DNA from: Arthrobacter sp. Leaf69
GTDB taxonomy: Bacteria > Actinomycetota > Actinomycetes > Actinomycetales > Micrococcaceae
Direction: 5' to 3'
Length of the DNA: 64,000 bases
Assembly (NCBI RefSeq): GCF_001422645.1
Contig: NZ_LMLR01000001.1
Coordinates: 436,325 to 500,324 of the forward strand
Below the pieces are notes generated by a model. The model did no database searches, was not told the DNA's origin, and was given only the letters and a program-made list of their open reading frames with translations. The number at the start of each line of letters is the position of its first letter. Within the stretch, counting starts at the first letter, position 1. Of this stretch, positions 1 through 64,000 are shown one piece after another. The position numbers and the translations under genes are program-made.

Positions 1-290
1 AGGGCAAGCAGGGCAAGGTTCTGCGCGTATTCCCCGAGACCAACCGCGTGCTGGTCGAAGGTATTAACCGCGTAACCAAGCACACCAAGGTCGGTCAGTC
101 GCAGCGCGGCACCAAGACCGGTGGCATCGAAGTCGTCGAGGCTACGATCCACATCTCCAACGTGGCTCTGGTTGACCCGTCCACCAAGAAGCCCACCCGC
201 GTCGGTTTCCGCACCGAGACCGTTGAGCGCGATGGCGTGAAGCGCGAAGTGCGTGTCCGCGTGGCCAAGAGCTCAGGGAAGGACATCTAA
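1..290 (+). CDS. rplX: 50S ribosomal protein L24, 5' part cut by the window
   Basis: L24 is an assembly-initiating protein of the large ribosomal subunit. The frame is open from the first base of the window. It reads [11 protein letters not shown], the end of the KOW motif, and then a typical actinobacterial L24 body ending in SSGKDI. About 95 residues are visible. The N-terminal residues and start codon lie outside the window, so a start at the internal ATG at 48 would be wrong. The stop codon overlaps the start of rplE as TAATG. This is the distal half of the spc operon. Confidence 0.96.
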
Positions 291-871
291 TGACTGAGAC
301 TCTCGAGACTCCGGCAAGCAAGATCGTTCCTCGTCTGAAGACCAAGTACGCGGATTCTATCAAGAGCTCGCTCGTTGAGGAATTCAAGTACGAGAACGTC
401 AACCAGGTTCCCCGTCTGGTCAAGGTCGTTGTGAACATGGGTGTTGGAGATGCCGCCAAGGACTCCAAGCTGATCGACGGCGCTGTCCGCGATCTGACCC
501 TTATCACCGGCCAGAAGCCGCAGGTAACCAAGGCCCGCAAGTCGATCGCACAGTTCAAGCTGCGCGAAGGCATGCCGATCGGTGCACACGCAACTCTGCG
601 TGGGGACCGCATGTGGGAATTCCTGGACCGTCTGGTCACGCTGGCTCTGCCGCGTATCCGCGACTTCCGGGGCCTCAGCGGCAAGCAGTTCGACGGCAAC
701 GGCAACTACACCTTCGGTCTGACCGAGCAGGTTATGTTCCACGAGATCGACCAGGATTCCATCGACCGCGTTCGCGGCATGGACATCACCGTCGTGACCA
801 CTGCCAAGACCGACGACGAAGGCCGCGCGCTGCTCAAGGCGCTTGGCTTCCCGTTCAAGACCGAAGATTAA
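290..871 (+). CDS. rplE: 50S ribosomal protein L5
   Basis: L5 binds 5S rRNA and contacts the P-site tRNA. The 193-residue product carries the family signatures [10 protein letters not shown] and [13 protein letters not shown], and its length is normal plus a short N-terminal extension. The ATG overlaps the rplX stop by one base, so translation is probably coupled. In many bacteria rpsN (S14) follows at this point. Here rpsH comes after 95 bases with no S14 frame, which fits my recollection of the Micrococcaceae spc operon. Confidence 0.97.
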
Positions 872-966
872 TCTAGCTACGTAAAAGGTCCGTCCGCGCT
901 GGTTCCGAGCTTTGCTCGGGAAAGCAGCACGGCGGAAACCGTTATGAGGAAGGGCAAGAGCCCACC

Positions 967-1365
967 ATGACAATGACAGATCCCGTCGCAGACATGCTTA
1001 CGCGTCTGCGCAACGCAAACTCGGCATACCACGATTCCGTGTCTATGCCGTACAGCAAGCTCAAGGCACGCGTTGCCGACATCCTGAAGGCCGAAGGTTA
1101 CATCGCCTCCTGGAAAGAAGAAGACGCTGAGGTTGGCAAGAAGCTGACCCTCGAGCTCAAGTTCGGTCCGAACCGCGAGCGTTCCATCGCTGGCGTTCGT
1201 CGTATTTCCAAGCCGGGACTGCGCGTTTACGCAAAGTCCACCAACCTGCCGCACGTGCTCGGTGGCCTGGGTGTCGCAATCCTGTCCACCTCTTCCGGCC
1301 TCTTGACTGACAAGCAGGCCGGCAAGAAGGGCGTGGGCGGCGAAGTCCTCGCTTACGTCTGGTAA
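967..1365 (+). CDS. rpsH: 30S ribosomal protein S8
   Basis: S8 organises the central domain of 16S rRNA and in other bacteria is the spc-operon autoregulator. The 132-residue product starts [18 protein letters not shown] and ends with the conserved GGEVLAYVW tail, full length for the family. A GAGGAAGGG ribosome site lies before the ATG. The 95-base gap upstream holds a small hairpin (CCGAGC 905-910, GCTCGG 914-919) that could be a processing or S8-binding element. That last point is inference. Confidence 0.97.
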
Positions 1366-1383
1366 CGGGAAAGGAAGAGAATA

Positions 1384-1920
1384 ATGTCACGTATTGGACG
1401 TCTCCCCATCACCGTTCCTGCCGGCGTTGAGGTCAAGGTTGACGGCTCTGTCGTCAATGTCAAGGGTTCCAAAGGCGAGCTGAGCCACACTGTGCCCAGC
1501 CCGATCGAGGTTTCCCTGGAAGATGGCACCCTGACTGTCGCCCGCCCGAACGACGAGCGCGCCTCACGTTCGCTGCACGGCCTGACCCGCACCCTGATCG
1601 CCAACATGATCCAGGGTGTCACCGCAGGCTACGAGAAGAAGCTTGAAATTGTCGGTACCGGTTACCGCGTTCAGGCCAAGGGCGCTGACCTGGAGTTCGC
1701 TCTGGGCTACAGCCACCCGGTCAACATCACGGCACCGAACGGCATCACCTTTGCAGTAGAGACCCCGACCAAGCTCTCTGTTTCAGGTATCTCCAAGCAG
1801 CAGGTCGGCGAGGTTGCTGCCAACATTCGCAAGCTGCGGAAGCCGGACCCCTACAAGGGCAAGGGCATCCGTTACGCAGGCGAAGTCATCCGCCGCAAGG
1901 TCGGAAAGGCTGGTAAGTAA
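1384..1920 (+). CDS. rplF: 50S ribosomal protein L6
   Basis: L6 is a large-subunit protein near the GTPase centre. The product has 178 residues, begins MSRIGRLPI and contains two L6 repeats; the C-terminal signature [14 protein letters not shown] is intact. A GGAAAGGAAGAG ribosome site precedes the ATG. It lies 18 bases after rpsH and 2 bases before rplR. Confidence 0.97.
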
Positions 1921-1922
1921 CC

Positions 1923-2306
1923 ATGGCGATCGCAATTAACAAGAAGCGTACGAACAAGAGCAAGTCTGCCCAGCGCAGCCGTCGCCAGCTTCGTATCCGC
2001 AAGCGCATCTCCGGCACGGCTGTACGTCCTCGTCTGGTCGTCAACCGTTCCGCACGCCACGTATTCGTCCAGGTTGTCGATGACACCAAGGGCCTGACCG
2101 TGGCAAGCGCCTCCACTCTGGAAGCCGACCTTCGGGCATTCGACGGTGACAAGACTGCCAAGGCCAAGCGCGTTGGCGAGCTCGTCGCCGAGCGTGCCAA
2201 GGCCGCCGGTATCGAAGCAGTTGTCTTCGACCGCGGTGGTAACAAGTACCACGGCCGGATCGCCGCCGTCGCTGACGGCGCACGTGAAGGTGGGCTGGCA
2301 CTGTGA
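1923..2306 (+). CDS. rplR: 50S ribosomal protein L18
   Basis: L18 binds 5S rRNA together with L5. The 127-residue product has the basic N-terminus typical of L18 ([20 protein letters not shown]) and the ending [18 protein letters not shown]. It starts 2 bases after rplF and its stop overlaps the rpsE start as GTGA, so translation is probably coupled. Confidence 0.97.
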
Positions 2307-3013
2307 CCGAAAATAACGAAAAGGACATTCAGGTGACTGAAGCTGTAGCTGCTCCGGCAACTGAGACCGCTGCGCCTGCTACCACTGACGACCGCCGTGG
2401 TGGCGCTCGTCGTGGCGAGCGTGGCGACCGCGGCCAGGGCCGTGGCGACCGTGGTGGCCGTGGTGGCCGCGACGGTGGCCGCGAAGCCGAAAAGAGCCAG
2501 TTCGTAGAGCGCGTCGTAACCATCAACCGCGTTTCCAAGGTCGTCAAGGGTGGTCGTCGCTTCAGCTTCACCGCCCTCGTCGTCGTCGGTGACGGCAACG
2601 GTATGGTCGGCGTTGGCTACGGCAAGGCTAAGGAAGTTCCTGCCGCCATCGCGAAGGGCGTTGAAGAGGCCAAGAAATCCTTCTTCCGCGTTCCCCGCAT
2701 CGGCAGCACCATCCCTCACCGCGTTCAGGGTGAAGCCGCCGCAGGCGTTGTTATGCTGCGTCCGGCTTCCGCTGGTACCGGTGTTATCGCCGGTGGTCCG
2801 GTCCGCGCGGTACTGGAGTGCGTGGGCATCCACGACATCCTCTCCAAGTCGCTCGGTTCCTCCAACGCCATCAACATCGTTCACGCGACCGTTGACGCGC
2901 TGAAGCGCCTCGAAGAGCCGGCAGCAGTGGCAGCACGCCGCGGCCTCCCGCTCGACGAGATCGCCCCGCCGGCAATGGTAAAGGCTCTCTTGAACCAGAA
3001 GGCAGGTGTCTGA
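2303..3013 (+). CDS. rpsE: 30S ribosomal protein S5 with an Arg/Gly-rich N-terminal extension
   Basis: S5 contributes to decoding fidelity and to mRNA helicase activity at the entry tunnel. The 236-residue protein is about 70 residues longer than a standard S5. The core starts near residue 67 with [20 protein letters not shown] and carries both the double-stranded-RNA-binding-like domain and the C-terminal domain. The added N-terminus is an acidic/alanine stretch followed by RG- and GD-rich repeats (about residues 30-60). The GTG start overlaps the rplR stop (GTGA). The extension is probably disordered and may bind RNA; that is inference. Confidence 0.95.
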
Positions 3014-3016
3014 GTC

Positions 3017-3223
3017 ATGGCTAAGAACGTGCTTGTCTCCGACGCAAAGTTGGAGATCACTCAGCTCAAGTCCGCCATTGGCGGCAAGCAGAACCAGCGC
3101 GACACCCTGCGGTCCCTCGGCCTGAAGCGGATCGGACACACCGTTGTCCGCACCGCCGACGCCGTGACCGTCGGAATGCTCAACACGGTTCCGCACCTGG
3201 TAAAGGTAGAGGAGGCGAAGTAA
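3017..3223 (+). CDS. rpmD: 50S ribosomal protein L30
   Basis: L30 is a small large-subunit protein. The 68-residue product has the L30 fold signature with the core [14 protein letters not shown]. It starts 3 bases after rpsE and abuts rplO; the GAGGAGG in its last codons is the rplO ribosome site. Confidence 0.96.
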
Positions 3224-3718
3224 ATGGCAGAGAAGAAAACCGCCGAAAAGGCACAGGGCGCCACTGTTGAGAAGCAGAACGCACTGAAGGTTCACCACCT
3301 GCGTCCCGCCCCGGGTGCCAAGACCGCCAAGACCCGTGTTGGTCGTGGTGAAGGTTCCAAGGGTAAGACCGCCGGTCGCGGTACCAAGGGTACGAAGGCC
3401 CGCTACCAGATCAAGGCTGGCTTTGCCGGCGGCCAACTGCCGCTGCACATGCGCCTGCCGAAGCTGCGCGGCTTCAAGAACCCGTTCCGGGTTGAGTTCC
3501 AGGTTGTTAACCTGGACAAGCTCAACGAGCTGTTCCCGGAAGGTGGCACTGTCACCGTGGAGAACTTGGTCGAAAAGGGTGCCGTTCGCAAGAACCAGCC
3601 CGTCAAGGTGCTGGGCACCGGCGACATCACCGTCAAGGTGAACGTCACCGCCCACGCATTCTCGGCCAGCGCCGCAGAAAAGATTGAAGCAGCAGGCGGA
3701 AGCACCACCGCCCTCTAA
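3224..3718 (+). CDS. rplO: 50S ribosomal protein L15
   Basis: L15 is a late-assembly large-subunit protein. The 164-residue product carries the L15 signatures [20 protein letters not shown] and [15 protein letters not shown] after a short lysine-rich N-terminus. The ATG follows a strong GAGGAGG site inside rpmD. It is the last ribosomal protein gene before a strong terminator, so secY may be transcribed separately. Confidence 0.96.
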
Positions 3719-3746
3719 GGAGGCGGCGGGGCAGTTGCCCGTTGTG

Positions 3747-3795
3747 AAAACTCCCGGTATCCGGGGCTTCGGCCCCGGGTGCCGGGAGTTTTTCT
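3747..3795 (+). terminator. Intrinsic terminator after rplO
   Basis: An AAAACTCCCGG arm, an inner CCGGGGC-TTCG-GCCCCGG tetraloop stem and a CCGGGAGTTTTT arm form a long GC-rich hairpin followed by a T tract. This is the clearest rho-independent terminator in the window. It separates the spc ribosomal genes from secY. Confidence 0.88.
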
Positions 3796-3813
3796 GTTTT
3801 TCCGGCCCGGCGA

Positions 3814-3844
3814 TTGTTCGCAGGGCGCGTCCACCCGTTAGACT
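3814..3844 (+). promoter_or_regulatory. Probable secY-adk promoter
   Basis: TTGTTC (3814-3819) and TAGACT (3839-3844) are separated by 19 bases, a slightly long spacing for a vegetative promoter. It sits between the rplO terminator and the secY ribosome site AGGAGGA (3894-3900), where a promoter is needed if the terminator is efficient. Inferred from sequence only. Confidence 0.45.
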
Positions 3845-3903
3845 CGGTTGTTGGGTTTATTTGACCTATCTCACACGACTTTACTTAATACTCAGGAGGA
3901 CGC

Positions 3904-5214
3904 TTGCTTAGCGCATTTGGCCGGGCCTTTCGCACGCCTGATCTGCGACGCAAGTTGTTGTTCACGCTGGGAATCATCACAATCTTCCGCTTGGGTGCTT
4001 TCATCCCCTCGCCTGGTGTGAGCTACCAGAATGTCCAGCAATGCTTGCAGACCGGTGAGACCTCGGGCGGTATCTACCAGCTCGTCAACCTGTTCAGCGG
4101 CGGTGCTTTGCTGCAGGTGTCGGTTTTCGCCCTGGGCATCATGCCGTACATCACGGCCAGCATCATCGTGCAGCTGCTCCGGGTGGTTATTCCCCGGTTC
4201 CAGCAGCTTTACGAGGAGGGCGCTTCGGGCCAGTCCAAGCTGACGCAGTACACCCGTTACCTCACGATCGCCCTGGGCCTGCTGAACGCCACGACCCTGG
4301 TGTCGCTGGCGCGCTCCGGCCAGTTGCTGCCGAACTGCCAGCTGCCGATCATCCCGGATGACAGCATCGTCACCACGCTCCTGATCATCATCACGCTGAC
4401 GGCCGGTACCGGCCTCATCATGTGGATGGGTGAGCTCGTGACCGAAAAGGGCGTCGGCAACGGCATGTCGTTGCTCATCTTCACGTCCATTGTTGCCAGC
4501 TTCCCCGGCTCGCTCGGTGCCATCTGGACCTCGCAGGGTCCGGGCACGTTCTTTATGGTCCTCGTCATCGGCCTGCTGACCGTGGCCGCGGTGGTCTTCG
4601 TGGAGCAGTCCCAGCGCCGCATCCCGGTGCAATACGCCAAGCGCATGATCGGCCGCCGCACCGTGGGTGGCACCAGCACGTACATCCCGATCAAGGTGAA
4701 CATGGCCGGCGTCGTGCCCGTCATCTTCGCTTCTTCGATGCTGTACCTGCCGGGCCTCATCTCGCAGTTCAACCAGCCCAAGCCCGGCGAGCCCGTGGCC
4801 CCTTGGGTTGAGTGGGTCAACAACAACCTGACCCGCGGCGACCACCCCATCTACATGCTGCTCTACTTCGCCATGATTGTGTTCTTCACGTACTTCTATG
4901 TTGCGATCACTTTCAACCCTGAAGAAGTTTCTGACAACATGAAGAAGTACGGCGGCTTCATTCCGGGTATCCGTGCCGGCAAGCCGACCGCGGACTACCT
5001 GCAGTATGTGCTCTCCCGGATCACGCTTCCCGGCGCCATTTACCTGGCATTTGTGGCACTGATACCGCTGGTCGCACTGGTCCTGATCAACGCCAACCAG
5101 AACTTCCCGTTCGGTGGCACCTCGATCCTGATCATGGTCGGCGTAGGTTTGGAGACCGTCAAGCAGATTGATGCGCAGCTACAGCAGCGTCACTACGAAG
5201 GGCTTTTGCGATGA
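3904..5214 (+). CDS. secY: Preprotein translocase subunit SecY
   Basis: SecY is the channel of the Sec translocon, a ten-helix membrane protein that works with SecE, SecG and SecA. The 436-residue product starts MLSAFGRAFRTPDLRRKLLFT and has alternating hydrophobic helices. It also has the family motifs GVSYQNVQ and EQSQRRIPVQYAKR and the C-terminal motif TSILIMVGVGLETVKQI. The start is TTG at 3904, chosen because an AGGAGGA site lies 3 bases upstream and the reading matches the family N-terminus. The stop overlaps adk as ATGA. Confidence 0.97.
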   Translation: MLSAFGRAFRTPDLRRKLLFTLGIITIFRLGAFIPSPGVSYQNVQQCLQTGETSGGIYQLVNLFSGGALLQVSVFALGIMPYITASIIVQLLRVVIPRFQQLYEEGASGQSKLTQYTRYLTIALGLLNATTLVSLARSGQLLPNCQLPIIPDDSIVTTLLIIITLTAGTGLIMWMGELVTEKGVGNGMSLLIFTSIVASFPGSLGAIWTSQGPGTFFMVLVIGLLTVAAVVFVEQSQRRIPVQYAKRMIGRRTVGGTSTYIPIKVNMAGVVPVIFASSMLYLPGLISQFNQPKPGEPVAPWVEWVNNNLTRGDHPIYMLLYFAMIVFFTYFYVAITFNPEEVSDNMKKYGGFIPGIRAGKPTADYLQYVLSRITLPGAIYLAFVALIPLVALVLINANQNFPFGGTSILIMVGVGLETVKQIDAQLQQRHYEGLLR

Positions 5215-5789
5215 CGAGAATGTTGATTATCGGACCTCCCGGATCCGGCAAGGGAACGCAGGCGGAGCGCATTTCAGAGCGCCTCGGCGTCATTGCGATC
5301 TCCACGGGGGACATCTTCCGCGCCAACGTCAAAGGTGAGACGCCGCTTGGCCTCGAAGCCAAGAAGTACATGGATGCGGGCGACTTCGTTCCGGACAGCG
5401 TGACCAACAAGATGGTCCGCGACCGTCTCAGCGAGGACGACGTCGAGAACGGCTTCCTGCTGGACGGTTACCCGCGCACCACCGCGCAGGTGGACTACCT
5501 CGACGGAATCCTCGCCGACGGCGACCAGAAGCTCGACGTCGTCCTGCAGCTCACGGCCGACGACGAGGAACTCGTCACCCGCCTGCTGGGCCGCGCCAAG
5601 GAGACCGGGCGCACTGACGACAACGAAGCCGTCATCCGGCACCGCCTGGACCTGTACCACGGCCAGACGGAAGCTGTGGTGGCCAAGTATGCCGACCGCG
5701 GCATCCTGACCCGGGTCGACGGCATCGGCGGCATCGACGAGGTCACCGACCGCGTCATGCAGGCCATCAAAGAGGCCCAGTCGGCCTGA
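5211..5789 (+). CDS. adk: Adenylate kinase, short form
   Basis: The enzyme catalyses AMP + ATP to 2 ADP in the cytoplasm. The 192-residue protein has the P-loop GPPGSGKGTQ (residues 8-17), the AMP-binding region STGDIFR and FLLDGYPRT. Its short LID lacks the zinc-finger cysteines, as is usual in Actinobacteria. The ATG overlaps the secY stop by 4 bases. The secY-adk-map order is the conserved one. Confidence 0.97.
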   Translation: MTRMLIIGPPGSGKGTQAERISERLGVIAISTGDIFRANVKGETPLGLEAKKYMDAGDFVPDSVTNKMVRDRLSEDDVENGFLLDGYPRTTAQVDYLDGILADGDQKLDVVLQLTADDEELVTRLLGRAKETGRTDDNEAVIRHRLDLYHGQTEAVVAKYADRGILTRVDGIGGIDEVTDRVMQAIKEAQSA

Positions 5790-5805
5790 TCGGCCCGTGC
5801 ACTTC

Positions 5806-5837
5806 GAGGCTCCTCCCGGAACACCGGGAGGAGCCTC
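5806..5837 (+). terminator. Perfect 14-bp hairpin between adk and map
   Basis: GAGGCTCCTCCCGG (5806-5819) and its exact reverse complement (5824-5837) are separated by a 4-base loop. No T run follows, so it may be a weak or factor-assisted terminator, or a processing or attenuation hairpin that tunes map relative to secY-adk. Confidence 0.5.
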
Positions 5838-5894
5838 AGCCATTTGGCCGCCCGCCTCCCAGGGCGGCACAGCCCCATTGAAAGGAAGTTGCGG

Positions 5895-6722
5895 ATGGCA
5901 TTCGGCCAGCCACGCATCGAATACAAGACCAACGCCCAGATGCGCTCCATGCACCAGGCCGGGCTCGTCCTCAGCCGCGCCCTGGACGCCGCCGTTGCGG
6001 CCGCCGCACCGGGGAAGACCACCAAGGACCTCGACGCCGTGTTCGCCGCGGTGCTCAAGGACGCCGGCGCCACGTCCAATTTCCTCGGCTACCACGGCTT
6101 CCCCGCCACCATCTGCACCTCGGTCAACGAGGAAGTGGTGCACGGAATCCCCGGCAGCCGCGTCCTGCAGGACGGTGACATCCTCTCCATCGACGGCGGC
6201 GCAATCCTGGGCGGCTGGCACTCCGACTCCGCCCGCACCGTGATCGTGGGCACCGCCGACCCCGAGGATCAGCGGCTTTCCGAGGTCACCGAGGCGGCGA
6301 TGTGGCACGGGATCGCTGCCCTGGCGACCGGGAAGTTCATCGGCGACATCGGAAATGCCGTGGACGACTACGTCTCCTCTGTCCCCGGGAAGGCCCTGGG
6401 CATCCTTGAGGACTACGTGGGCCACGGGATCGGCTCCGAGATGCATATGGCGCCGGATGTGCCGAACTACCGCACCAACCACCGCGGTCCCAAGATCCGC
6501 CCGGGACTCTGCCTGGCCATCGAGCCGATGCTGGTCCGCGGAAGCATCGAAACAGCCGTACTGGACGACGACTGGACCGTTGTGACAACGGACGGCAAGC
6601 GGTCCTGCCAGTGGGAGCACTCCGTCGCGGTCCACGACAAGGGCATCTGGGTTTTGTCCGCCCCGGACGGGGGAGCGGCGAAACTGGCCCCGCTCGGCGT
6701 CGTGCCCGTCCCGATCCCCTAG
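5895..6722 (+). CDS. map: Methionine aminopeptidase, type I
   Basis: The enzyme removes the initiator methionine from nascent proteins. The 275-residue protein has all five metal ligands in family order: D100, D111, H177, E210 and E241, in the contexts SIDGG, HSDSAR, GHGIG, AIEPM and WEHSV. There is no N-terminal zinc-finger extension. The frame is open upstream to 5844, but I chose ATG 5895 because AAAGGAAG precedes it by 6 bases and MAFGQPRIEYKT matches the usual start. In related genomes infA normally follows closely; here about 2.2 kb of other DNA intervenes. Confidence 0.95.
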   Translation: MAFGQPRIEYKTNAQMRSMHQAGLVLSRALDAAVAAAAPGKTTKDLDAVFAAVLKDAGATSNFLGYHGFPATICTSVNEEVVHGIPGSRVLQDGDILSIDGGAILGGWHSDSARTVIVGTADPEDQRLSEVTEAAMWHGIAALATGKFIGDIGNAVDDYVSSVPGKALGILEDYVGHGIGSEMHMAPDVPNYRTNHRGPKIRPGLCLAIEPMLVRGSIETAVLDDDWTVVTTDGKRSCQWEHSVAVHDKGIWVLSAPDGGAAKLAPLGVVPVPIP

Positions 6723-7109
6723 GGCCCGCACGGGGCGACGCGGTGACGCCGAAGTGGCTGCCGCCTGGCGACGCCCCGGCGACGCGCACGCGACGCACTT
6801 CGGCTCCGGCGACGCGAAGAATCCCTGGCGACGCCGGAGTACGGCAGCGCCAGGGATTTAGGGCGTCGGACGGAAACTGCAGTCGCGAAACCAGGCCCGT
6901 CCGCCGGGTCCGTCCCGATTCCATGACACCGTCGGGCTATCGGTTGTCTCTGCAACGGCAACGGCAACGGCAACAAGGCGAACAAGGGATACGCGGGAGT
7001 CCACATTGGAGCCGGGCCAGCGACTAATGTTTGATTTCACTGGGCTGAAATCATTGCTCGCACATTGCGAGAGTGACGCCGCCTCTGGTCCACCGGGGGA
7101 GAAGCAAAC
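6723..7109. other. 387-base intergenic stretch after map
   Basis: No gene is visible here. The stretch contains a 9-bp inverted repeat (GCCGAAGTG 6748-6756, CACTTCGGC 6796-6804) and then the palindromic repeat at 6807-6870. A GGCAAC hexamer run follows at about 6952-6974. Just before the next gene lie two perfect hairpins, TGATTTCA/TGAAATCA (7032-7053) and CTCGCA/TGCGAG (7057-7071). The dense GCGACGC words look like repeat-derived, non-coding DNA. Confidence 0.75.
6807..6870. repeat. REP-like palindromic element, copy 1
   Basis: The core is a perfect 11-bp stem, AATCCCTGGCG (6820-6830) with CGCCAGGGATT (6848-6858). Outer arms CGACGC and GCGTCG extend the palindrome to about 60 bases. Over the 39-base core it differs from the copy at 7642-7706 at only three positions. 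Two near-identical palindromes bracketing a short gene suggest a dispersed repeat family. Confidence 0.75.
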
Positions 7110-7553
7110 ATGTTCAAAGTTGAAGCGATTGCGGACAGCTACGATCAACGGGTAGTGGATGTTGACACCGGCGTGTACCTTGAATGGCTGGTGACTGGGA
7201 GCCGGTACACCACGGAGGTTTTCAACCTCGTCCATCCCGGCGGAATGATTCCCTTTACAACCTCCCGTGAGTATGGCGTCGACCCTCACACGGGGTTGCC
7301 GTTCCTAGTGTTCAGATTCATCACCTTCGGCAGCGCAGTGAGGGCACAACTGCGGACCAAGCACCTGATCAACTGCACCTTCACGGACGACTTGGCGAAG
7401 AAGTTCTGGATGACGGTCGCTGCAGAAGCCCTGGTTGTTTTCGGCTCGGCGTACAACGGATTCAAAGTCCCGAATCGGCGATACACACGAGTCGAAGTCA
7501 ACGAGAAAATCTACACTCTCGAAGACTTTGGCTACACAACATCGCCCGGTTAG
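7110..7553 (+). CDS. Hypothetical protein, 147 aa
   Basis: I do not recognise this protein. It has no signal peptide or obvious membrane helix. It is rich in aromatic and beta-prone residues, with one mildly hydrophobic stretch (about residues 108-117) and a C-terminus reading KIYTLEDFGYTT. The ATG follows a GGGGGAGAAG ribosome site at about 7096-7105. Base composition is less GC-rich than the flanking ribosomal genes. It sits between two copies of a palindromic repeat, inside a segment that splits map from infA, which suggests acquisition. It is probably a real gene because of the good ribosome site and full-length frame. Confidence 0.6.
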   Translation: MFKVEAIADSYDQRVVDVDTGVYLEWLVTGSRYTTEVFNLVHPGGMIPFTTSREYGVDPHTGLPFLVFRFITFGSAVRAQLRTKHLINCTFTDDLAKKFWMTVAAEALVVFGSAYNGFKVPNRRYTRVEVNEKIYTLEDFGYTTSPG

Positions 7554-7641
7554 ATCCGCTCTCACGTCCGGTGCGCGACCGTCATGGCACCAACCGCCCG
7601 ACCCGATCCCTGCGTTACCGCCGGCGACGCACACCTTGCCC

Positions 7642-7706
7642 TGCGACACGAGAAATCCCTGGCGACGCAGGAGCACGGCAGCGCTAGGGATTTGTCGTAT
7701 CGCGAG
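7642..7706. repeat. REP-like palindromic element, copy 2
   Basis: AAATCCCTGGCG (7653-7664) pairs with CGCTAGGGATTT (7682-7693, one mismatch). Outer arms TGCGACACGA and TCGTATCGCG complete a near-palindrome of about 64 bases. It is the partner of the copy at 6807-6870 and ends just before the promoter of the peptidase gene. Confidence 0.75.
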
Positions 7707-7727
7707 AGGGTATCCGCCGCGAGGGCG

Positions 7728-7733
7728 CACAAT
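7728..7733 (+). promoter_or_regulatory. -10-like hexamer for leaderless peptidase mRNA
   Basis: CACAAT lies 6 bases before the ATG at 7740, and no ribosome site precedes that ATG. The same CACAAT-N6-ATG layout occurs at the nuclease-like gene at 50041. Predicted from position and sequence. Confidence 0.4.
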
Positions 7734-7739
7734 GGTCCC

Positions 7740-8762
7740 ATGACTGCGATTACGGACGTGCCGGGACTGAGAGTGGGCCACGCCGGCCGGACGGGCGATG
7801 GCTGGCTGAGCGGGGTGACGGTGGTGCTGCCTCCTGCGGGGACGGTGGGGTCCGTCGATGTCCGGGGAGGCGGTCCGGGTACGCACGAGACCGACGCCCT
7901 CGACCCGACCACCCTGACCCGCACCGTGGACGCCGTGGTCCTCACAGGGGGAAGCGCGTTCGGCCTCGCTGCGGCGCACGGCGCCCAGCGCTGGTGCGAG
8001 GAGAACGGCCGGGGGTTCGCCGTGACCGGCGGTGTGGTCCCGATCGTTCCGGCCGCAGCGATCTTCGACCTCGGCCGCGGCGGCGACTTCGCCGCCCGCC
8101 CGGACGCGGCCATGGGCTACGCAGCCACGGCAGGCGCCGCCGCCCGCAAGATCCAGCACGACGTCGAACGCGGCAACGTAGGAGCAGGCACCGGAGCCCT
8201 CATCGGCAGAGGAAAATACAAAGGGGGAGTAGGCACAGCCTCCATCACCCTGGAAAACGGCGTCGTCGTAGGAGCGCTGGCCGTAGTCAACGCGCTGGGA
8301 CTGCCATTTGGCACATCGCCGGCGCGGGGGGAACCCGGCAGCGTGCGTCTAAGCGAGGAACGAGCGAGCACGCCGAGGGTTTCGGCCGAGGCGGCGGAAG
8401 CCGCCACGGCCACCGCGCCAGGCGAGGTGCCGCAGCCGCCCGCGCTCAACACGACCCTCGTCGTCGTCGCCACGAACGCCATCTTGGACAAGGCCGAATG
8501 CAAGCGCACGGCGTCGGCTGCCCACGCCGGCCTGGCCCGGGCGCTGGATCCCAGCCACACCCTGGCGGACGGGGACACCGTCTTTTGCCTCGCCACCGGC
8601 GCGCTCGCGCTGGACCGCAGCAGCGAGGCCGCCCGGCAGGTGAGTCTTATCACGCTGCAGAGTGCGGCAGCGGACGTCGTGCGGCTCGCCATCCTTGACG
8701 GGATCGGCTGCGCGGAGTCCGTGAGCACGCCAGCGGGCGAATTTGGTGCATACGGCCGCTGA
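7740..8762 (+). CDS. P1 (DmpA/NylC-like) self-cleaving aminopeptidase family protein
   Basis: This belongs to the family of DmpA aminopeptidase and the NylC 6-aminohexanoate oligomer hydrolase, N-terminal-nucleophile enzymes that cut themselves into two chains. The 340-residue frame starts MTAITDVPGLRVGHAG and has the family motifs LTGGSAFGLAAA and RGNVGAGTGALIG. It also has the predicted cleavage site ALN|TTLVVVATNA, where T238 would become the nucleophile of the small subunit. A variable Ala/Glu/Pro-rich linker of about 45 residues precedes it. The ATG at 7740 was chosen by homology; the frame stays open upstream through repeat DNA. The substrate cannot be predicted. Confidence 0.88.
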   Translation: MTAITDVPGLRVGHAGRTGDGWLSGVTVVLPPAGTVGSVDVRGGGPGTHETDALDPTTLTRTVDAVVLTGGSAFGLAAAHGAQRWCEENGRGFAVTGGVVPIVPAAAIFDLGRGGDFAARPDAAMGYAATAGAAARKIQHDVERGNVGAGTGALIGRGKYKGGVGTASITLENGVVVGALAVVNALGLPFGTSPARGEPGSVRLSEERASTPRVSAEAAEAATATAPGEVPQPPALNTTLVVVATNAILDKAECKRTASAAHAGLARALDPSHTLADGDTVFCLATGALALDRSSEAARQVSLITLQSAAADVVRLAILDGIGCAESVSTPAGEFGAYGR

Positions 8763-8782
8763 GTGCGCTACGATTGCTGGAT

Positions 8783-8811
8783 TTAACATTCGGGCCGTAA
8801 TGGCGTAGTGT
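8783..8811 (+). promoter_or_regulatory. infA operon promoter
   Basis: TTAACA (8783-8788) and TAGTGT (8806-8811) are spaced by 17 bases, close to vegetative consensus. Transcription from about 8818 gives a leader of about 120 bases before infA. It lies in the gap after the inserted peptidase gene, so infA can be expressed independently of map. Confidence 0.6.
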
Positions 8812-8939
8812 TGTCTGTTGGTTGTCTGCCCTGTTGTGCCCTTTTGTGGCCGGGAGGCATCAGCCAATCAATCAAAAACGTCCGCGGTCATTTCCGGTGC
8901 AAGCCAGAGGGCTGCGGCAAACAACAGTTAGCGGAGGGT

Positions 8940-9161
8940 ATGGCCAAGAAGGACGGGGTCATTGAGATCGAGGGCGTTGTGACCGAGGCGCTGCCCAACG
9001 CGATGTTTCGCGTTGAGCTCACCAACAAGCACATCGTTCTGGCACACATCTCTGGAAAGATGCGCCAGCACTACATCAGGATTCTCCCTGAGGACCGGGT
9101 AGTGGTGGAGCTGAGCCCGTACGACCTGACACGTGGTCGTATCGTCTACCGCTACAAATAA
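8940..9161 (+). CDS. infA: Translation initiation factor IF-1
   Basis: IF-1 occupies the ribosomal A site during initiation. The 73-residue OB-fold protein starts [12 protein letters not shown] and ends RGRIVYRYK, standard length. The frame is open further upstream, but ATG 8940 follows a GCGGAGGG site and matches the family start. It leads the alpha-type operon. Confidence 0.97.
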
Positions 9162-9230
9162 ACACTGGGCGGCCAGAGCAACAGCCGAAGGCCGGTCCAG
9201 CTGACCAACTGCAACACGCAAAGGAATGCC

Positions 9231-9344
9231 ATGAAGGTCAAGCCGAGCGTCAAGCAGATCTGCGAAAAGTGCAAAGTGATCCGCCGTAATGGCCGGGTCA
9301 TGGTGATCTGCGAGAACCCGCGCCACAAGCAGCGCCAGGGCTAA
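9231..9344 (+). CDS. rpmJ: 50S ribosomal protein L36, zinc-binding type
   Basis: This 37-residue protein of the large subunit begins [15 protein letters not shown]. The zinc ligands C11, C14, C27 and H32 are all present, so it is the C+ form. An AAGGAA ribosome site precedes the ATG, and it follows infA by 69 bases, the conserved order. In other bacteria the zinc form is typically replaced under zinc starvation by a paralogue elsewhere; none is seen here. Confidence 0.95.
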
Positions 9345-9526
9345 TTTCCCTCTCGGGAAATCCTGGGTTGCTAACCCACGCAAGTAAATAAAGGCAGCAC
9401 AAGCTGATCTGGGACATTGAGCACTAACGAGTCCGGACAGCTAACCCCCGGTCGGAGGCTGGGGCCGTACGGATCGTGCGGGTGTACTGCCTACGACCTC
9501 CGGTTTATTCAAGGAGCACTGCCACT

Positions 9527-9901
9527 ATGGCTCGTCTCGCTGGCGTAGACATTCCCCGCGAAAAGCGGCTGGAAATTGCGCTTACTTACATCTACGGCGT
9601 GGGCAAGACCCGTGCACACGAAACCCTGGCTGCCACCGGCATCAGCGCGGACGTTCGGGTCAAGGACCTGTCCGACGCCGAGCTCGTCCAGCTGCGTGAC
9701 TACATTGAAGGCAACTACAAGGTTGAGGGTGACCTTCGCCGCGAAGTAGCAGCAGATATCCGCCGCAAGGTTGAAATCGGCAGCTACGAAGGTATTCGCC
9801 ACCGTAAGGGCCTGCCCGTACGCGGACAGCGCACGAAGACCAACGCGCGTACCCGCAAGGGTCCGAAGCGCACCGTCGCAGGCAAGAAGAAGACGCGCTA
9901 G
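9527..9901 (+). CDS. rpsM: 30S ribosomal protein S13
   Basis: S13 sits in the 30S head and contacts the P-site tRNA and L5. The 124-residue product starts [20 protein letters not shown] and ends in the basic tail [13 protein letters not shown] 9527 was chosen because AAGGAG lies 10 bases upstream and the N-terminus is canonical, although the frame is open from 9476. The 182-base gap after rpmJ holds two short hairpins (ATTTCCC-TCTC-GGGAAAT and GGGTT-GCT-AACCC) and may contain a secondary promoter. Confidence 0.96.
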
Positions 9902-9952
9902 TCCCTGAGGGACTAACTCGGCTTCCCCCGATAACTTTCTGTAGGAGAAAAA

Positions 9953-10354
9953 ATGCCCCCGAAGACTCGTGGCGCGGTTCGCAAGCCGCGTAAGAAGGAC
10001 AAGAAGAATATCGCGCTGGGCCAGGCGCACATCAAGAGCACCTTTAACAACACCATCGTGTCCATCACGGACCCGAACGGTGCTGTCATCTCCTGGGCTT
10101 CGTCCGGTGAGGTTGGTTTCAAGGGCTCACGTAAGTCCACCCCGTTCGCAGCCCAGATGGCCGCCGAAGCCGCCGCAAAGCGTGCACAGGAGCACGGTAT
10201 GCGCAAGGTCGACGTATTCGTCAAGGGACCGGGTTCCGGACGCGAAACGGCTATCCGTTCGCTGCAGGCCGCTGGCCTCGAGGTTGGGTCCATCCAGGAT
10301 GTCACCCCCAGCGCCCACAACGGCTGCCGTCCGCCGAAGCGCCGCCGCGTCTAA
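9953..10354 (+). CDS. rpsK: 30S ribosomal protein S11
   Basis: S11 lines the 30S platform near the mRNA exit. The 133-residue product has the signature [16 protein letters not shown] and ends [24 protein letters not shown] site precedes the ATG. In many bacteria rpsD follows; here rpoA comes next, so S4 must be encoded elsewhere. Confidence 0.97.
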
Positions 10355-10374
10355 GGCTTTCCAACGCACCGGTG

Positions 10375-10404
10375 CTTGCCCGGACCCTCTCGGGTCCGGG
10401 CAGG
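10375..10404 (+). terminator. Strong hairpin between rpsK and rpoA
   Basis: GCCCGGACCC (10378-10387) and GGGTCCGGGC (10392-10401) form a perfect 10-bp stem with a TCTC loop, extendable by 3 pairs. There is no T tract, so it more likely attenuates or stabilises message ends than fully terminates. It would lower rpoA expression relative to the ribosomal genes. Confidence 0.5.
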
Positions 10405-10487
10405 CCCGGCGGCGTTAAGTCTTCAGACCGATCTTTCCACCACCTGTGTTGCGTCATATAGCGGATGCTCGCCGAAAGGAAACCTAA

Positions 10488-11498
10488 GTGCTCATTGCAC
10501 AGCGCCCCACCCTCTCCGAAGAGGTCGTCTCCGACAACCGCTCCCGTTTCATCATTGAACCGCTGGAGCCCGGTTTCGGTTACACCCTCGGAAACTCCCT
10601 CCGCCGTACCCTGCTCTCCTCCATCCCCGGTGCCTCTGTCACGAGCATCCGGATCGATGGCGTGCTGCACGAGTTCACCACGGTTCCGGGTGTCAAGGAA
10701 GATGTCACTGAGATCATCCTGAACATCAAGAACCTGTCGGTTTCCTCCGAGCACGACGAGCCGGTTGTTGCTTACCTGCGCAAGCAGGGCCCGGGAGTCG
10801 TCACCGCCGCGGACATTGCTCCGCCGGCCGGCGTCGAATTCCACAACCCGGATCTGCACATTGCCACGCTGAACTCGAAGGGCAAGTTCGAACTCGAACT
10901 GACCATCGAGCGCGGCCGCGGCTACGTTTCGGCAGCTCAGAACAAGTCCGGCGACTCCGAGATCGGCCGCATTCCGGTCGACTCGATCTACTCGCCGGTC
11001 CTAAAGGTTACTTTCCGCGTGGAAGCTACCCGTGTTGAGCAGCGCACTGACTTCGACAAGCTCATTGTCGACGTCGAGACCAAGCAGGCCATCGCTCCGC
11101 GCGATGCCGTTGCGTCGGCAGGTACCACCCTGGTGGAACTGTTCGGTCTGGCCCGCGAGCTGAACACCGCAGCTGAAGGTATCGAGATTGGCCCGTCGCC
11201 GACGGACGCTGCCCTGGCAGCGGACATGGCCCTGCCGATCGAGGATCTGGACCTCACTGTCCGTTCCTACAACTGCCTCAAGCGTGAGGGCATCCACACC
11301 GTGGGTGAACTCGTGGCCCGCTCCGAGGCCGACCTCATGGACATCCGTAACTTCGGTGCGAAGTCCATCGATGAGGTCAAGGCAAAGCTGGTTGAACTGG
11401 GCCTGTCCCTCAAGGACTCGCCTCCCGGTTTTGACCTCGCAGCACGCGCCGCAGCAATTGAAGAGGACGACGCCGCTTTCAGCGACGACGAGCTCTAA
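10488..11498 (+). CDS. rpoA: DNA-directed RNA polymerase subunit alpha
   Basis: Alpha dimerises to nucleate RNA polymerase assembly and contacts UP elements and activators. The 336-residue protein has the N-terminal assembly domain ([20 protein letters not shown], about residues 18-37). After a linker comes the C-terminal helix-hairpin-helix domain (about 255-320, with [16 protein letters not shown] and [10 protein letters not shown]). The GTG start follows GAAAGGA. Confidence 0.97.
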
Positions 11499-11574
11499 CA
11501 AACAGATCTTGGCCCGCGGGCTGATGCACCACGGTGTGCGCAGCCCAACGGCTTCCATATGAGGAGAAACTATT

Positions 11575-12153
11575 ATGCCTACCCCCGCTAAGGGTCCGCG
11601 CCTCGGAGGCGGAGCGGCTCACGAGCGTCTTATGCTCGCGAACCTGTCCGCCGCACTGTTCGAGCACAAGCGGATCACCACCACGGTGACCAAGGCCAAG
11701 CGACTGAAGCCCTACGCCGAGCGTCTGGTGACTTTCGCCAAGCGTGGCGACCTGGCTTCCCGCCGTCGTGTGCTCGGCCTGATCAGCAACAAGGGCGTCG
11801 TCCACGAGCTGTTCACCGATATTGCACAGGCAGTGGAGAACCGCAACGGCGGCTACACCCGCATCACCAAGATCGGCAACCGCAAGGGCGACAACGCTCC
11901 CATGGCTGTCATCGAACTGGTTCTCGAACCGGTTTCCGCTAAGCAGGCAGTTGTAGCCGAGGCTACGTCCGCCGCCAAGCGCGATGCTGACAAGAAGGAC
12001 GCTGACAAGGCAGAAGCTGCTCCGGTTGCCGAGACCGAAGCTGCTGAAACCGAAGAGGCTCCGGCCGCTGAAGCTGCCGAGACTGAAGCAGCTACCGAAG
12101 AGGCTCCGGCCGCTGAGGAAGCAGACGCCAAGGCCGAGAAGGACGCGAAGTAA
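11575..12153 (+). CDS. rplQ: 50S ribosomal protein L17 with an acidic Ala/Glu C-terminal tail
   Basis: L17 is a large-subunit protein near the exit tunnel. The core (residues 1-125) starts [21 protein letters not shown] and ends VIELVLEP, the usual L17 extent. About 65 further residues form an Ala/Glu/Lys tail built from repeats. A 23-base unit recurs exactly at 12049-12071 and 12094-12116, giving a 15-residue period. Such tails are seen in some actinobacterial L17 proteins; the function is unknown. TGAGGAGAAAC precedes the ATG. Confidence 0.95.
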
Positions 12154-12169
12154 TTCGCTGATTTCTTCG

Positions 12170-12187
12170 CATAGACTTAAGTCTATG
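12170..12187 (+). promoter_or_regulatory. 18-bp palindrome with truA -10 element and start codon
   Basis: CATAGACTTAAGTCTATG is a perfect palindrome whose last three bases are the truA ATG. It contains TAGACT (12172-12177), a good -10 element ending 7 bases before the ATG, as expected for leaderless transcription. The palindrome could also be an operator, or fold to hide the start codon in read-through mRNA from rplQ. Confidence 0.5.
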
Positions 12188-13075
12188 AACCACCAGAAAC
12201 CCGCGGCCCCCGTTACAGGGGGCGGCGGGTTTCTGCGTATCCGGCTTGATCTTGCGTACGACGGCGGACCCTTCAACGGGTGGGCTGTCCAGCCCGGCCG
12301 GCGCACCGTTCAGGGCGCATTGGAAGAGGCCCTGGCGCTGCTGATCCGCCGGCCCATCAGGGTCACCGTCGCCGGACGGACCGACGCCGGTGTGCACGCC
12401 CGCGGGCAGGTGGTCCACGTGGACCTCAGCGAGGCGGAGTGGCTGGGACTGAACCGCGGCGTGGAGCTGGACCCGTCGGTGGCGCTGCTGCGGCGCCTCC
12501 GCGGTGCTCTCAGCCGCGGGCTCGGAGACCTTACCGGGGCCATTGAAGTCCACCGCGTTTCCATCGCACCCGTTGGCTTCGACGCCCGGTTCTCCGCGCT
12601 CTGGCGCCGCTACAGCTACCGGATCGCGGACGGCCAGGCCCGCTGGGACCCCCTGGGCCGCACGTCGACGCTGTGGCACAAGGACCAGCTGGACGTCGGG
12701 CTGCTCAACGAGGGCGCGTCGCAGCTGCTGGGACTCCAGGATTTCCGCTCCTACTGCAAGCCACGGGAAGGCGCCACGACCATCCGGGAGCTGCAGCGCT
12801 TCGAGTTTTCCCGTGGCGCCGACGGCGTCCTGGTGGCCACTGTCCAGGCCGATGCGTTCTGCCACAACATGGTCCGCTCGCTGGTCGGCTCGGCGCTGTA
12901 TGTCGGTGCCGGCGTCGAGAAGCCGGGCTGGCTGCACGAACGGCTGCTCGCCCGGCAGCGGGACGCCAGATCCGTGCTCGCCGCCCCGCATCCGCTGGTC
13001 CTGGAAGAGGTGGCCTACCCGTCGGCCAGCGGGCTGCTGGCCAGGGCCGAGCTGACGCGCGCCCGGCGCCAGTAA
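12185..13075 (+). CDS. truA: tRNA pseudouridine(38-40) synthase TruA
   Basis: TruA converts uridines 38-40 of the tRNA anticodon arm to pseudouridine. The 296-residue protein has LDLAYDGGPFNGW and the catalytic motif AGRTDAGVHARGQ, with D67 as the nucleophilic aspartate. The C-terminal motif FCHNMVRSLVG is also present. ATG 12185 was chosen because the homologous region starts shortly after it; an upstream extension would run through rplQ out of frame. It normally precedes rplM-rpsI; here an 18-kb block intervenes. Confidence 0.93.
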   Translation: MNHQKPAAPVTGGGGFLRIRLDLAYDGGPFNGWAVQPGRRTVQGALEEALALLIRRPIRVTVAGRTDAGVHARGQVVHVDLSEAEWLGLNRGVELDPSVALLRRLRGALSRGLGDLTGAIEVHRVSIAPVGFDARFSALWRRYSYRIADGQARWDPLGRTSTLWHKDQLDVGLLNEGASQLLGLQDFRSYCKPREGATTIRELQRFEFSRGADGVLVATVQADAFCHNMVRSLVGSALYVGAGVEKPGWLHERLLARQRDARSVLAAPHPLVLEEVAYPSASGLLARAELTRARRQ

Positions 13076-13109
13076 TCCGGCGCCAGTACCAACCGCCCGG
13101 ACCAGGGTG

Positions 13110-14513
13110 CTAGAAGGCCGGCGGGGCCGCCTCCGCGGGGAGCTCCACGGTGAAGGTACTCCCGCGGCCGGGCCGCGAGCTGCAGGAAATCGAACCGCCA
13201 TGCCGTTCCACGATCGCCTTGGTGATGGACAGGCCCAGCCCGGCACCGGGAATGGAGCCCTCGCGGACCGCCGGGCTGCGGAAGAACCGGGTGAAGACCC
13301 GTGCGGCGTCGGCAGCCGTCATCCCCATGCCGTCATCCGCCACGTGCAGCAGCACCCGTTCGCCGGCCGTGCTGGCGGAGACACGCACAGTGCCGCCGTC
13401 GGGGGAATACTTGATGGCGTTGGAAACGAGGTTGTCGAGGGCCTGGCCGATCCGCAACGGATCAACATGGGCCCAGAGCGGGGCGGGAAGGTCCATGGAG
13501 AGCGCAACCCGGGAGGCCTGGGCGTGGGCCTGAGCCGAGCCCAGGCTGGCTTCGACCAAGCTGGACAAGTCGGTCCGGCGGGGGTGGACGTGCACAGTGG
13601 AGTTGGCGGACATCAACAGGTCCGAGACGAGGGCCAGCAGCCGCTCCGCGTTGCGTTGCGCCACCTCGATCCGGCGCACGGTGGTGGTGGAGAGCTCGGC
13701 AGAGTCACCAAGCGCCAGGTCCAGGTTGCCTATGATCGAGGTCAACGGGGTCCGGAACTCGTGGGAGACGGTGGAGACGACGTCGTCCTTGACGGCCAGG
13801 GCATCGACCAGCCCCGTGACCTCGTTGAACACAACGACGGCGCCCCGGAAGCCGCCAACATCATCCCGCAGCGGGCGTGCGCCGGTTGAAACCACCCGGC
13901 AGCCCGGTGCCTCGCCGAAGCGCACGAGGTAGTCCGCGAAGGACTCGCCGGACGCGGCCCGCCGGATGGGACGGCGTTCGAGGGAGAGCGGAGTGGCCTG
14001 ATCCTGGCCGGTGAGCAGGAGTTGGGCCTCCCCGGTCTCGTGTGCGGCACCCGCGGGCGCCGCAGACTTTTCAAGTTCCGACTGCCAGCTGTTGGTCAGC
14101 AGACGCCGGCCGGCGGCGTCGACCGCAACAATACCGACGTCGACAGTGTCCAGGATCGTGTTAAGCAGGCGTTCGCGCTCCCGGCTGTCCGCGAGCAGTG
14201 CCTGCAGCTCCGCTTCCTTGGCGCCGGTCCGGCGCTGTTCCTCGCGCAGCCGTGCCCGGGCAAGGCTCAGGGCGAAAGAAGCGGAAAGGGTGACGCCCGC
14301 CGCGAGCACCACAGCGGCGGTCAGCCCCGGGGCCTCGAGGAGGCCCGGCCAGCCGACGGCAGCCGCCAGCCCCGCAGCAGCCGCCAGCCCCGCAGCAGCC
14401 GCCAGCCCGGCAGCAACCGCCAGTGCCAATGGGAGGTGTCGCACCACCCACGCGCGCGGACCCAAGGCCTTGCCGAAACCGTCCGCACGCCGGACGTGCT
14501 GCTGTTCACTCAC
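13110..14513 (-). CDS. Membrane sensor histidine kinase
   Basis: This is the sensor of a two-component system. The 467-residue protein has a short cytoplasmic N-terminus, two hydrophobic segments (about 27-54 and 64-84) and a linker coil (85-115). A PAS-like domain follows (about 118-230), then HisKA with phosphoacceptor H251 in VSHEFRTPL, and HATPase_c with N box DNLVSNAIKYS, G1 DDGMGM and G2 GAGLGLSI. The first membrane helix is encoded by an 18-base tandem repeat (14365-14418) and reads AGLAAA three times. GTG 14513 is chosen over an upstream ATG at 14573, which would add 20 unlikely residues. It is divergent from the response regulator. Confidence 0.85.
   Translation of the reverse strand: MSEQQHVRRADGFGKALGPRAWVVRHLPLALAVAAGLAAAAGLAAAAGLAAAVGWPGLLEAPGLTAAVVLAAGVTLSASFALSLARARLREEQRRTGAKEAELQALLADSRERERLLNTILDTVDVGIVAVDAAGRRLLTNSWQSELEKSAAPAGAAHETGEAQLLLTGQDQATPLSLERRPIRRAASGESFADYLVRFGEAPGCRVVSTGARPLRDDVGGFRGAVVVFNEVTGLVDALAVKDDVVSTVSHEFRTPLTSIIGNLDLALGDSAELSTTTVRRIEVAQRNAERLLALVSDLLMSANSTVHVHPRRTDLSSLVEASLGSAQAHAQASRVALSMDLPAPLWAHVDPLRIGQALDNLVSNAIKYSPDGGTVRVSASTAGERVLLHVADDGMGMTAADAARVFTRFFRSPAVREGSIPGAGLGLSITKAIVERHGGSISCSSRPGRGSTFTVELPAEAAPPAF
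14365..14418. repeat. 18-base tandem repeat inside the kinase gene
   Basis: Two perfect copies (14365-14382, 14383-14400) and a third copy with 16 of 18 bases matching encode repeats of a six-residue Ala/Gly/Leu unit in the first transmembrane helix. The period keeps the frame, so copy-number change would lengthen or shorten the helix without a frameshift. Confidence 0.85.
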
Positions 14514-14552
14514 TGAAGCCGCGCTCCCTTCCTGCTCCAGTTTTACACCTGT

Positions 14553-14570
14553 TGTCACATAAACTTGACA
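14553..14570. promoter_or_regulatory. Inverted repeat in the kinase/regulator intergenic region
   Basis: TGTCA-N8-TGACA lies in the 209-base gap between the divergent kinase and regulator genes, close to the kinase promoter side. A dyad of this size suits a dimeric DNA-binding protein such as the OmpR-type regulator itself. TATTCT at 14632-14637 is a candidate -10 for the regulator gene. Inference. Confidence 0.35.
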
Positions 14571-14722
14571 CAAAGTTGAGTATTCTGCCTTCTGTTACTG
14601 CGCCGTAACCGGGTTTTTCCCCCGGCATAGGTATTCTGGCAATGCCGGGTGGGGGCCGGGCGATGATCCCTGCCGGCGCACCCGCGTTGGCGAGTGGAGC
14701 AGGACCAGATGTGAGGGGGGCC

Positions 14723-15487
14723 ATGACCGACCTTGGAGTCGCCGTCGTAGTTGAAGACGACGTAGACGTTCGCAACCTTGTCGAAGCCGTGCTGAGCCAG
14801 GCGGGATTCGAAGTCCATTCGGCCGGGGAAGGCCGCGAAGGTGTGGACGCTGTCCGGCGTCTGGAGGCCAACGTAGTCACCCTGGACGTGGGGCTCCCTG
14901 ACATCGACGGCTTCGAAGTCCTCCGCCGGATCCGCCAGTTCAGCGATGCCTATGTGGTGATGTTGACGGCCCGCACTGACGAGCTGGACACGCTCACGGC
15001 GCTGCACACCGGGGCCGATGATTTTATGACGAAGCCGTTCCGCCCCCGCGAGCTGCGCGCCCGGGTGGCTGCCATGATGCGGCGCCCCCGCCAGGACACC
15101 ATCAGCGGTGTTGCCCAGCCGGCAGTTGCCGCGGAGTCCGCCGCCCCGCCGCGGGACTCCGTGCTCCGCCACAACGGGCTGGCCCTGAACCCGGACAGCC
15201 GCACTGTGACGGTCGATGGTGCGCCCGTCAGCCTGACCCGCAGCGAGTTCGACCTGCTGCATGCCTTGCTCAAGGGGGCCGGCGCCGTCCGGTCCAAGAC
15301 GGACCTGGTCCGCGTGGTGCGGGGCGAGTACTACAGGGCGGATGCGTACATCGGCGAATCCGACGAACGCGCTGTCGAAGTGCATATCGGAAACCTGCGG
15401 CGGAAGCTGCGCGAGGATCCCCTGCAGCCGCGCTGGCTTCAGACGATCCGCGGCGTGGGATACCGGCTCGCCCCGGAGCGGGACTAG
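14723..15487 (+). CDS. OmpR-family response regulator
   Basis: This is the output partner of the divergent histidine kinase. The 254-residue protein has a receiver domain (residues 1-120; acidic pair E11-D12-D13, phosphoacceptor D55 in TLDVGLPD, conserved TKPF lysine). An Ala/Pro-rich linker leads to a C-terminal winged helix (about 155-252, with SEFDLLHALL and IRGVGYRL). ATG 14723 follows GAGGGGGG; the frame is open from 14642. Its stop overlaps the stop of the convergent HPt-like gene by four bases. Proximity suggests it may regulate the tad loci; that is inference. Confidence 0.88.
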   Translation: MTDLGVAVVVEDDVDVRNLVEAVLSQAGFEVHSAGEGREGVDAVRRLEANVVTLDVGLPDIDGFEVLRRIRQFSDAYVVMLTARTDELDTLTALHTGADDFMTKPFRPRELRARVAAMMRRPRQDTISGVAQPAVAAESAAPPRDSVLRHNGLALNPDSRTVTVDGAPVSLTRSEFDLLHALLKGAGAVRSKTDLVRVVRGEYYRADAYIGESDERAVEVHIGNLRRKLREDPLQPRWLQTIRGVGYRLAPERD

Positions 15488-15930
15488 CTCTCCCAGAGAA
15501 TGTAGCTGTACTGCAGCTCATCCACCGTTTCGCTGCCGCTCTCGGCCACCTCGCCCAGCAGTGTGCCGGCCCGGTCCATGTCGCCGCCGCGGACCGCCGC
15601 CTCCAGCTCCCCGGCAAGCCGGGCGAGCTGCACGCCGCCCACCATGGCCGAGGACGTTTTCAGGCTCAGCACCGCCTCCAGGGAGCCGGCCTGGTCCCGG
15701 CGGTCCAGCGCCGACGCCAGCGCGTTGTAGCGCTGGTCCCACATCTTGGCGTAGTCCCGGGCGAACCCCTTGGCGACCGACGGGCTTTCCAGCTGCACAC
15801 CCAGGTCCTGCAGTGCCGCGGGGTCCACAAGCGGGGCTGCGTCAGGGACGGCAAGCCCTGATCCGCCGGCGGCTGCGGGGGCGAAAGCGGTGTTGGCGTC
15901 GCCGCCGTCGGGGGCACTGAGAAAGGACAT
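15484..15930 (-). CDS. HPt-like protein lacking the phosphoacceptor histidine
   Basis: The 148-residue protein has an Ala/Gly/Asp-rich N-terminus (1-45) and a helical domain that aligns with histidine phosphotransfer proteins. The usual AHxLKssSaxlGa motif reads AVLSLKTSSAMVGG at residues 86-99. The histidine position is L88, and there is no histidine anywhere in the protein. It therefore cannot relay phosphate by the standard route. It is the last gene downstream of tad locus 1 (86 bases after tadC) and converges on the response regulator. Start ATG 15930 was preferred to an upstream GC-rich extension. Confidence 0.7.
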   Translation of the reverse strand: MSFLSAPDGGDANTAFAPAAAGGSGLAVPDAAPLVDPAALQDLGVQLESPSVAKGFARDYAKMWDQRYNALASALDRRDQAGSLEAVLSLKTSSAMVGGVQLARLAGELEAAVRGGDMDRAGTLLGEVAESGSETVDELQYSYILWES

Positions 15931-16016
15931 GCGACCACGGTACTTCCTGTCACGGCCGAGACCCCGCACTCCGGGTGATCCTGCGGAAAACTTGTGGCAT
16001 TCCGGCGACGGCGGCG

Positions 16017-16901
16017 CTATTGGCCGCTGAACGTGTCAATCGCGTTGATGACGGCGGGGCCCAGGACGGCAATAAAGAGCACCGGGAAGATGAAGAAAAG
16101 CAACGGGAACAGGATGGTCACGGGCAGCTTCATGGCCTTTTCCTCGGCCCGCTGCCGGCGCTTGACCCGCATCACCTTCGCCTGGATCCGGAGCACCCGG
16201 CTGATGGCGATGCCATAGGTGTCTGCCTGCACCACCGCCTGGACGAAGCTGCGCAGCTCCGGGATGTTCGTCCGCTCGGACAACGCCAGATACGACTCGC
16301 GGCGGCTCCGGCCCACCTGCATGTCCTGCAGCGTCCGCACGAGTTCCTCGGCGAGTGGCCCTTTGCCGTTCTCGCCCGCCCGGGCCATGGCTCCCTCGAA
16401 ACCCAGGCCCGCCTCCACGGAGATGAGCATCTGGTCGAGGGTGTTGGCGAGTTCCAGCTGCATAATTTTCTGCCGCTCCTGGCCCTTGCTGTACAGCAGC
16501 AGGTCGGGGATGAAATAGCCCAGCAGTACTACAAAAACGCCCACCAGCTTGATGATCGGCGTCGGACCGCTGGAACTGATGTAGAAGCCGAGCGCGGCGC
16601 CCACGATCCCCAGCAGCGGCTTCGCCGCCAGGACCCGTCCCAGCGGCAGCGAAGCGGGACGTCCGGCGAGCGACAGCAGCTTGTCGAGCCTGCGCACGTA
16701 CCCGGCGGGCGTCAGCCGGTAGCCGAGCCGCTCCAGCAGCCTGCTCTGGTTCTGCTCCGTATGCCCGGCGGCGTCCGAGCCGAGGGCAAGCATCGTGCGG
16801 ATGGCCCGCTGGGAGGGGCGGTCAACGGACAACAGCGACCACACCAGGTACCCCAGCGGAACGGAGACCAACAGCACGGAAAGCAGGACAAGGGAGTTCA
16901 C
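16017..16901 (-). CDS. tadC: Tad locus 1: inner-membrane platform protein TadC
   Basis: TadC is one of the paired GspF-type membrane platform proteins that couple the TadA ATPase to Flp pilin assembly. The 294-residue product has an N-terminal helix, two central helices and a C-terminal pair. Between them is the T2SSF domain with the conserved run LDQMLISVEAGLGFEGAM. The C-terminal half is very close to the copy at 23328-24209; the N-terminal 70 residues have diverged. The GTG start lies 7 bases after tadB, with TGAGGCGG as ribosome site. Confidence 0.88.
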   Translation of the reverse strand: MNSLVLLSVLLVSVPLGYLVWSLLSVDRPSQRAIRTMLALGSDAAGHTEQNQSRLLERLGYRLTPAGYVRRLDKLLSLAGRPASLPLGRVLAAKPLLGIVGAALGFYISSSGPTPIIKLVGVFVVLLGYFIPDLLLYSKGQERQKIMQLELANTLDQMLISVEAGLGFEGAMARAGENGKGPLAEELVRTLQDMQVGRSRRESYLALSERTNIPELRSFVQAVVQADTYGIAISRVLRIQAKVMRVKRRQRAEEKAMKLPVTILFPLLFFIFPVLFIAVLGPAVINAIDTFSGQ

Positions 16902-16908
16902 GGCCGCC

Positions 16909-17844
16909 TCAGAACTTCAGGTCGATGATCTTGCGCATCCACAAGCCGCCGATCGTCATCAGGATGACGGACGCCCCGATCATGCCCCAGCCCAGCGGAT
17001 TGGTGAACATCACGTTCATGTAGCCGGGGTTGACCAGCATCAGCATGACCACGATCCCGATGGGCATGGCCATCAGGATGTAGGCGGAGAACTTTCCCTC
17101 GGCGGCGAGGGACTTGATGTGGCCCTTGATTTCGCTGCGCTCGCGGATGGTTTCATTCACCTGGTCCAGCACCTCGGCCAGGTTTCCGCCGACTTCGCGG
17201 TTGATCTGGATGGCCTGGGCGATCCAGACGAAGTCCTCGTTCCGCATCCGCTCGGCGGTGTCATTGAGGGAGGACTGCAGGTCCCGGCCCAGGCTGGTTT
17301 CCGTGACCACCCGGCGCATCTCCTCTGACGTCGGACTCAGCGATTCGGTGGCGGCGGCGTCAATGGCCCGCAGGATGCTGTGCCCTGCCCGCAGGCCGCC
17401 GGCCAGGAGCTGGAGGGTATCGCCGAGCTGCTGGTCGAAGGTGTTCCGGCGTTTGCCGGCCAGGAAGCCGAGCACAAGATGCCCCGCCAGCGGGGACAGC
17501 AGCACGAAGACAACCGCCAGCAGCGGCCCGGCCACCACCAGGCCGGCCAGCGCTCCGACCAGGGCGCCGGCCAGCACCAGGACAAAAAAGTCGGCCTGGC
17601 TCATCCGCAGCCCGGCGTTTTCCAGGGTTTCCCGGTTGAAGAGCCGGACTTTTCGTTGGGCGAAGAATCCGTCCACCAGGTTCACTGCGGAGCCGGCGAA
17701 CCGGGTCAGCTGTGAGTCGGGCTGGTGCTGGACCGGCCTGCGCCGGTCCAGGGGCACACCGGTTCCGCCCGTGGCCAGCAGCGCGTAGCCGAGCAACAGC
17801 ACCGCCGTGAACAGCAGCCCAACTCCGATAGGCAACAGGGTCAT
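16909..17844 (-). CDS. tadB: Tad locus 1: inner-membrane platform protein TadB
   Basis: This is the second GspF-type platform protein. The 311-residue product has an N-terminal helix (about 3-23), a helix pair near 90-135 and two C-terminal helices near 250-310. The T2SSF core contains GLRAGHSILRAIDAAATES. It starts 7 bases after tadA with an ATG. Same order and size as its paralogue at 24224-25174. Confidence 0.88.
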   Translation of the reverse strand: MTLLPIGVGLLFTAVLLLGYALLATGGTGVPLDRRRPVQHQPDSQLTRFAGSAVNLVDGFFAQRKVRLFNRETLENAGLRMSQADFFVLVLAGALVGALAGLVVAGPLLAVVFVLLSPLAGHLVLGFLAGKRRNTFDQQLGDTLQLLAGGLRAGHSILRAIDAAATESLSPTSEEMRRVVTETSLGRDLQSSLNDTAERMRNEDFVWIAQAIQINREVGGNLAEVLDQVNETIRERSEIKGHIKSLAAEGKFSAYILMAMPIGIVVMLMLVNPGYMNVMFTNPLGWGMIGASVILMTIGGLWMRKIIDLKF

Positions 17845-17851
17845 CCGGGGC

Positions 17852-19348
17852 TCACATCCGTCCGGCTGCGGTCAGCGGGGCGGCAAACACGGCGGGGGAG
17901 ACGTGGATGCCCAGATCCTCGAAGCGGTCAATAAAGCGCGGGCGGATGCCGGTGGGAACCGGTTTGCCCAGGAAGCGGCCGTGGGGGTCGACGCCGGCTG
18001 AATAGTCGAAGACAAAGGCGTCCTGAAGCGTCACGATGTCCCCTTCCATGCCTTGGACCTCCGTGACGTGGGTGATCCGGCGGGTGCCGTCGCGGAGCCG
18101 GGAAATCTGGACGATCAGGTTCACGGCTGAGGCGATCTGCTCGCGGATGGCCCGCAGCGGCAGGTCCATGCCGGCCATCAGCACCAGGGTTTCCAGGCGG
18201 GCGACGGCGTCCCGGGGGGAGTTCGAGTGGACCGTCGAGAGGGACCCGTCGTGGCCGGTGTTCATGGCCTGGAGCATGTCCAGGGACTCGCCGCCGCGGA
18301 CCTCGCCCACCACGATCCGGTCGGGGCGCATACGCAGGGAGTTGCGGAGCAGTTCACGGATGGTCACTTCGCCCTTGCCCTCGGTGTTGGGCGGGCGGCT
18401 TTCGAGCCGGACCACGTGGCGCTGCTGGATCTGCAGTTCGACTGCGTCCTCGATGGTGACGATCCTCTCGTCGTCGGGCAGGAAGGAGGAAAGCACGTTG
18501 AGCAGGGTGGTCTTGCCGGTGCCGGTGCCGCCGGAGACGATGATGTTCAGCTTCGCCTTCACACAAGCGTTCAGCAGTTCGGCCATCTCCGGTGTCAGGG
18601 TGCCAAACTCGATGAGGTTCCGCACAGTCAGCGGCACCTTGCTGAACTTCCTGATGGTCAGCGAGGACCCGCCCACGGCGAGCGGGGGGATCACGGCGTT
18701 GACGCGGGAACCGTCCTCGAGCCGTGCGTCCACCAGCGGGGAGGACTCGTCGATCCGGCGGCCCACCTTGGAAACAATCCGCTCAATCACCTTGCGCAGG
18801 TGGTCTTCGGAGCTGAAACGCGATTCGGTCAGCGTCAGCTTGCCGTGCCGCTCGACGTAGATCTGGTCCATGCAGTTGACCATGATTTCCGTGACGGCGG
18901 GATCGTCCAGGAGGCGCTGCAGGGGGCCGTAGCCCAGCACGTCGTCGGCGACGTCCTGGACGAGGCGGGAGCGTTCGTCGGCGGAGAGCGGTACCTGCTC
19001 GGCGTCGATGATCCGGATCAGTTCCTCCCGCGCGGAGGTGCGCAGTTCGTCCTCCTTGACGGCGGAATCGTTGAACCGGGTGCCCATTCGCTCGAACAGC
19101 GCGGTCGCGGCGCGCTCCTTGAGCGCTGCGAACACGTCCACCGGCTGCTGGGCCCTGGCCCGGTACCCCTCGGCCGGTTCTGTCGCCGCTGCGGCAACTG
19201 CGGAGGGCTTCCGGAGTTCGACGACGGCGGCGAGCGGCGCCGTCGGCTCCGCCCGGGAGGGTGGTTGGGTGCGCTCGGGCTTCGGCGCCGGCGCGGCGGC
19301 CGGGGGCGGGGTGCCCTCGGCCGTGCGGAGCCGTTCGGAGAGCTTCAC
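17852..19348 (-). CDS. tadA: Tad locus 1: pilus assembly ATPase TadA/CpaF
   Basis: TadA is the secretion-superfamily ATPase that powers Flp pilus assembly. The 498-residue product has a Pro/Ala-rich N-terminus (1-65), a helical N-domain, Walker A GGTGTGKT (273-280), a Walker B region VVGEVRGGE (about 346-354) and the His-box region [19 protein letters not shown]. The GTG start abuts the cpaE stop directly. It is highly similar to the paralogue at 25177-26658 over the ATPase core. Confidence 0.92.
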   Translation of the reverse strand: MKLSERLRTAEGTPPPAAAPAPKPERTQPPSRAEPTAPLAAVVELRKPSAVAAAATEPAEGYRARAQQPVDVFAALKERAATALFERMGTRFNDSAVKEDELRTSAREELIRIIDAEQVPLSADERSRLVQDVADDVLGYGPLQRLLDDPAVTEIMVNCMDQIYVERHGKLTLTESRFSSEDHLRKVIERIVSKVGRRIDESSPLVDARLEDGSRVNAVIPPLAVGGSSLTIRKFSKVPLTVRNLIEFGTLTPEMAELLNACVKAKLNIIVSGGTGTGKTTLLNVLSSFLPDDERIVTIEDAVELQIQQRHVVRLESRPPNTEGKGEVTIRELLRNSLRMRPDRIVVGEVRGGESLDMLQAMNTGHDGSLSTVHSNSPRDAVARLETLVLMAGMDLPLRAIREQIASAVNLIVQISRLRDGTRRITHVTEVQGMEGDIVTLQDAFVFDYSAGVDPHGRFLGKPVPTGIRPRFIDRFEDLGIHVSPAVFAAPLTAAGRM

Positions 19349-20539
19349 TCAGACCACCACCCGGCGGTGCAGCTTCTTTTGCGCCGTGGCGCGCCACGCA
19401 GGATCGAACCGGGACACCAGTTGCTTGAGTCCCTTGACGGCCGGGTCTTTGCGGCCGTCCTGCAGGACCGGGATGCCGCGGTTGGTGGAGAACGCGACGG
19501 CTTTGGAGCGGGGGATGCTGACATCCACGGGTGCGCCGATGGTGGCTTCGACGTCCTGGACGCTGAGCCCGGACTTGGCATCGGCCATGTTCAGGACCAC
19601 ATGCCGGGTCTCCGGGAGCAGGTCCAGCCGGCGGAGGATGCCGAGCCCGGAGCGCAGCCCGCGGATGCTCGGGACGTCCATGGCGGTGACCCAGACGACG
19701 TCGGTGCACTGTTCCATGGCGGCCAGCCCCACCTCGGGGAGGCCGGGGGCGGTGTCCACCACGACGTACTGGAACTGTTCCGCGAGTTGTTCCAGGAGCC
19801 GGGAGACCTGCTGCGGGGTGATGTCGTCGGCCTCCTCCGGGCTCCGCGGCGCGCAGAGGGCGTAAATGTTTCCGGGGTGCACAGTCAGGAACGCCTTGAG
19901 GACCAGCGAGTCGTTGCTGGCGGCGGCCGAGACCGCGTCCGTCACGGTGTGCTCGGGATTGAGGTACAGACCCGACGCCACATCCCCGAACTGCAGATCC
20001 AGGTCGACGATAACGACGCCCATCGGCGCGACCTTGCCCAGGCCGATGGCGATGTTGGTGGCGATGGTGGTTTTGCCGACCCCGCCCTTGGGGGAGAAGA
20101 CCCCCACGACCAGTCCTTTGGGGCCCTCGGCCTGGTGGACGGCGGCCGTCCGGTTCCGGCTCGCATACGACTGGCAGGCCCGCTCCAGCAGCATCCGGAT
20201 CTGGGCCGGATCCGACTCCGGGCTGAGGATGTCCCGGATGCCCGCGCGCATGGCGAGCAGGACAAAGGCGGGGTCCGGGTCGCCCACCAGGACCACACTG
20301 AGCTCCGGCAGCTGCACATCAAAGACCGTGGCGAGCCGCAGGGCGTCCTCCACCGGGATGTCCGGCCCCAGGATCAGCACCTCGGGGCGCTCCTGGTTGA
20401 GGTTCGCGAACAGTTCGCCGGGGTCCGCCGGGTTGACGAACGCGAAGGTCTGCAGCCCGCCCGGAAGCCCGCCGGCCAGGGCCTGCCGGACGCGGGAGTC
20501 GAAGTCGGTGTTCGGGGTGATCAGCACAAAGCGGCTCAC
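19349..20539 (-). CDS. cpaE: Tad locus 1: MinD-like localisation ATPase CpaE/TadZ
   Basis: The protein positions the pilus machine. The 396-residue product has an N-terminal receiver-like domain without a typical phosphorylation site (1-125) and a ParA/MinD ATPase domain with deviant Walker A SPKGGVGKT (149-157). The Walker B region reads VVIVDLDLQFGD. The GTG start overlaps the cpaB stop as GTGA. Start and order match the second locus. Confidence 0.88.
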   Translation of the reverse strand: MSRFVLITPNTDFDSRVRQALAGGLPGGLQTFAFVNPADPGELFANLNQERPEVLILGPDIPVEDALRLATVFDVQLPELSVVLVGDPDPAFVLLAMRAGIRDILSPESDPAQIRMLLERACQSYASRNRTAAVHQAEGPKGLVVGVFSPKGGVGKTTIATNIAIGLGKVAPMGVVIVDLDLQFGDVASGLYLNPEHTVTDAVSAAASNDSLVLKAFLTVHPGNIYALCAPRSPEEADDITPQQVSRLLEQLAEQFQYVVVDTAPGLPEVGLAAMEQCTDVVWVTAMDVPSIRGLRSGLGILRRLDLLPETRHVVLNMADAKSGLSVQDVEATIGAPVDVSIPRSKAVAFSTNRGIPVLQDGRKDPAVKGLKQLVSRFDPAWRATAQKKLHRRVVV

Positions 20540-21303
20540 TTGTAGACCTCCGGTTTCGTCATGATTCCTGGTCGGCCGCTGTCCGTCGCGTTGAGCGGTT
20601 CCTTGCTCAGCCAGAGGGTTGCGAATTCCGCGGCATAGATGATCTTTGTGGCATTCACGTCGTTCACGGCAACGGTCAACATGAGGGACCCGGTGGGGAG
20701 GGACATGTCCTCGGCCGGGGGTGCCGAGCCGTCCGCTGTCGGCTGCGGTGACGGAGTGGGAACGGGAGCCCGCTGCACGGCGGTCACGAGGACTTTGTGG
20801 ATGGTCAGCTGCGTCGTTTCCTTCTCCGGCTTGGCTTCGAGGCCGCCGGTCTTCAAGTTAATGAAAATGCCGACGTGGTCGCCCGGAGCGATCCGGCCGC
20901 CGACCACGCGCTGGGGTTCAAGCTGGAAGGAAACCTCCTGCAGCCCCTTGGGGACTTCCACCGATCCGCTGGCTTTGAGCTCTTCCGGTGCGATCAGCCG
21001 CTCGGCTACGAGCTGCTCGCCCGGGAGCAGCTCGACGGCGGTGACCTTTCCGGCGAGGCCATCGAGGTTCTTCAGCGCCGACTCGGTGACAGCCTTGCCG
21101 GGAAGTTCCTCGCTGGACACAAAGGTCTTCAGCGCTTCCACCGGGGTCCCCGCAGGCACAGCCTTCTTCACCACGAGGACGGCGACCGGGTCCAGTCCCT
21201 GCACGGCCCTGGTGTCGGCACCCTGCGCGTAGCTGACCACGAGGAGGGCACCGACGATCGCCAAGACTAGGGCGGCGACTCCGGCCAACAAGCGTGACTT
21301 CAA
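20536..21303 (-). CDS. cpaB: Tad locus 1: SAF-domain protein CpaB/RcpC
   Basis: CpaB is a periphery-facing Tad assembly protein. The 255-residue product has an N-terminal membrane anchor (about 5-27) and a SAF domain (about 43-100, VKKAVPAGTPVEALKTF then LPGEQLVAERL). A C-terminal RcpC-type beta domain with a Pro/Thr-rich loop follows. The start is TTG with CAGGAG 6 bases before it; MKSRLLAGVAALVLAI mirrors the paralogue start MKTRLLGGIAALLVAI. Confidence 0.82.
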   Translation of the reverse strand: MKSRLLAGVAALVLAIVGALLVVSYAQGADTRAVQGLDPVAVLVVKKAVPAGTPVEALKTFVSSEELPGKAVTESALKNLDGLAGKVTAVELLPGEQLVAERLIAPEELKASGSVEVPKGLQEVSFQLEPQRVVGGRIAPGDHVGIFINLKTGGLEAKPEKETTQLTIHKVLVTAVQRAPVPTPSPQPTADGSAPPAEDMSLPTGSLMLTVAVNDVNATKIIYAAEFATLWLSKEPLNATDSGRPGIMTKPEVYK

Positions 21304-21347
21304 AGACTGCTCCTGAATTTAGGGTTCGGGTGTGGCGACGGTGGGTG

Positions 21348-22358
21348 CTATTGCGTGAGCTTGACGACGCCGACGCCGAAGTCCTCCGGCGTTCCCAAAG
21401 TGAAGGCGTTGTCTAGGGAGACGTAACGGATGAAGCTCCCGATGACGCCGGTGCAGCTGCCGTCGCAGGCCAGTGCGGGAGGAACGTAAGGAGGCTTGTT
21501 GTGAAACGTCCGGGGGAAAGTATTGCCGTTGAAGCTCCAACCTTTGACTTTGAAGGCCGCAAAGGAAGTGAGTTTGTATTTGGTGCTGGAACCGGTTCCA
21601 TCTACCAGATCAAAGATCGGGAGTAGGACAGTGACGTCCTTTCCTGCTGTGATGTCTGCTGCCCAGGCCCGCAATTGGTCGTCGCAGACGTCGGGATAGC
21701 TGTTACCGGGATCGCTGGGGGCCCAAGCCGAGGCATTGACGATTCCTGCGCACGTTCCCGATGTGCGCGTCAGCCACCCGAAGCCACCCGGGACAGCAGC
21801 TCCAGACGGCCCGTAGTTGCAAGACGTCTCGGTCTTGCTGCCGTGGCTCACTAGCAATTGCATGCCGCCGTCGACGTGAAACTTCACTTGGCAAACAGAG
21901 AAGGCGATGGGGAACGCCGTCGGGCCCGCCACCGGCCGGCCCCACTGCACCGTGGCGCCGGCCGTTACGGCGGCGTCGTTGAAACCCATTGCCCGGGCGA
22001 AGAAGAGGGAAACGTGGTTGGGCTCCTTCCCGGCCTCCTGCGCTCCGGCTGTCACTTTCACCGTGCCTGACGCTTTGTCCAGTGCGAGGTCCGCAATATT
22101 GCTCGCGCCGTCGCCGGCGTTGCTGTTCGCGAGGCCGCGGGCCAGAGCGGACGTCGTGGAGCAGTCGGCGTCGTCGATGTTCCGGGCACATTTTTGCGCA
22201 ATGGCCAGGGCCGCGGAGTCGGCGCCATTGCGCAGTTGGGTCCTTTCGGCGTACAGCATCCCGGCATCGACCGCCAGAGCGGTGAAGCCGAGCAAGGTCA
22301 CCATGAGGATTGCGACCATGACGCTGATGGCGCCGCGTTCGCCGTCGGCGGGTGTCAT
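21348..22358 (-). CDS. tadG: Tad locus 1: TadG-like pilus-associated protein
   Basis: The 336-residue protein has a short N-terminus with a pilin-type site (ERG|AISVM) and one hydrophobic helix (about 10-33). It continues with the TadG-type motif YAERTQLRNGADSAALA. The long extracytoplasmic region carries cysteines (for example C49, C58, then CxVKF and CDGSC) that could form disulfides, and ends GVGVVKLTQ. ATG 22358 sits just after the tadE stop with GGAGG as ribosome site; the longer open frame upstream is a shadow of tadE. The paralogue is at 28662-29681, with low similarity outside the N-terminus. Confidence 0.8.
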   Translation of the reverse strand: MTPADGERGAISVMVAILMVTLLGFTALAVDAGMLYAERTQLRNGADSAALAIAQKCARNIDDADCSTTSALARGLANSNAGDGASNIADLALDKASGTVKVTAGAQEAGKEPNHVSLFFARAMGFNDAAVTAGATVQWGRPVAGPTAFPIAFSVCQVKFHVDGGMQLLVSHGSKTETSCNYGPSGAAVPGGFGWLTRTSGTCAGIVNASAWAPSDPGNSYPDVCDDQLRAWAADITAGKDVTVLLPIFDLVDGTGSSTKYKLTSFAAFKVKGWSFNGNTFPRTFHNKPPYVPPALACDGSCTGVIGSFIRYVSLDNAFTLGTPEDFGVGVVKLTQ

Positions 22359-22360
22359 TC

Positions 22361-22735
22361 CTAGCCTCCGCACAGCATGACTCCTCTGCCCTCCATGGTG
22401 AATGGGCCTGCAATGCCGGTCATCGTGGCGAGCGAATACGTGATCCTGAACGTAACTTGAGCCCCGGTGGTGCACGTGGCGGGGGTGATTGTGATGTTGG
22501 TGTCGGATAGCACCGGTTTCAGTGCCGGGGCTGAGTTCTTCGCCGCCGTTCGGGCCGCGGTGGCATTGTTGCTGATTGCCATGACCCGGACTCCTTCGCG
22601 GGCTGCGCTGGAGAGGGTGACTTGCGTGTTGTAAGCCCGGCCGAACTCCGTGATGCCGAGCAGCAGCATCACCAGGACCGGTGCCAGAAGGGCGAACTCT
22701 ACCGCAACGGCGCCCCGTTCCGTTGTTTTGGACAT
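22361..22735 (-). CDS. tadE: Tad locus 1: TadE-like minor pseudopilin
   Basis: The 124-residue product begins MSKTTERGAVAVEFALLAPV. The processing motif G8|AVAVEF fits prepilin peptidase cleavage. A hydrophobic helix follows and then a domain with ITEFGRAYNTQVTLSSAAREG, typical of TadE. It lies between flp and tadG and is downstream of a strong intercistronic hairpin. Confidence 0.85.
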   Translation of the reverse strand: MSKTTERGAVAVEFALLAPVLVMLLLGITEFGRAYNTQVTLSSAAREGVRVMAISNNATAARTAAKNSAPALKPVLSDTNITITPATCTTGAQVTFRITYSLATMTGIAGPFTMEGRGVMLCGG

Positions 22736-22774
22736 GGGGGACCGCCTTCCTGTTTGGAGTCGGGTTCAGAGTGA

Positions 22775-22811
22775 ACTGTGTGGTGGCGGCTCGATGTCGC
22801 CACCACACAGT
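22775..22811 (-). promoter_or_regulatory. Perfect 14-bp hairpin between flp1 and tadE
   Basis: ACTGTGTGGTGGCG (22775-22788) and its exact complement (22798-22811) enclose a 9-base loop in the flp-tadE gap. No strong T run follows on the transcribed strand. It probably acts as an attenuator or 3'-end stabiliser that makes pilin mRNA more abundant than assembly mRNA. The other tad locus has a hairpin of equal stem length at the same place. Confidence 0.65.
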
Positions 22812-22845
22812 CATTGACCGAAGCGCAGTGCCTGGGCTGCGGTGC

Positions 22846-23073
22846 TTACGGGGCGCAAGTTCCCCCGCCGGCGTCTGCACCGGCCGTGTAGGTGCCGCCG
22901 CTAACGGAGCACTGGACCTGGGTGAAGGTGTCGGTCAATGTTCCGCCCAAAAGGGTCACGGCGATGATGATCACGACGGCGATGAGCGAGACCATGATGC
23001 CGTATTCGACGGCGGTGGCGCCGCGCTGGTCGCGGCGAAGGCGGGTTGCGAGGTTGGAGAAAAAGGAACGCAT
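22846..23073 (-). CDS. flp: Tad locus 1: Flp-family pilin with a C-terminal cysteine pair
   Basis: This is the major pilin subunit, 75 residues. The leader ends at G18 and the cleavage motif RG|ATAVEY has the required Glu+5/Tyr+6. A hydrophobic helix (about 25-45) follows, then a soluble tail with C55 and C73, which could form a disulfide. The paralogue Flp2 has no cysteine. CAGGAG precedes the ATG. The 254-base region upstream (23074-23327) should hold its promoter. Confidence 0.92.
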   Translation of the reverse strand: MRSFFSNLATRLRRDQRGATAVEYGIMVSLIAVVIIIAVTLLGGTLTDTFTQVQCSVSGGTYTAGADAGGGTCAP

Positions 23074-23259
23074 GGGTGACTCCTGAGCGAGTTGGGAGGC
23101 TGGCCCTGCACCAGCACTGAGAGGAACTTAGCAACGGGCGACACGCCGAGGAATCGACCTTGACGCATCCTGTGCCAAGGCTTCCCGAACTGCACGTTTC
23201 CTGTACATTCCCTGCGCAGATTCTGCGCTGGTCCACAGCGAACTGCTGGACACGCAGGA

Positions 23260-23292
23260 GGACCCCCTTGGCTCTGGGGTCCAAGGGGGTCC
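23260..23292. terminator. 12-bp inverted repeat between the two tad loci
   Basis: GGACCCCCTTGG (23260-23271) and CCAAGGGGGTCC (23281-23292) form a perfect stem with a 9-base loop, 36 bases past the tadC stop of locus 2. No T run follows on either strand. It probably marks the 3' end of the locus 2 transcript. The rest of 23074-23327 has no gene and leads into flp1. Confidence 0.5.
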
Positions 23293-23327
23293 GGTCTGTG
23301 GGGCAGTCCCAAAGCAGGGACTGCCAA

Positions 23328-24209
23328 TTATTGGTTGGCGAAGACTTCGATGATGCTGAGCACAGTGGGTCCAAGCACCACGATGAAGAGCGTGGGAAGG
23401 ATGAAGAAGATGAGCGGAAACAACATCTTCACGGGCATTTTCATGGCGTGTTCTTCGGCCCGCTGGCGGCGCTTGACGCGCATATCCTTCGCTTGCGACT
23501 CGAGCACCTTGGCGATGGCGATGCCGTAGGTGTCTGCCTGGACTACGGCCCGGACGAAGGACCTCAGATCCGGGACGTCAACGCGCTGTGCCATCGCCAA
23601 GTAGGCTTCTTTGCGGGAGCGGCCCACCTGGATGTCCTGCAGGGTTCTGATCAGCTCGTCGGCCAGCGGCCCCTGGCCGTTCTGCCCGGCTCGAGCCATC
23701 GCGGACTCAAAGCCGAGGCCGGCCTGGACAGAGATCAGCATTTGGTCCAAGACGTTGGGAAGCTCAAGCTTGATGGCCTGGCGGCGCTTTTGTGCGTAGT
23801 TCCGGATCAGTATGTCGGGCAGGAAGTAGGCCAACGCCGTGATCCCCACCATCAGCAGCACTTTCGGGGGTGTGGGCCCGGAAGCAACAACGAAGATGCC
23901 CATCATGGCTCCGGCCAACGCAAGCATAGGTTTCACCATAACCACCCGGGCCAGCGGCCAGTCCTTGGGACGGCCGGCACCAGCGAGCTGCTTGTCCAGC
24001 CAGGCGGCATAGCCCTGAGGCATCGCCTTCTTGGTCAGTGCTGCGAGCTGTTCATTGGCCGTGAGGGTGGATCCACCGGCGTTGGGACTCCGCCCCAGAT
24101 TGGACTGGATATTCCTCAGTCCCGCTCGATCTCCCGTGAACGCGAGCCACGTCATGACGGAGATTGGGAGGACGACCGCCAGGATGGCGGCATAGGCAAT
24201 AGTTTGCAC
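23328..24209 (-). CDS. tadC: Tad locus 2: inner-membrane platform protein TadC
   Basis: The 293-residue GspF-type platform protein is a paralogue of the one at 16017-16901. The C-terminal two thirds are closely similar (LDQMLISVQAGLGFESAM, VGRSRKEAYLAMAQR, VKRRQRAEEHAMKMPVKMLF). The N-terminal third differs. A GTG start with GGAGAGAG precedes it, 14 bases after tadB. It is the last gene of locus 2. Confidence 0.88.
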   Translation of the reverse strand: MQTIAYAAILAVVLPISVMTWLAFTGDRAGLRNIQSNLGRSPNAGGSTLTANEQLAALTKKAMPQGYAAWLDKQLAGAGRPKDWPLARVVMVKPMLALAGAMMGIFVVASGPTPPKVLLMVGITALAYFLPDILIRNYAQKRRQAIKLELPNVLDQMLISVQAGLGFESAMARAGQNGQGPLADELIRTLQDIQVGRSRKEAYLAMAQRVDVPDLRSFVRAVVQADTYGIAIAKVLESQAKDMRVKRRQRAEEHAMKMPVKMLFPLIFFILPTLFIVVLGPTVLSIIEVFANQ

Positions 24210-24223
24210 GGCTCTCTCCTTTC

Positions 24224-25174
24224 TCAGAACTTCGGCTTGATAATTCGACTGAGCCAGAAGCCGCCCCCGGTGAGGAACACCAAGGCAGCCGCGATCATCA
24301 GATAGCCCGGGAGCGTGGCGAGGAAGACCTGCTGGTAGAGGGAGTTGAAGAGGGTCAGCATCGTGAACATCACGATGGGAAGGGCCATCAGCACGACCGC
24401 AGACATCTTGCCCTCCGCACTGAGCGCCCGGATCTGACCTCGGATCTGGTTTCGATCCCTAATGGTCTCGCCCACATTGTCTAGCACCTGGGCCAGGTCT
24501 CCGCCGACTTCCCGGTGAATATCAATGGCCCTGGCAATGGCGCCGAAATCCTCGTTGGCAGTCCGGCGAGCGACATCGTTCAGTGAATCACCGAGGTCCC
24601 GCCCGATCCTGGTCTCATTCACGACCCGGTTCAGTTCCTCCGTCATCGGCGCTTCGTTCTCCTGGGCGGCAGCGTCAACAGAACGCAGCAAGCTGTGCCC
24701 GGCCCGCAGCCCTCCTGCGAACATCTGCAGGGTATCGGGTACCTGTTCATCGAACTTCTTGCGCCGCCTGGCGACCAACAGATTAAGGAAAACGATGAGG
24801 CCAAGGGGAGTGAGGACCAGCGTGACGACGGCCAAGCCCGGGCCACCCAGGAGGAAGCCCAAGACGACGGCGACGAAGGTCACGGCACCGGCCATTAGCA
24901 GATAGTCACCCGGCTGTTTCTTGAGGCCTGCCTCTTCCAGCTTGTCCCGGCTGAGGGGCCCGGAGCCATTGCGACGGACCCCCTTGTTCAGGGTCTGCAC
25001 GGCCTGGTCCGTGAGCTTAGTCAGGTTCGAAGAATGGATCTCTGCGAAGTCGGGACGGCGGCGGGAGAGCTCCACTTGCCGGGACCTGAAAACGATGGCG
25101 ACAGTGATGGCCAATGCTGCATAGACCAACAACAGGCCGGCAACGAAGGACATGGGTGAAAGTTCGGGAAGCAT
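24224..25174 (-). CDS. tadB: Tad locus 2: inner-membrane platform protein TadB
   Basis: The 316-residue GspF-type platform protein has an N-terminal helix (about 9-28), a central helix pair (about 90-135) and C-terminal helices. The T2SSF core is GLRAGHSLLRSVDAAAQEN. ATG 25174 lies 2 bases after the tadA stop with GGGGGCGG as ribosome site; M8 (25153) is an alternative start. Confidence 0.88.
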   Translation of the reverse strand: MLPELSPMSFVAGLLLVYAALAITVAIVFRSRQVELSRRRPDFAEIHSSNLTKLTDQAVQTLNKGVRRNGSGPLSRDKLEEAGLKKQPGDYLLMAGAVTFVAVVLGFLLGGPGLAVVTLVLTPLGLIVFLNLLVARRRKKFDEQVPDTLQMFAGGLRAGHSLLRSVDAAAQENEAPMTEELNRVVNETRIGRDLGDSLNDVARRTANEDFGAIARAIDIHREVGGDLAQVLDNVGETIRDRNQIRGQIRALSAEGKMSAVVLMALPIVMFTMLTLFNSLYQQVFLATLPGYLMIAAALVFLTGGGFWLSRIIKPKF

Positions 25175-25176
25175 CG

Positions 25177-26658
25177 CTACCGCCCCCTGACGGGCTGGGC
25201 GGCGCCGAACACAGCCGGGGAAATGGCGATCCCGAGTTCTGCAAAACGATCCGTGAACCGCGGGCGGACGCCGGTGGGTACAGGTTTGCCGAGAAAGCGT
25301 CCGTTCTCGTCGACTCCTGCTGAATAGTCGAAGACGAAGGCGTCCTGCAGCGTGACGATGTCGCCTTCCATGCCCTGGACTTCGGTGATGTGGGTTACGC
25401 GTCGAGTGCCGTCACGGAGCCTGGAAATGTGGACAATGACGTTCACCGCCGAGGCGACCTGCTCGCGGACCGCCCGGAGCGGAAGGTCCATTCCTGCCAT
25501 GAGCACGAGCGTTTCGAGCCGGGCAATGGCATCGCGGGGCGAATTAGCATGCACAGTGGAGATGGATCCGTCGTGGCCCGTATTCATGGCCTGCAACATG
25601 TCCAGGCACTCGCCGCCGCGGACCTCGCCGACAACGATCCGATCCGGCCGCATACGCAACGAGTTGCGCACCAGGTCACGGATAGAGACTTCGCCCTTGC
25701 CCTCTATGTTCTGTGGCCGGCTCTCCAGCCGGACCACGTGGTCCTGCTGGAGCTGGAGCTCCACGGCATCCTCGATGGTGACAATCCGGTCCGTGGCGGG
25801 GATGAAGGAGGAGAGCACGTTCAAGAGGGTCGTCTTGCCCGTGCCGGTACCACCGGAAACAATGATGTTCATCCTTGCCAGTACGCAGGCCTGAAGCAGT
25901 TCGGCCATCTCGGGGGAGAGGCTGCCCATGCTGATCAGGTTTTGTGCTGTCAGGGGATCCCGGCCGAATTTTCGGATCGTCAACGCCGGGCCATTCACCG
26001 CGAGGGGCGGAATGATGGCGTTGACGCGTGAACCGTCGGCCAGCCGGGCATCCACGAGGGGCGAAGATTCATCGATGCGACGTCCTATGCGCGACACAAT
26101 CCGTTCGATGACTCGGCGCAACGCTTCATCAGAGGTGAATTTCGTGTCCGTCAGGTGGAGCTGCCCTGCGCGTTCAACATAGATCTGGTCGAAACGGTTG
26201 ACCATGACCTCTGTGACGGCCGGGTCATCCAGGAACCGCTGAATCGGTCCGTGCCCCAGGACGTCGTCCGTGATTTCGCGGATCAGGCGTTGCCTCTCCA
26301 GCGCCGTGAGCGGAATTTGTTCCTCCTCAAGGACCGCCTTGAGCTCGTCCTTGACCGACTGATGGAGTTCTGCCTCCTCGATCGAGGAGTCAGTGATCCG
26401 GCCGCCAAGCCGTTCGAAGAGTGCTTGGCTGGCGCGTTCCTTGAGGGCGTTGAGTGCTTCGCTGGCGACGGACGCTGTCTGCTGGACTTCGACGGGGTCG
26501 GTCTGCAGTTCGGCTGCTTCCTTGGCCTCCAGGATCCGGCCAAGGGTTGCCGGTGCTGCCTGGAACCGGGACGCGTCTGGCTGCGCCGGTGCTTTGTCCA
26601 GGGATGGGGCGGGCTCGGCTCCTCCGCGCAATTGCTGGAGTCGGTCTGTGAGGCTCAC
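25177..26658 (-). CDS. tadA: Tad locus 2: pilus assembly ATPase TadA/CpaF
   Basis: The 493-residue secretion ATPase has Walker A GGTGTGKT (269-276), VVGEVRGGE and [19 protein letters not shown]. The core is nearly colinear with the locus 1 ATPase, including the ending [20 protein letters not shown]. The N-terminal 60 residues differ. I use GTG 26658, which overlaps the cpaE stop as GTGA and matches the locus 1 layout; the frame is open up to 26706 inside cpaE. Confidence 0.92.
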
Positions 26659-27860
26659 TGGAATACCGCCCTTCTGTGCAGTTGCTTGTGCGGTCTGGCT
26701 TCCCAATCGGGCTTGAACCGGTCGACCAACCGCCGAAGACCCTTGGACGCGGGATCCCGGTTGCCCTCCTGGAGAACGGGAACGCCTTTGTTCGTGGAGA
26801 ACGGGAGGCTTTTGGAGCGTGGCAACACCACGTCAACGGGCGCCCCGATGGTGGCTTCCACGTCCTGCAAGCTCAGACCGGCGCGGCGGTCGGCCATGTT
26901 CAGGACGATGTGGCGTTGTTCCGGAACCAGCGCGAGCTCCTCGAGGATCTGGAAGCCGGTCCGCAGGCCCCTGATGCTCGGGACGTCCATTCCGCAAATC
27001 CACACCGCGTCCGTGGCCTGTTCGAGCGTGGCCAGGACGTGCTCGCCCAGACCGGGTGCCGTGTCCACCACGATGTACCGGAACTCCTGCCGGAGCTGTT
27101 CCAAAAGGTGCGAAACGTGAGCGGCCGTGATCCGGTCCATCTCTACGGGGGAGCGTGGGGCGCACAAGGCGTAGATGCCGGCCGGGTGGACCGTCAAATA
27201 GGTCTTAAGGACCATGGAATCCTGGCTGGCGGCACCAAGTACTGCGTCGGTGAGGGTGAACTCCGGCTCCAGCAGCAGACCGCTGGCGACGTCCCCGAAC
27301 TGGAGATCGAGGTCGACAATGACGACGCTCATCGGTGCTGTCTTGCCGAGCCCGACTGCAAGGTTGGTGGCTACCGTCGTCTTGCCGACGCCGCCCTTGG
27401 GCGACATCACGGCGATGATCCGGCCGCCCCCGCCGTTGTCCACATGCTCCGAGGCCTGGGGTGCCAGCCCTCTCCTGCGGCCCGCTGCCGCGAGGCTTGC
27501 CCGTTCCAGCATGACGCGGATCGTGTCCGGGTCGGCGCCCGGGTCCAAGAGGTCGCGGACGCCGACGCGCATCGCCTGCAGTACGGTCTCCGGGGTGGAA
27601 GGAGCCGCTAGGATGACGCTGATCTCGGGATACTGAAGGTCCACGACTGACGCGAGTTTCAGCGAGCCGTCGACCGAGATGCCTGGACCCAGGATCAGGA
27701 CCTCGGGAGGCTCTCCCACCATTTGGCGGAGAACGTCCCCGGGGCCGTCAGGAAGGTGGTCGCTCTGGAACACCTGGAGCGAGCCGTGCATGCCGGCTGT
27801 AGCAAGCCGGACCAGCCGTTCAAAGTCACCGTTGGGCGTGATGAGTACGTAGCGGCTCAT
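26655..27860 (-). CDS. cpaE: Tad locus 2: MinD-like localisation ATPase CpaE/TadZ
   Basis: The 401-residue product has a receiver-like N-domain (1-125), a linker, and a ParA/MinD domain with SPKGGVGKT (153-161) and VVIVDLDLQFGD. Its start MSRYVLITPNGDF closely matches locus 1. The ATG overlaps the cpaB stop as ATGA. Confidence 0.88.
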   Translation of the reverse strand: MSRYVLITPNGDFERLVRLATAGMHGSLQVFQSDHLPDGPGDVLRQMVGEPPEVLILGPGISVDGSLKLASVVDLQYPEISVILAAPSTPETVLQAMRVGVRDLLDPGADPDTIRVMLERASLAAAGRRRGLAPQASEHVDNGGGGRIIAVMSPKGGVGKTTVATNLAVGLGKTAPMSVVIVDLDLQFGDVASGLLLEPEFTLTDAVLGAASQDSMVLKTYLTVHPAGIYALCAPRSPVEMDRITAAHVSHLLEQLRQEFRYIVVDTAPGLGEHVLATLEQATDAVWICGMDVPSIRGLRTGFQILEELALVPEQRHIVLNMADRRAGLSLQDVEATIGAPVDVVLPRSKSLPFSTNKGVPVLQEGNRDPASKGLRRLVDRFKPDWEARPHKQLHRRAVFQ

Positions 27861-28639
27861 CGGAACAACCTTGTGGTGTCAACGTAGGATGCCCCGGCTT
27901 CAGTTGCATCGCTGGGCTCCTTGGAAAGGTATACCTTGCCGAACTCCGCGGCGAAGACAATCCGTTCGGCGTCTGCCGAGTTCCTGGCGATGGTGATGAG
28001 GTAGGTTTCGTCGGTTTGTGCCTTGGAAGCCGTCGTGGACGATACTTGGCTGGTTCCCGACGCGGTGGCGGATTCGCCGGTCTGCGCTGCAGTACCGTTG
28101 CTGAACTGTGCTGCTGTCACCAGTACCTTGTGGAAACTTAGCTGCGTCTTGCTCGACTTGGTACCAGTCTTTCCGTCGGTGGCTTCTTCCAGCGAAAGGA
28201 AGACGCCCACTGTGTCGCCGGCGGTGACTTTACCTCCGGCCACGCGTTCAATGGGCAACTTCAGGGTGAGTTCCTGAAGCCCGGTGGGAACCTGGATCCT
28301 TGACGGACCGAGGAAGGACTTCTCTTCGACCATCCGGGTGGACAGCAGTTGTTCACCCGGAACCAGCGCTACCGCCGCAACCTTGGACCCCAGCGTTGCC
28401 AGATCAGTGACGTTGTGTTCAGCCAACGCGACCTTCGGAACGGACTTCTTTGTGACCGAGGACGCGATCTCCTCAGCGGCAGCTCCGGCCGGAATTGCCT
28501 TCTGCACCACGTAGATGGTTTCTGTTTCCGTGCCGGCCAATGCGCGCTTATCCGCGTTTTGAACGTATGAGACGAGTAGCACGGTTCCGATAATTGCCAC
28601 AAGTAATGCGGCGATGCCTCCCAGCAGGCGTGTTTTCAT
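27857..28639 (-). CDS. cpaB: Tad locus 2: SAF-domain protein CpaB/RcpC
   Basis: The 260-residue product has an N-terminal anchor (about 5-27), a SAF domain (VQKAIPAGAAAEEIAS and VPGEQLLSTRM) and an RcpC-type C-domain with a Ser/Thr-rich loop. The ATG is preceded by AAAGGGGTAAG. It starts 22 bases after tadG. Confidence 0.82.
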   Translation of the reverse strand: MKTRLLGGIAALLVAIIGTVLLVSYVQNADKRALAGTETETIYVVQKAIPAGAAAEEIASSVTKKSVPKVALAEHNVTDLATLGSKVAAVALVPGEQLLSTRMVEEKSFLGPSRIQVPTGLQELTLKLPIERVAGGKVTAGDTVGVFLSLEEATDGKTGTKSSKTQLSFHKVLVTAAQFSNGTAAQTGESATASGTSQVSSTTASKAQTDETYLITIARNSADAERIVFAAEFGKVYLSKEPSDATEAGASYVDTTRLFR

Positions 28640-28661
28640 TTTCTTACCCCTTTGAAATTAC

Positions 28662-29681
28662 CTATTTGATGAGTCGAATATCAACGGATCCGAGGTCCGA
28701 TCCGGTCCCCCCGGATCCACCGGCGGAATCAATGGATTCGAATTTCACAAACTGTCCGATAATGCCCCTGCAACTTCCGGTGCATGCGTTGGCGGGAACT
28801 CCCACCCAGGGCATCGTTGCCCGAAAGACCTCCGGCGATCCGCCGCCCGAAAATGCCCAGCCGATGAGCCGGAAGGTGGCGTACCCCCGGATGTGGAACC
28901 AGCCGCCATGACCCGTTCCCCCGGCGTCGTCGTAGACGGGGAACGTGGCTTCTACGGTTCCGCCGGATGCAATCGTGTTTTTCCACGCAGTGACGGTTGC
29001 ATCGCAAGCGCCGGGGTAGTTCGCACCGGTGTCCGTCGGAACAGTGTCATCAGCATCGGTCGCGGCCAGGCAAGGACCACCGGTGTGGTCAAGCCAGCCG
29101 AAGCCGCCGGGGATGACGTGGCCCGAGGTGGACGTGCAGGTTCCGCTGCCGGGCTTGTACTTGATCAACTGGATGTCGCCGGTGTCCTCAGCTCCGGAGA
29201 GGTCGTATTGGCAGTCGGAAATGGCCAGAGGGAAGGCGGTTGCGCCGCCAAGCGGCTCGATCACCGCGGTGGCACGTGCGCCCACCGTCACCGGCGGGGC
29301 GTTCAGAGCGCTGGCGAACATCTTGGTAAGGAAACCGGCGCCGCTGGTCCCATTGAGGGTGGACGTCACCACGGTCACCTGGTTCGGAACGGAGAGATCC
29401 ACCGAGTCAACTGTCGTGGCGCCGTCGTTGGAATTTCCGCCGGTCATGTCCTGGGCCCAGACGAGGGCCTTTGCCGAGCACTCGGTCGGTGTGCTGTGGC
29501 ACTGCTGTGCGGCTGCCATCGCTCCGGCATCGGCTGCGTTCTGCAACTGCGCGCGTTCGGCGTAGATCTGGCCCACGTCCACGGCCATCGCCCCGGCACC
29601 GATCAGGACCAACATCATCACCGCGACCAGGACGCCCGTGGCACCCCGCTCCTTGTCCGCAACGCGACTCAGCCGCCGCAT
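28662..29681 (-). CDS. tadG: Tad locus 2: TadG-like pilus-associated protein
   Basis: The 339-residue protein has KERG|ATGVLV, a hydrophobic helix (about 14-37) and the motif YAERAQLQNAADAGAMAAAQ. The long extracytoplasmic region is Gly/Thr-rich with several cysteines. It keeps the VIPGGFGWL and CTGSCRGIIGQF elements, which resemble VPGGFGWL and CDGSCTGVIGSF of locus 1. The ATG overlaps the end of tadE by 13 bases. Confidence 0.8.
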   Translation of the reverse strand: MRRLSRVADKERGATGVLVAVMMLVLIGAGAMAVDVGQIYAERAQLQNAADAGAMAAAQQCHSTPTECSAKALVWAQDMTGGNSNDGATTVDSVDLSVPNQVTVVTSTLNGTSGAGFLTKMFASALNAPPVTVGARATAVIEPLGGATAFPLAISDCQYDLSGAEDTGDIQLIKYKPGSGTCTSTSGHVIPGGFGWLDHTGGPCLAATDADDTVPTDTGANYPGACDATVTAWKNTIASGGTVEATFPVYDDAGGTGHGGWFHIRGYATFRLIGWAFSGGGSPEVFRATMPWVGVPANACTGSCRGIIGQFVKFESIDSAGGSGGTGSDLGSVDIRLIK

Positions 29682-30073
29682 CGCATTGACCCTTCGCCCT
29701 CAAGGGTGAGGCTCGCGCCGAGCAGCCCGGTCAGGGCGCCGGCGGTGTACGTGACGGTAACGGCCGCGTTGCCAGGTGTCCCCGAACATACGCCGGTGAA
29801 ATTGAAGCCGAAAGAACCGGGATCGAGTCCCGGCGCGCCGGCAATGCCGGCGGCTATCGCCGCGGTGTCGTCTTGCTCTACTGCCATAGTCCGGGCAGCC
29901 TCCCGGGCGGCCTGTGTGACCGAAATCTGAAGATTGTACAGGTGCGAGAATTCGACGATCCCGCCCACGAGGAGCAGCAGGATGGGAGCCACGAGACCAA
30001 ATTCGACGGCGGCGGCACCCCGCTCGCGCCCTTCGACGCCCTTGCCGGGTGCCTTTGACTTGCTGCGCTTCAT
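29669..30073 (-). CDS. tadE: Tad locus 2: TadE-like minor pseudopilin
   Basis: The 134-residue product has a basic N-terminus of about 18 residues, then RERG|AAAVEFGLVAP, a hydrophobic helix and SHLYNLQISVTQAAREAA. ATG 30073 follows a GGGGGG run (CTGGGGGGATCCAATG). The open frame upstream to 30268 is non-coding leader. It is preceded by the locus 2 hairpin. Confidence 0.85.
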   Translation of the reverse strand: MKRSKSKAPGKGVEGRERGAAAVEFGLVAPILLLLVGGIVEFSHLYNLQISVTQAAREAARTMAVEQDDTAAIAAGIAGAPGLDPGSFGFNFTGVCSGTPGNAAVTVTYTAGALTGLLGASLTLEGEGSMRCGG

Positions 30074-30114
30074 TGGATCCCCCCAGGGATATTTGCAGCT
30101 AAGGATGGAAAGAA

Positions 30115-30149
30115 ATGTGCCGCGTCCGCGGTGCACGGACGCGGCACAT
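30115..30149 (-). terminator. Perfect 14-bp hairpin with T-rich tail between flp2 and tadE
   Basis: ATGTGCCGCGTCCG (30115-30128) pairs exactly with 30136-30149 around a 7-base loop. On the transcribed minus strand the stem is followed by TTTCTTTCC, so it resembles a leaky intrinsic terminator. Stem length and position match the hairpin at 22775-22811, but the sequence is unrelated. It probably sets pilin excess over downstream genes. Confidence 0.7.
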
Positions 30150-30210
30150 CTGATGTTGCTGAGACCAGCGGTCGGGAGGCTTATCCGACCGAAACCGAAG
30201 CCTTGTCCGA

Positions 30211-30429
30211 TTAGCCCCCCGCCGGGACCGTCCAGCCGGTGACAGTGCCGCCGAGGTTGGTGAACCAAGCGCTGAGCGAGTTGCCGAAGAAGGTGGCGCC
30301 GCCGATGACCAGGAAAGCGATGAAAGCGACCAGCAGCGAGTATTCCGTCGCGGTGGCGCCCTTTTCCGATGCGAGCTTGTCCTTGACGCCGGCTACAAAT
30401 GCGAGCATTGAGACCATGAGACCAGTCAT
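30211..30429 (-). CDS. flp: Tad locus 2: Flp-family pilin
   Basis: The 72-residue pilin has a 24-residue leader and the cleavage motif EKG|ATATEY (G24, Glu+5, Tyr+6). A hydrophobic helix (about 31-47) and a short tail rich in Gly, Trp and Pro with no cysteine follow. AAAAGGACA lies 8 bases before ATG 30429. It heads locus 2 and lies 270 bases after the prepilin peptidase gene. Confidence 0.9.
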   Translation of the reverse strand: MTGLMVSMLAFVAGVKDKLASEKGATATEYSLLVAFIAFLVIGGATFFGNSLSAWFTNLGGTVTGWTVPAGG

Positions 30430-30699
30430 TTGAATTTGTCCTTTTCCAGAGTTGTGAATGTGAAACGAAATTCCAGCAAATCCCCTTTTGCTAACCCCTG
30501 GAGTTCCGTTGGCACAACAGTGGCACGGCGATTAACGGCACAGCAATGCATCGGGTTACTCGAGTTTTTCGGCACGAATCAAGGGCATTACCTAGGCCCA
30601 TTTGAATGTGTACTCAGTTCGATGCGGCGACTAAGCGGCGACTACCTGTTTTGATACGCACGCTTACTAATGCGGTCAGAGGTGCGGCAGTGGCAGGAG
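30430..30699. promoter_or_regulatory. Upstream region of flp2 with phased direct repeats
   Basis: The 270 bases have lower GC than their surroundings and no convincing gene. GCGGCGACTA occurs at 30624-30633 and 30635-30644, an 11-base period that places both copies on the same DNA face. This is a plausible activator or repressor site for the pilin operon. I could not fix a core promoter with confidence. Confidence 0.4.
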
Positions 30700-31365
30700 T
30701 TACGGAAGTAACAGGATGACCGCGAGTCCTGCTGCCAGCATCGAGGGGCCGTAGGCCACCTCTTGGGGCTTGTTTCCGCGGTTTTTCGCTATCAGGACGG
30801 CGGACGCGAGGCCCCCCGCGACGAACGCCAGGGCTCCGCCATAGAACAGTTGCGTCCAGCCTAGGTAGCCCAAGTACAGCCCAAGTGGTGCCGCGAGCTT
30901 CACGTCACCCATTCCGAGGCCGTTTCTGCTGGTCATGGCCAAAACCAGGTAAAAAAAGAACAAGATTACGGACCCGGCGGCTCCGCGAATCAGGTCGCCG
31001 GCAGCTCCCGCGGCCAGTGCGGCGGACCCCAAGAGGGCAAAGCCCGCGCCGAGCAGGGGTCCAACAAGCCGGTTCGGCAATAAATGGTGCACTATGTCGA
31101 TGCGCGCCAAGGGAACGGCGAATATGCCAAGTAATACGTAGGCGGGAAGTTCGGCGGTGGCACCGAAGCGCCACGCCAGCAGGGCCGAGAGGATAAAGGT
31201 GGCCGCCGCCGTCGTGATCCCCGCGCGCCACGAGGCGTCGCCGGCCAGCCGGGGGAGCCCCCGCCGGACGAGGGCGTCGGCGATGAGCCCCAGGCACATG
31301 CCGGCCAGCCCGATCCCGACAATAGACAACGCGGATGCGGAGCCTGCGGCGGCAGTGTCGAACAC
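30700..31365 (-). CDS. Prepilin peptidase, A24 family (TadV/CpaA type)
   Basis: This membrane aspartyl protease should process the Flp pilins and the TadE/TadG proteins. The 221-residue protein has about six hydrophobic helices. The two catalytic aspartates are in LARIDIVHHLLPN and in the GxGD-type motif GLGMGDVKLA. The N-methylation domain of classical PilD is absent, as in TadV. The GTG start follows GGAGG. It is the only prepilin peptidase in the window, so it probably serves both tad loci. Confidence 0.88.
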   Translation of the reverse strand: MFDTAAAGSASALSIVGIGLAGMCLGLIADALVRRGLPRLAGDASWRAGITTAAATFILSALLAWRFGATAELPAYVLLGIFAVPLARIDIVHHLLPNRLVGPLLGAGFALLGSAALAAGAAGDLIRGAAGSVILFFFYLVLAMTSRNGLGMGDVKLAAPLGLYLGYLGWTQLFYGGALAFVAGGLASAVLIAKNRGNKPQEVAYGPSMLAAGLAVILLLP

Positions 31366-31422
31366 GTTTCCTCCAAGGATGCGGCGGGCCGGGGCGGGCT
31401 AGATGCATCCGGACACCCCATT

Positions 31423-31452
31423 TTGACCCAGCGACACGTCTTCCGCTATTCT
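31423..31452 (+). promoter_or_regulatory. rplM-rpsI promoter
   Basis: TTGACC (31423-31428) and TATTCT (31447-31452) are separated by 18 bases, a near-consensus vegetative promoter. The predicted start near 31459 leaves a leader of about 200 bases before rplM. That is long enough for autoregulatory structure, although I could not identify a known leader motif. The rest of 31366-31658 holds nothing else I can name. Confidence 0.6.
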
Positions 31453-31658
31453 TGGTAGTCGTTGTGCGTGTCCTTCTCGATGATGCGTGCCCGCTTGGGA
31501 ATCCGGTTGCAGGATGACTACCCAACGTGCACATTCGAGACTTCAGGACGACTGGTTACATAGAGCCCTCACCTCTGTTCCGGTAGCGCATAGATAGTAG
31601 GTGCACCTTCGTGTGACGCCTAAAACAAGAACGCCAGAACAAGAACGAGGCAAACACC

Positions 31659-32102
31659 GTGCGTACGTACACCCCGAAGCCCGGCGATATCAACCGCCAG
31701 TGGCACGTCATTGACGCCACCGACGTTGTCCTTGGTCGTCTTGCCAGCCAGACCGCAATCCTGCTGCGCGGCAAGCACAAGGCCACCTTTGCGTCCCACA
31801 TGGACATGGGCGACTTCGTCATCATCATCAACGCTGAGAAGGTTGCCCTCACCGGCGCCAAGCTGGAGCAGAAGCGCGCATACCGCCACTCCGGCTACCC
31901 GGGCGGCCTGACCTCCGTCAACTACGCGGAACTGCTGGAATCCAACCCGGTCCGCGCCGTGGAGAAGGCCATCAAGGGCATGCTCCCGAAGAACTCCCTC
32001 GCTGCACAGCAGCTGGGCAAGCTCAAGGTTTACAAGGGTGCCGAGCACCCCCACGCCGCCCAGCAGCCCAAGACTTTCGAAATCACCCAGGTCGCCCAGT
32101 AG
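31659..32102 (+). CDS. rplM: 50S ribosomal protein L13
   Basis: L13 is an early-assembly large-subunit protein. The 147-residue product starts [20 protein letters not shown] and has [18 protein letters not shown] and the HSGYPGGL motif. The start is GTG at 31659 with GAGG 8 bases upstream. It forms an operon with rpsI. Confidence 0.97.
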
Positions 32103-32138
32103 TCCTGGCCACCAACCAACTTTTAATCAAGGAGAATC

Positions 32139-32648
32139 GTGGCTCAGAACGAAGAACTGACCACCGAAGCCGTTGAGGCTGAGGAAAACCTGACCAGCTA
32201 CACCTCGGAAAGCGGTGCTGCAGAAGCAGCAGCGCCGAAGAAGGAACGCCCGGCACTGACCGTCGCCGGCGCTGCAGTTGGCCGTCGCAAGGAAGCTGTT
32301 GCACGCGTTCGCGTTGTACCGGGCTCCGGCAAGTGGACCATCAATGGCCGCGAACTGGCGAACTACTTCCCGAACAAGCTGCACCAGCAGGACGTCAACG
32401 AGCCCTTCAAGATCCTTGATCTCGAAGGCGCCTACGACGTTATCGCCCGCATCCACGGTGGCGGCATCTCCGGCCAGGCCGGCGCGCTGCGCCTCGGCAT
32501 CGCCCGTTCTTTGAACGAGATCGACGTCGACAACAACCGCGCCACCCTGAAGAAGGCCGGTTACCTGCGCCGCGACGCACGCGTCATCGAGCGCAAGAAG
32601 GCTGGTCTCAAGAAGGCCCGTAAGGCTCAGCAGTACTCCAAGCGCTAA
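32139..32648 (+). CDS. rpsI: 30S ribosomal protein S9
   Basis: S9 reaches the P site with its C-terminal tail. The 169-residue product has an acidic/alanine N-terminal extension of about 40 residues, then the core [19 protein letters not shown]. The tail [12 protein letters not shown] ends in the required basic Lys-Arg. The GTG start follows AAGGAGAATC. Confidence 0.96.
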
Positions 32649-32680
32649 ACCCGCTTGCGGGCGCCAAAAACGCCTCTACG

Positions 32681-32716
32681 GAAGCCCGTTCCGCCCTTTG
32701 TGGCGGGGCGGGCTTT
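32681..32716 (+). terminator. Terminator after rpsI
   Basis: GAAGCCCG-TT-CCGCC and GGCGG-GG-CGGGCTTTC form a GC-rich hairpin with a short T-containing tail, 33 bases past the rpsI stop. It ends the rplM-rpsI unit before glmM. Confidence 0.7.
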
Positions 32717-32804
32717 CGCCGTTTAAACAGCGGCAACACAGGCATACGGGCGGCGCCGCGAGGCGGTCCGGCGGCTCGGCACAGGATCCGCCCGCTTGAT
32801 CGTC

Positions 32805-32810
32805 TAAACT
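32805..32810 (+). promoter_or_regulatory. -10 element for leaderless glmM mRNA
   Basis: TAAACT ends 7 bases before the glmM ATG at 32818, and no ribosome site is present. This is the spacing expected if transcription begins at the A of the start codon. Confidence 0.55.
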
Positions 32811-32817
32811 TGGTCCG

Positions 32818-34179
32818 ATGTCTAGATTATTTGGAACAGATGGTGTCCGGGGCCTGGCGAACGGCCTGTTGACGGCCGAGCTGGCGTTGCAGTTGGCTCA
32901 GGCCGCCGCCGTCGTGCTTGGCCATGAGCGCAATACCAACGGAACGCGGCCCCGTGCCGTTGTTGCGCGGGACCCGCGCGCCAGCGGTGAGTTCATCGCG
33001 GCAGCCGTGGAGGCGGGGCTCTCGAGCTCCGGGATCGACGTTTACGACGCCGGCGTGCTCCCGACTCCGGCAGCGGCCTACCTGGTGGCAGACTTGGATG
33101 CCGACTTCGGCGTGATGATCTCCGCGTCGCACAACCCCGCCCCGGATAACGGCATCAAGTTCTTTGCCCGCGGCGGCCAGAAACTCCCGGACGCTGTGGA
33201 AGACGCCATCGAGGAACAGCTCGGCAAGGAGCCTTTCCGCCCGGTCGGGGGAGAGGTGGGCCGGATCCAGCGCTTCTCCGACGCCGAGGACCGCTACATC
33301 GTCCATCTGCTCGGCTCCCTCCCGCACCGCCTGGACGGTCTCAAGGTGGTGCTGGACTGCGCCCACGGCGCGGCGAGCGGCTGTTCGCCCCGGGTCTTCA
33401 AGGACGCCGGCGCTGAAGTCATCCTCATTGGGGCGGAACCCGACGGCCTGAACATCAACGACGGCGTGGGCTCCACCCATTTGGGACCGCTGAAGCAGGC
33501 AGTGCTGGAGCACGGGGCCGATCTGGGGATTGCGCACGACGGCGACGCGGACCGCTGCCTGGCAGTGGACCACGAGGGCGGCGAAGTGGACGGCGACGAG
33601 ATCATGGCCATCCTTGCCGTGGCACTCAAGGCGTCCGGCAAGCTCAACGACGACGTCCTCGTCGCTACCGTCATGAGCAACCTTGGACTCAAGATCGCGC
33701 TCCGCGAGGCCGGCATCAGCCTGCGCGAAACCGGCGTCGGCGACCGCTACGTCTTGGAGGGGATGCGCGAAGGCGGCTACAACCTCGGCGGCGAGCAGTC
33801 CGGACACGTGATCTTTGCGGACCACGCTACTACGGGCGACGGCGTCCTCACCGGCCTGCAGATTGCCGCTCAAGTGGCACTCACCGGCCGTCCGCTGAAG
33901 GACCTGGCCACGGTGATGACCAAGCTCCCGCAGGTCCTGATCAACGTCAAGGGCGTGGACCGCACCCGGGTCAAGGGCGACGAAGCCGTTGCAGCGGCCG
34001 TAGTCGCCGCCGAAGCCGAACTCGGCGACACAGGCCGTGTGCTGCTGCGCCCCTCCGGCACGGAGCCGGTGGTTCGCGTCATGGTGGAGGCCGCGTCGCA
34101 GGAGACAGCCCAGGCCGTAGCCGAACGCCTGGCGCAGGTGGTCCGGACCGAGCTGGCACTGGAGCTCGTGGCCGACTGA
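32818..34179 (+). CDS. glmM: Phosphoglucosamine mutase
   Basis: The enzyme converts glucosamine-6-phosphate to glucosamine-1-phosphate for peptidoglycan precursors. The 453-residue protein has the active serine S104 in [13 protein letters not shown], the metal-binding loop HDGDADRC (about 240-247) and the sugar-binding GGEQSGH. The phosphate-binding loop RPSGTEP lies near the C-terminus. It cooperates with glmS at 36276. Confidence 0.97.
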
Positions 34180-34201
34180 ATCGACTTTTAGCTGAAAACA
34201 A

Positions 34202-34232
34202 CAATGGCGCGCCCCGACGGGGCGCGCCATTG
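34202..34232. terminator. Bidirectional hairpin between glmM and the convergent carboxypeptidase
   Basis: CAATGGCGCGCCCC (34202-34215) and its exact complement (34219-34232) form a 14-bp stem with a 3-base loop. It lies between two convergent genes and probably terminates both directions; the flanking T or A content is modest. Confidence 0.7.
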
Positions 34233-34255
34233 CTGTTGCTCCTGGTTCAGTGCCG

Positions 34256-35170
34256 CTACCGGTACGCCGGCGCCGCCTCAAGACCGAAGTATTGCTCGAG
34301 CGTCGTGATTCCCCGCGCCTTCATCTCACCCGCCGCTTCCACGCCGACATAGCGCAGGTGCCAGGGCTCGTAGTAGTACCCCGTGATGTCGTGAAGCATC
34401 CACGGGTAGCGCACCACGAAGCCGAACCGGTGGCCGTTGGCCTTGGCCCAGGCCGCCGCGGGCTGATCGGCGAAGCAGGGCTGGAAGCTGCAGGCCCCTC
34501 CGCCGTCGCCGATGTCGAAGGACCAGCCGGTCTGGTGCTCGGAGTGGCCAGGCCGGGCTGACGCCGTATCGGCTGCAGCCTGTCCCCGGGAGTTCACATA
34601 GCCGTTGTACGTCGAGGTCTGGGTCGCGAAGGACCGGTAGCCGCTGGCCAGCGTCATGGTGACGCCGGCCCCGGCTGCGGCCGCGAACATCTTCTCTGCC
34701 GCGGCCGCCGTCGTGCTGTTGAGCAGGGCGGCTTCACCGGACGTGGCCAGGCGCACGCGTGGCTGGACGAGGGCGGCCGGCACGTAGGCGGCAGGGGTCA
34801 GCGGACGGTGTTTGTTCACCACCACCCAGGGACTCGCCGGGTCGGTAAGCGAGTGCCGGGGTTTGACGGTGGAGCGTGCGGGCGGTGCGGTCTCCGGCGC
34901 CGTTGCCGCGGGACTGGCCGGCACGGACGCAGCTGGCGGTGCGGTGGTGGTGGCCGTGGCGGACGGCGTCGCGGTGACGGGCGCCGACGTCGCGGCCGCT
35001 GACGCAGCTGCGGCCGCGGACGGGGTCGGCCGGGCGGCTTCGGGGGCGCAGGCGCTCAGGGCTGCGAGGCCCGTGCCTGCCAGCAGCAGGCGGCTGAAGG
35101 CCCGCCGGCTGGCGGTGGGATTGGCTGGTTCCGGTGCCTCCGGATGCTCACCTGACCCGTCGTGGCACAC
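34256..35170 (-). CDS. VanY-type D-alanyl-D-alanine carboxypeptidase, Tat lipoprotein
   Basis: The enzyme trims the terminal D-Ala of peptidoglycan stem peptides or their fragments. The 304-residue protein has a twin-arginine motif SRRAFS followed by a hydrophobic stretch and lipobox LSAC. A Ser/Thr/Ala/Pro-rich linker of about 60 residues leads to a peptidase M15 domain with the zinc motifs SEHQTGWSFDIG and EPWHLRYVG. The GTG start lies 5 bases after the coaA stop, so the two may be co-transcribed. Tat export and lipidation are inferred from the signal. Confidence 0.88.
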   Translation of the reverse strand: MCHDGSGEHPEAPEPANPTASRRAFSRLLLAGTGLAALSACAPEAARPTPSAAAAASAAATSAPVTATPSATATTTAPPAASVPASPAATAPETAPPARSTVKPRHSLTDPASPWVVVNKHRPLTPAAYVPAALVQPRVRLATSGEAALLNSTTAAAAEKMFAAAAGAGVTMTLASGYRSFATQTSTYNGYVNSRGQAAADTASARPGHSEHQTGWSFDIGDGGGACSFQPCFADQPAAAWAKANGHRFGFVVRYPWMLHDITGYYYEPWHLRYVGVEAAGEMKARGITTLEQYFGLEAAPAYR

Positions 35171-35175
35171 GTGTG

Positions 35176-36141
35176 CTAGACCTTGCGCAGCAGCATGCGG
35201 CGGATGGAATGGTCGGCGTCCTTGGTGAGGACCAGCTGCGCCCGGCCGCGGGTGGGAAGCACGTTCTCCTCAAGGTTGGGTTCGTTGATGCGCTTCCAGA
35301 TCTCACGGGCCGTCTCTTCCGCCTCGGCGTCCGAGAGCGTGGCGTAACGGTGGAAGTAGGACTCCGGCTGGGCGAACGCCGTGGTGCGGAGTTTGCGGAA
35401 GCGGTCCACGTACCACTCCTCGATGTAGGACGTTTTGGCATCAACATAGATGGAAAAATCGAAGAAGTCACTCAACGCCAGGCCCTGCCGGCCGTCATGC
35501 CGCGGGCGGGCCGGTGCCAGGACGTTCAGCCCCTCGACGATCAGCACGTCGGGGCGGCGCACCACCACTTCCTTCCCCGGGACGATGTCATAGGTCACGT
35601 GGGAGTACCACGGCGCCCGGACTTCCTCGGCGCCGCCTTTGATTTCGCTCACAAAACGGAGCAGCGAGCGGCGGTCATAGGATTCGGGGAACCCCTTGCG
35701 CTCCAGCAGTTGCCGCCGCTTGAGTTCCGCCAGCGGGTACAGGAAGCCGTCCGTGGTGATGAGCTCAACATTGGGCGTCCCGGGCCACCGGCGGAGCATC
35801 TCGCGCAGCACACGGGCGATGGTCGACTTGCCCACGGCCACCGAGCCGGCGACGCCGATCACGAACGGCGTCCTCTGGGTCTGCTCGCCCAGGAAGGTGG
35901 TGGTTGCTGCATGGAGCTGGCCTGCCGCCTCGACATACAGGTGCAACAACCGGGACAGGGGCAGGTAAACCTCGCGGATTTCCTTCATATCAAGGGGATC
36001 GCCGAGGCCGCGGAGACGGAGTACGTCCTCCTGGTTGAGGGGCTGCTCCATCTGGGCAGCGAGCCGGGACCAGGTCTGCCGGTCCAGCTCCACGAACGGG
36101 GAGACGCCGTCGCCGTTCGCTTCATTGCGTTGCAAAGTCAC
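35176..36141 (-). CDS. coaA: Type I pantothenate kinase
   Basis: CoaA performs the first committed step of CoA synthesis, ATP + pantothenate. The 321-residue protein has the P-loop [12 protein letters not shown], the [10 protein letters not shown] region and [11 protein letters not shown]. The start is GTG at 36141. CAGAAT on the minus strand (36149-36154) ends 7 bases upstream, so the mRNA may be leaderless. It is divergent from glmS. Confidence 0.95.
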
Positions 36142-36148
36142 CCTAGAG

Positions 36149-36154
36149 ATTCTG
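36149..36154 (-). promoter_or_regulatory. -10-like hexamer for coaA
   Basis: CAGAAT (minus strand) lies 7 bases before the GTG of coaA, with no ribosome site between. It is weaker than the TAnnnT examples at glmS and glmM. Confidence 0.35.
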
Positions 36155-36262
36155 CCCTCCGCCGGGCCGAGAGCGAAATGGGGCCGCCCCGTACTGCCCC
36201 CGCGGGGCGGCGGACGGCGTGTTACTAACGCGGATTCGACGTCGGCTGCCGGGGAAACCCGC

Positions 36263-36268
36263 TAGGCT
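36263..36268 (+). promoter_or_regulatory. -10 element for leaderless glmS mRNA
   Basis: TAGGCT ends 7 bases before the ATG at 36276, and no ribosome site is visible. It supports that ATG as the start. Confidence 0.55.
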
Positions 36269-36275
36269 TGAGTCC

Positions 36276-38168
<1,893 letters not shown>

Positions 38169-38172
38169 CGCC

Positions 38173-38520
38173 ATGATCGTTGGCATTGGCGTAGACGTCG
38201 TAGACATTGACCGGTTCGGCCGGCAGCTGGAGCGCACCCCCGGGCTGCGCGACCGGCTGTTCGTCCCCGCGGAACGCGAACTGAACACGCGGTCCCTGGC
38301 TGCCCGGTTCGCCGCCAAGGAAGCCGTGGCGAAGGTCCTCGGCGCTCCGGCAGGCATGAACTGGCAGGACTGCTGGATCGGTCTTGACGAAAACGGGCCC
38401 ACCGTCCAGGTCAAAGGCACGGTGCTGGCCGTGGCGGAGTCAAAGGGCGTCAAGCGCTGGCACCTCTCGATGAGCCACGACGGCGGCATTGCCACCGCAA
38501 CGGTCATCGCCGAGGGCTGA
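38173..38520 (+). CDS. acpS: Holo-[acyl-carrier-protein] synthase
   Basis: AcpS transfers the phosphopantetheine arm from CoA to acyl carrier protein. The 115-residue protein starts [15 protein letters not shown] and has the magnesium ligands D8 and E50 ([13 protein letters not shown]). It lies 4 bases after glmS, and CoA comes from the nearby coaA product. Confidence 0.95.
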
Positions 38521-38581
38521 ACTCCACCTGCCTGACCAGACCCGGACATCCCGCAGACTGCACCGCGAATGGACTGAAACC

Positions 38582-40096
38582 ATGATCAGCGCCTACACCG
38601 GAACCCAGATACGAGAGGCTGAGAAGCCTTTCCTGGATAAAGGTGTGGGCGCTGTTCTTATGCAAAGGGCAGCCCACGGGCTGGCCAACGCCGTGGTCCG
38701 CGAACTGCGGTCCCGCGGCCAGCGCCTCTACGGCGCCAGCGTCACGGTCCTCGCCGGCAAGGGCAACAACGGCGGGGACGGGCTGTTCGCGGCCGCCATG
38801 CTGGCCCGCCGCGGCATGCGGACGACGGCGGTCCTCGCCGCGGGGGAGGCCCACCCGCAAGGACTCGCGGCCCTGGCAAAAGCCGGCGGCCGGGTGATCC
38901 GCCTGACGCCGGACACCATCGCCGGCGCAGCGGCGGCCGCCGCACAGTCCGGCGTCGTCATTGACGCGGTGCTGGGAACTGGCGCGCAGGGCGGACTCCG
39001 GGGCCCTGCGGCGGAGCTGATCGAGGCGCTGGGACGCTCCCGGCCCGGACTCGTGGTGGCCTGCGACATTCCCAGCGGTGTGGACGCCGACACCGGAGAA
39101 GCCCATACCCCTGTTCTCCGCGCGGACCTGACCGTGACGTTCGGGGCGGCCAAGGCGGGCCTGCTGGCCGACCCGGGCGCGGACTTCGCCGGCCGCGTCC
39201 AGGTGATTCCGATCGGCATCGAGGCCGCCCTCCCGGAGCCGGCCCTGCGCCGCTTCGAGGCGGCGGATCTGCAATTGCTGCTCCCGCATCCCGGACGGCG
39301 CTCCCACAAATACTCCCGCGGCGTCCTGGGCGTGGTGGCCGGCTCGCAGCGGTACCCCGGCGCGGCGGTTCTCGCCTGCCACGGCGCGCTGGCCGCCGGC
39401 GTGGGCATGGTGCGCTACCTTGGACCCCCGGACGTCGCCGACCTGGTCCGCCGCTCCTGCCCCGAAGTCGTCTGCGGCACCGGCAGTCCCGCGGATGCCC
39501 ACGTCCAGGCCTGGCTCCTGGGCCCGGGGCTTGACGAGGAAGCCCACGAGCAGCTGGAGCGCGTCCGCGACGCCGCAGCCACCGGGCTGCCGGTGGTGGC
39601 CGATGCCGGCGCTCTGCCGGCCCTGCCCCGCGCGCTCGCCCCGCGGTTCGTGCTGACACCGCATGCCGGCGAACTGGCCGCGTTGCTGGCGCGGTACGGC
39701 ACGGACCCCGGCCGCGACGGCGTGGAGAACGCCACGCTCGCGGCCGTCCGGCAGGCCAGTGAACTGACCGGGGCCACCGTCCTCCTCAAGGGCGCCACCA
39801 CGCTCGTCGCCGCCCCCTCGGGTACCGTCTTCAGCCAGGCCGAAGCCACTCCCTGGCTGGCCGCGGCCGGCAGCGGGGACGTCCTGGCCGGGATCCTGGG
39901 AGCCCTGCTCGCGCAGCTGGCCGGCAGCCCCGAAACCCAAGCGTCCTTCGGCATCCGCGGCGATGACCGCTGGGCGGGCATCGCAGCGCTGGCCGCCAGC
40001 GTCCATGGCCGGGCCGGAACCCTCGCCTCGGGCGGCGGGCCGGTGGCGGCGTCGGACGTGGCGACATCCGTGCGGGAGGTCATGACGACGGTGTAA
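38582..40096 (+). CDS. nnr: Bifunctional NAD(P)H-hydrate repair enzyme (epimerase + dehydratase)
   Basis: The enzyme repairs hydrated NADH and NADPH: the N-domain epimerises NAD(P)HX and the C-domain dehydrates it at ADP expense. The 504-residue protein has the YjeF_N motif GKGNNGGDGL (about 60-69) and IPSGVDADTGE. The carbohydrate-kinase-like C-domain carries TPHAGELA and AAGSGDVLAGILGA. ATG 38582 was chosen by homology; the frame is open from 38489. In many Actinobacteria alr follows directly; here about 19 kb intervene. Confidence 0.93.
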   Translation: MISAYTGTQIREAEKPFLDKGVGAVLMQRAAHGLANAVVRELRSRGQRLYGASVTVLAGKGNNGGDGLFAAAMLARRGMRTTAVLAAGEAHPQGLAALAKAGGRVIRLTPDTIAGAAAAAAQSGVVIDAVLGTGAQGGLRGPAAELIEALGRSRPGLVVACDIPSGVDADTGEAHTPVLRADLTVTFGAAKAGLLADPGADFAGRVQVIPIGIEAALPEPALRRFEAADLQLLLPHPGRRSHKYSRGVLGVVAGSQRYPGAAVLACHGALAAGVGMVRYLGPPDVADLVRRSCPEVVCGTGSPADAHVQAWLLGPGLDEEAHEQLERVRDAAATGLPVVADAGALPALPRALAPRFVLTPHAGELAALLARYGTDPGRDGVENATLAAVRQASELTGATVLLKGATTLVAAPSGTVFSQAEATPWLAAAGSGDVLAGILGALLAQLAGSPETQASFGIRGDDRWAGIAALAASVHGRAGTLASGGGPVAASDVATSVREVMTTV

Positions 40097-40146
40097 CAAA
40101 TCCGGGCGTTCAGTGCGCCGAGTCAATTAGTAACCCTGCTTACAAG

Positions 40147-40152
40147 TAGTCT
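40147..40152 (+). promoter_or_regulatory. Candidate -10 of the glgX-treY-treZ operon
   Basis: TAGTCT lies 36 bases before the glgX ATG; no clear -35 is visible. A CGAGGAG ribosome site follows at about 40175-40181, so this transcript has a normal short leader. Confidence 0.4.
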
Positions 40153-40187
40153 GTCTAGAGAAATTTCGCCACGCACGAGGAGTACAC

Positions 40188-42425
40188 ATGGAAGTCTGGC
40201 CCGGAACGGCTTACCCGCTGGGAGCCACTTTTGACGGCACCGGCACCAATTTTGCCCTGTTCAGCGAGCGTGCCGAACGCGTAGAGCTGTGCCTCCTCGC
40301 GGATGACCTGAGCGAGACGCGGATCGAGCTGACCGAAGTGGACGGCTACGTGTGGCACTGCTACCTGCCGCAGGTCCAGCCCGGCCAGAAGTACGGGTAC
40401 CGGGTCCACGGGCCGTACGAGCCGGAGCACGGCAACCGCTTCAACCCCAACAAGCTGCTGATGGATCCCTACGCCAAGGCCGTCCAGGGCCAGATCGACT
40501 GGGACCCGGCGCTGTTCACCTATGAATTCGGCGACCCTGACTCCCGGAACGACGCCGACTCGGCGCCCCACACCATGCACGGCGTGGTGATCAACCCCTT
40601 CTTCGAATGGGACGGCGACCGCCAACTGCGGATCCCCTACCACCAGTCGGTCATCTACGAGGCCCACGTCAAGGGCCTGACGGAACTGCACCCGGAGGTC
40701 CCGGACGAGCAGCGCGGCACCTATGCCGGCGTCGCGCACCCGGCCGTGATCGAGCACCTGAAGAAGCTCGGCGTCACCGCGATCGAACTTATGCCCGTCC
40801 ACCAGTTCGTCAACGACGGCACGCTCCAGGAGAAGGGCCTCAACAACTACTGGGGCTACAACACCATCGGCTTCTTCGCCCCGCAGAACACCTACAGCTC
40901 CTCCGGCGATGTGGGGCACCAGGTCCAGGAGTTCAAGGCCATGGTCCGCGACCTGCACCGGGCCGGCATCGAAGTGATCCTGGATGTGGTCTACAACCAC
41001 ACCGCCGAAGGCAACCACCTCGGGCCCACACTTTCCTTCAAGGGCATCGACAACCAGGCCTACTACCGGCTGGTCGACGACGACATGAAGCACTACATGG
41101 ACTACACGGGCACCGGAAATTCCCTGAACGTCCGGCACCCGCACTCGCTCCAGCTGCTGATGGATTCCCTGCGGTACTGGGTGACGGAGATGCACGTCGA
41201 CGGCTTCCGCTTCGACCTTGCCTCCACGCTGGCCCGCGAGTTCTACGACGTGGACAAGCTCTCCACCTTCTTCGAACTCATCCAGCAGGACCCGATCGTC
41301 TCCCAGGTCAAACTGATCGCCGAGCCCTGGGACATCGGCCCGGGCGGATACCAGGTGGGCAACTTCCCGCCGCAGTGGACCGAATGGAACGGCAAGTACC
41401 GCGACACGGTCCGCGACTTCTGGCGCGGAGAGCCCTCCACCCTGGGCGAATTCGCCTCCCGCCTGACCGGCTCCGCGGACCTGTACGAAAGCTCTGCGCG
41501 GCGCCCCGTGGCGTCGATCAACTTCGTCACGGCCCACGACGGCTTCACCATGCGCGACCTGGTCTCCTACAACGAGAAGCACAACGACGCCAACGGCGAG
41601 GGCAACAACGACGGCGAATCCCACAACCGGTCCTGGAACTGCGGCGAGGAGGGGGACACGGACAACGACGAGGTCCTGACCCTCCGCGCCCGCCAGCAGC
41701 GCAACTTCATCGCCACCCTGTTGCTCTCGCAGGGTGTCCCCATGCTGCTGCACGGTGACGAGCTGGGCCGCACCCAGCAGGGCAACAACAACACCTATTG
41801 CCAGGACTCCGAGCTGAGCTGGATCCACTGGGACGCAATGGACCAGCCGCTGGTGGAGTTCACCGCGTTCGTCAACAAGATCCGCCACGACCACCCGACG
41901 TTCCGCCGCAGCCGCTTCTTCGACGGCCGGCCGGTGGTCCGCGGTGAGGGCGAGAAACTGCCGGACATCGTCTGGCTGAAGACCGACGGCACCGGAATGC
42001 TGCCCGAGGACTGGGGCAGCGGCTTCGGCCGGACGATCGGCGTGTTCCTCAACGGCCACGGCATCCAGGAGCAGGACTCCCGCGGCCGCCGGATCACCGA
42101 CGACAGCTTCCTGCTGGCCTTCAACGCCCATGACGACAGCGTGGACTTCTGCCTGCCGGCCGAGGAGTACTCGCCCTTCTGGGATGTACTGGTGGACACC
42201 GCGGACCAGGCCGACACCGAGAAGCCGATCAAGGCGGGCTCGGTGCTGAAACTGGCAGCCAAGTCCATGGTGGTGCTCCGGGCTCACTCCGGCCCCGAGG
42301 TGGAGGTGGACTACTCCGCGGCCGCATCACTGGCCTCGATGGCCGAGCACGAGGACGCACTAGAGGAAATGGTGGAGGCCCAGGACGAGGCCGCCGAAGC
42401 CGTCTCGAAGGCTGCCGCCAAATGA
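40188..42425 (+). CDS. glgX: Glycogen debranching enzyme GlgX
   Basis: GlgX cleaves alpha-1,6 branches of trimmed glycogen and releases maltooligosaccharides. The 745-residue protein has an N-terminal CBM48-like domain (about 10-110) and a GH13 barrel with [17 protein letters not shown] (nucleophile Asp), LIAEPWDIG (acid/base Glu) and VTAHDGF. A C-terminal beta domain ends in an acidic/alanine tail. Its stop overlaps treY as ATGA. The products would feed treY and treZ. Confidence 0.95.
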
Positions 42426-44761
42426 GGACTCCGGTCTCCACTTACCGGCTGCAGATCCGGCCCGGCTTCACCCTCCAGGATGCCGCCGAGACCGTGCCCT
42501 ACCTGAAGTCGCTCGGCGTGGACTGGATCTACCTCTCGCCGATCCTCACCGCGGAGAAGGGCTCGGACCACGGCTATGACGTGACCGACCCCTCCGCGAT
42601 CGACCCGGACCGCGGCGGCCCCGAGGGTCTGGCCGCCGCGGCGCGGGCGGCCCGTGAGGCCGGCATGGGCGTGCTCGTCGACATCGTGCCCAACCATGTC
42701 GGCGTTGCCACCCCCATCCAGAACCCGTGGTGGTGGTCGCTGCTCAAGGAAGGACAGCAGTCCCGCTACGCCCAGGCGTTCGACGTCGACTGGGACTTCG
42801 GCGGCGGCCGGATCCGGATCCCCGTGCTGGGATCCGACTCCGACGTCGACGCGCTGGAAATCCGGGACGGGGAGCTGCGGTACTACGACCACCGCTTCCC
42901 GCTGGCCGAGGGAAGCTATACCGCAGGTGACCCCACTGCGGACGACCCGCGCGCGGTCCACGACCGGCAGCACTACGAGCTGGTCGGCTGGCGCCGGGCC
43001 GACAACGAGCTGAACTACCGCCGGTTCTTCGCCGTCAACAGCCTGGCCGGCATCCGGGTGGAGCTCCCCGAGGTCTTCGACGAAGCCCACGCCGAGATTG
43101 TCCGCTGGTTCCGCGAAGGCCTGGTGGACGGACTCCGGATCGACCACCCGGACGGCCTGGCCGATCCGGAGGGGTACCTGCGCCTGCTCCGCGAGGTCAC
43201 GGGCGGCAGCTACCTGCTGATCGAAAAGATCCTCGAACCCGGTGAGGTCCTTCCGGAGAGTTTCGACTGCGAGGGCACCACCGGCTACGACGCCCTCGCA
43301 GACGTGGACCGGCTCTTCGTCGATCCCGCCGGGCAGGAAGCCCTGGACGCCCTCGACGCCGAGCTGCGTGGCGGCCAGGCGGCGGACTACGAGGACATGA
43401 TCCGGGGCACCAAGCGCCGGATCACGGACGGGATCCTCCACTCCGAGATGCTCCGGCTGGCGCGGCTGGTGCCGTCCGGCACGGGACTCACGGTGGAAGC
43501 GGCCGCCGATGCCCTCTCCGAGATCATCGCCGCCTTCCCGGTGTACCGCAGCTACCTTCCCGAAGGCGCCGACGTGCTGAAGGAAGCGTGCGAACTTGCC
43601 GTCCGGCGCCGTCCGGAGCTGGCGGACGCCGTCGGACTGCTGCTGCCGCTGCTCCTCGACGCCGGCCCGGAACCGGGCGCCGAACTGGGACGCCGCTTCC
43701 AGCAGACCTCCGGCATGGTCATGGCCAAGGGCGTGGAGGACACCGCGTTCTTCCGCTACACCCGGCTCGGCACCCTGACGGAGGTCGGGGCCGATCCCAC
43801 CGAGTTCTCGGTCGCGCCGGAGGAGTTCCATCACCGGATGGCGCGCCGCCAGGCCGAGATCCCGCTGTCCATGACCACACTGAGCACCCACGACACCAAA
43901 CGCAGCGAGGACACCCGTGCGCGGATTTCCGTGCTCGCTGAGGTGGCGGGGGACTGGAAGGCCGCCCTGGCCCGGCTGCAGGAACTGGCGCCGCTGCCCG
44001 ACGGGCCGCTCGCCAACCTGCTGTGGCAGGCGATCGCCGGTGCCTGGCCCGCGGACCGTGACCGGCTCCAGTCGTATGCGCAGAAGGCCGCCCGGGAGGC
44101 CGGCAACTCCACCGACTGGCTGGACCCGGACGCCGCCTTCGAGGAGAAGCTGGCCGCCGCCGTCGACGCGGCCTTCGACAACCCTGCCGTCCGGGCGGAA
44201 CTGGAGTCTCTCGTGGAGCTCCTGGCGACGTATGGCGCCATCAATTCGCTCGGCGCCAAGCTCGTACAGCTGACCATGCCGGGCGTCCCGGACGTCTACC
44301 AGGGCACCGAGTTCTGGGACCGCTCGCTGACCGATCCGGACAACCGGCGGCCGTTCGACTACGGTGCGCGGCGCGCGGCCCTGGCCGCGCTCGACGCCGG
44401 CGACCGCCCGGCGTCGTACACCGACGACGCCGCGAAGCTCCTGGTGACCTCGCGAGCCCTGCGCCTGCGCCGCGACCGTCCGGAGCTGTTCACGGGCTAC
44501 CGGCCCGTTGCCGCAACCGGGGCGGCCGCCGGGCACCTCATCGGCTTTGACCGCGGCAGTGCCGCCGGCGCAGGCGCCGTCACGCTCGCCACCCGGCTGC
44601 CCCGCGGACTGGAGCAGCAGGGCGGCTGGCAGGACACCGCCGTCGAACTGTCCGTGGACATGACGGACGAACTGACGGGAACCACGTTCGACGCCGGCCC
44701 CGTCCGGCTTGCCGACATCCTGCGTGACTACCCGGTGGCGCTGCTGGTGCCCACCTCCTGA
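42422..44761 (+). CDS. treY: Maltooligosyl trehalose synthase TreY
   Basis: TreY isomerises the reducing end of maltooligosaccharides to an alpha,alpha-1,1 linkage. The 779-residue protein starts [21 protein letters not shown]. It has the GH13 subfamily motifs [34 protein letters not shown] and [15 protein letters not shown]. The ATG overlaps the glgX stop by 4 bases, indicating coupled translation. Confidence 0.95.
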
Positions 44762-44805
44762 CCGCACCGACTGACCCACCGACCCCCGGGGAACGGAAGA
44801 ATGCC

Positions 44806-46602
44806 ATGACCTTGCCTGCACACGGAACCGAACGCTTCAACGTCTGGGCGCCGGACGCCCAGGCCGTCACCCTGCTCGCCGGCGGCCGGGAGTACCCGAT
44901 GCGCCGGACCGACAGCCCTGCAAGTCCGGACGGCACAGCAAGTCCGGACGGCACAGGTGGCTGGTGGACCGCCCCGGACGCCCCCGCCGCCGGGGACGTT
45001 GACTACGGCTACCTGATCGACGGGGACACCACACCGCTGCCGGACCCCCGGTCCCGGCGGCAGCCTGCCGGTGTCCACGCCCTGTCGCGGACCTTCGACG
45101 CCGGCAACCACGAGTGGTCGGACGGGCAGTGGCAGGGGCGCGGGCTGCAGGGAGCGGTGATCTACGAACTGCACGTGGGGACGTTCACCCCCGAGGGAAC
45201 GCTGGACGCGGCCGCCGGGAAGCTCGACTACTTGGTGGACCTCGGCGTCGATTTCGTGGAGCTGCTGCCGGTGAACGGCTTCAACGGCACCCACAACTGG
45301 GGTTACGACGGTGTCCTCTGGTACGCCGTGCACGAAGGCTACGGCGGACCCGCCGCCTACCAGCGCTTCGTGGACGCGGCCCATGCCGCCGGGCTGGGCG
45401 TCATTCAGGACGTGGTCTACAACCACCTCGGCCCCAGCGGGAACTACCTTCCGCGCTTCGGGCCATACCTGAAATCGGGGGAGGGCAACACCTGGGGCGA
45501 CTCGGTGAACCTCGACGGCCCCGGTTCCGACGTCGTGCGCGCCTACATCCTCGAGAACGCCGCCATGTGGCTGCGGGATTACCACGTGGACGGGCTCCGG
45601 CTCGACGCGGTGCACGCCTTCAAGGACGAGCGGGCCGTGCACCTGCTGGAGGAGTTCGGTGCGCTCGCGGACGGAATCTCTGCCGAAACCGGCCGCCCCG
45701 CCACCATGATCGCCGAGTCGGACCTCAACGACCCGCGCCTGCTCTACCCGCGGGACGTCAACGGCTACGGACTGGCGGGGCAGTGGAGCGACGACTTCCA
45801 CCATGCCGTGCACGTCAACGTCAGCGGCGAGGCCACGGGCTACTACGCTGACTTCGAATCCCTCGAGGCCCTGGCGAAGGTCCTGGTTGACGGGTTCTTC
45901 CATGACGGCAGCTACTCCAGCTTCCGCGGTCGCCACCACGGCCGGCCCATCAACACGGCCGCGGTCCACCCGGCGGCGCTGGTGGTCTGCAGCCAGAACC
46001 ATGACCAGATCGGCAACCGGGCCACCGGCGACCGGCTGTCCCAGACGCTGGGGTACGGGCAGCTGGCGCTGGCCGCCGTCGCAACCCTGACCTCACCGTT
46101 CACGCCGATGCTGTTCATGGGCGAGGAATACGGTGCCACCACGCCGTGGCAGTTCTTCACCTCGCATCCGGAGCCGGAACTCGGCCGGGCCACTGCGGAG
46201 GGCCGGATCAAGGAGTTCGAACGGATGGGCTGGGACCCCGCCGTCGTGCCGGACCCGCAGGACCCGGAAACCTTCACCCGTTCCCGGCTCAATTGGGCAG
46301 AAGCCGCGGACGGCGACCACGCCCGCCTGCTTGACCTGTACCGCCGGCTCATCGCGTTGCGCCGTGCGACGCCGGAGCTGTCCGGTCTGGGCTTCGAGGA
46401 CACTGCGGTGGCCTTCAGCGAGGCCGACCGCTGGCTCCGGCTGCGTCGCGGCAGCGTGGAGGTCGCGATGAACTTCTCCGCCGAACCGCGCCGGCTCGCT
46501 GTGGCCGGCGCCTCGATCGCACTGGCCACTGACGACGCCGTGCGCCTCGACAGCGGCCAGCTGGACCTGCCCGGCCACAGTGCCGCCATCATCTCGAAGT
46601 AA
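44806..46602 (+). CDS. treZ: Maltooligosyl trehalose trehalohydrolase TreZ
   Basis: TreZ releases trehalose from the TreY product. The 598-residue protein has an N-terminal CBM48-like domain and the GH13 motifs [28 protein letters not shown] and [14 protein letters not shown] 44806 follows GAACGGAAG; another ATG lies 5 bases upstream in a different frame. A perfect 18-base tandem duplication (44920-44955) repeats six residues (SPDGTA) in a loop of the N-domain. Confidence 0.95.
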
Positions 46603-46617
46603 GACAGGATGTTACGT

Positions 46618-47655
46618 ATGACTTATGTTGCAGCAGATACCCGTTATGACTCCATGCCCTACCGCCGCGTCGGCCGCAGCGGGCTGAAGCTCCCCGCCAT
46701 TTCGCTCGGCCTGTGGCACAACTTCGGCGACGACAAGCCCTTCGAAACCCAGCGCGCCATCCTGCGCCGCGCCTTCGACCTCGGCGTCAACCACTTCGAC
46801 CTGGCCAACAACTACGGTCCTCTCGCCGGTTCCGCCGAGACCAACTTCGGCCGGCACCTCCGCGATGACTTCGCCCCCTACCGCGACGAACTCATCATCT
46901 CCACCAAGGCCGGCTACAACATGTGGCCGGGCCCGTTCGGCGAATGGGGCTCCCGGAAGTACCTGCTGGCCAGCCTGGACCAGTCGCTGAACCGGATGGG
47001 CCTGGACTACGTGGACATCTTCTACAGCCACCGCCCCGACCCGGAAACGCCGATGGAAGAGACCATGGGTGCCCTGGACCAGGCCGTCCGCTCCGGGAAG
47101 GCCCTCTACGCAGGCATCTCCTCCTACACCCCGGAGCAGACCCTCGAGGCCGCCCGGATCCTCAAGGAGCTCGGCACCCCGCTGCTGATCCACCAGCCCA
47201 GCTACTCCATGCTGAACCGCTGGACCGAAAACGGCAGCCCCAACCTCTACGAGGCGCTGGAACAGGTGGGAGCGGGCTCGATCGCGTTCTCGCCGCTGGC
47301 ACAGGGCATGCTGACCGACCGCTACCTGGACGGGATCCCGGCCGATTCCCGCGCCGCACAGGAGAAGTCCCTGGACGAGAACAGCATCACCGAGGACAAG
47401 CTGGACCGCGTGCGGGGACTGCACCGGATCGCGGAAAGCCGCGGGCAGTCCCTGGCGCAGATGGCCATCGCGTGGATCCTGCGGGAGCAGGGCAAGGGCG
47501 CCCCGGTGACATCCGCACTGGTCGGCGCGTCCAGTGTCCGCCAGCTCGAGGACACCCTGTCCGCGATCAACAACCTCGACTTCACCGCGGAGGAGCTGAC
47601 AGCGATCGACGAGTTCGCTGTCGAGTCCGATATCAACCTGTGGGCCCAGAAGTAG
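46618..47655 (+). CDS. Aldo/keto reductase, YghZ-like
   Basis: The 345-residue protein resembles E. coli YghZ, the NADPH-dependent reductase of L-glyceraldehyde-3-phosphate and methylglyoxal. It has SLGLWHNFGDD, the catalytic Tyr context LANNYGP, STKAGY, the FYSHRPDPETP segment and the C-terminal NADP site ALVGASSVRQLEDTL. I use the ATG at 46618 because AGACAGG lies 9 bases upstream; an in-frame ATG at 46609 is too close to that site. It follows treZ by 15 bases and may belong to the same transcript. Confidence 0.88.
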   Translation: MTYVAADTRYDSMPYRRVGRSGLKLPAISLGLWHNFGDDKPFETQRAILRRAFDLGVNHFDLANNYGPLAGSAETNFGRHLRDDFAPYRDELIISTKAGYNMWPGPFGEWGSRKYLLASLDQSLNRMGLDYVDIFYSHRPDPETPMEETMGALDQAVRSGKALYAGISSYTPEQTLEAARILKELGTPLLIHQPSYSMLNRWTENGSPNLYEALEQVGAGSIAFSPLAQGMLTDRYLDGIPADSRAAQEKSLDENSITEDKLDRVRGLHRIAESRGQSLAQMAIAWILREQGKGAPVTSALVGASSVRQLEDTLSAINNLDFTAEELTAIDEFAVESDINLWAQK

Positions 47656-47825
47656 CTGGCCCCGCCTCCCGGTAATACCGGCGGCGCGGCGGCCCGGGAA
47701 CAACTCAGGCCGCCGCGCCGTTGACTAGAATGCTAATGGCGCCGTACGGTGCCGTGCCCGCTGCCGCCGTCGTGCATCAGAGTACTTCCGCACCGGGCAT
47801 AAGAAGTTGTCCCCAAAGGAGTTCC

Positions 47826-48911
47826 GTGTCTTCACATCCGATTCGTGTTGCAATCGTCGGCGTAGGTAACTGTGCCACTTCGCTGGTCCAGGGCGTTGAG
47901 TACTACCGGGACGCCGATCCCCAGGCCACGATCCCGGGCCTGATGCACGTGGAGTTCGGCAAGTACCACGTCAACGACGTCCAGTTCGTCGCCGCGTTCG
48001 ACGTCGACGCCAAGAAGGTGGGCCAGGACCTGTCCGCCGCCATCCTGGCCAGCGAAAACAACACCATCAAGATCGCCGACGTCCCGCCGACCGGTGTGAC
48101 CGTCCAGCGCGGCCCGACCCTCGACGGGCTCGGCAAGTACTACCTTGAGACCATCGAGCAGTCCCCGGAGGAGCCGGTCGACGTCGTCCAGGCGCTCAAG
48201 GACGCCAACGTTGACGTGATGGTCTGCTACCTGCCGGTCGGCTCGCAGGAAGCTGCGGAGTACTACGCCCAGTGCGCGATCGACGCCGGCGTGGGCTTCG
48301 TCAACGCCCTCCCGGTCTTCATCGCCGGCACCAAGGCCTGGGCGGACAAGTTCACCGCCGCCGGCGTCCCGATTGTGGGCGATGACATCAAGAGCCAGAT
48401 CGGCGCCACCATCACGCACCGCGTCATGGCGAAACTGTTCGAGGACCGCGGCGTGACCCTGGACCGCACGTACCAGCTGAACGTCGGCGGCAACATGGAC
48501 TTCAAGAACATGCTGGAGCGGGACCGCCTCGAGTCCAAGAAGATCTCCAAGACCCAGGCCGTGACATCCAACGTGGAGGCCGAGCTGGCCGCCAAGGATG
48601 TCCACATCGGCCCGTCGGACTACGTCCAGTGGCTTGACGACCGCAAGTGGGCCTTTGTCCGCCTCGAGGGCCGCAACTTCGGCGACGCCCCGGTGTCGCT
48701 GGAATACAAGCTGGAAGTCTGGGACTCACCCAACTCCGCCGGTGTGATCATCGACGCCATCCGCGCCGCCAAGATCGGCCTGGACCGCGGCATCGGCGGC
48801 CCGCTGCTCTCCGCCTCGAGCTACTTCATGAAGTCCCCGCCGGAGCAGTTCAACGACGACCTCGCCCGCGAAAAGGTCGAGGCCTTCATCCGCGGCGACC
48901 TGGAGCGCTAA
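47826..48911 (+). CDS. ino1: Inositol-3-phosphate synthase
   Basis: Ino1 converts glucose-6-phosphate to 1D-myo-inositol 3-phosphate, precursor of mycothiol and phosphatidylinositol. The 361-residue actinobacterial-type protein has the NAD-binding start [18 protein letters not shown] and the motifs [12 protein letters not shown] and [13 protein letters not shown] 47826 follows AAAGGAG by 5 bases; the frame is open from 47721. TAGAAT at 47724-47729 is a candidate -10 with a leader of about 90 bases. The product is the acceptor substrate of mshA at 52062. Confidence 0.95.
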
Positions 48912-48920
48912 ACCCGCCCT

Positions 48921-49088
48921 CCGACGCTCCCGCACTTTTGGCGCGTTCCACCCCGACGCTCCCGCACCTTTGGTGTGGGAGCGTCGTGCGTCCGGAGCGT
49001 GCCAGGTTGGCGCTCCCTCACGTCTGGTCGCTACTAGCCCGATCCTCCCTCACGTCGTGCAGGTATCGCAGGATCGCTCCCTCAGACG
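48921..49088. repeat. Left array of 32-bp-period repeats
   Basis: Core words related to CGCTCCCTCACGTC start at 48925, 48957, 49011, 49043 and 49075. Neighbouring cores are 32 bases apart, except for one 54-base step that contains an inverted core. The inverted core pairs with 48954-48986 to form a hairpin (CGACGCTCCC... GGGAGCGTCG) just after ino1, likely its terminator. The last core covers the stop codon of the nuclease-like gene. The orientation is opposite to the right array. Confidence 0.8.
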
Positions 49089-50041
49089 GGGCTGGAAAAG
49101 CCTGCAGCAGACGACGGGCTGAGGTACGCGGTGCGGAGGATTCGTTTAATCTTGGCGGTGGCGCCCTCGAAGCCGTCGGCCAGGTCGTCTTTTGTCAGGA
49201 CGAGTACGTTCCATCCCGCGGACTCGAAGGCCTTGTCACGTCGGCGGTCGCTGAAGATCTGGGCTGGCAGCAGGTGGTGGCCGCCGTCGTACTGGACGGC
49301 CAGCCGACGGCGGCGATACCCAAGATCCGCAGTCGGGGACCCCGGGCTATCCGGGCGGAGCGGGAGCTGCAGCTCCGGCTCCGGGAGACCGGCGTCGCAC
49401 ATCGCCAGGCGTAGCAGTGTTTCTGGAGCCGAGTCGGATCCCACTCGCATCAAGTCCAGGGCCGCCCGGGCGCGGACGATTCCCTGTAGATTCGGGTGGC
49501 GGCTCACCATCGACCGCAGCCCATCGATGGTCGCGAAGGGCTCGTTCCGTCCCTCCAACCCGAACCGCGGAACCCGAACGAGCTCGTCGCCCATGCAGAC
49601 CAATTCGGACAGGCTCAATCGCCGGCCGAGGTCGAGCCACGTGCGGGGACGCGTGCTGATCCGGATGCCGTCCGCTGTTTCAACCTCGTCGTCCAGCGCC
49701 AGAACCGTGTGTCCGACGATCCCCTTGCGCCGGACTTCGGGCAGCGCCCGCGGCTTGCTCAGGTGCAGCTCCTCAGAGTCCGAGAGCCACGGAGGCAAGA
49801 GCTGGCATCGAAGTCTGGCGGCCGTGACGTGCGAGATCCAGGCCCCCGGGGAGGCGGCGGACAGCGCGCGAGCCGCATCCTCCAACTCGAAGTTCCATTC
49901 AGCGGGCCTGTAGAGACCCCGGCTGACATGACTGATGTCGGACTGCTTGAGCCTGGATCTTGGTACTCCCAACGACCGGGCATCGGCGATGGTGAAGGGT
50001 GCTGCGCCGAGTGGACCGGGAAGCTCCATTCGCTTTCTCAT
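49082..50041 (-). CDS. AbiEi/DUF559-like protein with a PD-(D/E)XK-type C-terminus
   Basis: The 319-residue protein has an N-terminal winged-helix-like region (about 12-65, FTIADARSLGVPRSRLKQ...VSRGLYRP) as in AbiEi-type antitoxin proteins, and a middle region with HVTAARL. The C-terminal DUF559/Vsr-like fold (about 200-300) carries PETLLRLA, ADLGYRRRRLAVQYDGGHH and SAGWNVLVLTKDDL. In related proteins the strand usually reads VEYDG; here it is VQYDG (Q250), so one acidic residue is replaced. D239, D252, H255 and H256 are present. No partner toxin gene adjoins. CACAAT ends 6 bases before ATG 50041. Inverted repeat arrays flank it. Confidence 0.75.
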   Translation of the reverse strand: MRKRMELPGPLGAAPFTIADARSLGVPRSRLKQSDISHVSRGLYRPAEWNFELEDAARALSAASPGAWISHVTAARLRCQLLPPWLSDSEELHLSKPRALPEVRRKGIVGHTVLALDDEVETADGIRISTRPRTWLDLGRRLSLSELVCMGDELVRVPRFGLEGRNEPFATIDGLRSMVSRHPNLQGIVRARAALDLMRVGSDSAPETLLRLAMCDAGLPEPELQLPLRPDSPGSPTADLGYRRRRLAVQYDGGHHLLPAQIFSDRRRDKAFESAGWNVLVLTKDDLADGFEGATAKIKRILRTAYLSPSSAAGFSSPV

Positions 50042-50047
50042 GCTGGC

Positions 50048-50053
50048 ATTGTG
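50048..50053 (-). promoter_or_regulatory. -10-like hexamer for the nuclease-like gene
   Basis: CACAAT (minus strand) ends 6 bases before ATG 50041, and no ribosome site precedes that ATG. This matches the layout at 7728-7742. Confidence 0.4.
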
Positions 50054-50151
50054 AACCCATTTTGGTAACCGCGCAGGAGTTATCCACAGGTGTCCAGGAT
50101 CAGCCAGTAGCGGCCAGTGCGGGCTCCGACGGTTGCGCCCTGACCAGTGCA

Positions 50152-50262
50152 GGACGTGAGGGAGGATCAGGTGCGCGGACGCCGGACGTGGGGGAGCGTC
50201 GACTGACGTGGCGCCGGATGTGAGGGAGCGTCGGCTGACGTGGCGCCGGATGTGAGGGAGGG
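50152..50262. repeat. Right array of 32-bp-period repeats
   Basis: Four 14-base cores start at 50153, 50185, 50217 and 50249, exactly 32 bases apart. They read GACGTGAGGGAGGA, GACGTGGGGGAGCG, GATGTGAGGGAGCG and GATGTGAGGGAGGG. The 18-base segments between them are partly conserved (TGACGTGGCGCCG in two). The array ends one base before the fhs stop codon. GACGTGAGGGAGGATC (50153-50168) is the exact reverse complement of 49041-49056 in the left array. Confidence 0.85.
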
Positions 50263-50263
50263 T

Positions 50264-52003
50264 CTAGAAGAGGCCGACGGGGCTGCCTTCGGCGTCGACG
50301 TCCATGCGCATCGCGGCCGGGACCTTCGGGAGCCCCGGCATGGTCATGACCGCGCCGGTGAGGGCCACGATGAAGCCGGCGCCGGTCTTGGGGATGAGGT
50401 CGCGGACGTGCACGGTGAAACCCTTGGGGGCGCCGAGTTTGCTGGCGTCGTCGCTGAAGGAGTACTGGGTTTTCGCCATGCAGACCGGGAAGCCGGACCA
50501 GCCGTTCTTCTCGATTTCCGCGAGCCGTTTGAGCGCCGGGACGGAGAAATCAACGCCGTCGGCGCCGTAGATCTCCTGCACAATCGTCCGGATCTTGTCC
50601 TCCACCGACATCTCCAGCGGGTACAGGTGGCGGAAGGTGTGCGGCGCATCAATGGCCGCGGCGACCTTGGCCGCGAGTTCGTCGCCGCCGTCCCCGCCGC
50701 CGCCCCGGCCCCAGACGTCGGCCACGGCGGCCTGGACGCCCTCGGCAACGCACCACTCCAGCAGCCAGTCGAGCTCCGCCTGGGTGTCTGTGGCGAACTT
50801 GTTGATTGCCACCACCGGCGTGATGCCGAACTTCTCCACGTTGCGCACATGACGCTGAAGATTCACGACGCCGGCAGCCAGCGCGTCCAGGTTGGGTTCC
50901 TTGAGCTGGTCCTTGGGGATACCGCCGTGCATCTTCAGTGCCCGGATGGTCGCCACGACGACGACGGCGGACGGAGCCACGTCGGCGACGCGGGACTTGA
51001 TGTCCATGTACTTTTCCGCACCCAGGTCGGCGCCGAAACCGGCCTCCGTGACGACGATGTCCGCCAGGCTGCGGGCGGTCTGGGTGGCGATCAGGGAATT
51101 GCAGCCGTGGGCGATGTTGGCGAACGGTCCGCCGTGGACCAAAGCAGGGGTCCCGGCAATGGTCTGCACCAGGTTCGGTTTGATGGCGTCCTTGAGCAGC
51201 ATGGTCAGGGCGCCCTGGACCCCCAGCTGGGCGACCGTGACAGGCTGCCGGTCGTAGGTGTAGCCGAACGTGATCCGGCCCAGCCGGTCCCGGAGATCGG
51301 CGAGGTCCGTGGCGAGGCAGAACACCGCCATGATCTCCGAGGCCACAGTGATGTCGAAGCCGTCCTGCCGCGGGATGCCCTGGGTCGGCCCGCCCAGGCC
51401 GATCACCACCTCGCGCAGGGCCCGGTCGTTCATGTCCAGGACCCGTTTGAAGGTCATCCGCCGCGGGTCGATGTTCAGCTCGTTGCCCTGGTAGATGTGG
51501 TTGTCCACGAGGGCCATCAGGGCGTTGTTCGCCGAGGTGACGGCGTGGAAGTCCCCGGTGAAATGCAGGTTGATCTCGTCCATCGGCAACACCTGGGAGT
51601 AGCCGCCGCCCGTGGCGCCGCCCTTCATGCCTAGGATCGGTCCCAGCGACGGTTCACGCAGCGCGATCATGACCTTATGGCCGGCGCGGGCCAGGGAGTC
51701 CGCCAGCCCCACTGTCGTGGTGGACTTGCCTTCGCCGGCGGGCGTGGGCGACATCGCGGAGACCAGCACCACCTTGCCGGGGGCACGCGCCGGGCCGCCC
51801 GCCGTCGAACCTGTCAGCTTTGCCGGATCGATTTTCGCCTTGTACCGGCCGTGGAAGTCCAGGGCCTCGGCATTGATCCCGGCTGCGGCGGCGATGTCCT
51901 CGATCGGCCGCATGGTGGCCCGCTGCGCGATCTCCAGGTCGCTCAGCGGAGCTGTCCCCGGGCCGGGCGTGGCGGGGGTTCCGGGAATCGTGGGTTCAGA
52001 CAT
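50264..52003 (-). CDS. fhs: Formate-tetrahydrofolate ligase
   Basis: The enzyme makes 10-formyltetrahydrofolate from formate, ATP and THF in one-carbon metabolism. The 579-residue protein has the P-loop [14 protein letters not shown] (about 86-99), [32 protein letters not shown] and the C-terminal [13 protein letters not shown]. Its length is normal plus a Pro/Thr-rich N-terminus of about 20 residues. It lies downstream of mshA on the same strand (58 bases apart), possibly one transcript. Confidence 0.96.
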
Positions 52004-52061
52004 CGTTGTCCTTTGGCTCGTGGCGTCGGTGGGTGTTCCGGCCGGTGGGTGCAGGCGGTGG

Positions 52062-53348
52062 TTACCGGCCTGTGGTTCCGGGCGAGGGCGTGTGGCCCAC
52101 CGGAATGGTCAGGTTTCCAAAATACTGGCTCAACGCGGTGTGGTAGCTCTCCAGTGTGATGGCGGCGGTGCGTTGCCAGCCGAACTCCTGCGCGTGCAGG
52201 GAGGCGGCGCGGCCCATGTCCTCGCGGGTCGCCGGGTCGTCGTACAGGGCCTCGAGGGCGTCGGCCCAGTCGGCGGCCTTGTGGCCCTCCACGAGCAGGC
52301 CGGTCCGGCCGTCGTAGATGGCACGGGACAGCCCGCCCACCTTGGTGGCCACCACCGGCGTTCCGCAGGCCTGGGCTTCCAGCGCCACGAGGCCGAAGGA
52401 TTCGCTGAAGGACGGCATCACCACGACGTCGGCCGAACGGTACCAGCCGGCAAGTTCCGGTGCGCTGACCGGAGGATGGTGCGTGACGACGTCGTCCAGT
52501 CCGGCGGCGCTGATCAGCGACTTCAGGTCAAAGTCCTTGGATCCGCTGATCGCGCCGACGATGGTCAGCTGCAGGTCGATGTCCGGGCGCCGGGCCCGCA
52601 GCAGGGCGGCGGCCTTGACCAGGATCTGCGGTCCCTTCAAGCGCTGGATCCGGCCGGCGAACAGCAGATGGAAGCGGCCCGGCGGGACGCCGTGGGCAGC
52701 CCGGGCCCGGCTGCGGAACGCCGGCGTGAAGATATCCAGGTCCACGCCGGGCGGGGCCACGTCAATTTTGTCGTTGTCCGCGTTGTAGTGCGAGACCAGT
52801 TCCGCCGCCTCGGTGCCCGTGTTGGCGATCAACCGGGTGGCGCCGTCGACAATCCGGTGTTCGCCGTCCTCGCGCCGCCGCGGTTCCGGTTGCTCCCCGG
52901 AGACGAGCAGCAGGTTCTTCACCTTGGCCATGGTGTGCATCGTGTGGACGAGCGGCAGGCCCCACAATTCGGCGAGCTCAAGCCCCGCCACGCCGGAAAC
53001 CCAGTAGTGCGAATGGATCACGTCGTAGCGGCCGTGCGGCTGAAGCTGCCGGATCCGGTCGATTTCGGCCACCATGCTGTGCAGCAGTTCCGGCAGTTCC
53101 TCCTTCGGCAGCTTCCGGGGCGGTCCGGCCAGGACGTTATGCACGCAGACTCCGGGGGAGGGATGTTCGACGGCGGCCTGCGAAGCGGACGTGGATCGGG
53201 TGAAGATCTCCACTTCGACGCCGGTCTCGGCGAGGGCCGCGGCCAGGGCGCGGATGTAGACGTTCATGCCGCCGGCATCCCCGGACCCCGGCTGTTCCAT
53301 GGGCGAGGTGTGCAGGGAGAGGAAGGCGACGCGGCGGATCAGCGACAT
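52062..53348 (-). CDS. mshA: D-inositol-3-phosphate glycosyltransferase MshA
   Basis: MshA joins UDP-GlcNAc to 1L-myo-inositol 1-phosphate (D-inositol 3-phosphate), the first step of mycothiol synthesis. The 428-residue GT4 protein has [20 protein letters not shown] near the start, [14 protein letters not shown] and the family motif [21 protein letters not shown] use ATG 53348 because AAAGGGGAAG lies 4 bases upstream; the frame is open to 53426. Ino1, which supplies its acceptor, lies 3 kb away. Confidence 0.94.
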
Positions 53349-53493
53349 TCTTCTTCCCCTTTCTGGAACGGGCCCTGCCGGGCACGTCCGGACGTCCACT
53401 GCCGGAACTGCATTTCGGTAAAACATTACTCCTGAAGTTCCCGCGGGTTCACCGGCCGGCGGGCGGCGCCGGTCACAGGGCCGGACGTGCTGC

Positions 53494-53499
53494 TAACGT
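53494..53499 (+). promoter_or_regulatory. -10 element for leaderless acetyltransferase mRNA
   Basis: TAACGT ends 7 bases before GTG 53507, and there is no ribosome site. It supports this GTG over the in-frame ATG at 53498, which lies inside the -10 region. Confidence 0.5.
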
Positions 53500-53506
53500 G
53501 GCGGCT

Positions 53507-54043
53507 GTGAGCACCAGCAACGAGACAGAGTCCACGGCCCCGGGCTGGGTCATCCGGCCGGCCGCCGGCACGGATTGGCCGGCGATCTGGGAGATCCTGG
53601 AGCCCGTCGTCCGGGCGGGGGAGACCTTCACCTGGGACCGGGACACCACAGAGGAGCAGGCCCGCGAACGATGGTTCAAGCAGCCCCCGGGCCAGACGTT
53701 CGTGGCGGCGGGACAGGGGGAACTCGACGGAGTCATCCTGGGCACCGGCGAGCTGCACGCCAATCAGGGCGGCGGCGGAAGCCACGTTGCCAATGCCGGG
53801 TACATGGTCCACCCGGCGCACGGGGGCAAGGGTGTGGCCCGCGCGCTCTGCGCCTATTCACTGGAAACTGCCCGGGCGGCCGGATTCCGCGCGATGCAGT
53901 TCAACGCCGTGGTGGAGAGCAACGTCCGGGCAGTCGGGGCCTGGCAATCCCTGGGCTTCGAGGTGCTCGCCACGATCCCTGAGGCGTTCCGGCACCCGCG
54001 CCTGGGCTACGTGGGCCTGCACCTGATGTACCGCAGGCTGTAG
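53507..54043 (+). CDS. GNAT-family N-acetyltransferase, PAT/MddA-like
   Basis: The 178-residue protein has the GNAT fold. The order is an N-terminal WVIRPAAGTDWPAIWEIL, a beta-bulge region ANAGYMVHPAHGGKGVARAL with the acetyl-CoA loop HGGKGVA, and VESNVRAVGAWQSLGFEVL. Proteins of this shape acetylate small amines or amino-acid analogues such as phosphinothricin or methionine sulfone; the actual substrate is unknown. It is divergent from mshA. Confidence 0.82.
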   Translation: MSTSNETESTAPGWVIRPAAGTDWPAIWEILEPVVRAGETFTWDRDTTEEQARERWFKQPPGQTFVAAGQGELDGVILGTGELHANQGGGGSHVANAGYMVHPAHGGKGVARALCAYSLETARAAGFRAMQFNAVVESNVRAVGAWQSLGFEVLATIPEAFRHPRLGYVGLHLMYRRL

Positions 54044-54076
54044 AGGCGCCCGCCGGTCGAGCAGGATGAAGAACCT

Positions 54077-54117
54077 GTCACGTGACCCAAGACATTTTCT
54101 TCCGGGGCGAATAGGCT
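54077..54117 (+). promoter_or_regulatory. Candidate operator and promoter of the GH5 gene
   Basis: A perfect 10-bp palindrome GTCACGTGAC (54077-54086) lies 25 bases before TAGGCT (54112-54117), a good -10 element. The GH5 ATG is 33 bases further on, with GAGGGGAGA as ribosome site. The palindrome overlaps the -35 area, so it could bind a repressor or activator. Confidence 0.4.
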
Positions 54118-54150
54118 GAGCCTCTGAGGGCCGAGCGAGGGGAGACTTGG

Positions 54151-55941
54151 ATGCCCGGGAGCAGCCATCCGCCCGTGCAGCACCAAAAACTGCGCCGACC
54201 ATGGCAGGCTGCAATCCGGCGCCGGGTGCCCGGGTGGGTCGTGGCCGTGCTGCTGCTGGCGGTTCCGTTGCTGGTCATTGGCGGGTGCACCCTGACCAGG
54301 GGCAGCGGCAACTCTTCCTCAGCGGAGGATCCGGCTCCGGAGTTCGTCACCGCTGCCGGTCGCGGCCTCGTCCTCAAGGGCGAGCCCACGAGGCTGAAAG
54401 CGGTGAACTTCTCTAACTTCTACCACCGGGATCAGGACGGGGCTGAGCTCCTTAAATCCCAGCACCATTCGGAAACCGACTTCCAGCGCGCGAAGGATAT
54501 CGGGTTCAACAGCATTCGGTTTGCCTTTGACGGGAACTGGTACGTCGACTCCCCGGAGGTCTTCTTCGAGTGGATGGACCAAAACGTGGCGTGGGCCCGG
54601 CAGCACGACATGCGCCTGATCCTGGATTTACATACCCCGATCGGCGGATTCTGGCTGGACCCCACCAGCGACGAGGTCAGTTTCGACATCTGGTCCGATC
54701 CCCGGCTGCAGCAGCAGAACGCAGACCTGTGGCGCGTGATCGCCGCCCGGTACAAAGATGAACCGGCCATCGCGGCCTACGACCTGCTCAACGAGCCGGT
54801 GACCACCGATGCCACGGGGGAACAGTGGAAAGCGCTGTCGCGGCAGCTGGTGGCCGCGGTGCGGTCGGAGGACCGCAACCACCTCCTGGTAGTGGGCGGG
54901 ATCTACGGGGTCAACGGGCGCTACGGAACGGCCGGAATCGATCAGCACTTTCTTGTTGACGACACCAACGTGGTCTACGACTTCCATTTTTACGAGCCGA
55001 TCAAGTACACCCACCAATACGCGTCCTGGATTGAAGGCCCCGTCCAGGACGGCGGCCGCTATCCCGATCCGAACGTGATCCTTTCGACCGGCGAGCGGGT
55101 CCTGCTGCCGCAAAGCCGCATCGCAACTACCCTCCTGCCGGCCGGCACGTCAGGCTGGGCAGCGTACGACAGCGGCATCGTGGCGATCGAGGACAGCAAC
55201 GCGGTAGCGGCGGTGCCCCTGCTCACCGCCCAGGGCGGGATGCGCGGAACGGCCGGGTTCGATGCGATCACGGTGACCGAGTACGGCCCGGACGGGACCG
55301 AAATCCGGCAAATCATCAACGACCAGCTGGACAGCGACGCGACCCTGGACTGGCATCAATGGCAGTCCGGCGGGGACGCCGCGGCACCGCCGGAGTTCGC
55401 GCGGGAGACTGGCGGGTATCAGGACAACGGCAGTCTCTCCATTAGCAATTCCGCCGACGCCGAGGCGATCGCGGGGTGGAGCAACGACGCACATCTGTTC
55501 AAGGTGGTGCCCGGCAACAAATACCGGATCCAGGGCCACATGCGGGGTGAGAACATTGCCTCCTCAACCGGCGCGGCCCCGCGGATCGGTCTCCAGCTCG
55601 ACGTTTACGCCACGTCGCCCGGAGCAGCCGGGAACGGTTTCCTCGAACGCGGCAAAGACTATCTGGCCCACCAGCTGGCGGAACGTCTGCAGTTCGGCAT
55701 CGACAACAACGTGCCGATGTCGGTCATGGAGTTTGGCGTGGTCCGGCAAACATTTGAGATGGAGGGCAAAGGCGGAGACCAGTGGGTCACCGACATGCTG
55801 GAACTCCTGGACGAGCACGGACTCAGCTTCGCCTACTGGGAATACCACGGCACCCAGATGGGGCTTTACTTCAGCGGCACAGGCTTGCCGGGCGAACCCC
55901 ATACAGCGCTCCAGGACACCCTCACCCGCGGCCTGCGCTGA
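54151..55941 (+). CDS. GH5-family lipoprotein glycosidase with an inserted beta domain
   Basis: The 596-residue protein has a basic N-terminus, a hydrophobic signal (29-45) and lipobox VIGGC with C46, so it is probably a lipoprotein. The GH5 barrel begins near residue 68 (GLVLKGEPTRLKAVNFSNF). It has acid/base E215 in LLNEPV, the HxY-type strand VYDFHFYEP (275-283) and nucleophile E527 in SVMEFGV, and ends AYWEYHGTQMG. The gap between strand 6 and the nucleophile is about 245 residues instead of roughly 50. The inserted part (about 298-500) looks like a beta-sandwich or carbohydrate-binding domain. Substrate unknown; glucan or glycoside hydrolysis at the cell surface is likely. Confidence 0.85.
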   Translation: MPGSSHPPVQHQKLRRPWQAAIRRRVPGWVVAVLLLAVPLLVIGGCTLTRGSGNSSSAEDPAPEFVTAAGRGLVLKGEPTRLKAVNFSNFYHRDQDGAELLKSQHHSETDFQRAKDIGFNSIRFAFDGNWYVDSPEVFFEWMDQNVAWARQHDMRLILDLHTPIGGFWLDPTSDEVSFDIWSDPRLQQQNADLWRVIAARYKDEPAIAAYDLLNEPVTTDATGEQWKALSRQLVAAVRSEDRNHLLVVGGIYGVNGRYGTAGIDQHFLVDDTNVVYDFHFYEPIKYTHQYASWIEGPVQDGGRYPDPNVILSTGERVLLPQSRIATTLLPAGTSGWAAYDSGIVAIEDSNAVAAVPLLTAQGGMRGTAGFDAITVTEYGPDGTEIRQIINDQLDSDATLDWHQWQSGGDAAAPPEFARETGGYQDNGSLSISNSADAEAIAGWSNDAHLFKVVPGNKYRIQGHMRGENIASSTGAAPRIGLQLDVYATSPGAAGNGFLERGKDYLAHQLAERLQFGIDNNVPMSVMEFGVVRQTFEMEGKGGDQWVTDMLELLDEHGLSFAYWEYHGTQMGLYFSGTGLPGEPHTALQDTLTRGLR

Positions 55942-55955
55942 GCCGCCCGGCACGG

Positions 55956-57389
55956 CTAGGTGCCGTCTCCGTTGCTGTCGCTGTCGTTGCGCCAGAGTTG
56001 CAGGAGTTCAGGGAAAGCGGCCTCGTAGCCGGCGAGGAGTTCCGCCGCGAGCACGTCCGAATCGACGAGGGGATGACGGGCGAAAGCGGCGAGGGCAGCC
56101 CCGCGCCGCCGGGTCCCGTCCGCAGGCCCGGTGGTGGCCTGGACGACCAGGCGTTCAACATCCTTGACCCGCTGCATCAGGGCCAGCTGTGCGGAGGCAG
56201 GGCGTTCCTGCGGAAGCGGCACCACGCCGTCGAGCGTCACCCGGCAGGGGACCTCGACGACGGCGTCCGCCGACAGTCCCGGAATGGCCGGGGCGCCGGC
56301 GGCTGTGTTAGCGCCGTCGCTGGCGGTGTTGGGGGTGTTCAGAATCAGCTCCGCCGGACCCCCGCCGGAGAGGGCGCGCATGACCGCGAGGGCGACGCGC
56401 TCGTAGCCGCCCCCGGCCAGGTCCGCCTCATCCCGGCGCTCGCCGGCGAGGCGTGCCTCCGCGAGGTAGCCCTCTTCACGCGAGCGGCGTGCCGCGTCCC
56501 ACAGCGGATAGGCCTGCTGCCCCGCCGCGGCGAGCAGCGGATAGAGCTCGGTCTGCTGCCGGTCGATGGATTCACCGCGGGTGGTGGGGGAGGACCGGAT
56601 GCCGGCCAGGGCGTGCTCGGTCTCGTAGTAGTAATAGAGGTATTCGTTGGGCAGGCACCCCAGGCCCGCCACGAAGGGCTGCGGAAACAGCCGGCCCTCC
56701 TCGAAACCGGCCAATGCGTCCGCGTCGGCCAGCAACCCGGGGAGCATGTCCCGGCCGCCGGACTCCAGGCGGTACAGCCAGCCGAGATGGTTCAGCCCGT
56801 AGTAGCCCACGCCGTCGAGCCGGCCCTCGGGCAGCACGACGCCGGCAGCGTGCGCCGCCCGGTACACCAGCCCGCCGGCCGAATCGCAAATGCCCACCAC
56901 CTTGCGGCCGAGCACCGGGACCAGGGCTTCGGTGACCATCCCGGCCGGGTTCGTGAAATTCAGCAGCCACGCGTCCGGGCAGTGCCGCCGCATCTGGGCG
57001 GCCAGGTCCAGCATGCGGGGAATGGACCGCAGCGCGTAGGAGATGCCGCCGGCCCCCGTGGTTTCCTGGCCCAGGAGCCCCAGGTCCAGGGCCACCCGCT
57101 CATCGGCGGTGCGGCCCGCCGTCCCGCCGGGGCGGATCGCGGCAAATACGACGTCCGTCCCGGTCAGCGCCTCGGCCAAGGACGTGGTGGCCCGGACCGT
57201 TGGAGGGGCGACGCCGGGCGGCGGCAGCGCCCCGAACGAGCCGAGGACGGCCTCGATGGCGGCGAGGCGGCCGGGATCGACGTCGTACAGCACCAGCTCC
57301 CGGACAAGGCCGGCGTAGGGACCTGCACAGAGCGCCCGGTAGACCAGCGGTACCCGGAATCCGCCGCCTCCGGCAATCATCAGCCGCAT
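55956..57389 (-). CDS. GH4-family 6-phospho-beta-glucosidase-like enzyme
   Basis: GH4 enzymes cleave phosphorylated or free glycosides by an NAD+- and metal-dependent redox mechanism. The 477-residue protein has the nucleotide-binding start MRLMIAGGGGFRVPLV, the motif NFTNPAGMVTEAL, metal-ligand Cys in GICDSAGG, His in YGLNHLGW and VEVPCRV. It most resembles the 6-phospho-beta-glucosidase branch. No PTS genes are nearby, so phosphorylated substrate would need another route. TAGACT lies 6 bases before the ATG. It converges on the GH5 gene and diverges from the kinase gene. Confidence 0.87.
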   Translation of the reverse strand: MRLMIAGGGGFRVPLVYRALCAGPYAGLVRELVLYDVDPGRLAAIEAVLGSFGALPPPGVAPPTVRATTSLAEALTGTDVVFAAIRPGGTAGRTADERVALDLGLLGQETTGAGGISYALRSIPRMLDLAAQMRRHCPDAWLLNFTNPAGMVTEALVPVLGRKVVGICDSAGGLVYRAAHAAGVVLPEGRLDGVGYYGLNHLGWLYRLESGGRDMLPGLLADADALAGFEEGRLFPQPFVAGLGCLPNEYLYYYYETEHALAGIRSSPTTRGESIDRQQTELYPLLAAAGQQAYPLWDAARRSREEGYLAEARLAGERRDEADLAGGGYERVALAVMRALSGGGPAELILNTPNTASDGANTAAGAPAIPGLSADAVVEVPCRVTLDGVVPLPQERPASAQLALMQRVKDVERLVVQATTGPADGTRRRGAALAAFARHPLVDSDVLAAELLAGYEAAFPELLQLWRNDSDSNGDGT

Positions 57390-57395
57390 GCCGAC

Positions 57396-57401
57396 AGTCT
57401 A
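57396..57401 (-). promoter_or_regulatory. -10 element for leaderless GH4 mRNA
   Basis: TAGACT (minus strand) ends 6 bases before ATG 57389 with no ribosome site. It shares an 81-base intergenic region with the divergent kinase promoter. Confidence 0.5.
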
Positions 57402-57457
57402 TTCACAGTGCTCCGTCATGGCCCGTTGAACTCCTTTCCTGCGGTACCGGGACGGCG

Positions 57458-57463
57458 TAGTGT
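57458..57463 (+). promoter_or_regulatory. -10 element for leaderless kinase mRNA
   Basis: TAGTGT ends 7 bases before ATG 57471 with no ribosome site. It fixes the start within a much longer open frame. Confidence 0.5.
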
Positions 57464-57470
57464 GCCATAC

Positions 57471-58562
57471 ATGGACGCGATACCGACGCGGCGTTTTGAC
57501 CCGCTTTCCTCCGTCCGGACCCCGGCGGCCGGGGGCTTCGATTTGTTGCTGACCGGCACCGTTTTCCAGGACATCATCTTCACCGGCCTGCCGCACGCCC
57601 CGGTCGCCGGCACCGAGATCTGGAGCGACGGGATGGGCAGCTGCCCGGGAGGGGTGGCCAACCAGGCCATCGCCGCGGCGCGGCTCGGGCTGCGCACGGG
57701 GCTGGCGGCTGCGTTCGGCGATGACGGCTACGGGGACTACAACTGGAAGATTCTGTCCGCGCAGGAACACGTGGACCTGTCCCTGTCCCGGCGGGTGCCG
57801 GGCTGGCACTCACCGGTCACCGTGTCCCTCAGCGTGGAGCACGACCGGTCCATGGTGACGCACGGCCACCCGGCCCCGGTGAGCTCCAGTGAACTGATCG
57901 GCTGCCCTCCTCCGGCGCTCGCCGCCGTCGCCGAGCTCGGCGAGCAACTGGAACCGTGGGCGCTCGACGCGCATAAGGCCGGGGTGCGGCTCTTCGGCGA
58001 CGTCGGGTGGGATCCCACCGGTGTCTGGTCCTCCACCCGGCTGGACAACCTGCAGTACTTTCACGCCTTTATGCCGAACCAGCACGAAGCCATGGCCTTC
58101 ACCGGGAACGACAACCCGTGGGCTGCCCTCTACGCCCTGGCGGACAGGGTGCCGGTCGCGGTCGTGACCCTCGGGTCCCAGGGCGCCATGGCCGTGGACT
58201 CTGAATCGGGCGAAGAGGAATGGGTGCCGTCGCTGCCGGTGTCCGCCTTCGACCCGACCGGGGCGGGGGACTGCTTCGGCGCCGCCTTCATCGTGGGCTG
58301 CCTGGCGGGCTGGCCGCTGGGCGACCGGCTGCGGTTCGCCAATCTCTGCGCGGCGCTGGCTGTGCAGGAAGTCGGCGGCTCGCTGGCCGCACCCGGCTGG
58401 GGGGACATCGCGGACTGGTGGCAGCGGGCCAACGCCCGCAAGGAACGCCAAAGCAGCCAGTGGCTCCGGCGCTACAGTTTCCTGGAGGACATCATCCGTG
58501 ATGTGCCGCAGGAGGCGCAGCGGCGGGCGACAGCGACCATCGCGCACCTGTCGGATGCGTAG
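57471..58562 (+). CDS. PfkB-family carbohydrate kinase
   Basis: The 363-residue protein begins MDAIPTRRFDPLSSVRT. It has the ribokinase-fold N-terminal signature GSCPGGVANQAIAAARLGL and the C-terminal signature VSAFDPTGAGDCFGAAF, with the catalytic Asp in GAGD. A lid region lies between them. The sugar cannot be named. The divergent GH4 gene suggests a shared role in taking up and phosphorylating a glycoside-derived sugar. The frame is open far upstream through the GH4 gene, but those residues are antisense shadow. Confidence 0.87.
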   Translation: MDAIPTRRFDPLSSVRTPAAGGFDLLLTGTVFQDIIFTGLPHAPVAGTEIWSDGMGSCPGGVANQAIAAARLGLRTGLAAAFGDDGYGDYNWKILSAQEHVDLSLSRRVPGWHSPVTVSLSVEHDRSMVTHGHPAPVSSSELIGCPPPALAAVAELGEQLEPWALDAHKAGVRLFGDVGWDPTGVWSSTRLDNLQYFHAFMPNQHEAMAFTGNDNPWAALYALADRVPVAVVTLGSQGAMAVDSESGEEEWVPSLPVSAFDPTGAGDCFGAAFIVGCLAGWPLGDRLRFANLCAALAVQEVGGSLAAPGWGDIADWWQRANARKERQSSQWLRRYSFLEDIIRDVPQEAQRRATATIAHLSDA

Positions 58563-59045
58563 GTAGGCGGGCTCCCACGCTGGACATGCCCTCCGTGCGG
58601 CCCGGGCAATGGGCATGGTGTCGTTGTGCCCAGTCGTGGGCGCGAACACTGAGCATGTCCCTTTGGCGGGCGCGGGCTGGCGGGGACGTGGGTCTTGCCC
58701 CGGACCAGGTTGAAGCTGGACATGCCCTCCGTGCGGCCCGGGGAATGGGCATAGCGCCGTTGTGCCCGGTCGTTGGCGCGAACACTGAGCATGTCCCCCG
58801 GTGGAGCGGGCGCGGGCTGGCGGGGACGTGGGTCTTGCCCCGGACCAGGTTGAAGCTGGACATGCCCTCCGTGCGGGCCGGGAAATGGGCATAGTGCCCT
58901 TGTGCCCAGTCGCGGGCGCGAACACTGAGCATGTCCCCCGTGGAGGGGGCGCGAACACTGAGCATGTCCCCCTCGGGAGCGGGCGGGGATGCTCCCGCGG
59001 CGGCCCGAATTAAGCCGCATGCGCCGCCACCCCTAGAATCGTTAA
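58563..59045. repeat. Tandem array of 136-140-bp units before alr
   Basis: This 483-base gap holds no gene. Unit starts (GCTGGACATGCCCTCC) lie at 58579, 58715 and 58855, so the units are 136 and 140 bases long. The third is partial and is followed by an extra copy of its end (GCGCGAACACTGAGCATGTCCCC at 58916 and 58949). Each unit has terminal arms GGACATGC and GCATGTCC in inverted orientation (58582-58589 with 58653-58660) and an inner GGGCAnnnTGCCC-like stem. The periods are not multiples of three, so the array does not encode a repeated protein. Confidence 0.85.
59034..59039 (+). promoter_or_regulatory. -10 element for leaderless alr mRNA
   Basis: TAGAAT ends 6 bases before GTG 59046 and no ribosome site is present. 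It lies just past the tandem repeat array, so alr-tsaE-tsaB-rimI-tsaD has its own promoter here. Confidence 0.5.
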
Positions 59046-60266
59046 GTGACTTACCCAGCAGCAACAGGTGACTTCAGGCCCGTCCCGGACGCGCCGTCAG
59101 CGTACGCCGAGGAACGCTCGGCCGTTATCGACCTCGAAGCCATCCGGCACAATGTCCGACGGCTGGCGGCCGTGGCATCACCTGCCCAGGTGATGGCGGT
59201 GGTCAAGGCCGACGCGTACGGCCACGGCGCCGTTCCCGTGGCGCGCGCGGCACTCAGCGCCGGCGCCAACTGGCTGGGCACCGCCCACATTTCCGAGGCC
59301 TTGGCCCTGCGCGCCGCAGGCATTGAGGCGCCCCTTCTGGCCTGGCTGCACACGCCTGAGAGCAACTTCGCCGCCGCCGTGGCTGCCGGGATCGACATCG
59401 GCTGCTCGGGCTGGGAACTGGAACGCATCGTAGCGGCCGCCCGTGAGCAGGAACGCCCGGCCCGCGTGCACCTCAAGGTGGACACCGGACTGGGCCGCAA
59501 CGGCGCCACCCTGGATGCCTGGGACGGCCTGGTCGGCGAAGCCATGGAATACCAGGACCAGGGCCTGCTGCGGGTGGTCGGCGTCTTCTCCCACCTGGCC
59601 GTCGCCGACGAACCCGAGCGCCCGGAAACCGACGAACAGCTGGAAGCCTTCCGCGAAGCCCTCGCCATCGCCCAGGACGCCGGCGTGGATCCCGAGGTGC
59701 GGCACCTCGCCAACACGCCGGCCACCCTGTCCCGGCCCGACACGCACTTCGACCTGGTCCGCGTGGGACTGGGCCTCTACGGCCTGTCACCGTTCGAGGG
59801 GCAGGGCTCGGAAGAGCTGGGCCTGCGGCCCGCCATGACCGTCCGCACTGTCGTTTCGCACTGCAAGGATGTCCCTGCCGGCCAGGGCGTCTCCTACGGG
59901 CTGAACTACCGCACCGGCAGCACCAGCACGCTGGGGCTGATCCCGCTGGGCTACGCCGACGGCGTCCCGCGGATCGCCACCGGTGGGCCGGTCCGGGTGG
60001 CGGGCGTGAACTACCCCGTCGTCGGACGCATCGCCATGGACCAGATGGTGATCGACCTCGGCCCGCTCAACGTTTCAGCCGGCGGCCCCAGCGCCCTCGG
60101 CGCCGAAGCCGTTCTGTTTGGCAACGGCGACGACGGCGGGCCCACTGCAGAGGACTGGGCCCGGGCCGCCGGCACCAACAACTATGAGATCGTGACGCGG
60201 ATCAGCCCCCGGGTGCCGCGCCGGTACATCAACGAAGAGCCCGCCAGCGACGAGTCACGGCCATGA
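59046..60266 (+). CDS. alr: Alanine racemase
   Basis: Alr interconverts L- and D-alanine for peptidoglycan. The 406-residue PLP enzyme has the cofactor lysine K54 in VVKADAYGHG, the barrel segment HLKVDTGLGRNG and the catalytic Tyr context GVSYGLNYRT. LGYADGVPR and RIAMDQMVIDLG follow. The start is GTG 59046, giving about 20 residues before the barrel. Its stop overlaps tsaE as ATGA. Confidence 0.95.
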   Translation: MTYPAATGDFRPVPDAPSAYAEERSAVIDLEAIRHNVRRLAAVASPAQVMAVVKADAYGHGAVPVARAALSAGANWLGTAHISEALALRAAGIEAPLLAWLHTPESNFAAAVAAGIDIGCSGWELERIVAAAREQERPARVHLKVDTGLGRNGATLDAWDGLVGEAMEYQDQGLLRVVGVFSHLAVADEPERPETDEQLEAFREALAIAQDAGVDPEVRHLANTPATLSRPDTHFDLVRVGLGLYGLSPFEGQGSEELGLRPAMTVRTVVSHCKDVPAGQGVSYGLNYRTGSTSTLGLIPLGYADGVPRIATGGPVRVAGVNYPVVGRIAMDQMVIDLGPLNVSAGGPSALGAEAVLFGNGDDGGPTAEDWARAAGTNNYEIVTRISPRVPRRYINEEPASDESRP

Positions 60267-60940
60267 GCCGGGCGGCCTGGGAACGGACCCTGGATGTCCG
60301 GACCGCGGACGAGACCCACGCCCTCGCCGCCGGGCTCGGCGCCCAGCTGCAGGCCGGCGACCTGCTGGTCCTCACCGGTGAGCTGGGAGCGGGGAAGACC
60401 ACCTTCACCCAGGGCCTGGGGGAGGGCCTGGGGGTCCGCGCCGGGATCATTTCGCCCACGTTCGTGCTGGTGCGGATCCACCCGAACCTGCCCGACGGTC
60501 CCCGGCCGGGCGGCCCGGACCTGGTGCATGTGGACGCGTACCGGCTGGGTTCGGCCTCGGAAATCGACGACATCGACCTGGAAAACACCATGGACAGCGC
60601 CGTGACAGTGGTGGAGTGGGGCCGCGGACGGGTGGAGCACCTGAGCGAGAGCCGGCTGGAGGTGGACCTGCTCCGCAGCCTGGGTGGCAGCACCCGCGCT
60701 CCGGAAGCCGCCGCTCCCGAAGCGGCCCGCCCGGAAAACAGCCAGGACACGTCAGCGGCACCGTTTCCCGCGGTGCTGGACTTCGACACCGACGACGACG
60801 ACGAGCCTCGCAGGATCGTGATCCGCGGCTTCGGTCCCCGCTGGGTGGACCCGCCCGTCCTCTCTTCGCCCGCGTCGTTCGCCGCGCCCGCTGGGTCCGC
60901 TGAAACCGCGACACCGCCCCACTCCCTGGAAGGGAACTGA
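60263..60940 (+). CDS. tsaE: tRNA t6A37 synthesis ATPase TsaE, with long C-terminal extension
   Basis: TsaE is the ATPase that cycles the TsaB-TsaD complex in t6A37 formation. The 225-residue protein has Walker A GELGAGKTT (39-47), SPTFVLVRIH, VHVDAYRLGS and VEWGRGRVEH. The core ends near residue 140, and the remaining 85 residues form an Ala/Pro- and Asp-rich extension with a short conserved-looking VIRGFGPRWVD. The ATG overlaps alr and the stop overlaps tsaB (TGATG). Confidence 0.92.
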   Translation: MSRAAWERTLDVRTADETHALAAGLGAQLQAGDLLVLTGELGAGKTTFTQGLGEGLGVRAGIISPTFVLVRIHPNLPDGPRPGGPDLVHVDAYRLGSASEIDDIDLENTMDSAVTVVEWGRGRVEHLSESRLEVDLLRSLGGSTRAPEAAAPEAARPENSQDTSAAPFPAVLDFDTDDDDEPRRIVIRGFGPRWVDPPVLSSPASFAAPAGSAETATPPHSLEGN

Positions 60941-61611
60941 TGCTGATCCTTGCCATCGACACCTCGGCCGTGGCCAGCGCCGCACTCGTCTCCGATGACA
61001 CCCTGGAATCCCTTGTGGGCAGCTTTTCCACCGAGGACACCCGGAGCCACGCGGAGGTCCTGGCGCCGGGAATCGAGGCGCTCCTCGCGGAGGCCGGCCT
61101 GACCGGAGCCGACGTCGACGCGGTGGTCACCGGGGTGGGGCCCGGCCCGTTCACCGGGCTGCGCTCGGGCATCGTCACCGCGCGCACCCTCTCCTTCGTC
61201 TGGGGCAAACCGCTCTACGGCCTCATGAGCTTGGACGCCATCGCCCTGGAGGTGGCGGAGTCCACCGACGCGGCGCCGGAGTTCATCGTCGCCACGGACG
61301 CGCGGCGCAAAGAGGTCTACTGGGCCCGGTATGCCCTCAGCGACGGCCAGCTGCCGCGGCTGCTGGACGGCCCGCACGTCGGCTTCGCCGCGGACCTTCC
61401 CGAGCTTCCGGTCTACGGCGCCGGCGCCGGTCTCTATTCCGACGTCGTCAAAGCCGTCCCGGGTTTCAGTTCCCGCCAGCCGGAAGCCCTCTCGCTGGGC
61501 CAGTTCGCTCTCGCGCGGCTCGCGGCGGGGGAGCGGCTGCTCGACTCCACGCCGCTGTACCTGCGCGAGTCCGACGCCCAGGTGCCTGGCCCGCGGAAGA
61601 GGGCGCTGTGA
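60940..61611 (+). CDS. tsaB: tRNA t6A37 complex subunit TsaB
   Basis: TsaB is the inactive ASKHA paralogue that scaffolds TsaD. The 223-residue protein starts MLILAIDTSAVASAALV and has the family motif GVGPGPFTGLRSGI. It lacks the metal-binding histidines of TsaD, as expected. The stop overlaps the rimI GTG. Confidence 0.93.
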   Translation: MLILAIDTSAVASAALVSDDTLESLVGSFSTEDTRSHAEVLAPGIEALLAEAGLTGADVDAVVTGVGPGPFTGLRSGIVTARTLSFVWGKPLYGLMSLDAIALEVAESTDAAPEFIVATDARRKEVYWARYALSDGQLPRLLDGPHVGFAADLPELPVYGAGAGLYSDVVKAVPGFSSRQPEALSLGQFALARLAAGERLLDSTPLYLRESDAQVPGPRKRAL

Positions 61612-62204
61612 ACGCCGGGTCCGCAGGACAGAATGCGGGACGGACCGCAGGACAGAATGCGGCACAGAATGGAGGACACGGCGCCGGGCAGGACACCGGC
61701 CCGGCACAGCTGCCCGGCGGGGTGACCCTGCGCGACATGACTGCCGCGGACATCCCTGCCGTCCATGACCTGGAGCGCAGGCTGTTCCCGGTGGACGCCT
61801 GGCCGCTGCAGATGTTCTCGGCCGAGCTGGCGCAGGCCGCGACCCGGCGCTACGTCGTGGCCGAACTGGCCGGGCGGATTGTGGGCTACGCGGGGCTGAT
61901 GTGCATCCGGCCCATCGCGGACGTCCAGACCATCGCCGTCGTGCCGGAACAGGAAGGCAAAGGAATCGGCTCGGCGCTGCTCACCGAACTCATCCGGGAA
62001 AGCCTGCTCCGCCGCGCCGACGACGTGCTCCTGGAAGTCCGCGCCGACAACCCCAGGGCCCAGCAGCTCTACCGCCGCTACGGGTTCGAACAGATCCACG
62101 TCCGGCCCCGGTACTATCGCGACGGCGTTGACGCGCTGATCATGCGGCTCCGGCTCGGCGCTCCGGAACCAGACACGACGCCCACGGAAGCAGGCCGCCC
62201 ATGA
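61608..62204 (+). CDS. rimI: Ribosomal-protein-alanine N-acetyltransferase RimI-like
   Basis: The 198-residue GNAT protein lies between tsaB and tsaD, the usual place for rimI. The catalytic domain starts near residue 40 ([18 protein letters not shown]). It has the acetyl-CoA loop [11 protein letters not shown] and the C-terminal [19 protein letters not shown]. The first 38 residues are a Gly/Gln/Asn-rich extension. It is encoded partly by an exact 18-base repeat (61621-61638 and 61645-61662), period 24 bases. The GTG overlaps the tsaB stop. Confidence 0.9.
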
Positions 62205-63322
62205 ACAGCCCACAGCACGACAGGCCGCTGGTCCTCGGCATCGAATCCTCGTGCGACGAAACCGGCGTCGGCATTGTCCGCGGAACACAGCTGCTGACCA
62301 ACACCGTGTCCTCCTCCATGGATGAACACGTCCGGTTCGGCGGCGTGATTCCCGAGATCGCCTCCCGGGCACACCTGGACGCCTTCGTCCCCACTCTCCG
62401 CGAAGCCCTGGCCGAGGCCGGAGTGACGCTCGAGGACATCGACGCGATCGCCGTCACGTCCGGACCGGGACTCGCCGGAGCCCTGATGGTCGGGGTTTGC
62501 GCGGCCAAGGCCCTTGCCGTCGCCACGGGCAAACCGCTCTACGCCATCAACCACCTCGTCGCTCACGTCGGCGTCGGGCTGCTCCAGACGGACGGCGGCG
62601 GCCCGCAGGCCTTCGCGGCCAACGCTCTACCCGCGAACGCTTTGCCGGAAAACTTGGGCGCCCTGCTGGTCTCCGGCGGGCACACCGAAATCCTGCGGAT
62701 CCGGAACATCACCGCGGACGTGGAGCTGCTCGGATCCACGATCGACGACGCCGCCGGCGAAGCCTACGATAAGGTGGCGCGGCTCCTGGGCCTGGGCTAC
62801 CCGGGCGGGCCGGCCATCGACAAGCTGGCACGCACCGGAAACGCCAAGGCCATCCGCTTCCCGCGCGGCCTCAGCCAGCCCAAGTACATGGGGACCGCGG
62901 ACCAGCCCGGCCCGCACCGCTACGACTGGTCGTTCAGCGGACTCAAAACCGCCGTCGCCCGCTGCGTGGAGCAATTCGAGGCCCGCGGCGAGACGGTGCC
63001 TGTAGCGGACATCGCCGCGGCATTCCAGGAAGCCGTGGTGGACATCATTACATCCAAAGCGGTGCTGGCCTGCCGGGAGAACGGCATCACCGAACTGCTG
63101 CTGGGCGGCGGCGTGGCGGCGAATTCACGGCTGCGCCAGCTCACGGAACAGCGCTGCAACGCCGCCGGAATCCGGCTGACCGTCCCGCCGCTGGCCCTCT
63201 GCACCGACAACGGCGCCATGGTGGCGGCCCTCGGCGCCCAGCTGGTGATGGCAGGGATCGCGCCGAGCGGCATCGGCTTCGCGCCGGACTCCTCGATGCC
63301 GGTCACCACGGTCTCGGCCTGA
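62201..63322 (+). CDS. tsaD: tRNA N6-threonylcarbamoyltransferase TsaD
   Basis: TsaD transfers the threonylcarbamoyl group to A37 of ANN-decoding tRNAs. The 373-residue ASKHA protein has [27 protein letters not shown] and the metal ligands in NHLVAH, plus the aspartate in [20 protein letters not shown] is also present. The ATG overlaps the rimI stop by 4 bases. It is the last gene of the alr-tsaE-tsaB-rimI-tsaD unit. Confidence 0.96.
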
Positions 63323-63346
63323 GGCCGTGCGACGTGACGGCCGGGT

Positions 63347-64000
63347 CTAGGCTTCGGGGCGCTTGCGCATCTGCTTGACCAGGTCCAGTACGACGGCGCG
63401 CAGGTCGCCGCCGTGCTCCGCCGCCACGCGCCGCTGCCGCTGGTATCCGGCGCCACGCTCGACGATCTTCAGGACGTCGGCCAGCTCCGGGGCGCAGCCA
63501 AGTTTCACCGCGACGGGTTCAAGGCGGGCCACCGTCTCACGGATGTGGTCGGTAACCAGCTGTTCGTTGCCCGCGGCGTCGAGGATGATGATGGCGTCCA
63601 GGCCGTAGCGGGCCGCACGCCATTTATTCTCCTGGACATGCCAGGGCGGCATGGTGGGGATGGTGCCGCCGTTGTCCAGCGTCGTGGAAAACTCGTCGAC
63701 GAGGCACTGCGTCAGGGCCGCGATGGCGCCAACTTCCTCGAGGGTGGCCAGGCCGTCACAGATGCGCATCTCGATGGTGCCGAAGTGCGGGACGGGCCGG
63801 ATGTCCCAGCGGATCTCGGAGAGCGAGTCGATCACACCAGTGGTGAACATGTCCTGGGCGTACGCCTCGAAGTCTTCCCAGCTGGCGAACTGGAAGGGCA
63901 GCCCGGCGGTCGGCAGCTGCTGGAACATCAGCGCCCGCTGGGAGGCGTATCCGGTGTCCTCGCCGCCCCAGAACGGGCTGGAAGCGGACAGCGCCTGGAA
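63347..64000 (-). CDS. GCS2/YbdK-type carboxylate-amine ligase, N-terminal part outside the window
   Basis: The frame is open to the window edge on the minus strand; 217 residues are visible. It begins FQALSASSPFWGGEDTGYAS and continues SQRALMFQQLPTAG, EIRWDIRPVPHFGTIEMRICD and MPPWHVQENKWRAARYG. These are hallmarks of the YbdK glutamate-cysteine ligase family. In Actinobacteria, which use mycothiol, the role of this weak gamma-glutamylcysteine synthetase-like enzyme is unsettled. It converges on tsaD with a 24-base gap. The internal ATG at 63928 is not the true start. Confidence 0.9.
   Translation of the reverse strand, partial: FQALSASSPFWGGEDTGYASQRALMFQQLPTAGLPFQFASWEDFEAYAQDMFTTGVIDSLSEIRWDIRPVPHFGTIEMRICDGLATLEEVGAIAALTQCLVDEFSTTLDNGGTIPTMPPWHVQENKWRAARYGLDAIIILDAAGNEQLVTDHIRETVARLEPVAVKLGCAPELADVLKIVERGAGYQRQRRVAAEHGGDLRAVVLDLVKQMRKRPEA

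Follow-up and report, generated by a model that had tools for sequence, protein, structure and literature searches.

A gene in Arthrobacter sp. Leaf69 that encodes a protein with an AbiEi-like and a Vsr/EDxHD-type (DUF559) half lies between inverted arrays of a short core repeat. The arrays accompany this gene in its close relatives, persist when it occupies other sites and are dispersed in genomes of the genus, and individual core bases have changed together with individual residues of the protein. We strongly infer that the protein recognises its core repeats, and consider it probable that gene and arrays are the two halves of one REP/RAYT-like system built on a different enzyme.

Results

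A DUF559 gene between inverted, phased arrays

The window, meaning here the whole stretch of DNA that was analysed, comprises 64,000 nt of the forward strand of the Arthrobacter sp. Leaf69 assembly (GCF_001422645.1, contig NZ_LMLR01000001.1, positions 436,325-500,324). The features of the locus are as follows, in window coordinates.

48925..48970, minus strand: two cores (GTGCGGGAGCG type) in 32 bp phase, directly after the INO1 stop codon
48973..48986, plus strand: inverted core, forming a 15-base hairpin with 48954-48968
49011..49088, minus strand: three cores in 32 bp phase, the final one overlapping the stop codon of the DUF559 gene
49082..50041, minus strand: gene for the AbiEi-like plus Vsr/EDxHD-type (DUF559) protein, an intact ORF of 319 aa
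49706..49768, minus strand: codons for residues 92-112 (LHLSKPRALPEVRRKGIVGHT), the proposed base-reading hairpin, in which residue 102 (E) tracks core base 6
50080..50089, minus strand: CTGTGGATAA element, about 47 bp upstream of the start codon of the DUF559 gene
50153..50262, plus strand: four cores in 32 bp phase, ending one base from the fhs stop codon

The core is 11 bp long (GTGAGNGAGCG); the form belonging to the window protein is GTGAGGGAGCG. Cores start at 48925, 48957, 49011, 49043 and 49075 on the minus strand (the last recognized by eye and as a member of a pair) and at 50153, 50185, 50217 and 50249 on the plus strand, with a spacing of 32 throughout except for the 54 bases between 48957 and 49011. 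An earlier note on this DNA had described the gene, the flanking arrays in opposite orientation with mostly 32-base spacing, the core covering the stop codon of the gene and the other array ending one base from the fhs stop, and the mapped positions bear this description out; the last plus-strand core ends at 50262 and the fhs stop codon is at 50264. It was also right that the 16-base word at 49041-49056 is the exact reverse complement of 50153-50168. The hairpin between 48954-48968 and 48973-48986 (15 bases, 93 % complementary) was absent from the note. Many relatives likewise have, in their downstream flank, a minus core and a plus core separated by about 16-21 bp.

By Pfam, the flanking genes are those of an inositol-phosphate synthase (called INO1 here) and a formate-THF ligase (fhs), and the four nearest genes comprise these two, an aldo/keto reductase and a glycosyltransferase; neither a toxin nor AbiEii (DUF1814) was found by Pfam among those four. 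Rfam gave no family match across 48000-51000. Elsewhere in the window, at 58579-58953, a 140 bp unit is repeated 2.7 times and holds its own inverted word pair (GGACATGC ... GCATGTCC); it is possibly another palindrome family.

An AbiEi-like half and a nuclease-like half

The protein matches the Pfam DUF559 profile at 21.5 bits (cut-off 20.6), and PADLOC AbiEi matches residues 16-141 (E 1e-11). With respect to the Y1/HUH transposase profile (PF01797), the gene matches the DUF559 and AbiEi models instead. The AF2 model of the 319 aa protein (pLDDT 85.6) depicts a DNA-binding AbiEi-like half joined to a homing-endonuclease-like nuclease half of Vsr/EDxHD type. Residues 3-199 of the model align with AbiEi (6y8q; Z 11.4, 177 aligned, rmsd 5.4) and with Rv2827c (Z 8.0), residues 204-307 with the homing endonuclease I-Bth0305I (3r3p; Z 11.2) and residues 202-307 with Vsr (1cw0; Z 9.4). 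Foldseek alone gave I-Bth0305I as the best match (E 6e-3), with nothing below 1e-3. E207, D239, H256 and D265 are invariant in 14 aligned sequences spanning the three classes defined below and, judged by their order and invariance, are putative equivalents of the E, D, H and D of I-Bth0305I. The proposed base-reading hairpin is bounded by the model strands 92-96 and 108-112.

Arrays follow the gene across relatives

The gene family was located in 61 genomes of the same GTDB genus and divided by identity to the window protein into class A (at least 60 %; 40 loci), class B (48-60 %; 30 loci) and class C (about 40 %; 20 of a larger number of listed loci). Arrays were detected as self-similarity at lags 20-45 in 400 bp on each side of the gene, and the core sequence was not used. 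The 60 % line was chosen after arrays had been seen at the 30 best matches (62-100 %) and before the loci below it were inspected.

In class A, lag 32 appeared on at least one side in 39/40 loci and in 69/80 flanks; the next best lag appeared in 9 flanks and is read as a coding repeat in a neighbouring gene. Lag-32 arrays were found in 0/30 class B and 0/20 class C loci. A second set of 80 loci, from genomes titled Arthrobacter, Pseudarthrobacter or Paenarthrobacter, supplied 56 new distinct genes, duplicates with an identical 400-base stretch having been dropped before counting, here as in the tree and the pooled data below. Above 60.5 % identity, the line used for this set, arrays were present in 44/46 genes (on both sides in 42), and among the others in 1/10, this one (L184, 60.0 % identity) being class A in the tree. 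A third batch came from 206 genomes, with four places (contig ends or partial matches) left out.

In the pooled data, for which the line was 60 %, arrays flank 143 of 146 distinct relatives, on both sides in 122. Genes without arrays were among the checks named in the earlier note, and they amount to the three close relatives at which no array was detectable. Lag 32 is shown by 265 of the pooled flanks, lags 31 and 33 by 21 and 20, and nine other lags tested between 24 and 40 by 2-6. Only 1/60 more distant DUF559 genes has arrays (L400, at 59.9 % identity and outside the line). The array bearers fall in one clade (84/87 rows, SH-aLRT 98), with 4 changes of state in the tree. Neighbouring ORFs, drawn as controls from 60 loci of which ten were class A, behaved differently: in the ten class A loci 17/29 touch an array on one side and 1/29 on both, and in the 50 class B and C loci 1/138 on one side and 0/138 on both.

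The site does not cause the arrays

The class A gene sits at INO1/fhs and in two other recurrent contexts, and is flanked by arrays at each. Lag-32 arrays are absent around twelve class B genes of the 61-genome set that also occupy the INO1-fhs gap, and around sister genes of the second set at INO1/fhs. The site, then, does not cause the arrays, and the alternative offered in the earlier note, that the gene simply sits in a repeat-rich spot, fails because these sister genes at the very same site have none.

The comparison of empty sites covers INO1-fhs. In three genomes whose class A gene is elsewhere (G039, G059 and G023), the gap contains a minus/plus array whose centre lacks a gene; in two others (G034 and G041) it contains a terminator-like hairpin only. 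A solo class B-type palindrome was also observed at the 3′ end of INO1 (G046 and G005; L242 and L260), where others carry the gene or an array.

Core bases and protein residues have changed together

The core sequence differs between lineages, and co-change with the protein was examined in the 122 of the 146 loci that have at least three cores, loci with fewer being dropped. Of all columns, residue 102 shares the most mutual information with core base 6 (0.61, against 0.41 for the next), the common pairings of base and residue being G with E (23/33), A with S (47/57) and C with G (24/28). On a tree of 242 branches inferred with columns 88-116 left out, the changes at base 6 (15) and at residue 102 (17) coincided on about 7.7 branches (p 4.7e-7), which makes residue 102 the best of 270 columns for base 6, with the next column at p 1.8e-3. 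Base 7 co-changed with residue 112 (p 3.8e-6) and base 5 with residues 112 and 102 (p 7e-5 and 2e-4); co-change of base 8 was weak.

A second null gave each branch a weight according to the amount of change in the remainder of the protein. Of its 20,000 draws, the observed value was reached by 0 for base 6 with residue 102, 2 for base 7 with residue 112, 13 for base 5 with residue 112 and 40 for base 5 with residue 102; for base 8 it was reached by 232 (residue 98) and 898 (residue 112). Taken together, residues 94-115 show enrichment for bases 5, 7 and 8 and not for base 6 (p 0.15). In a smaller set of 72 loci, residue 102 was top by mutual information and third by excess co-change; at 122 loci it ranked first. 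Independent-pairs tests point in the same direction and are not significant, the pairs being too few.

Six genomes carry two class A genes. In G161, a gene with Q102 and K98 lies in GTGATGGGGCG-type arrays and the other, with S102 and R98, in GTGAGAGAGCG arrays; in G160, a gene with S102 and T112 has GAGA cores and a gene with G102 and R112 has GCGC cores. In both genomes, the two in which the paired genes differ in core type and both core sets can be read, each gene's arrays match its own reading residues, a pattern that host-wide drift cannot give. The two genes of G174 resemble each other in residues and in cores. Those of G127 differ at residue 102 (S and A) and share A at base 6; in each of G243 and G257, only one of the class A genes has a core set.

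Arrays are dispersed in genomes of the genus

A single loose core (at most 2 mismatches) occurs in the window at chance, with 16 matches against 15.4 expected. Core pairs 32 apart, searched for in the whole Leaf69 genome, were found at 35 places with at most 2 mismatches (0 for the reversed control) and at 56 with at most 3 (3 for the reversed pattern); it is the 32 bp phasing, not the single core, that exceeds chance. Core pairs are present in 53/61 genomes of the genus. Arrays without the gene were the other check in the earlier note: at least one core pair occurs in 14/21 genomes in which no full class A gene was found (G009 has a fragment), but core pairs are clearly fewer in these 21 than in the 40 gene-bearing genomes (Mann-Whitney p 1e-5). 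Four genomes without a class A gene are rich in arrays, with 158 (G043), 59 (G032), 56 (G028) and 22 (G025) core pairs. The INO1 contig of G043 ends about 60 bp after an array, and INO1 was not found in G028; assembly gaps may explain these two cases, though not G032 or G025. One very long array in G032 (G032:C171:25985-26827) has 26 consecutive core pairs at a 32 bp step and two alternating core types.

Arrangement was scored in 27 array clusters within 40 fetched loci, using a core pattern narrower than the family and our own ORF calls as genes. Both orientations are present in 15/27 clusters, and in 15/15 of these the minus array comes first and the plus array second, pointing away from the centre. 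The dispersed arrays are mostly at gene ends, not between divergent promoters: 25 positions could be classed as convergent (9), codirectional (15) or divergent (1). In five genomes they are mostly of the same core type as the flanks of the gene (clearly in G000, G057 and G002, partly in G051 and G050). A guide array with CRISPR- or TIGR-like spacers was considered in view of the 32 bp unit with its variable part. It was set aside because near-identical spacers are frequent within a single array and because the arrays form inverted pairs.

Other classes are flanked by their own palindromes

Genes of classes B and C have flanking palindromes as well. These are long and differ between the classes, with one copy located at the stop codon and another some 70-130 bp upstream. 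An inverted-repeat score of at least 12 between the two flanks of the gene was reached by 33/40 class A, 27/30 class B and 19/20 class C genes. With narrower flanks, a score of at least 12 was reached by 76/90 genes against 6/192 control ORFs, and a score of at least 15 by 24/40 (A), 25/30 (B) and 19/20 (C) against 0/192 other ORFs, so that classes B and C together stand at 44/50 against none of those neighbouring ORFs. One class B palindrome (AAGTGACCCCGCGTTGC half-sites, at most 1 mismatch) is dispersed, with up to 104 half-sites per genome; its control gave 2 matches in all 61 genomes. At least 15 such half-sites occur in 17/17 genomes with its gene (among the matches listed) and in 8/44 others (p 1e-8). 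The class C palindrome of the Leaf69 genome has two looser sites there (3 mismatches) besides its gene. The Leaf69 genome itself holds a shortened DUF559 paralogue (L034; G000:C10:874631) that matches residues 3-156 only and is flanked on both sides by its own long palindrome, CGAGGTGAGACTTCGCGCC.

An exact TGTGGATAA lies upstream of 40/40 class A, 24/30 class B and 17/20 class C genes (81/90), and in most genes of all three classes the CTGTGGATAA element sits between the upstream repeats and the start codon. We take CTGTGGATAA (TTATCCACAG on the opposite strand) to be DnaA-box-like.

DUF559 was found in 33/60 genomes drawn from the class Actinomycetes. Among 29 DUF559 genes of this class-wide set (a 30th locus had no profile match), a score of at least 15 is reached by 13 and one of at least 17 by 10, against 1/29 and 0/29 control ORFs; two of the 29 are from this genus, and the 13 are all from other genera. 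The CTGTGGATAA element was not seen upstream of these 29 genes.

Discussion

The earlier note suggested that the repeat family and the protein may be a unit, by analogy with REP elements flanking RAYT genes. Our data support this reading, since the arrays are kept at different loci, dispersed arrays occur free of the gene, and core and residues have changed together. In REP-RAYT systems (REPtrons; TnpA-REP), the gene is flanked by inverted repeats, and the repeats are dispersed at gene 3′ ends, form inverted doublets and are subfamily-specific (PMC2817692, PMC3733652, PMC8266576). The window gene resembles these in its position between inverted arrays, found on both sides in most of its close relatives, and in the dispersal of its repeats. 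The systems differ in the enzyme, which is AbiEi-like plus Vsr/EDxHD-type here and not a Y1/HUH transposase; in the core, which by reading is without the GTAG/GTRG head; and in the tandem half-sites at 32 bp phase that class A has in place of a single hairpin. A RAYT as the mover of the arrays is disfavoured, PF01797 having been found in 0/20 genomes searched.

A mechanism that we infer from these observations would begin with binding of the 11 bp core by the AbiEi-like half, the step we hold most likely and regard as very probable. The hairpin at residues 98-112 would read core bases 5-8. The 32 bp step corresponds to three helical turns of B-DNA, so bound copies would sit on one face, where several molecules could load, the arrays on either side of the centre pointing away from each other. 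The Vsr/EDxHD-type half may then nick or cut at or near the core sites, and repair from another copy would spread and homogenize the arrays, and occasionally the gene, in a homing-like or REPtron-like manner. We give even chances to this part of the mechanism, in which the nuclease half cuts the arrays and repair copies them and sometimes the gene. Spreading by cutting and repair would explain the dispersal, the lineage-wide uniformity of cores, tandem growth and relocation.

AbiEi-type autoregulation alone could account for the gene-adjacent sites, and the chief rival is a regulator with many operators: the arrays and palindromes would be operators, for autoregulation and for controlling or structuring other loci, the nuclease half would serve another purpose, and ordinary recombination would spread the repeats under selection for binding. 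The AbiEi-like half fits such a role, as does the position of the CTGTGGATAA element between the upstream repeats and the start codon, and the DNA-binding half has a precedent in that AbiEi and Rv2827c bind pairs of 23 bp inverted repeats upstream of their own genes (PMC7319586). The window protein shares with these antitoxins the fold of residues 3-199 and the inverted repeats near its own gene. However, the protein here has a fused nuclease half, whose putative catalytic residues are invariant in the aligned sequences; the repeats also stand at the gene's 3′ end, and those that are dispersed lie mostly at gene ends, with a single divergent position among the 25 classed by our own gene calls. 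Relocation together with arrays, and gene-free arrays at the same site, look like the work of a spreading element. On balance, we consider a regulator alone unlikely.

Less probable still, and in our judgement improbable, is that the arrays are host 3′-end elements (RNA hairpins, terminators or nucleoid sites) kept by something else, with the gene landing or being tolerated among them. Arrays do often abut stop codons and can form hairpins, and genomes without the gene can hold many of them. Yet the gene retains its arrays at several sites, at one of which sister genes have none; in the two informative cases, the core type within a genome varies with the gene that the arrays surround; residues and bases have co-changed; and no Y1/RAYT-type partner was found in any of the 20 genomes searched. 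That the gene is an AbiEi-like defence or toxin-antitoxin gene with incidental repeats in a repeat-rich spot agrees with the PADLOC match, but the excess of both-side arrays over neighbouring ORFs and the lack of a toxin, including one of AbiEii type, among the four nearest genes make this very improbable.

In the favoured reading, a REP/RAYT-like system, the nuclease half invites comparison with EDxHD homing endonucleases. It shares the catalytic-domain fold of I-Bth0305I and Vsr, with E, D, H and D in order and invariant, and I-Bth0305I dimerizes on a target of nearly 60 bp (PMC3943268). Unlike a homing endonuclease gene, the gene here sits between genes, with no intron or intein seen, and is flanked by its putative target words and does not interrupt a single target; gene-free arrays at INO1-fhs exist, and cleavage of them is presumptive. 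Another DUF559 protein that is Vsr-like, Caulobacter VsrA, is required for the DNA damage response in a mutant background and is linked to a cytosine methyltransferase (PMC12907096); this link sets it apart from the protein studied here, and the accessible portion of that source mentions no repeats. In the open-access literature we found no paper linking DUF559 or AbiEi-nuclease proteins to dispersed repeats, and no description of these Arthrobacter repeats.

More broadly, we propose, tentatively and at a little less than even chances, that AbiEi-like plus Vsr/EDxHD-type (DUF559) proteins are an unrecognized class of repeat-partner enzymes across Actinomycetes, in which each subfamily would read its own dispersed palindrome or phased array through a simple residue-to-base code in a short hairpin and spread it by cutting DNA. 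Such enzymes would add a third route, next to DDE and HUH transposases, by which genomes become filled with small repeats.

Pfam still lists DUF559 as a domain of unknown function, although it is widespread in the class. Here, one DUF559 subfamily is tied to a repeat family by position, relocation and co-change with specific residues, which makes binding directly testable. If our interpretation is correct, an unrelated nuclease would have come to the REP/RAYT way of life, in which an enzyme gene lives amid dispersed repeats of its own, and the occurrence of intergenic repeat families in Arthrobacter-type genomes would be explained.
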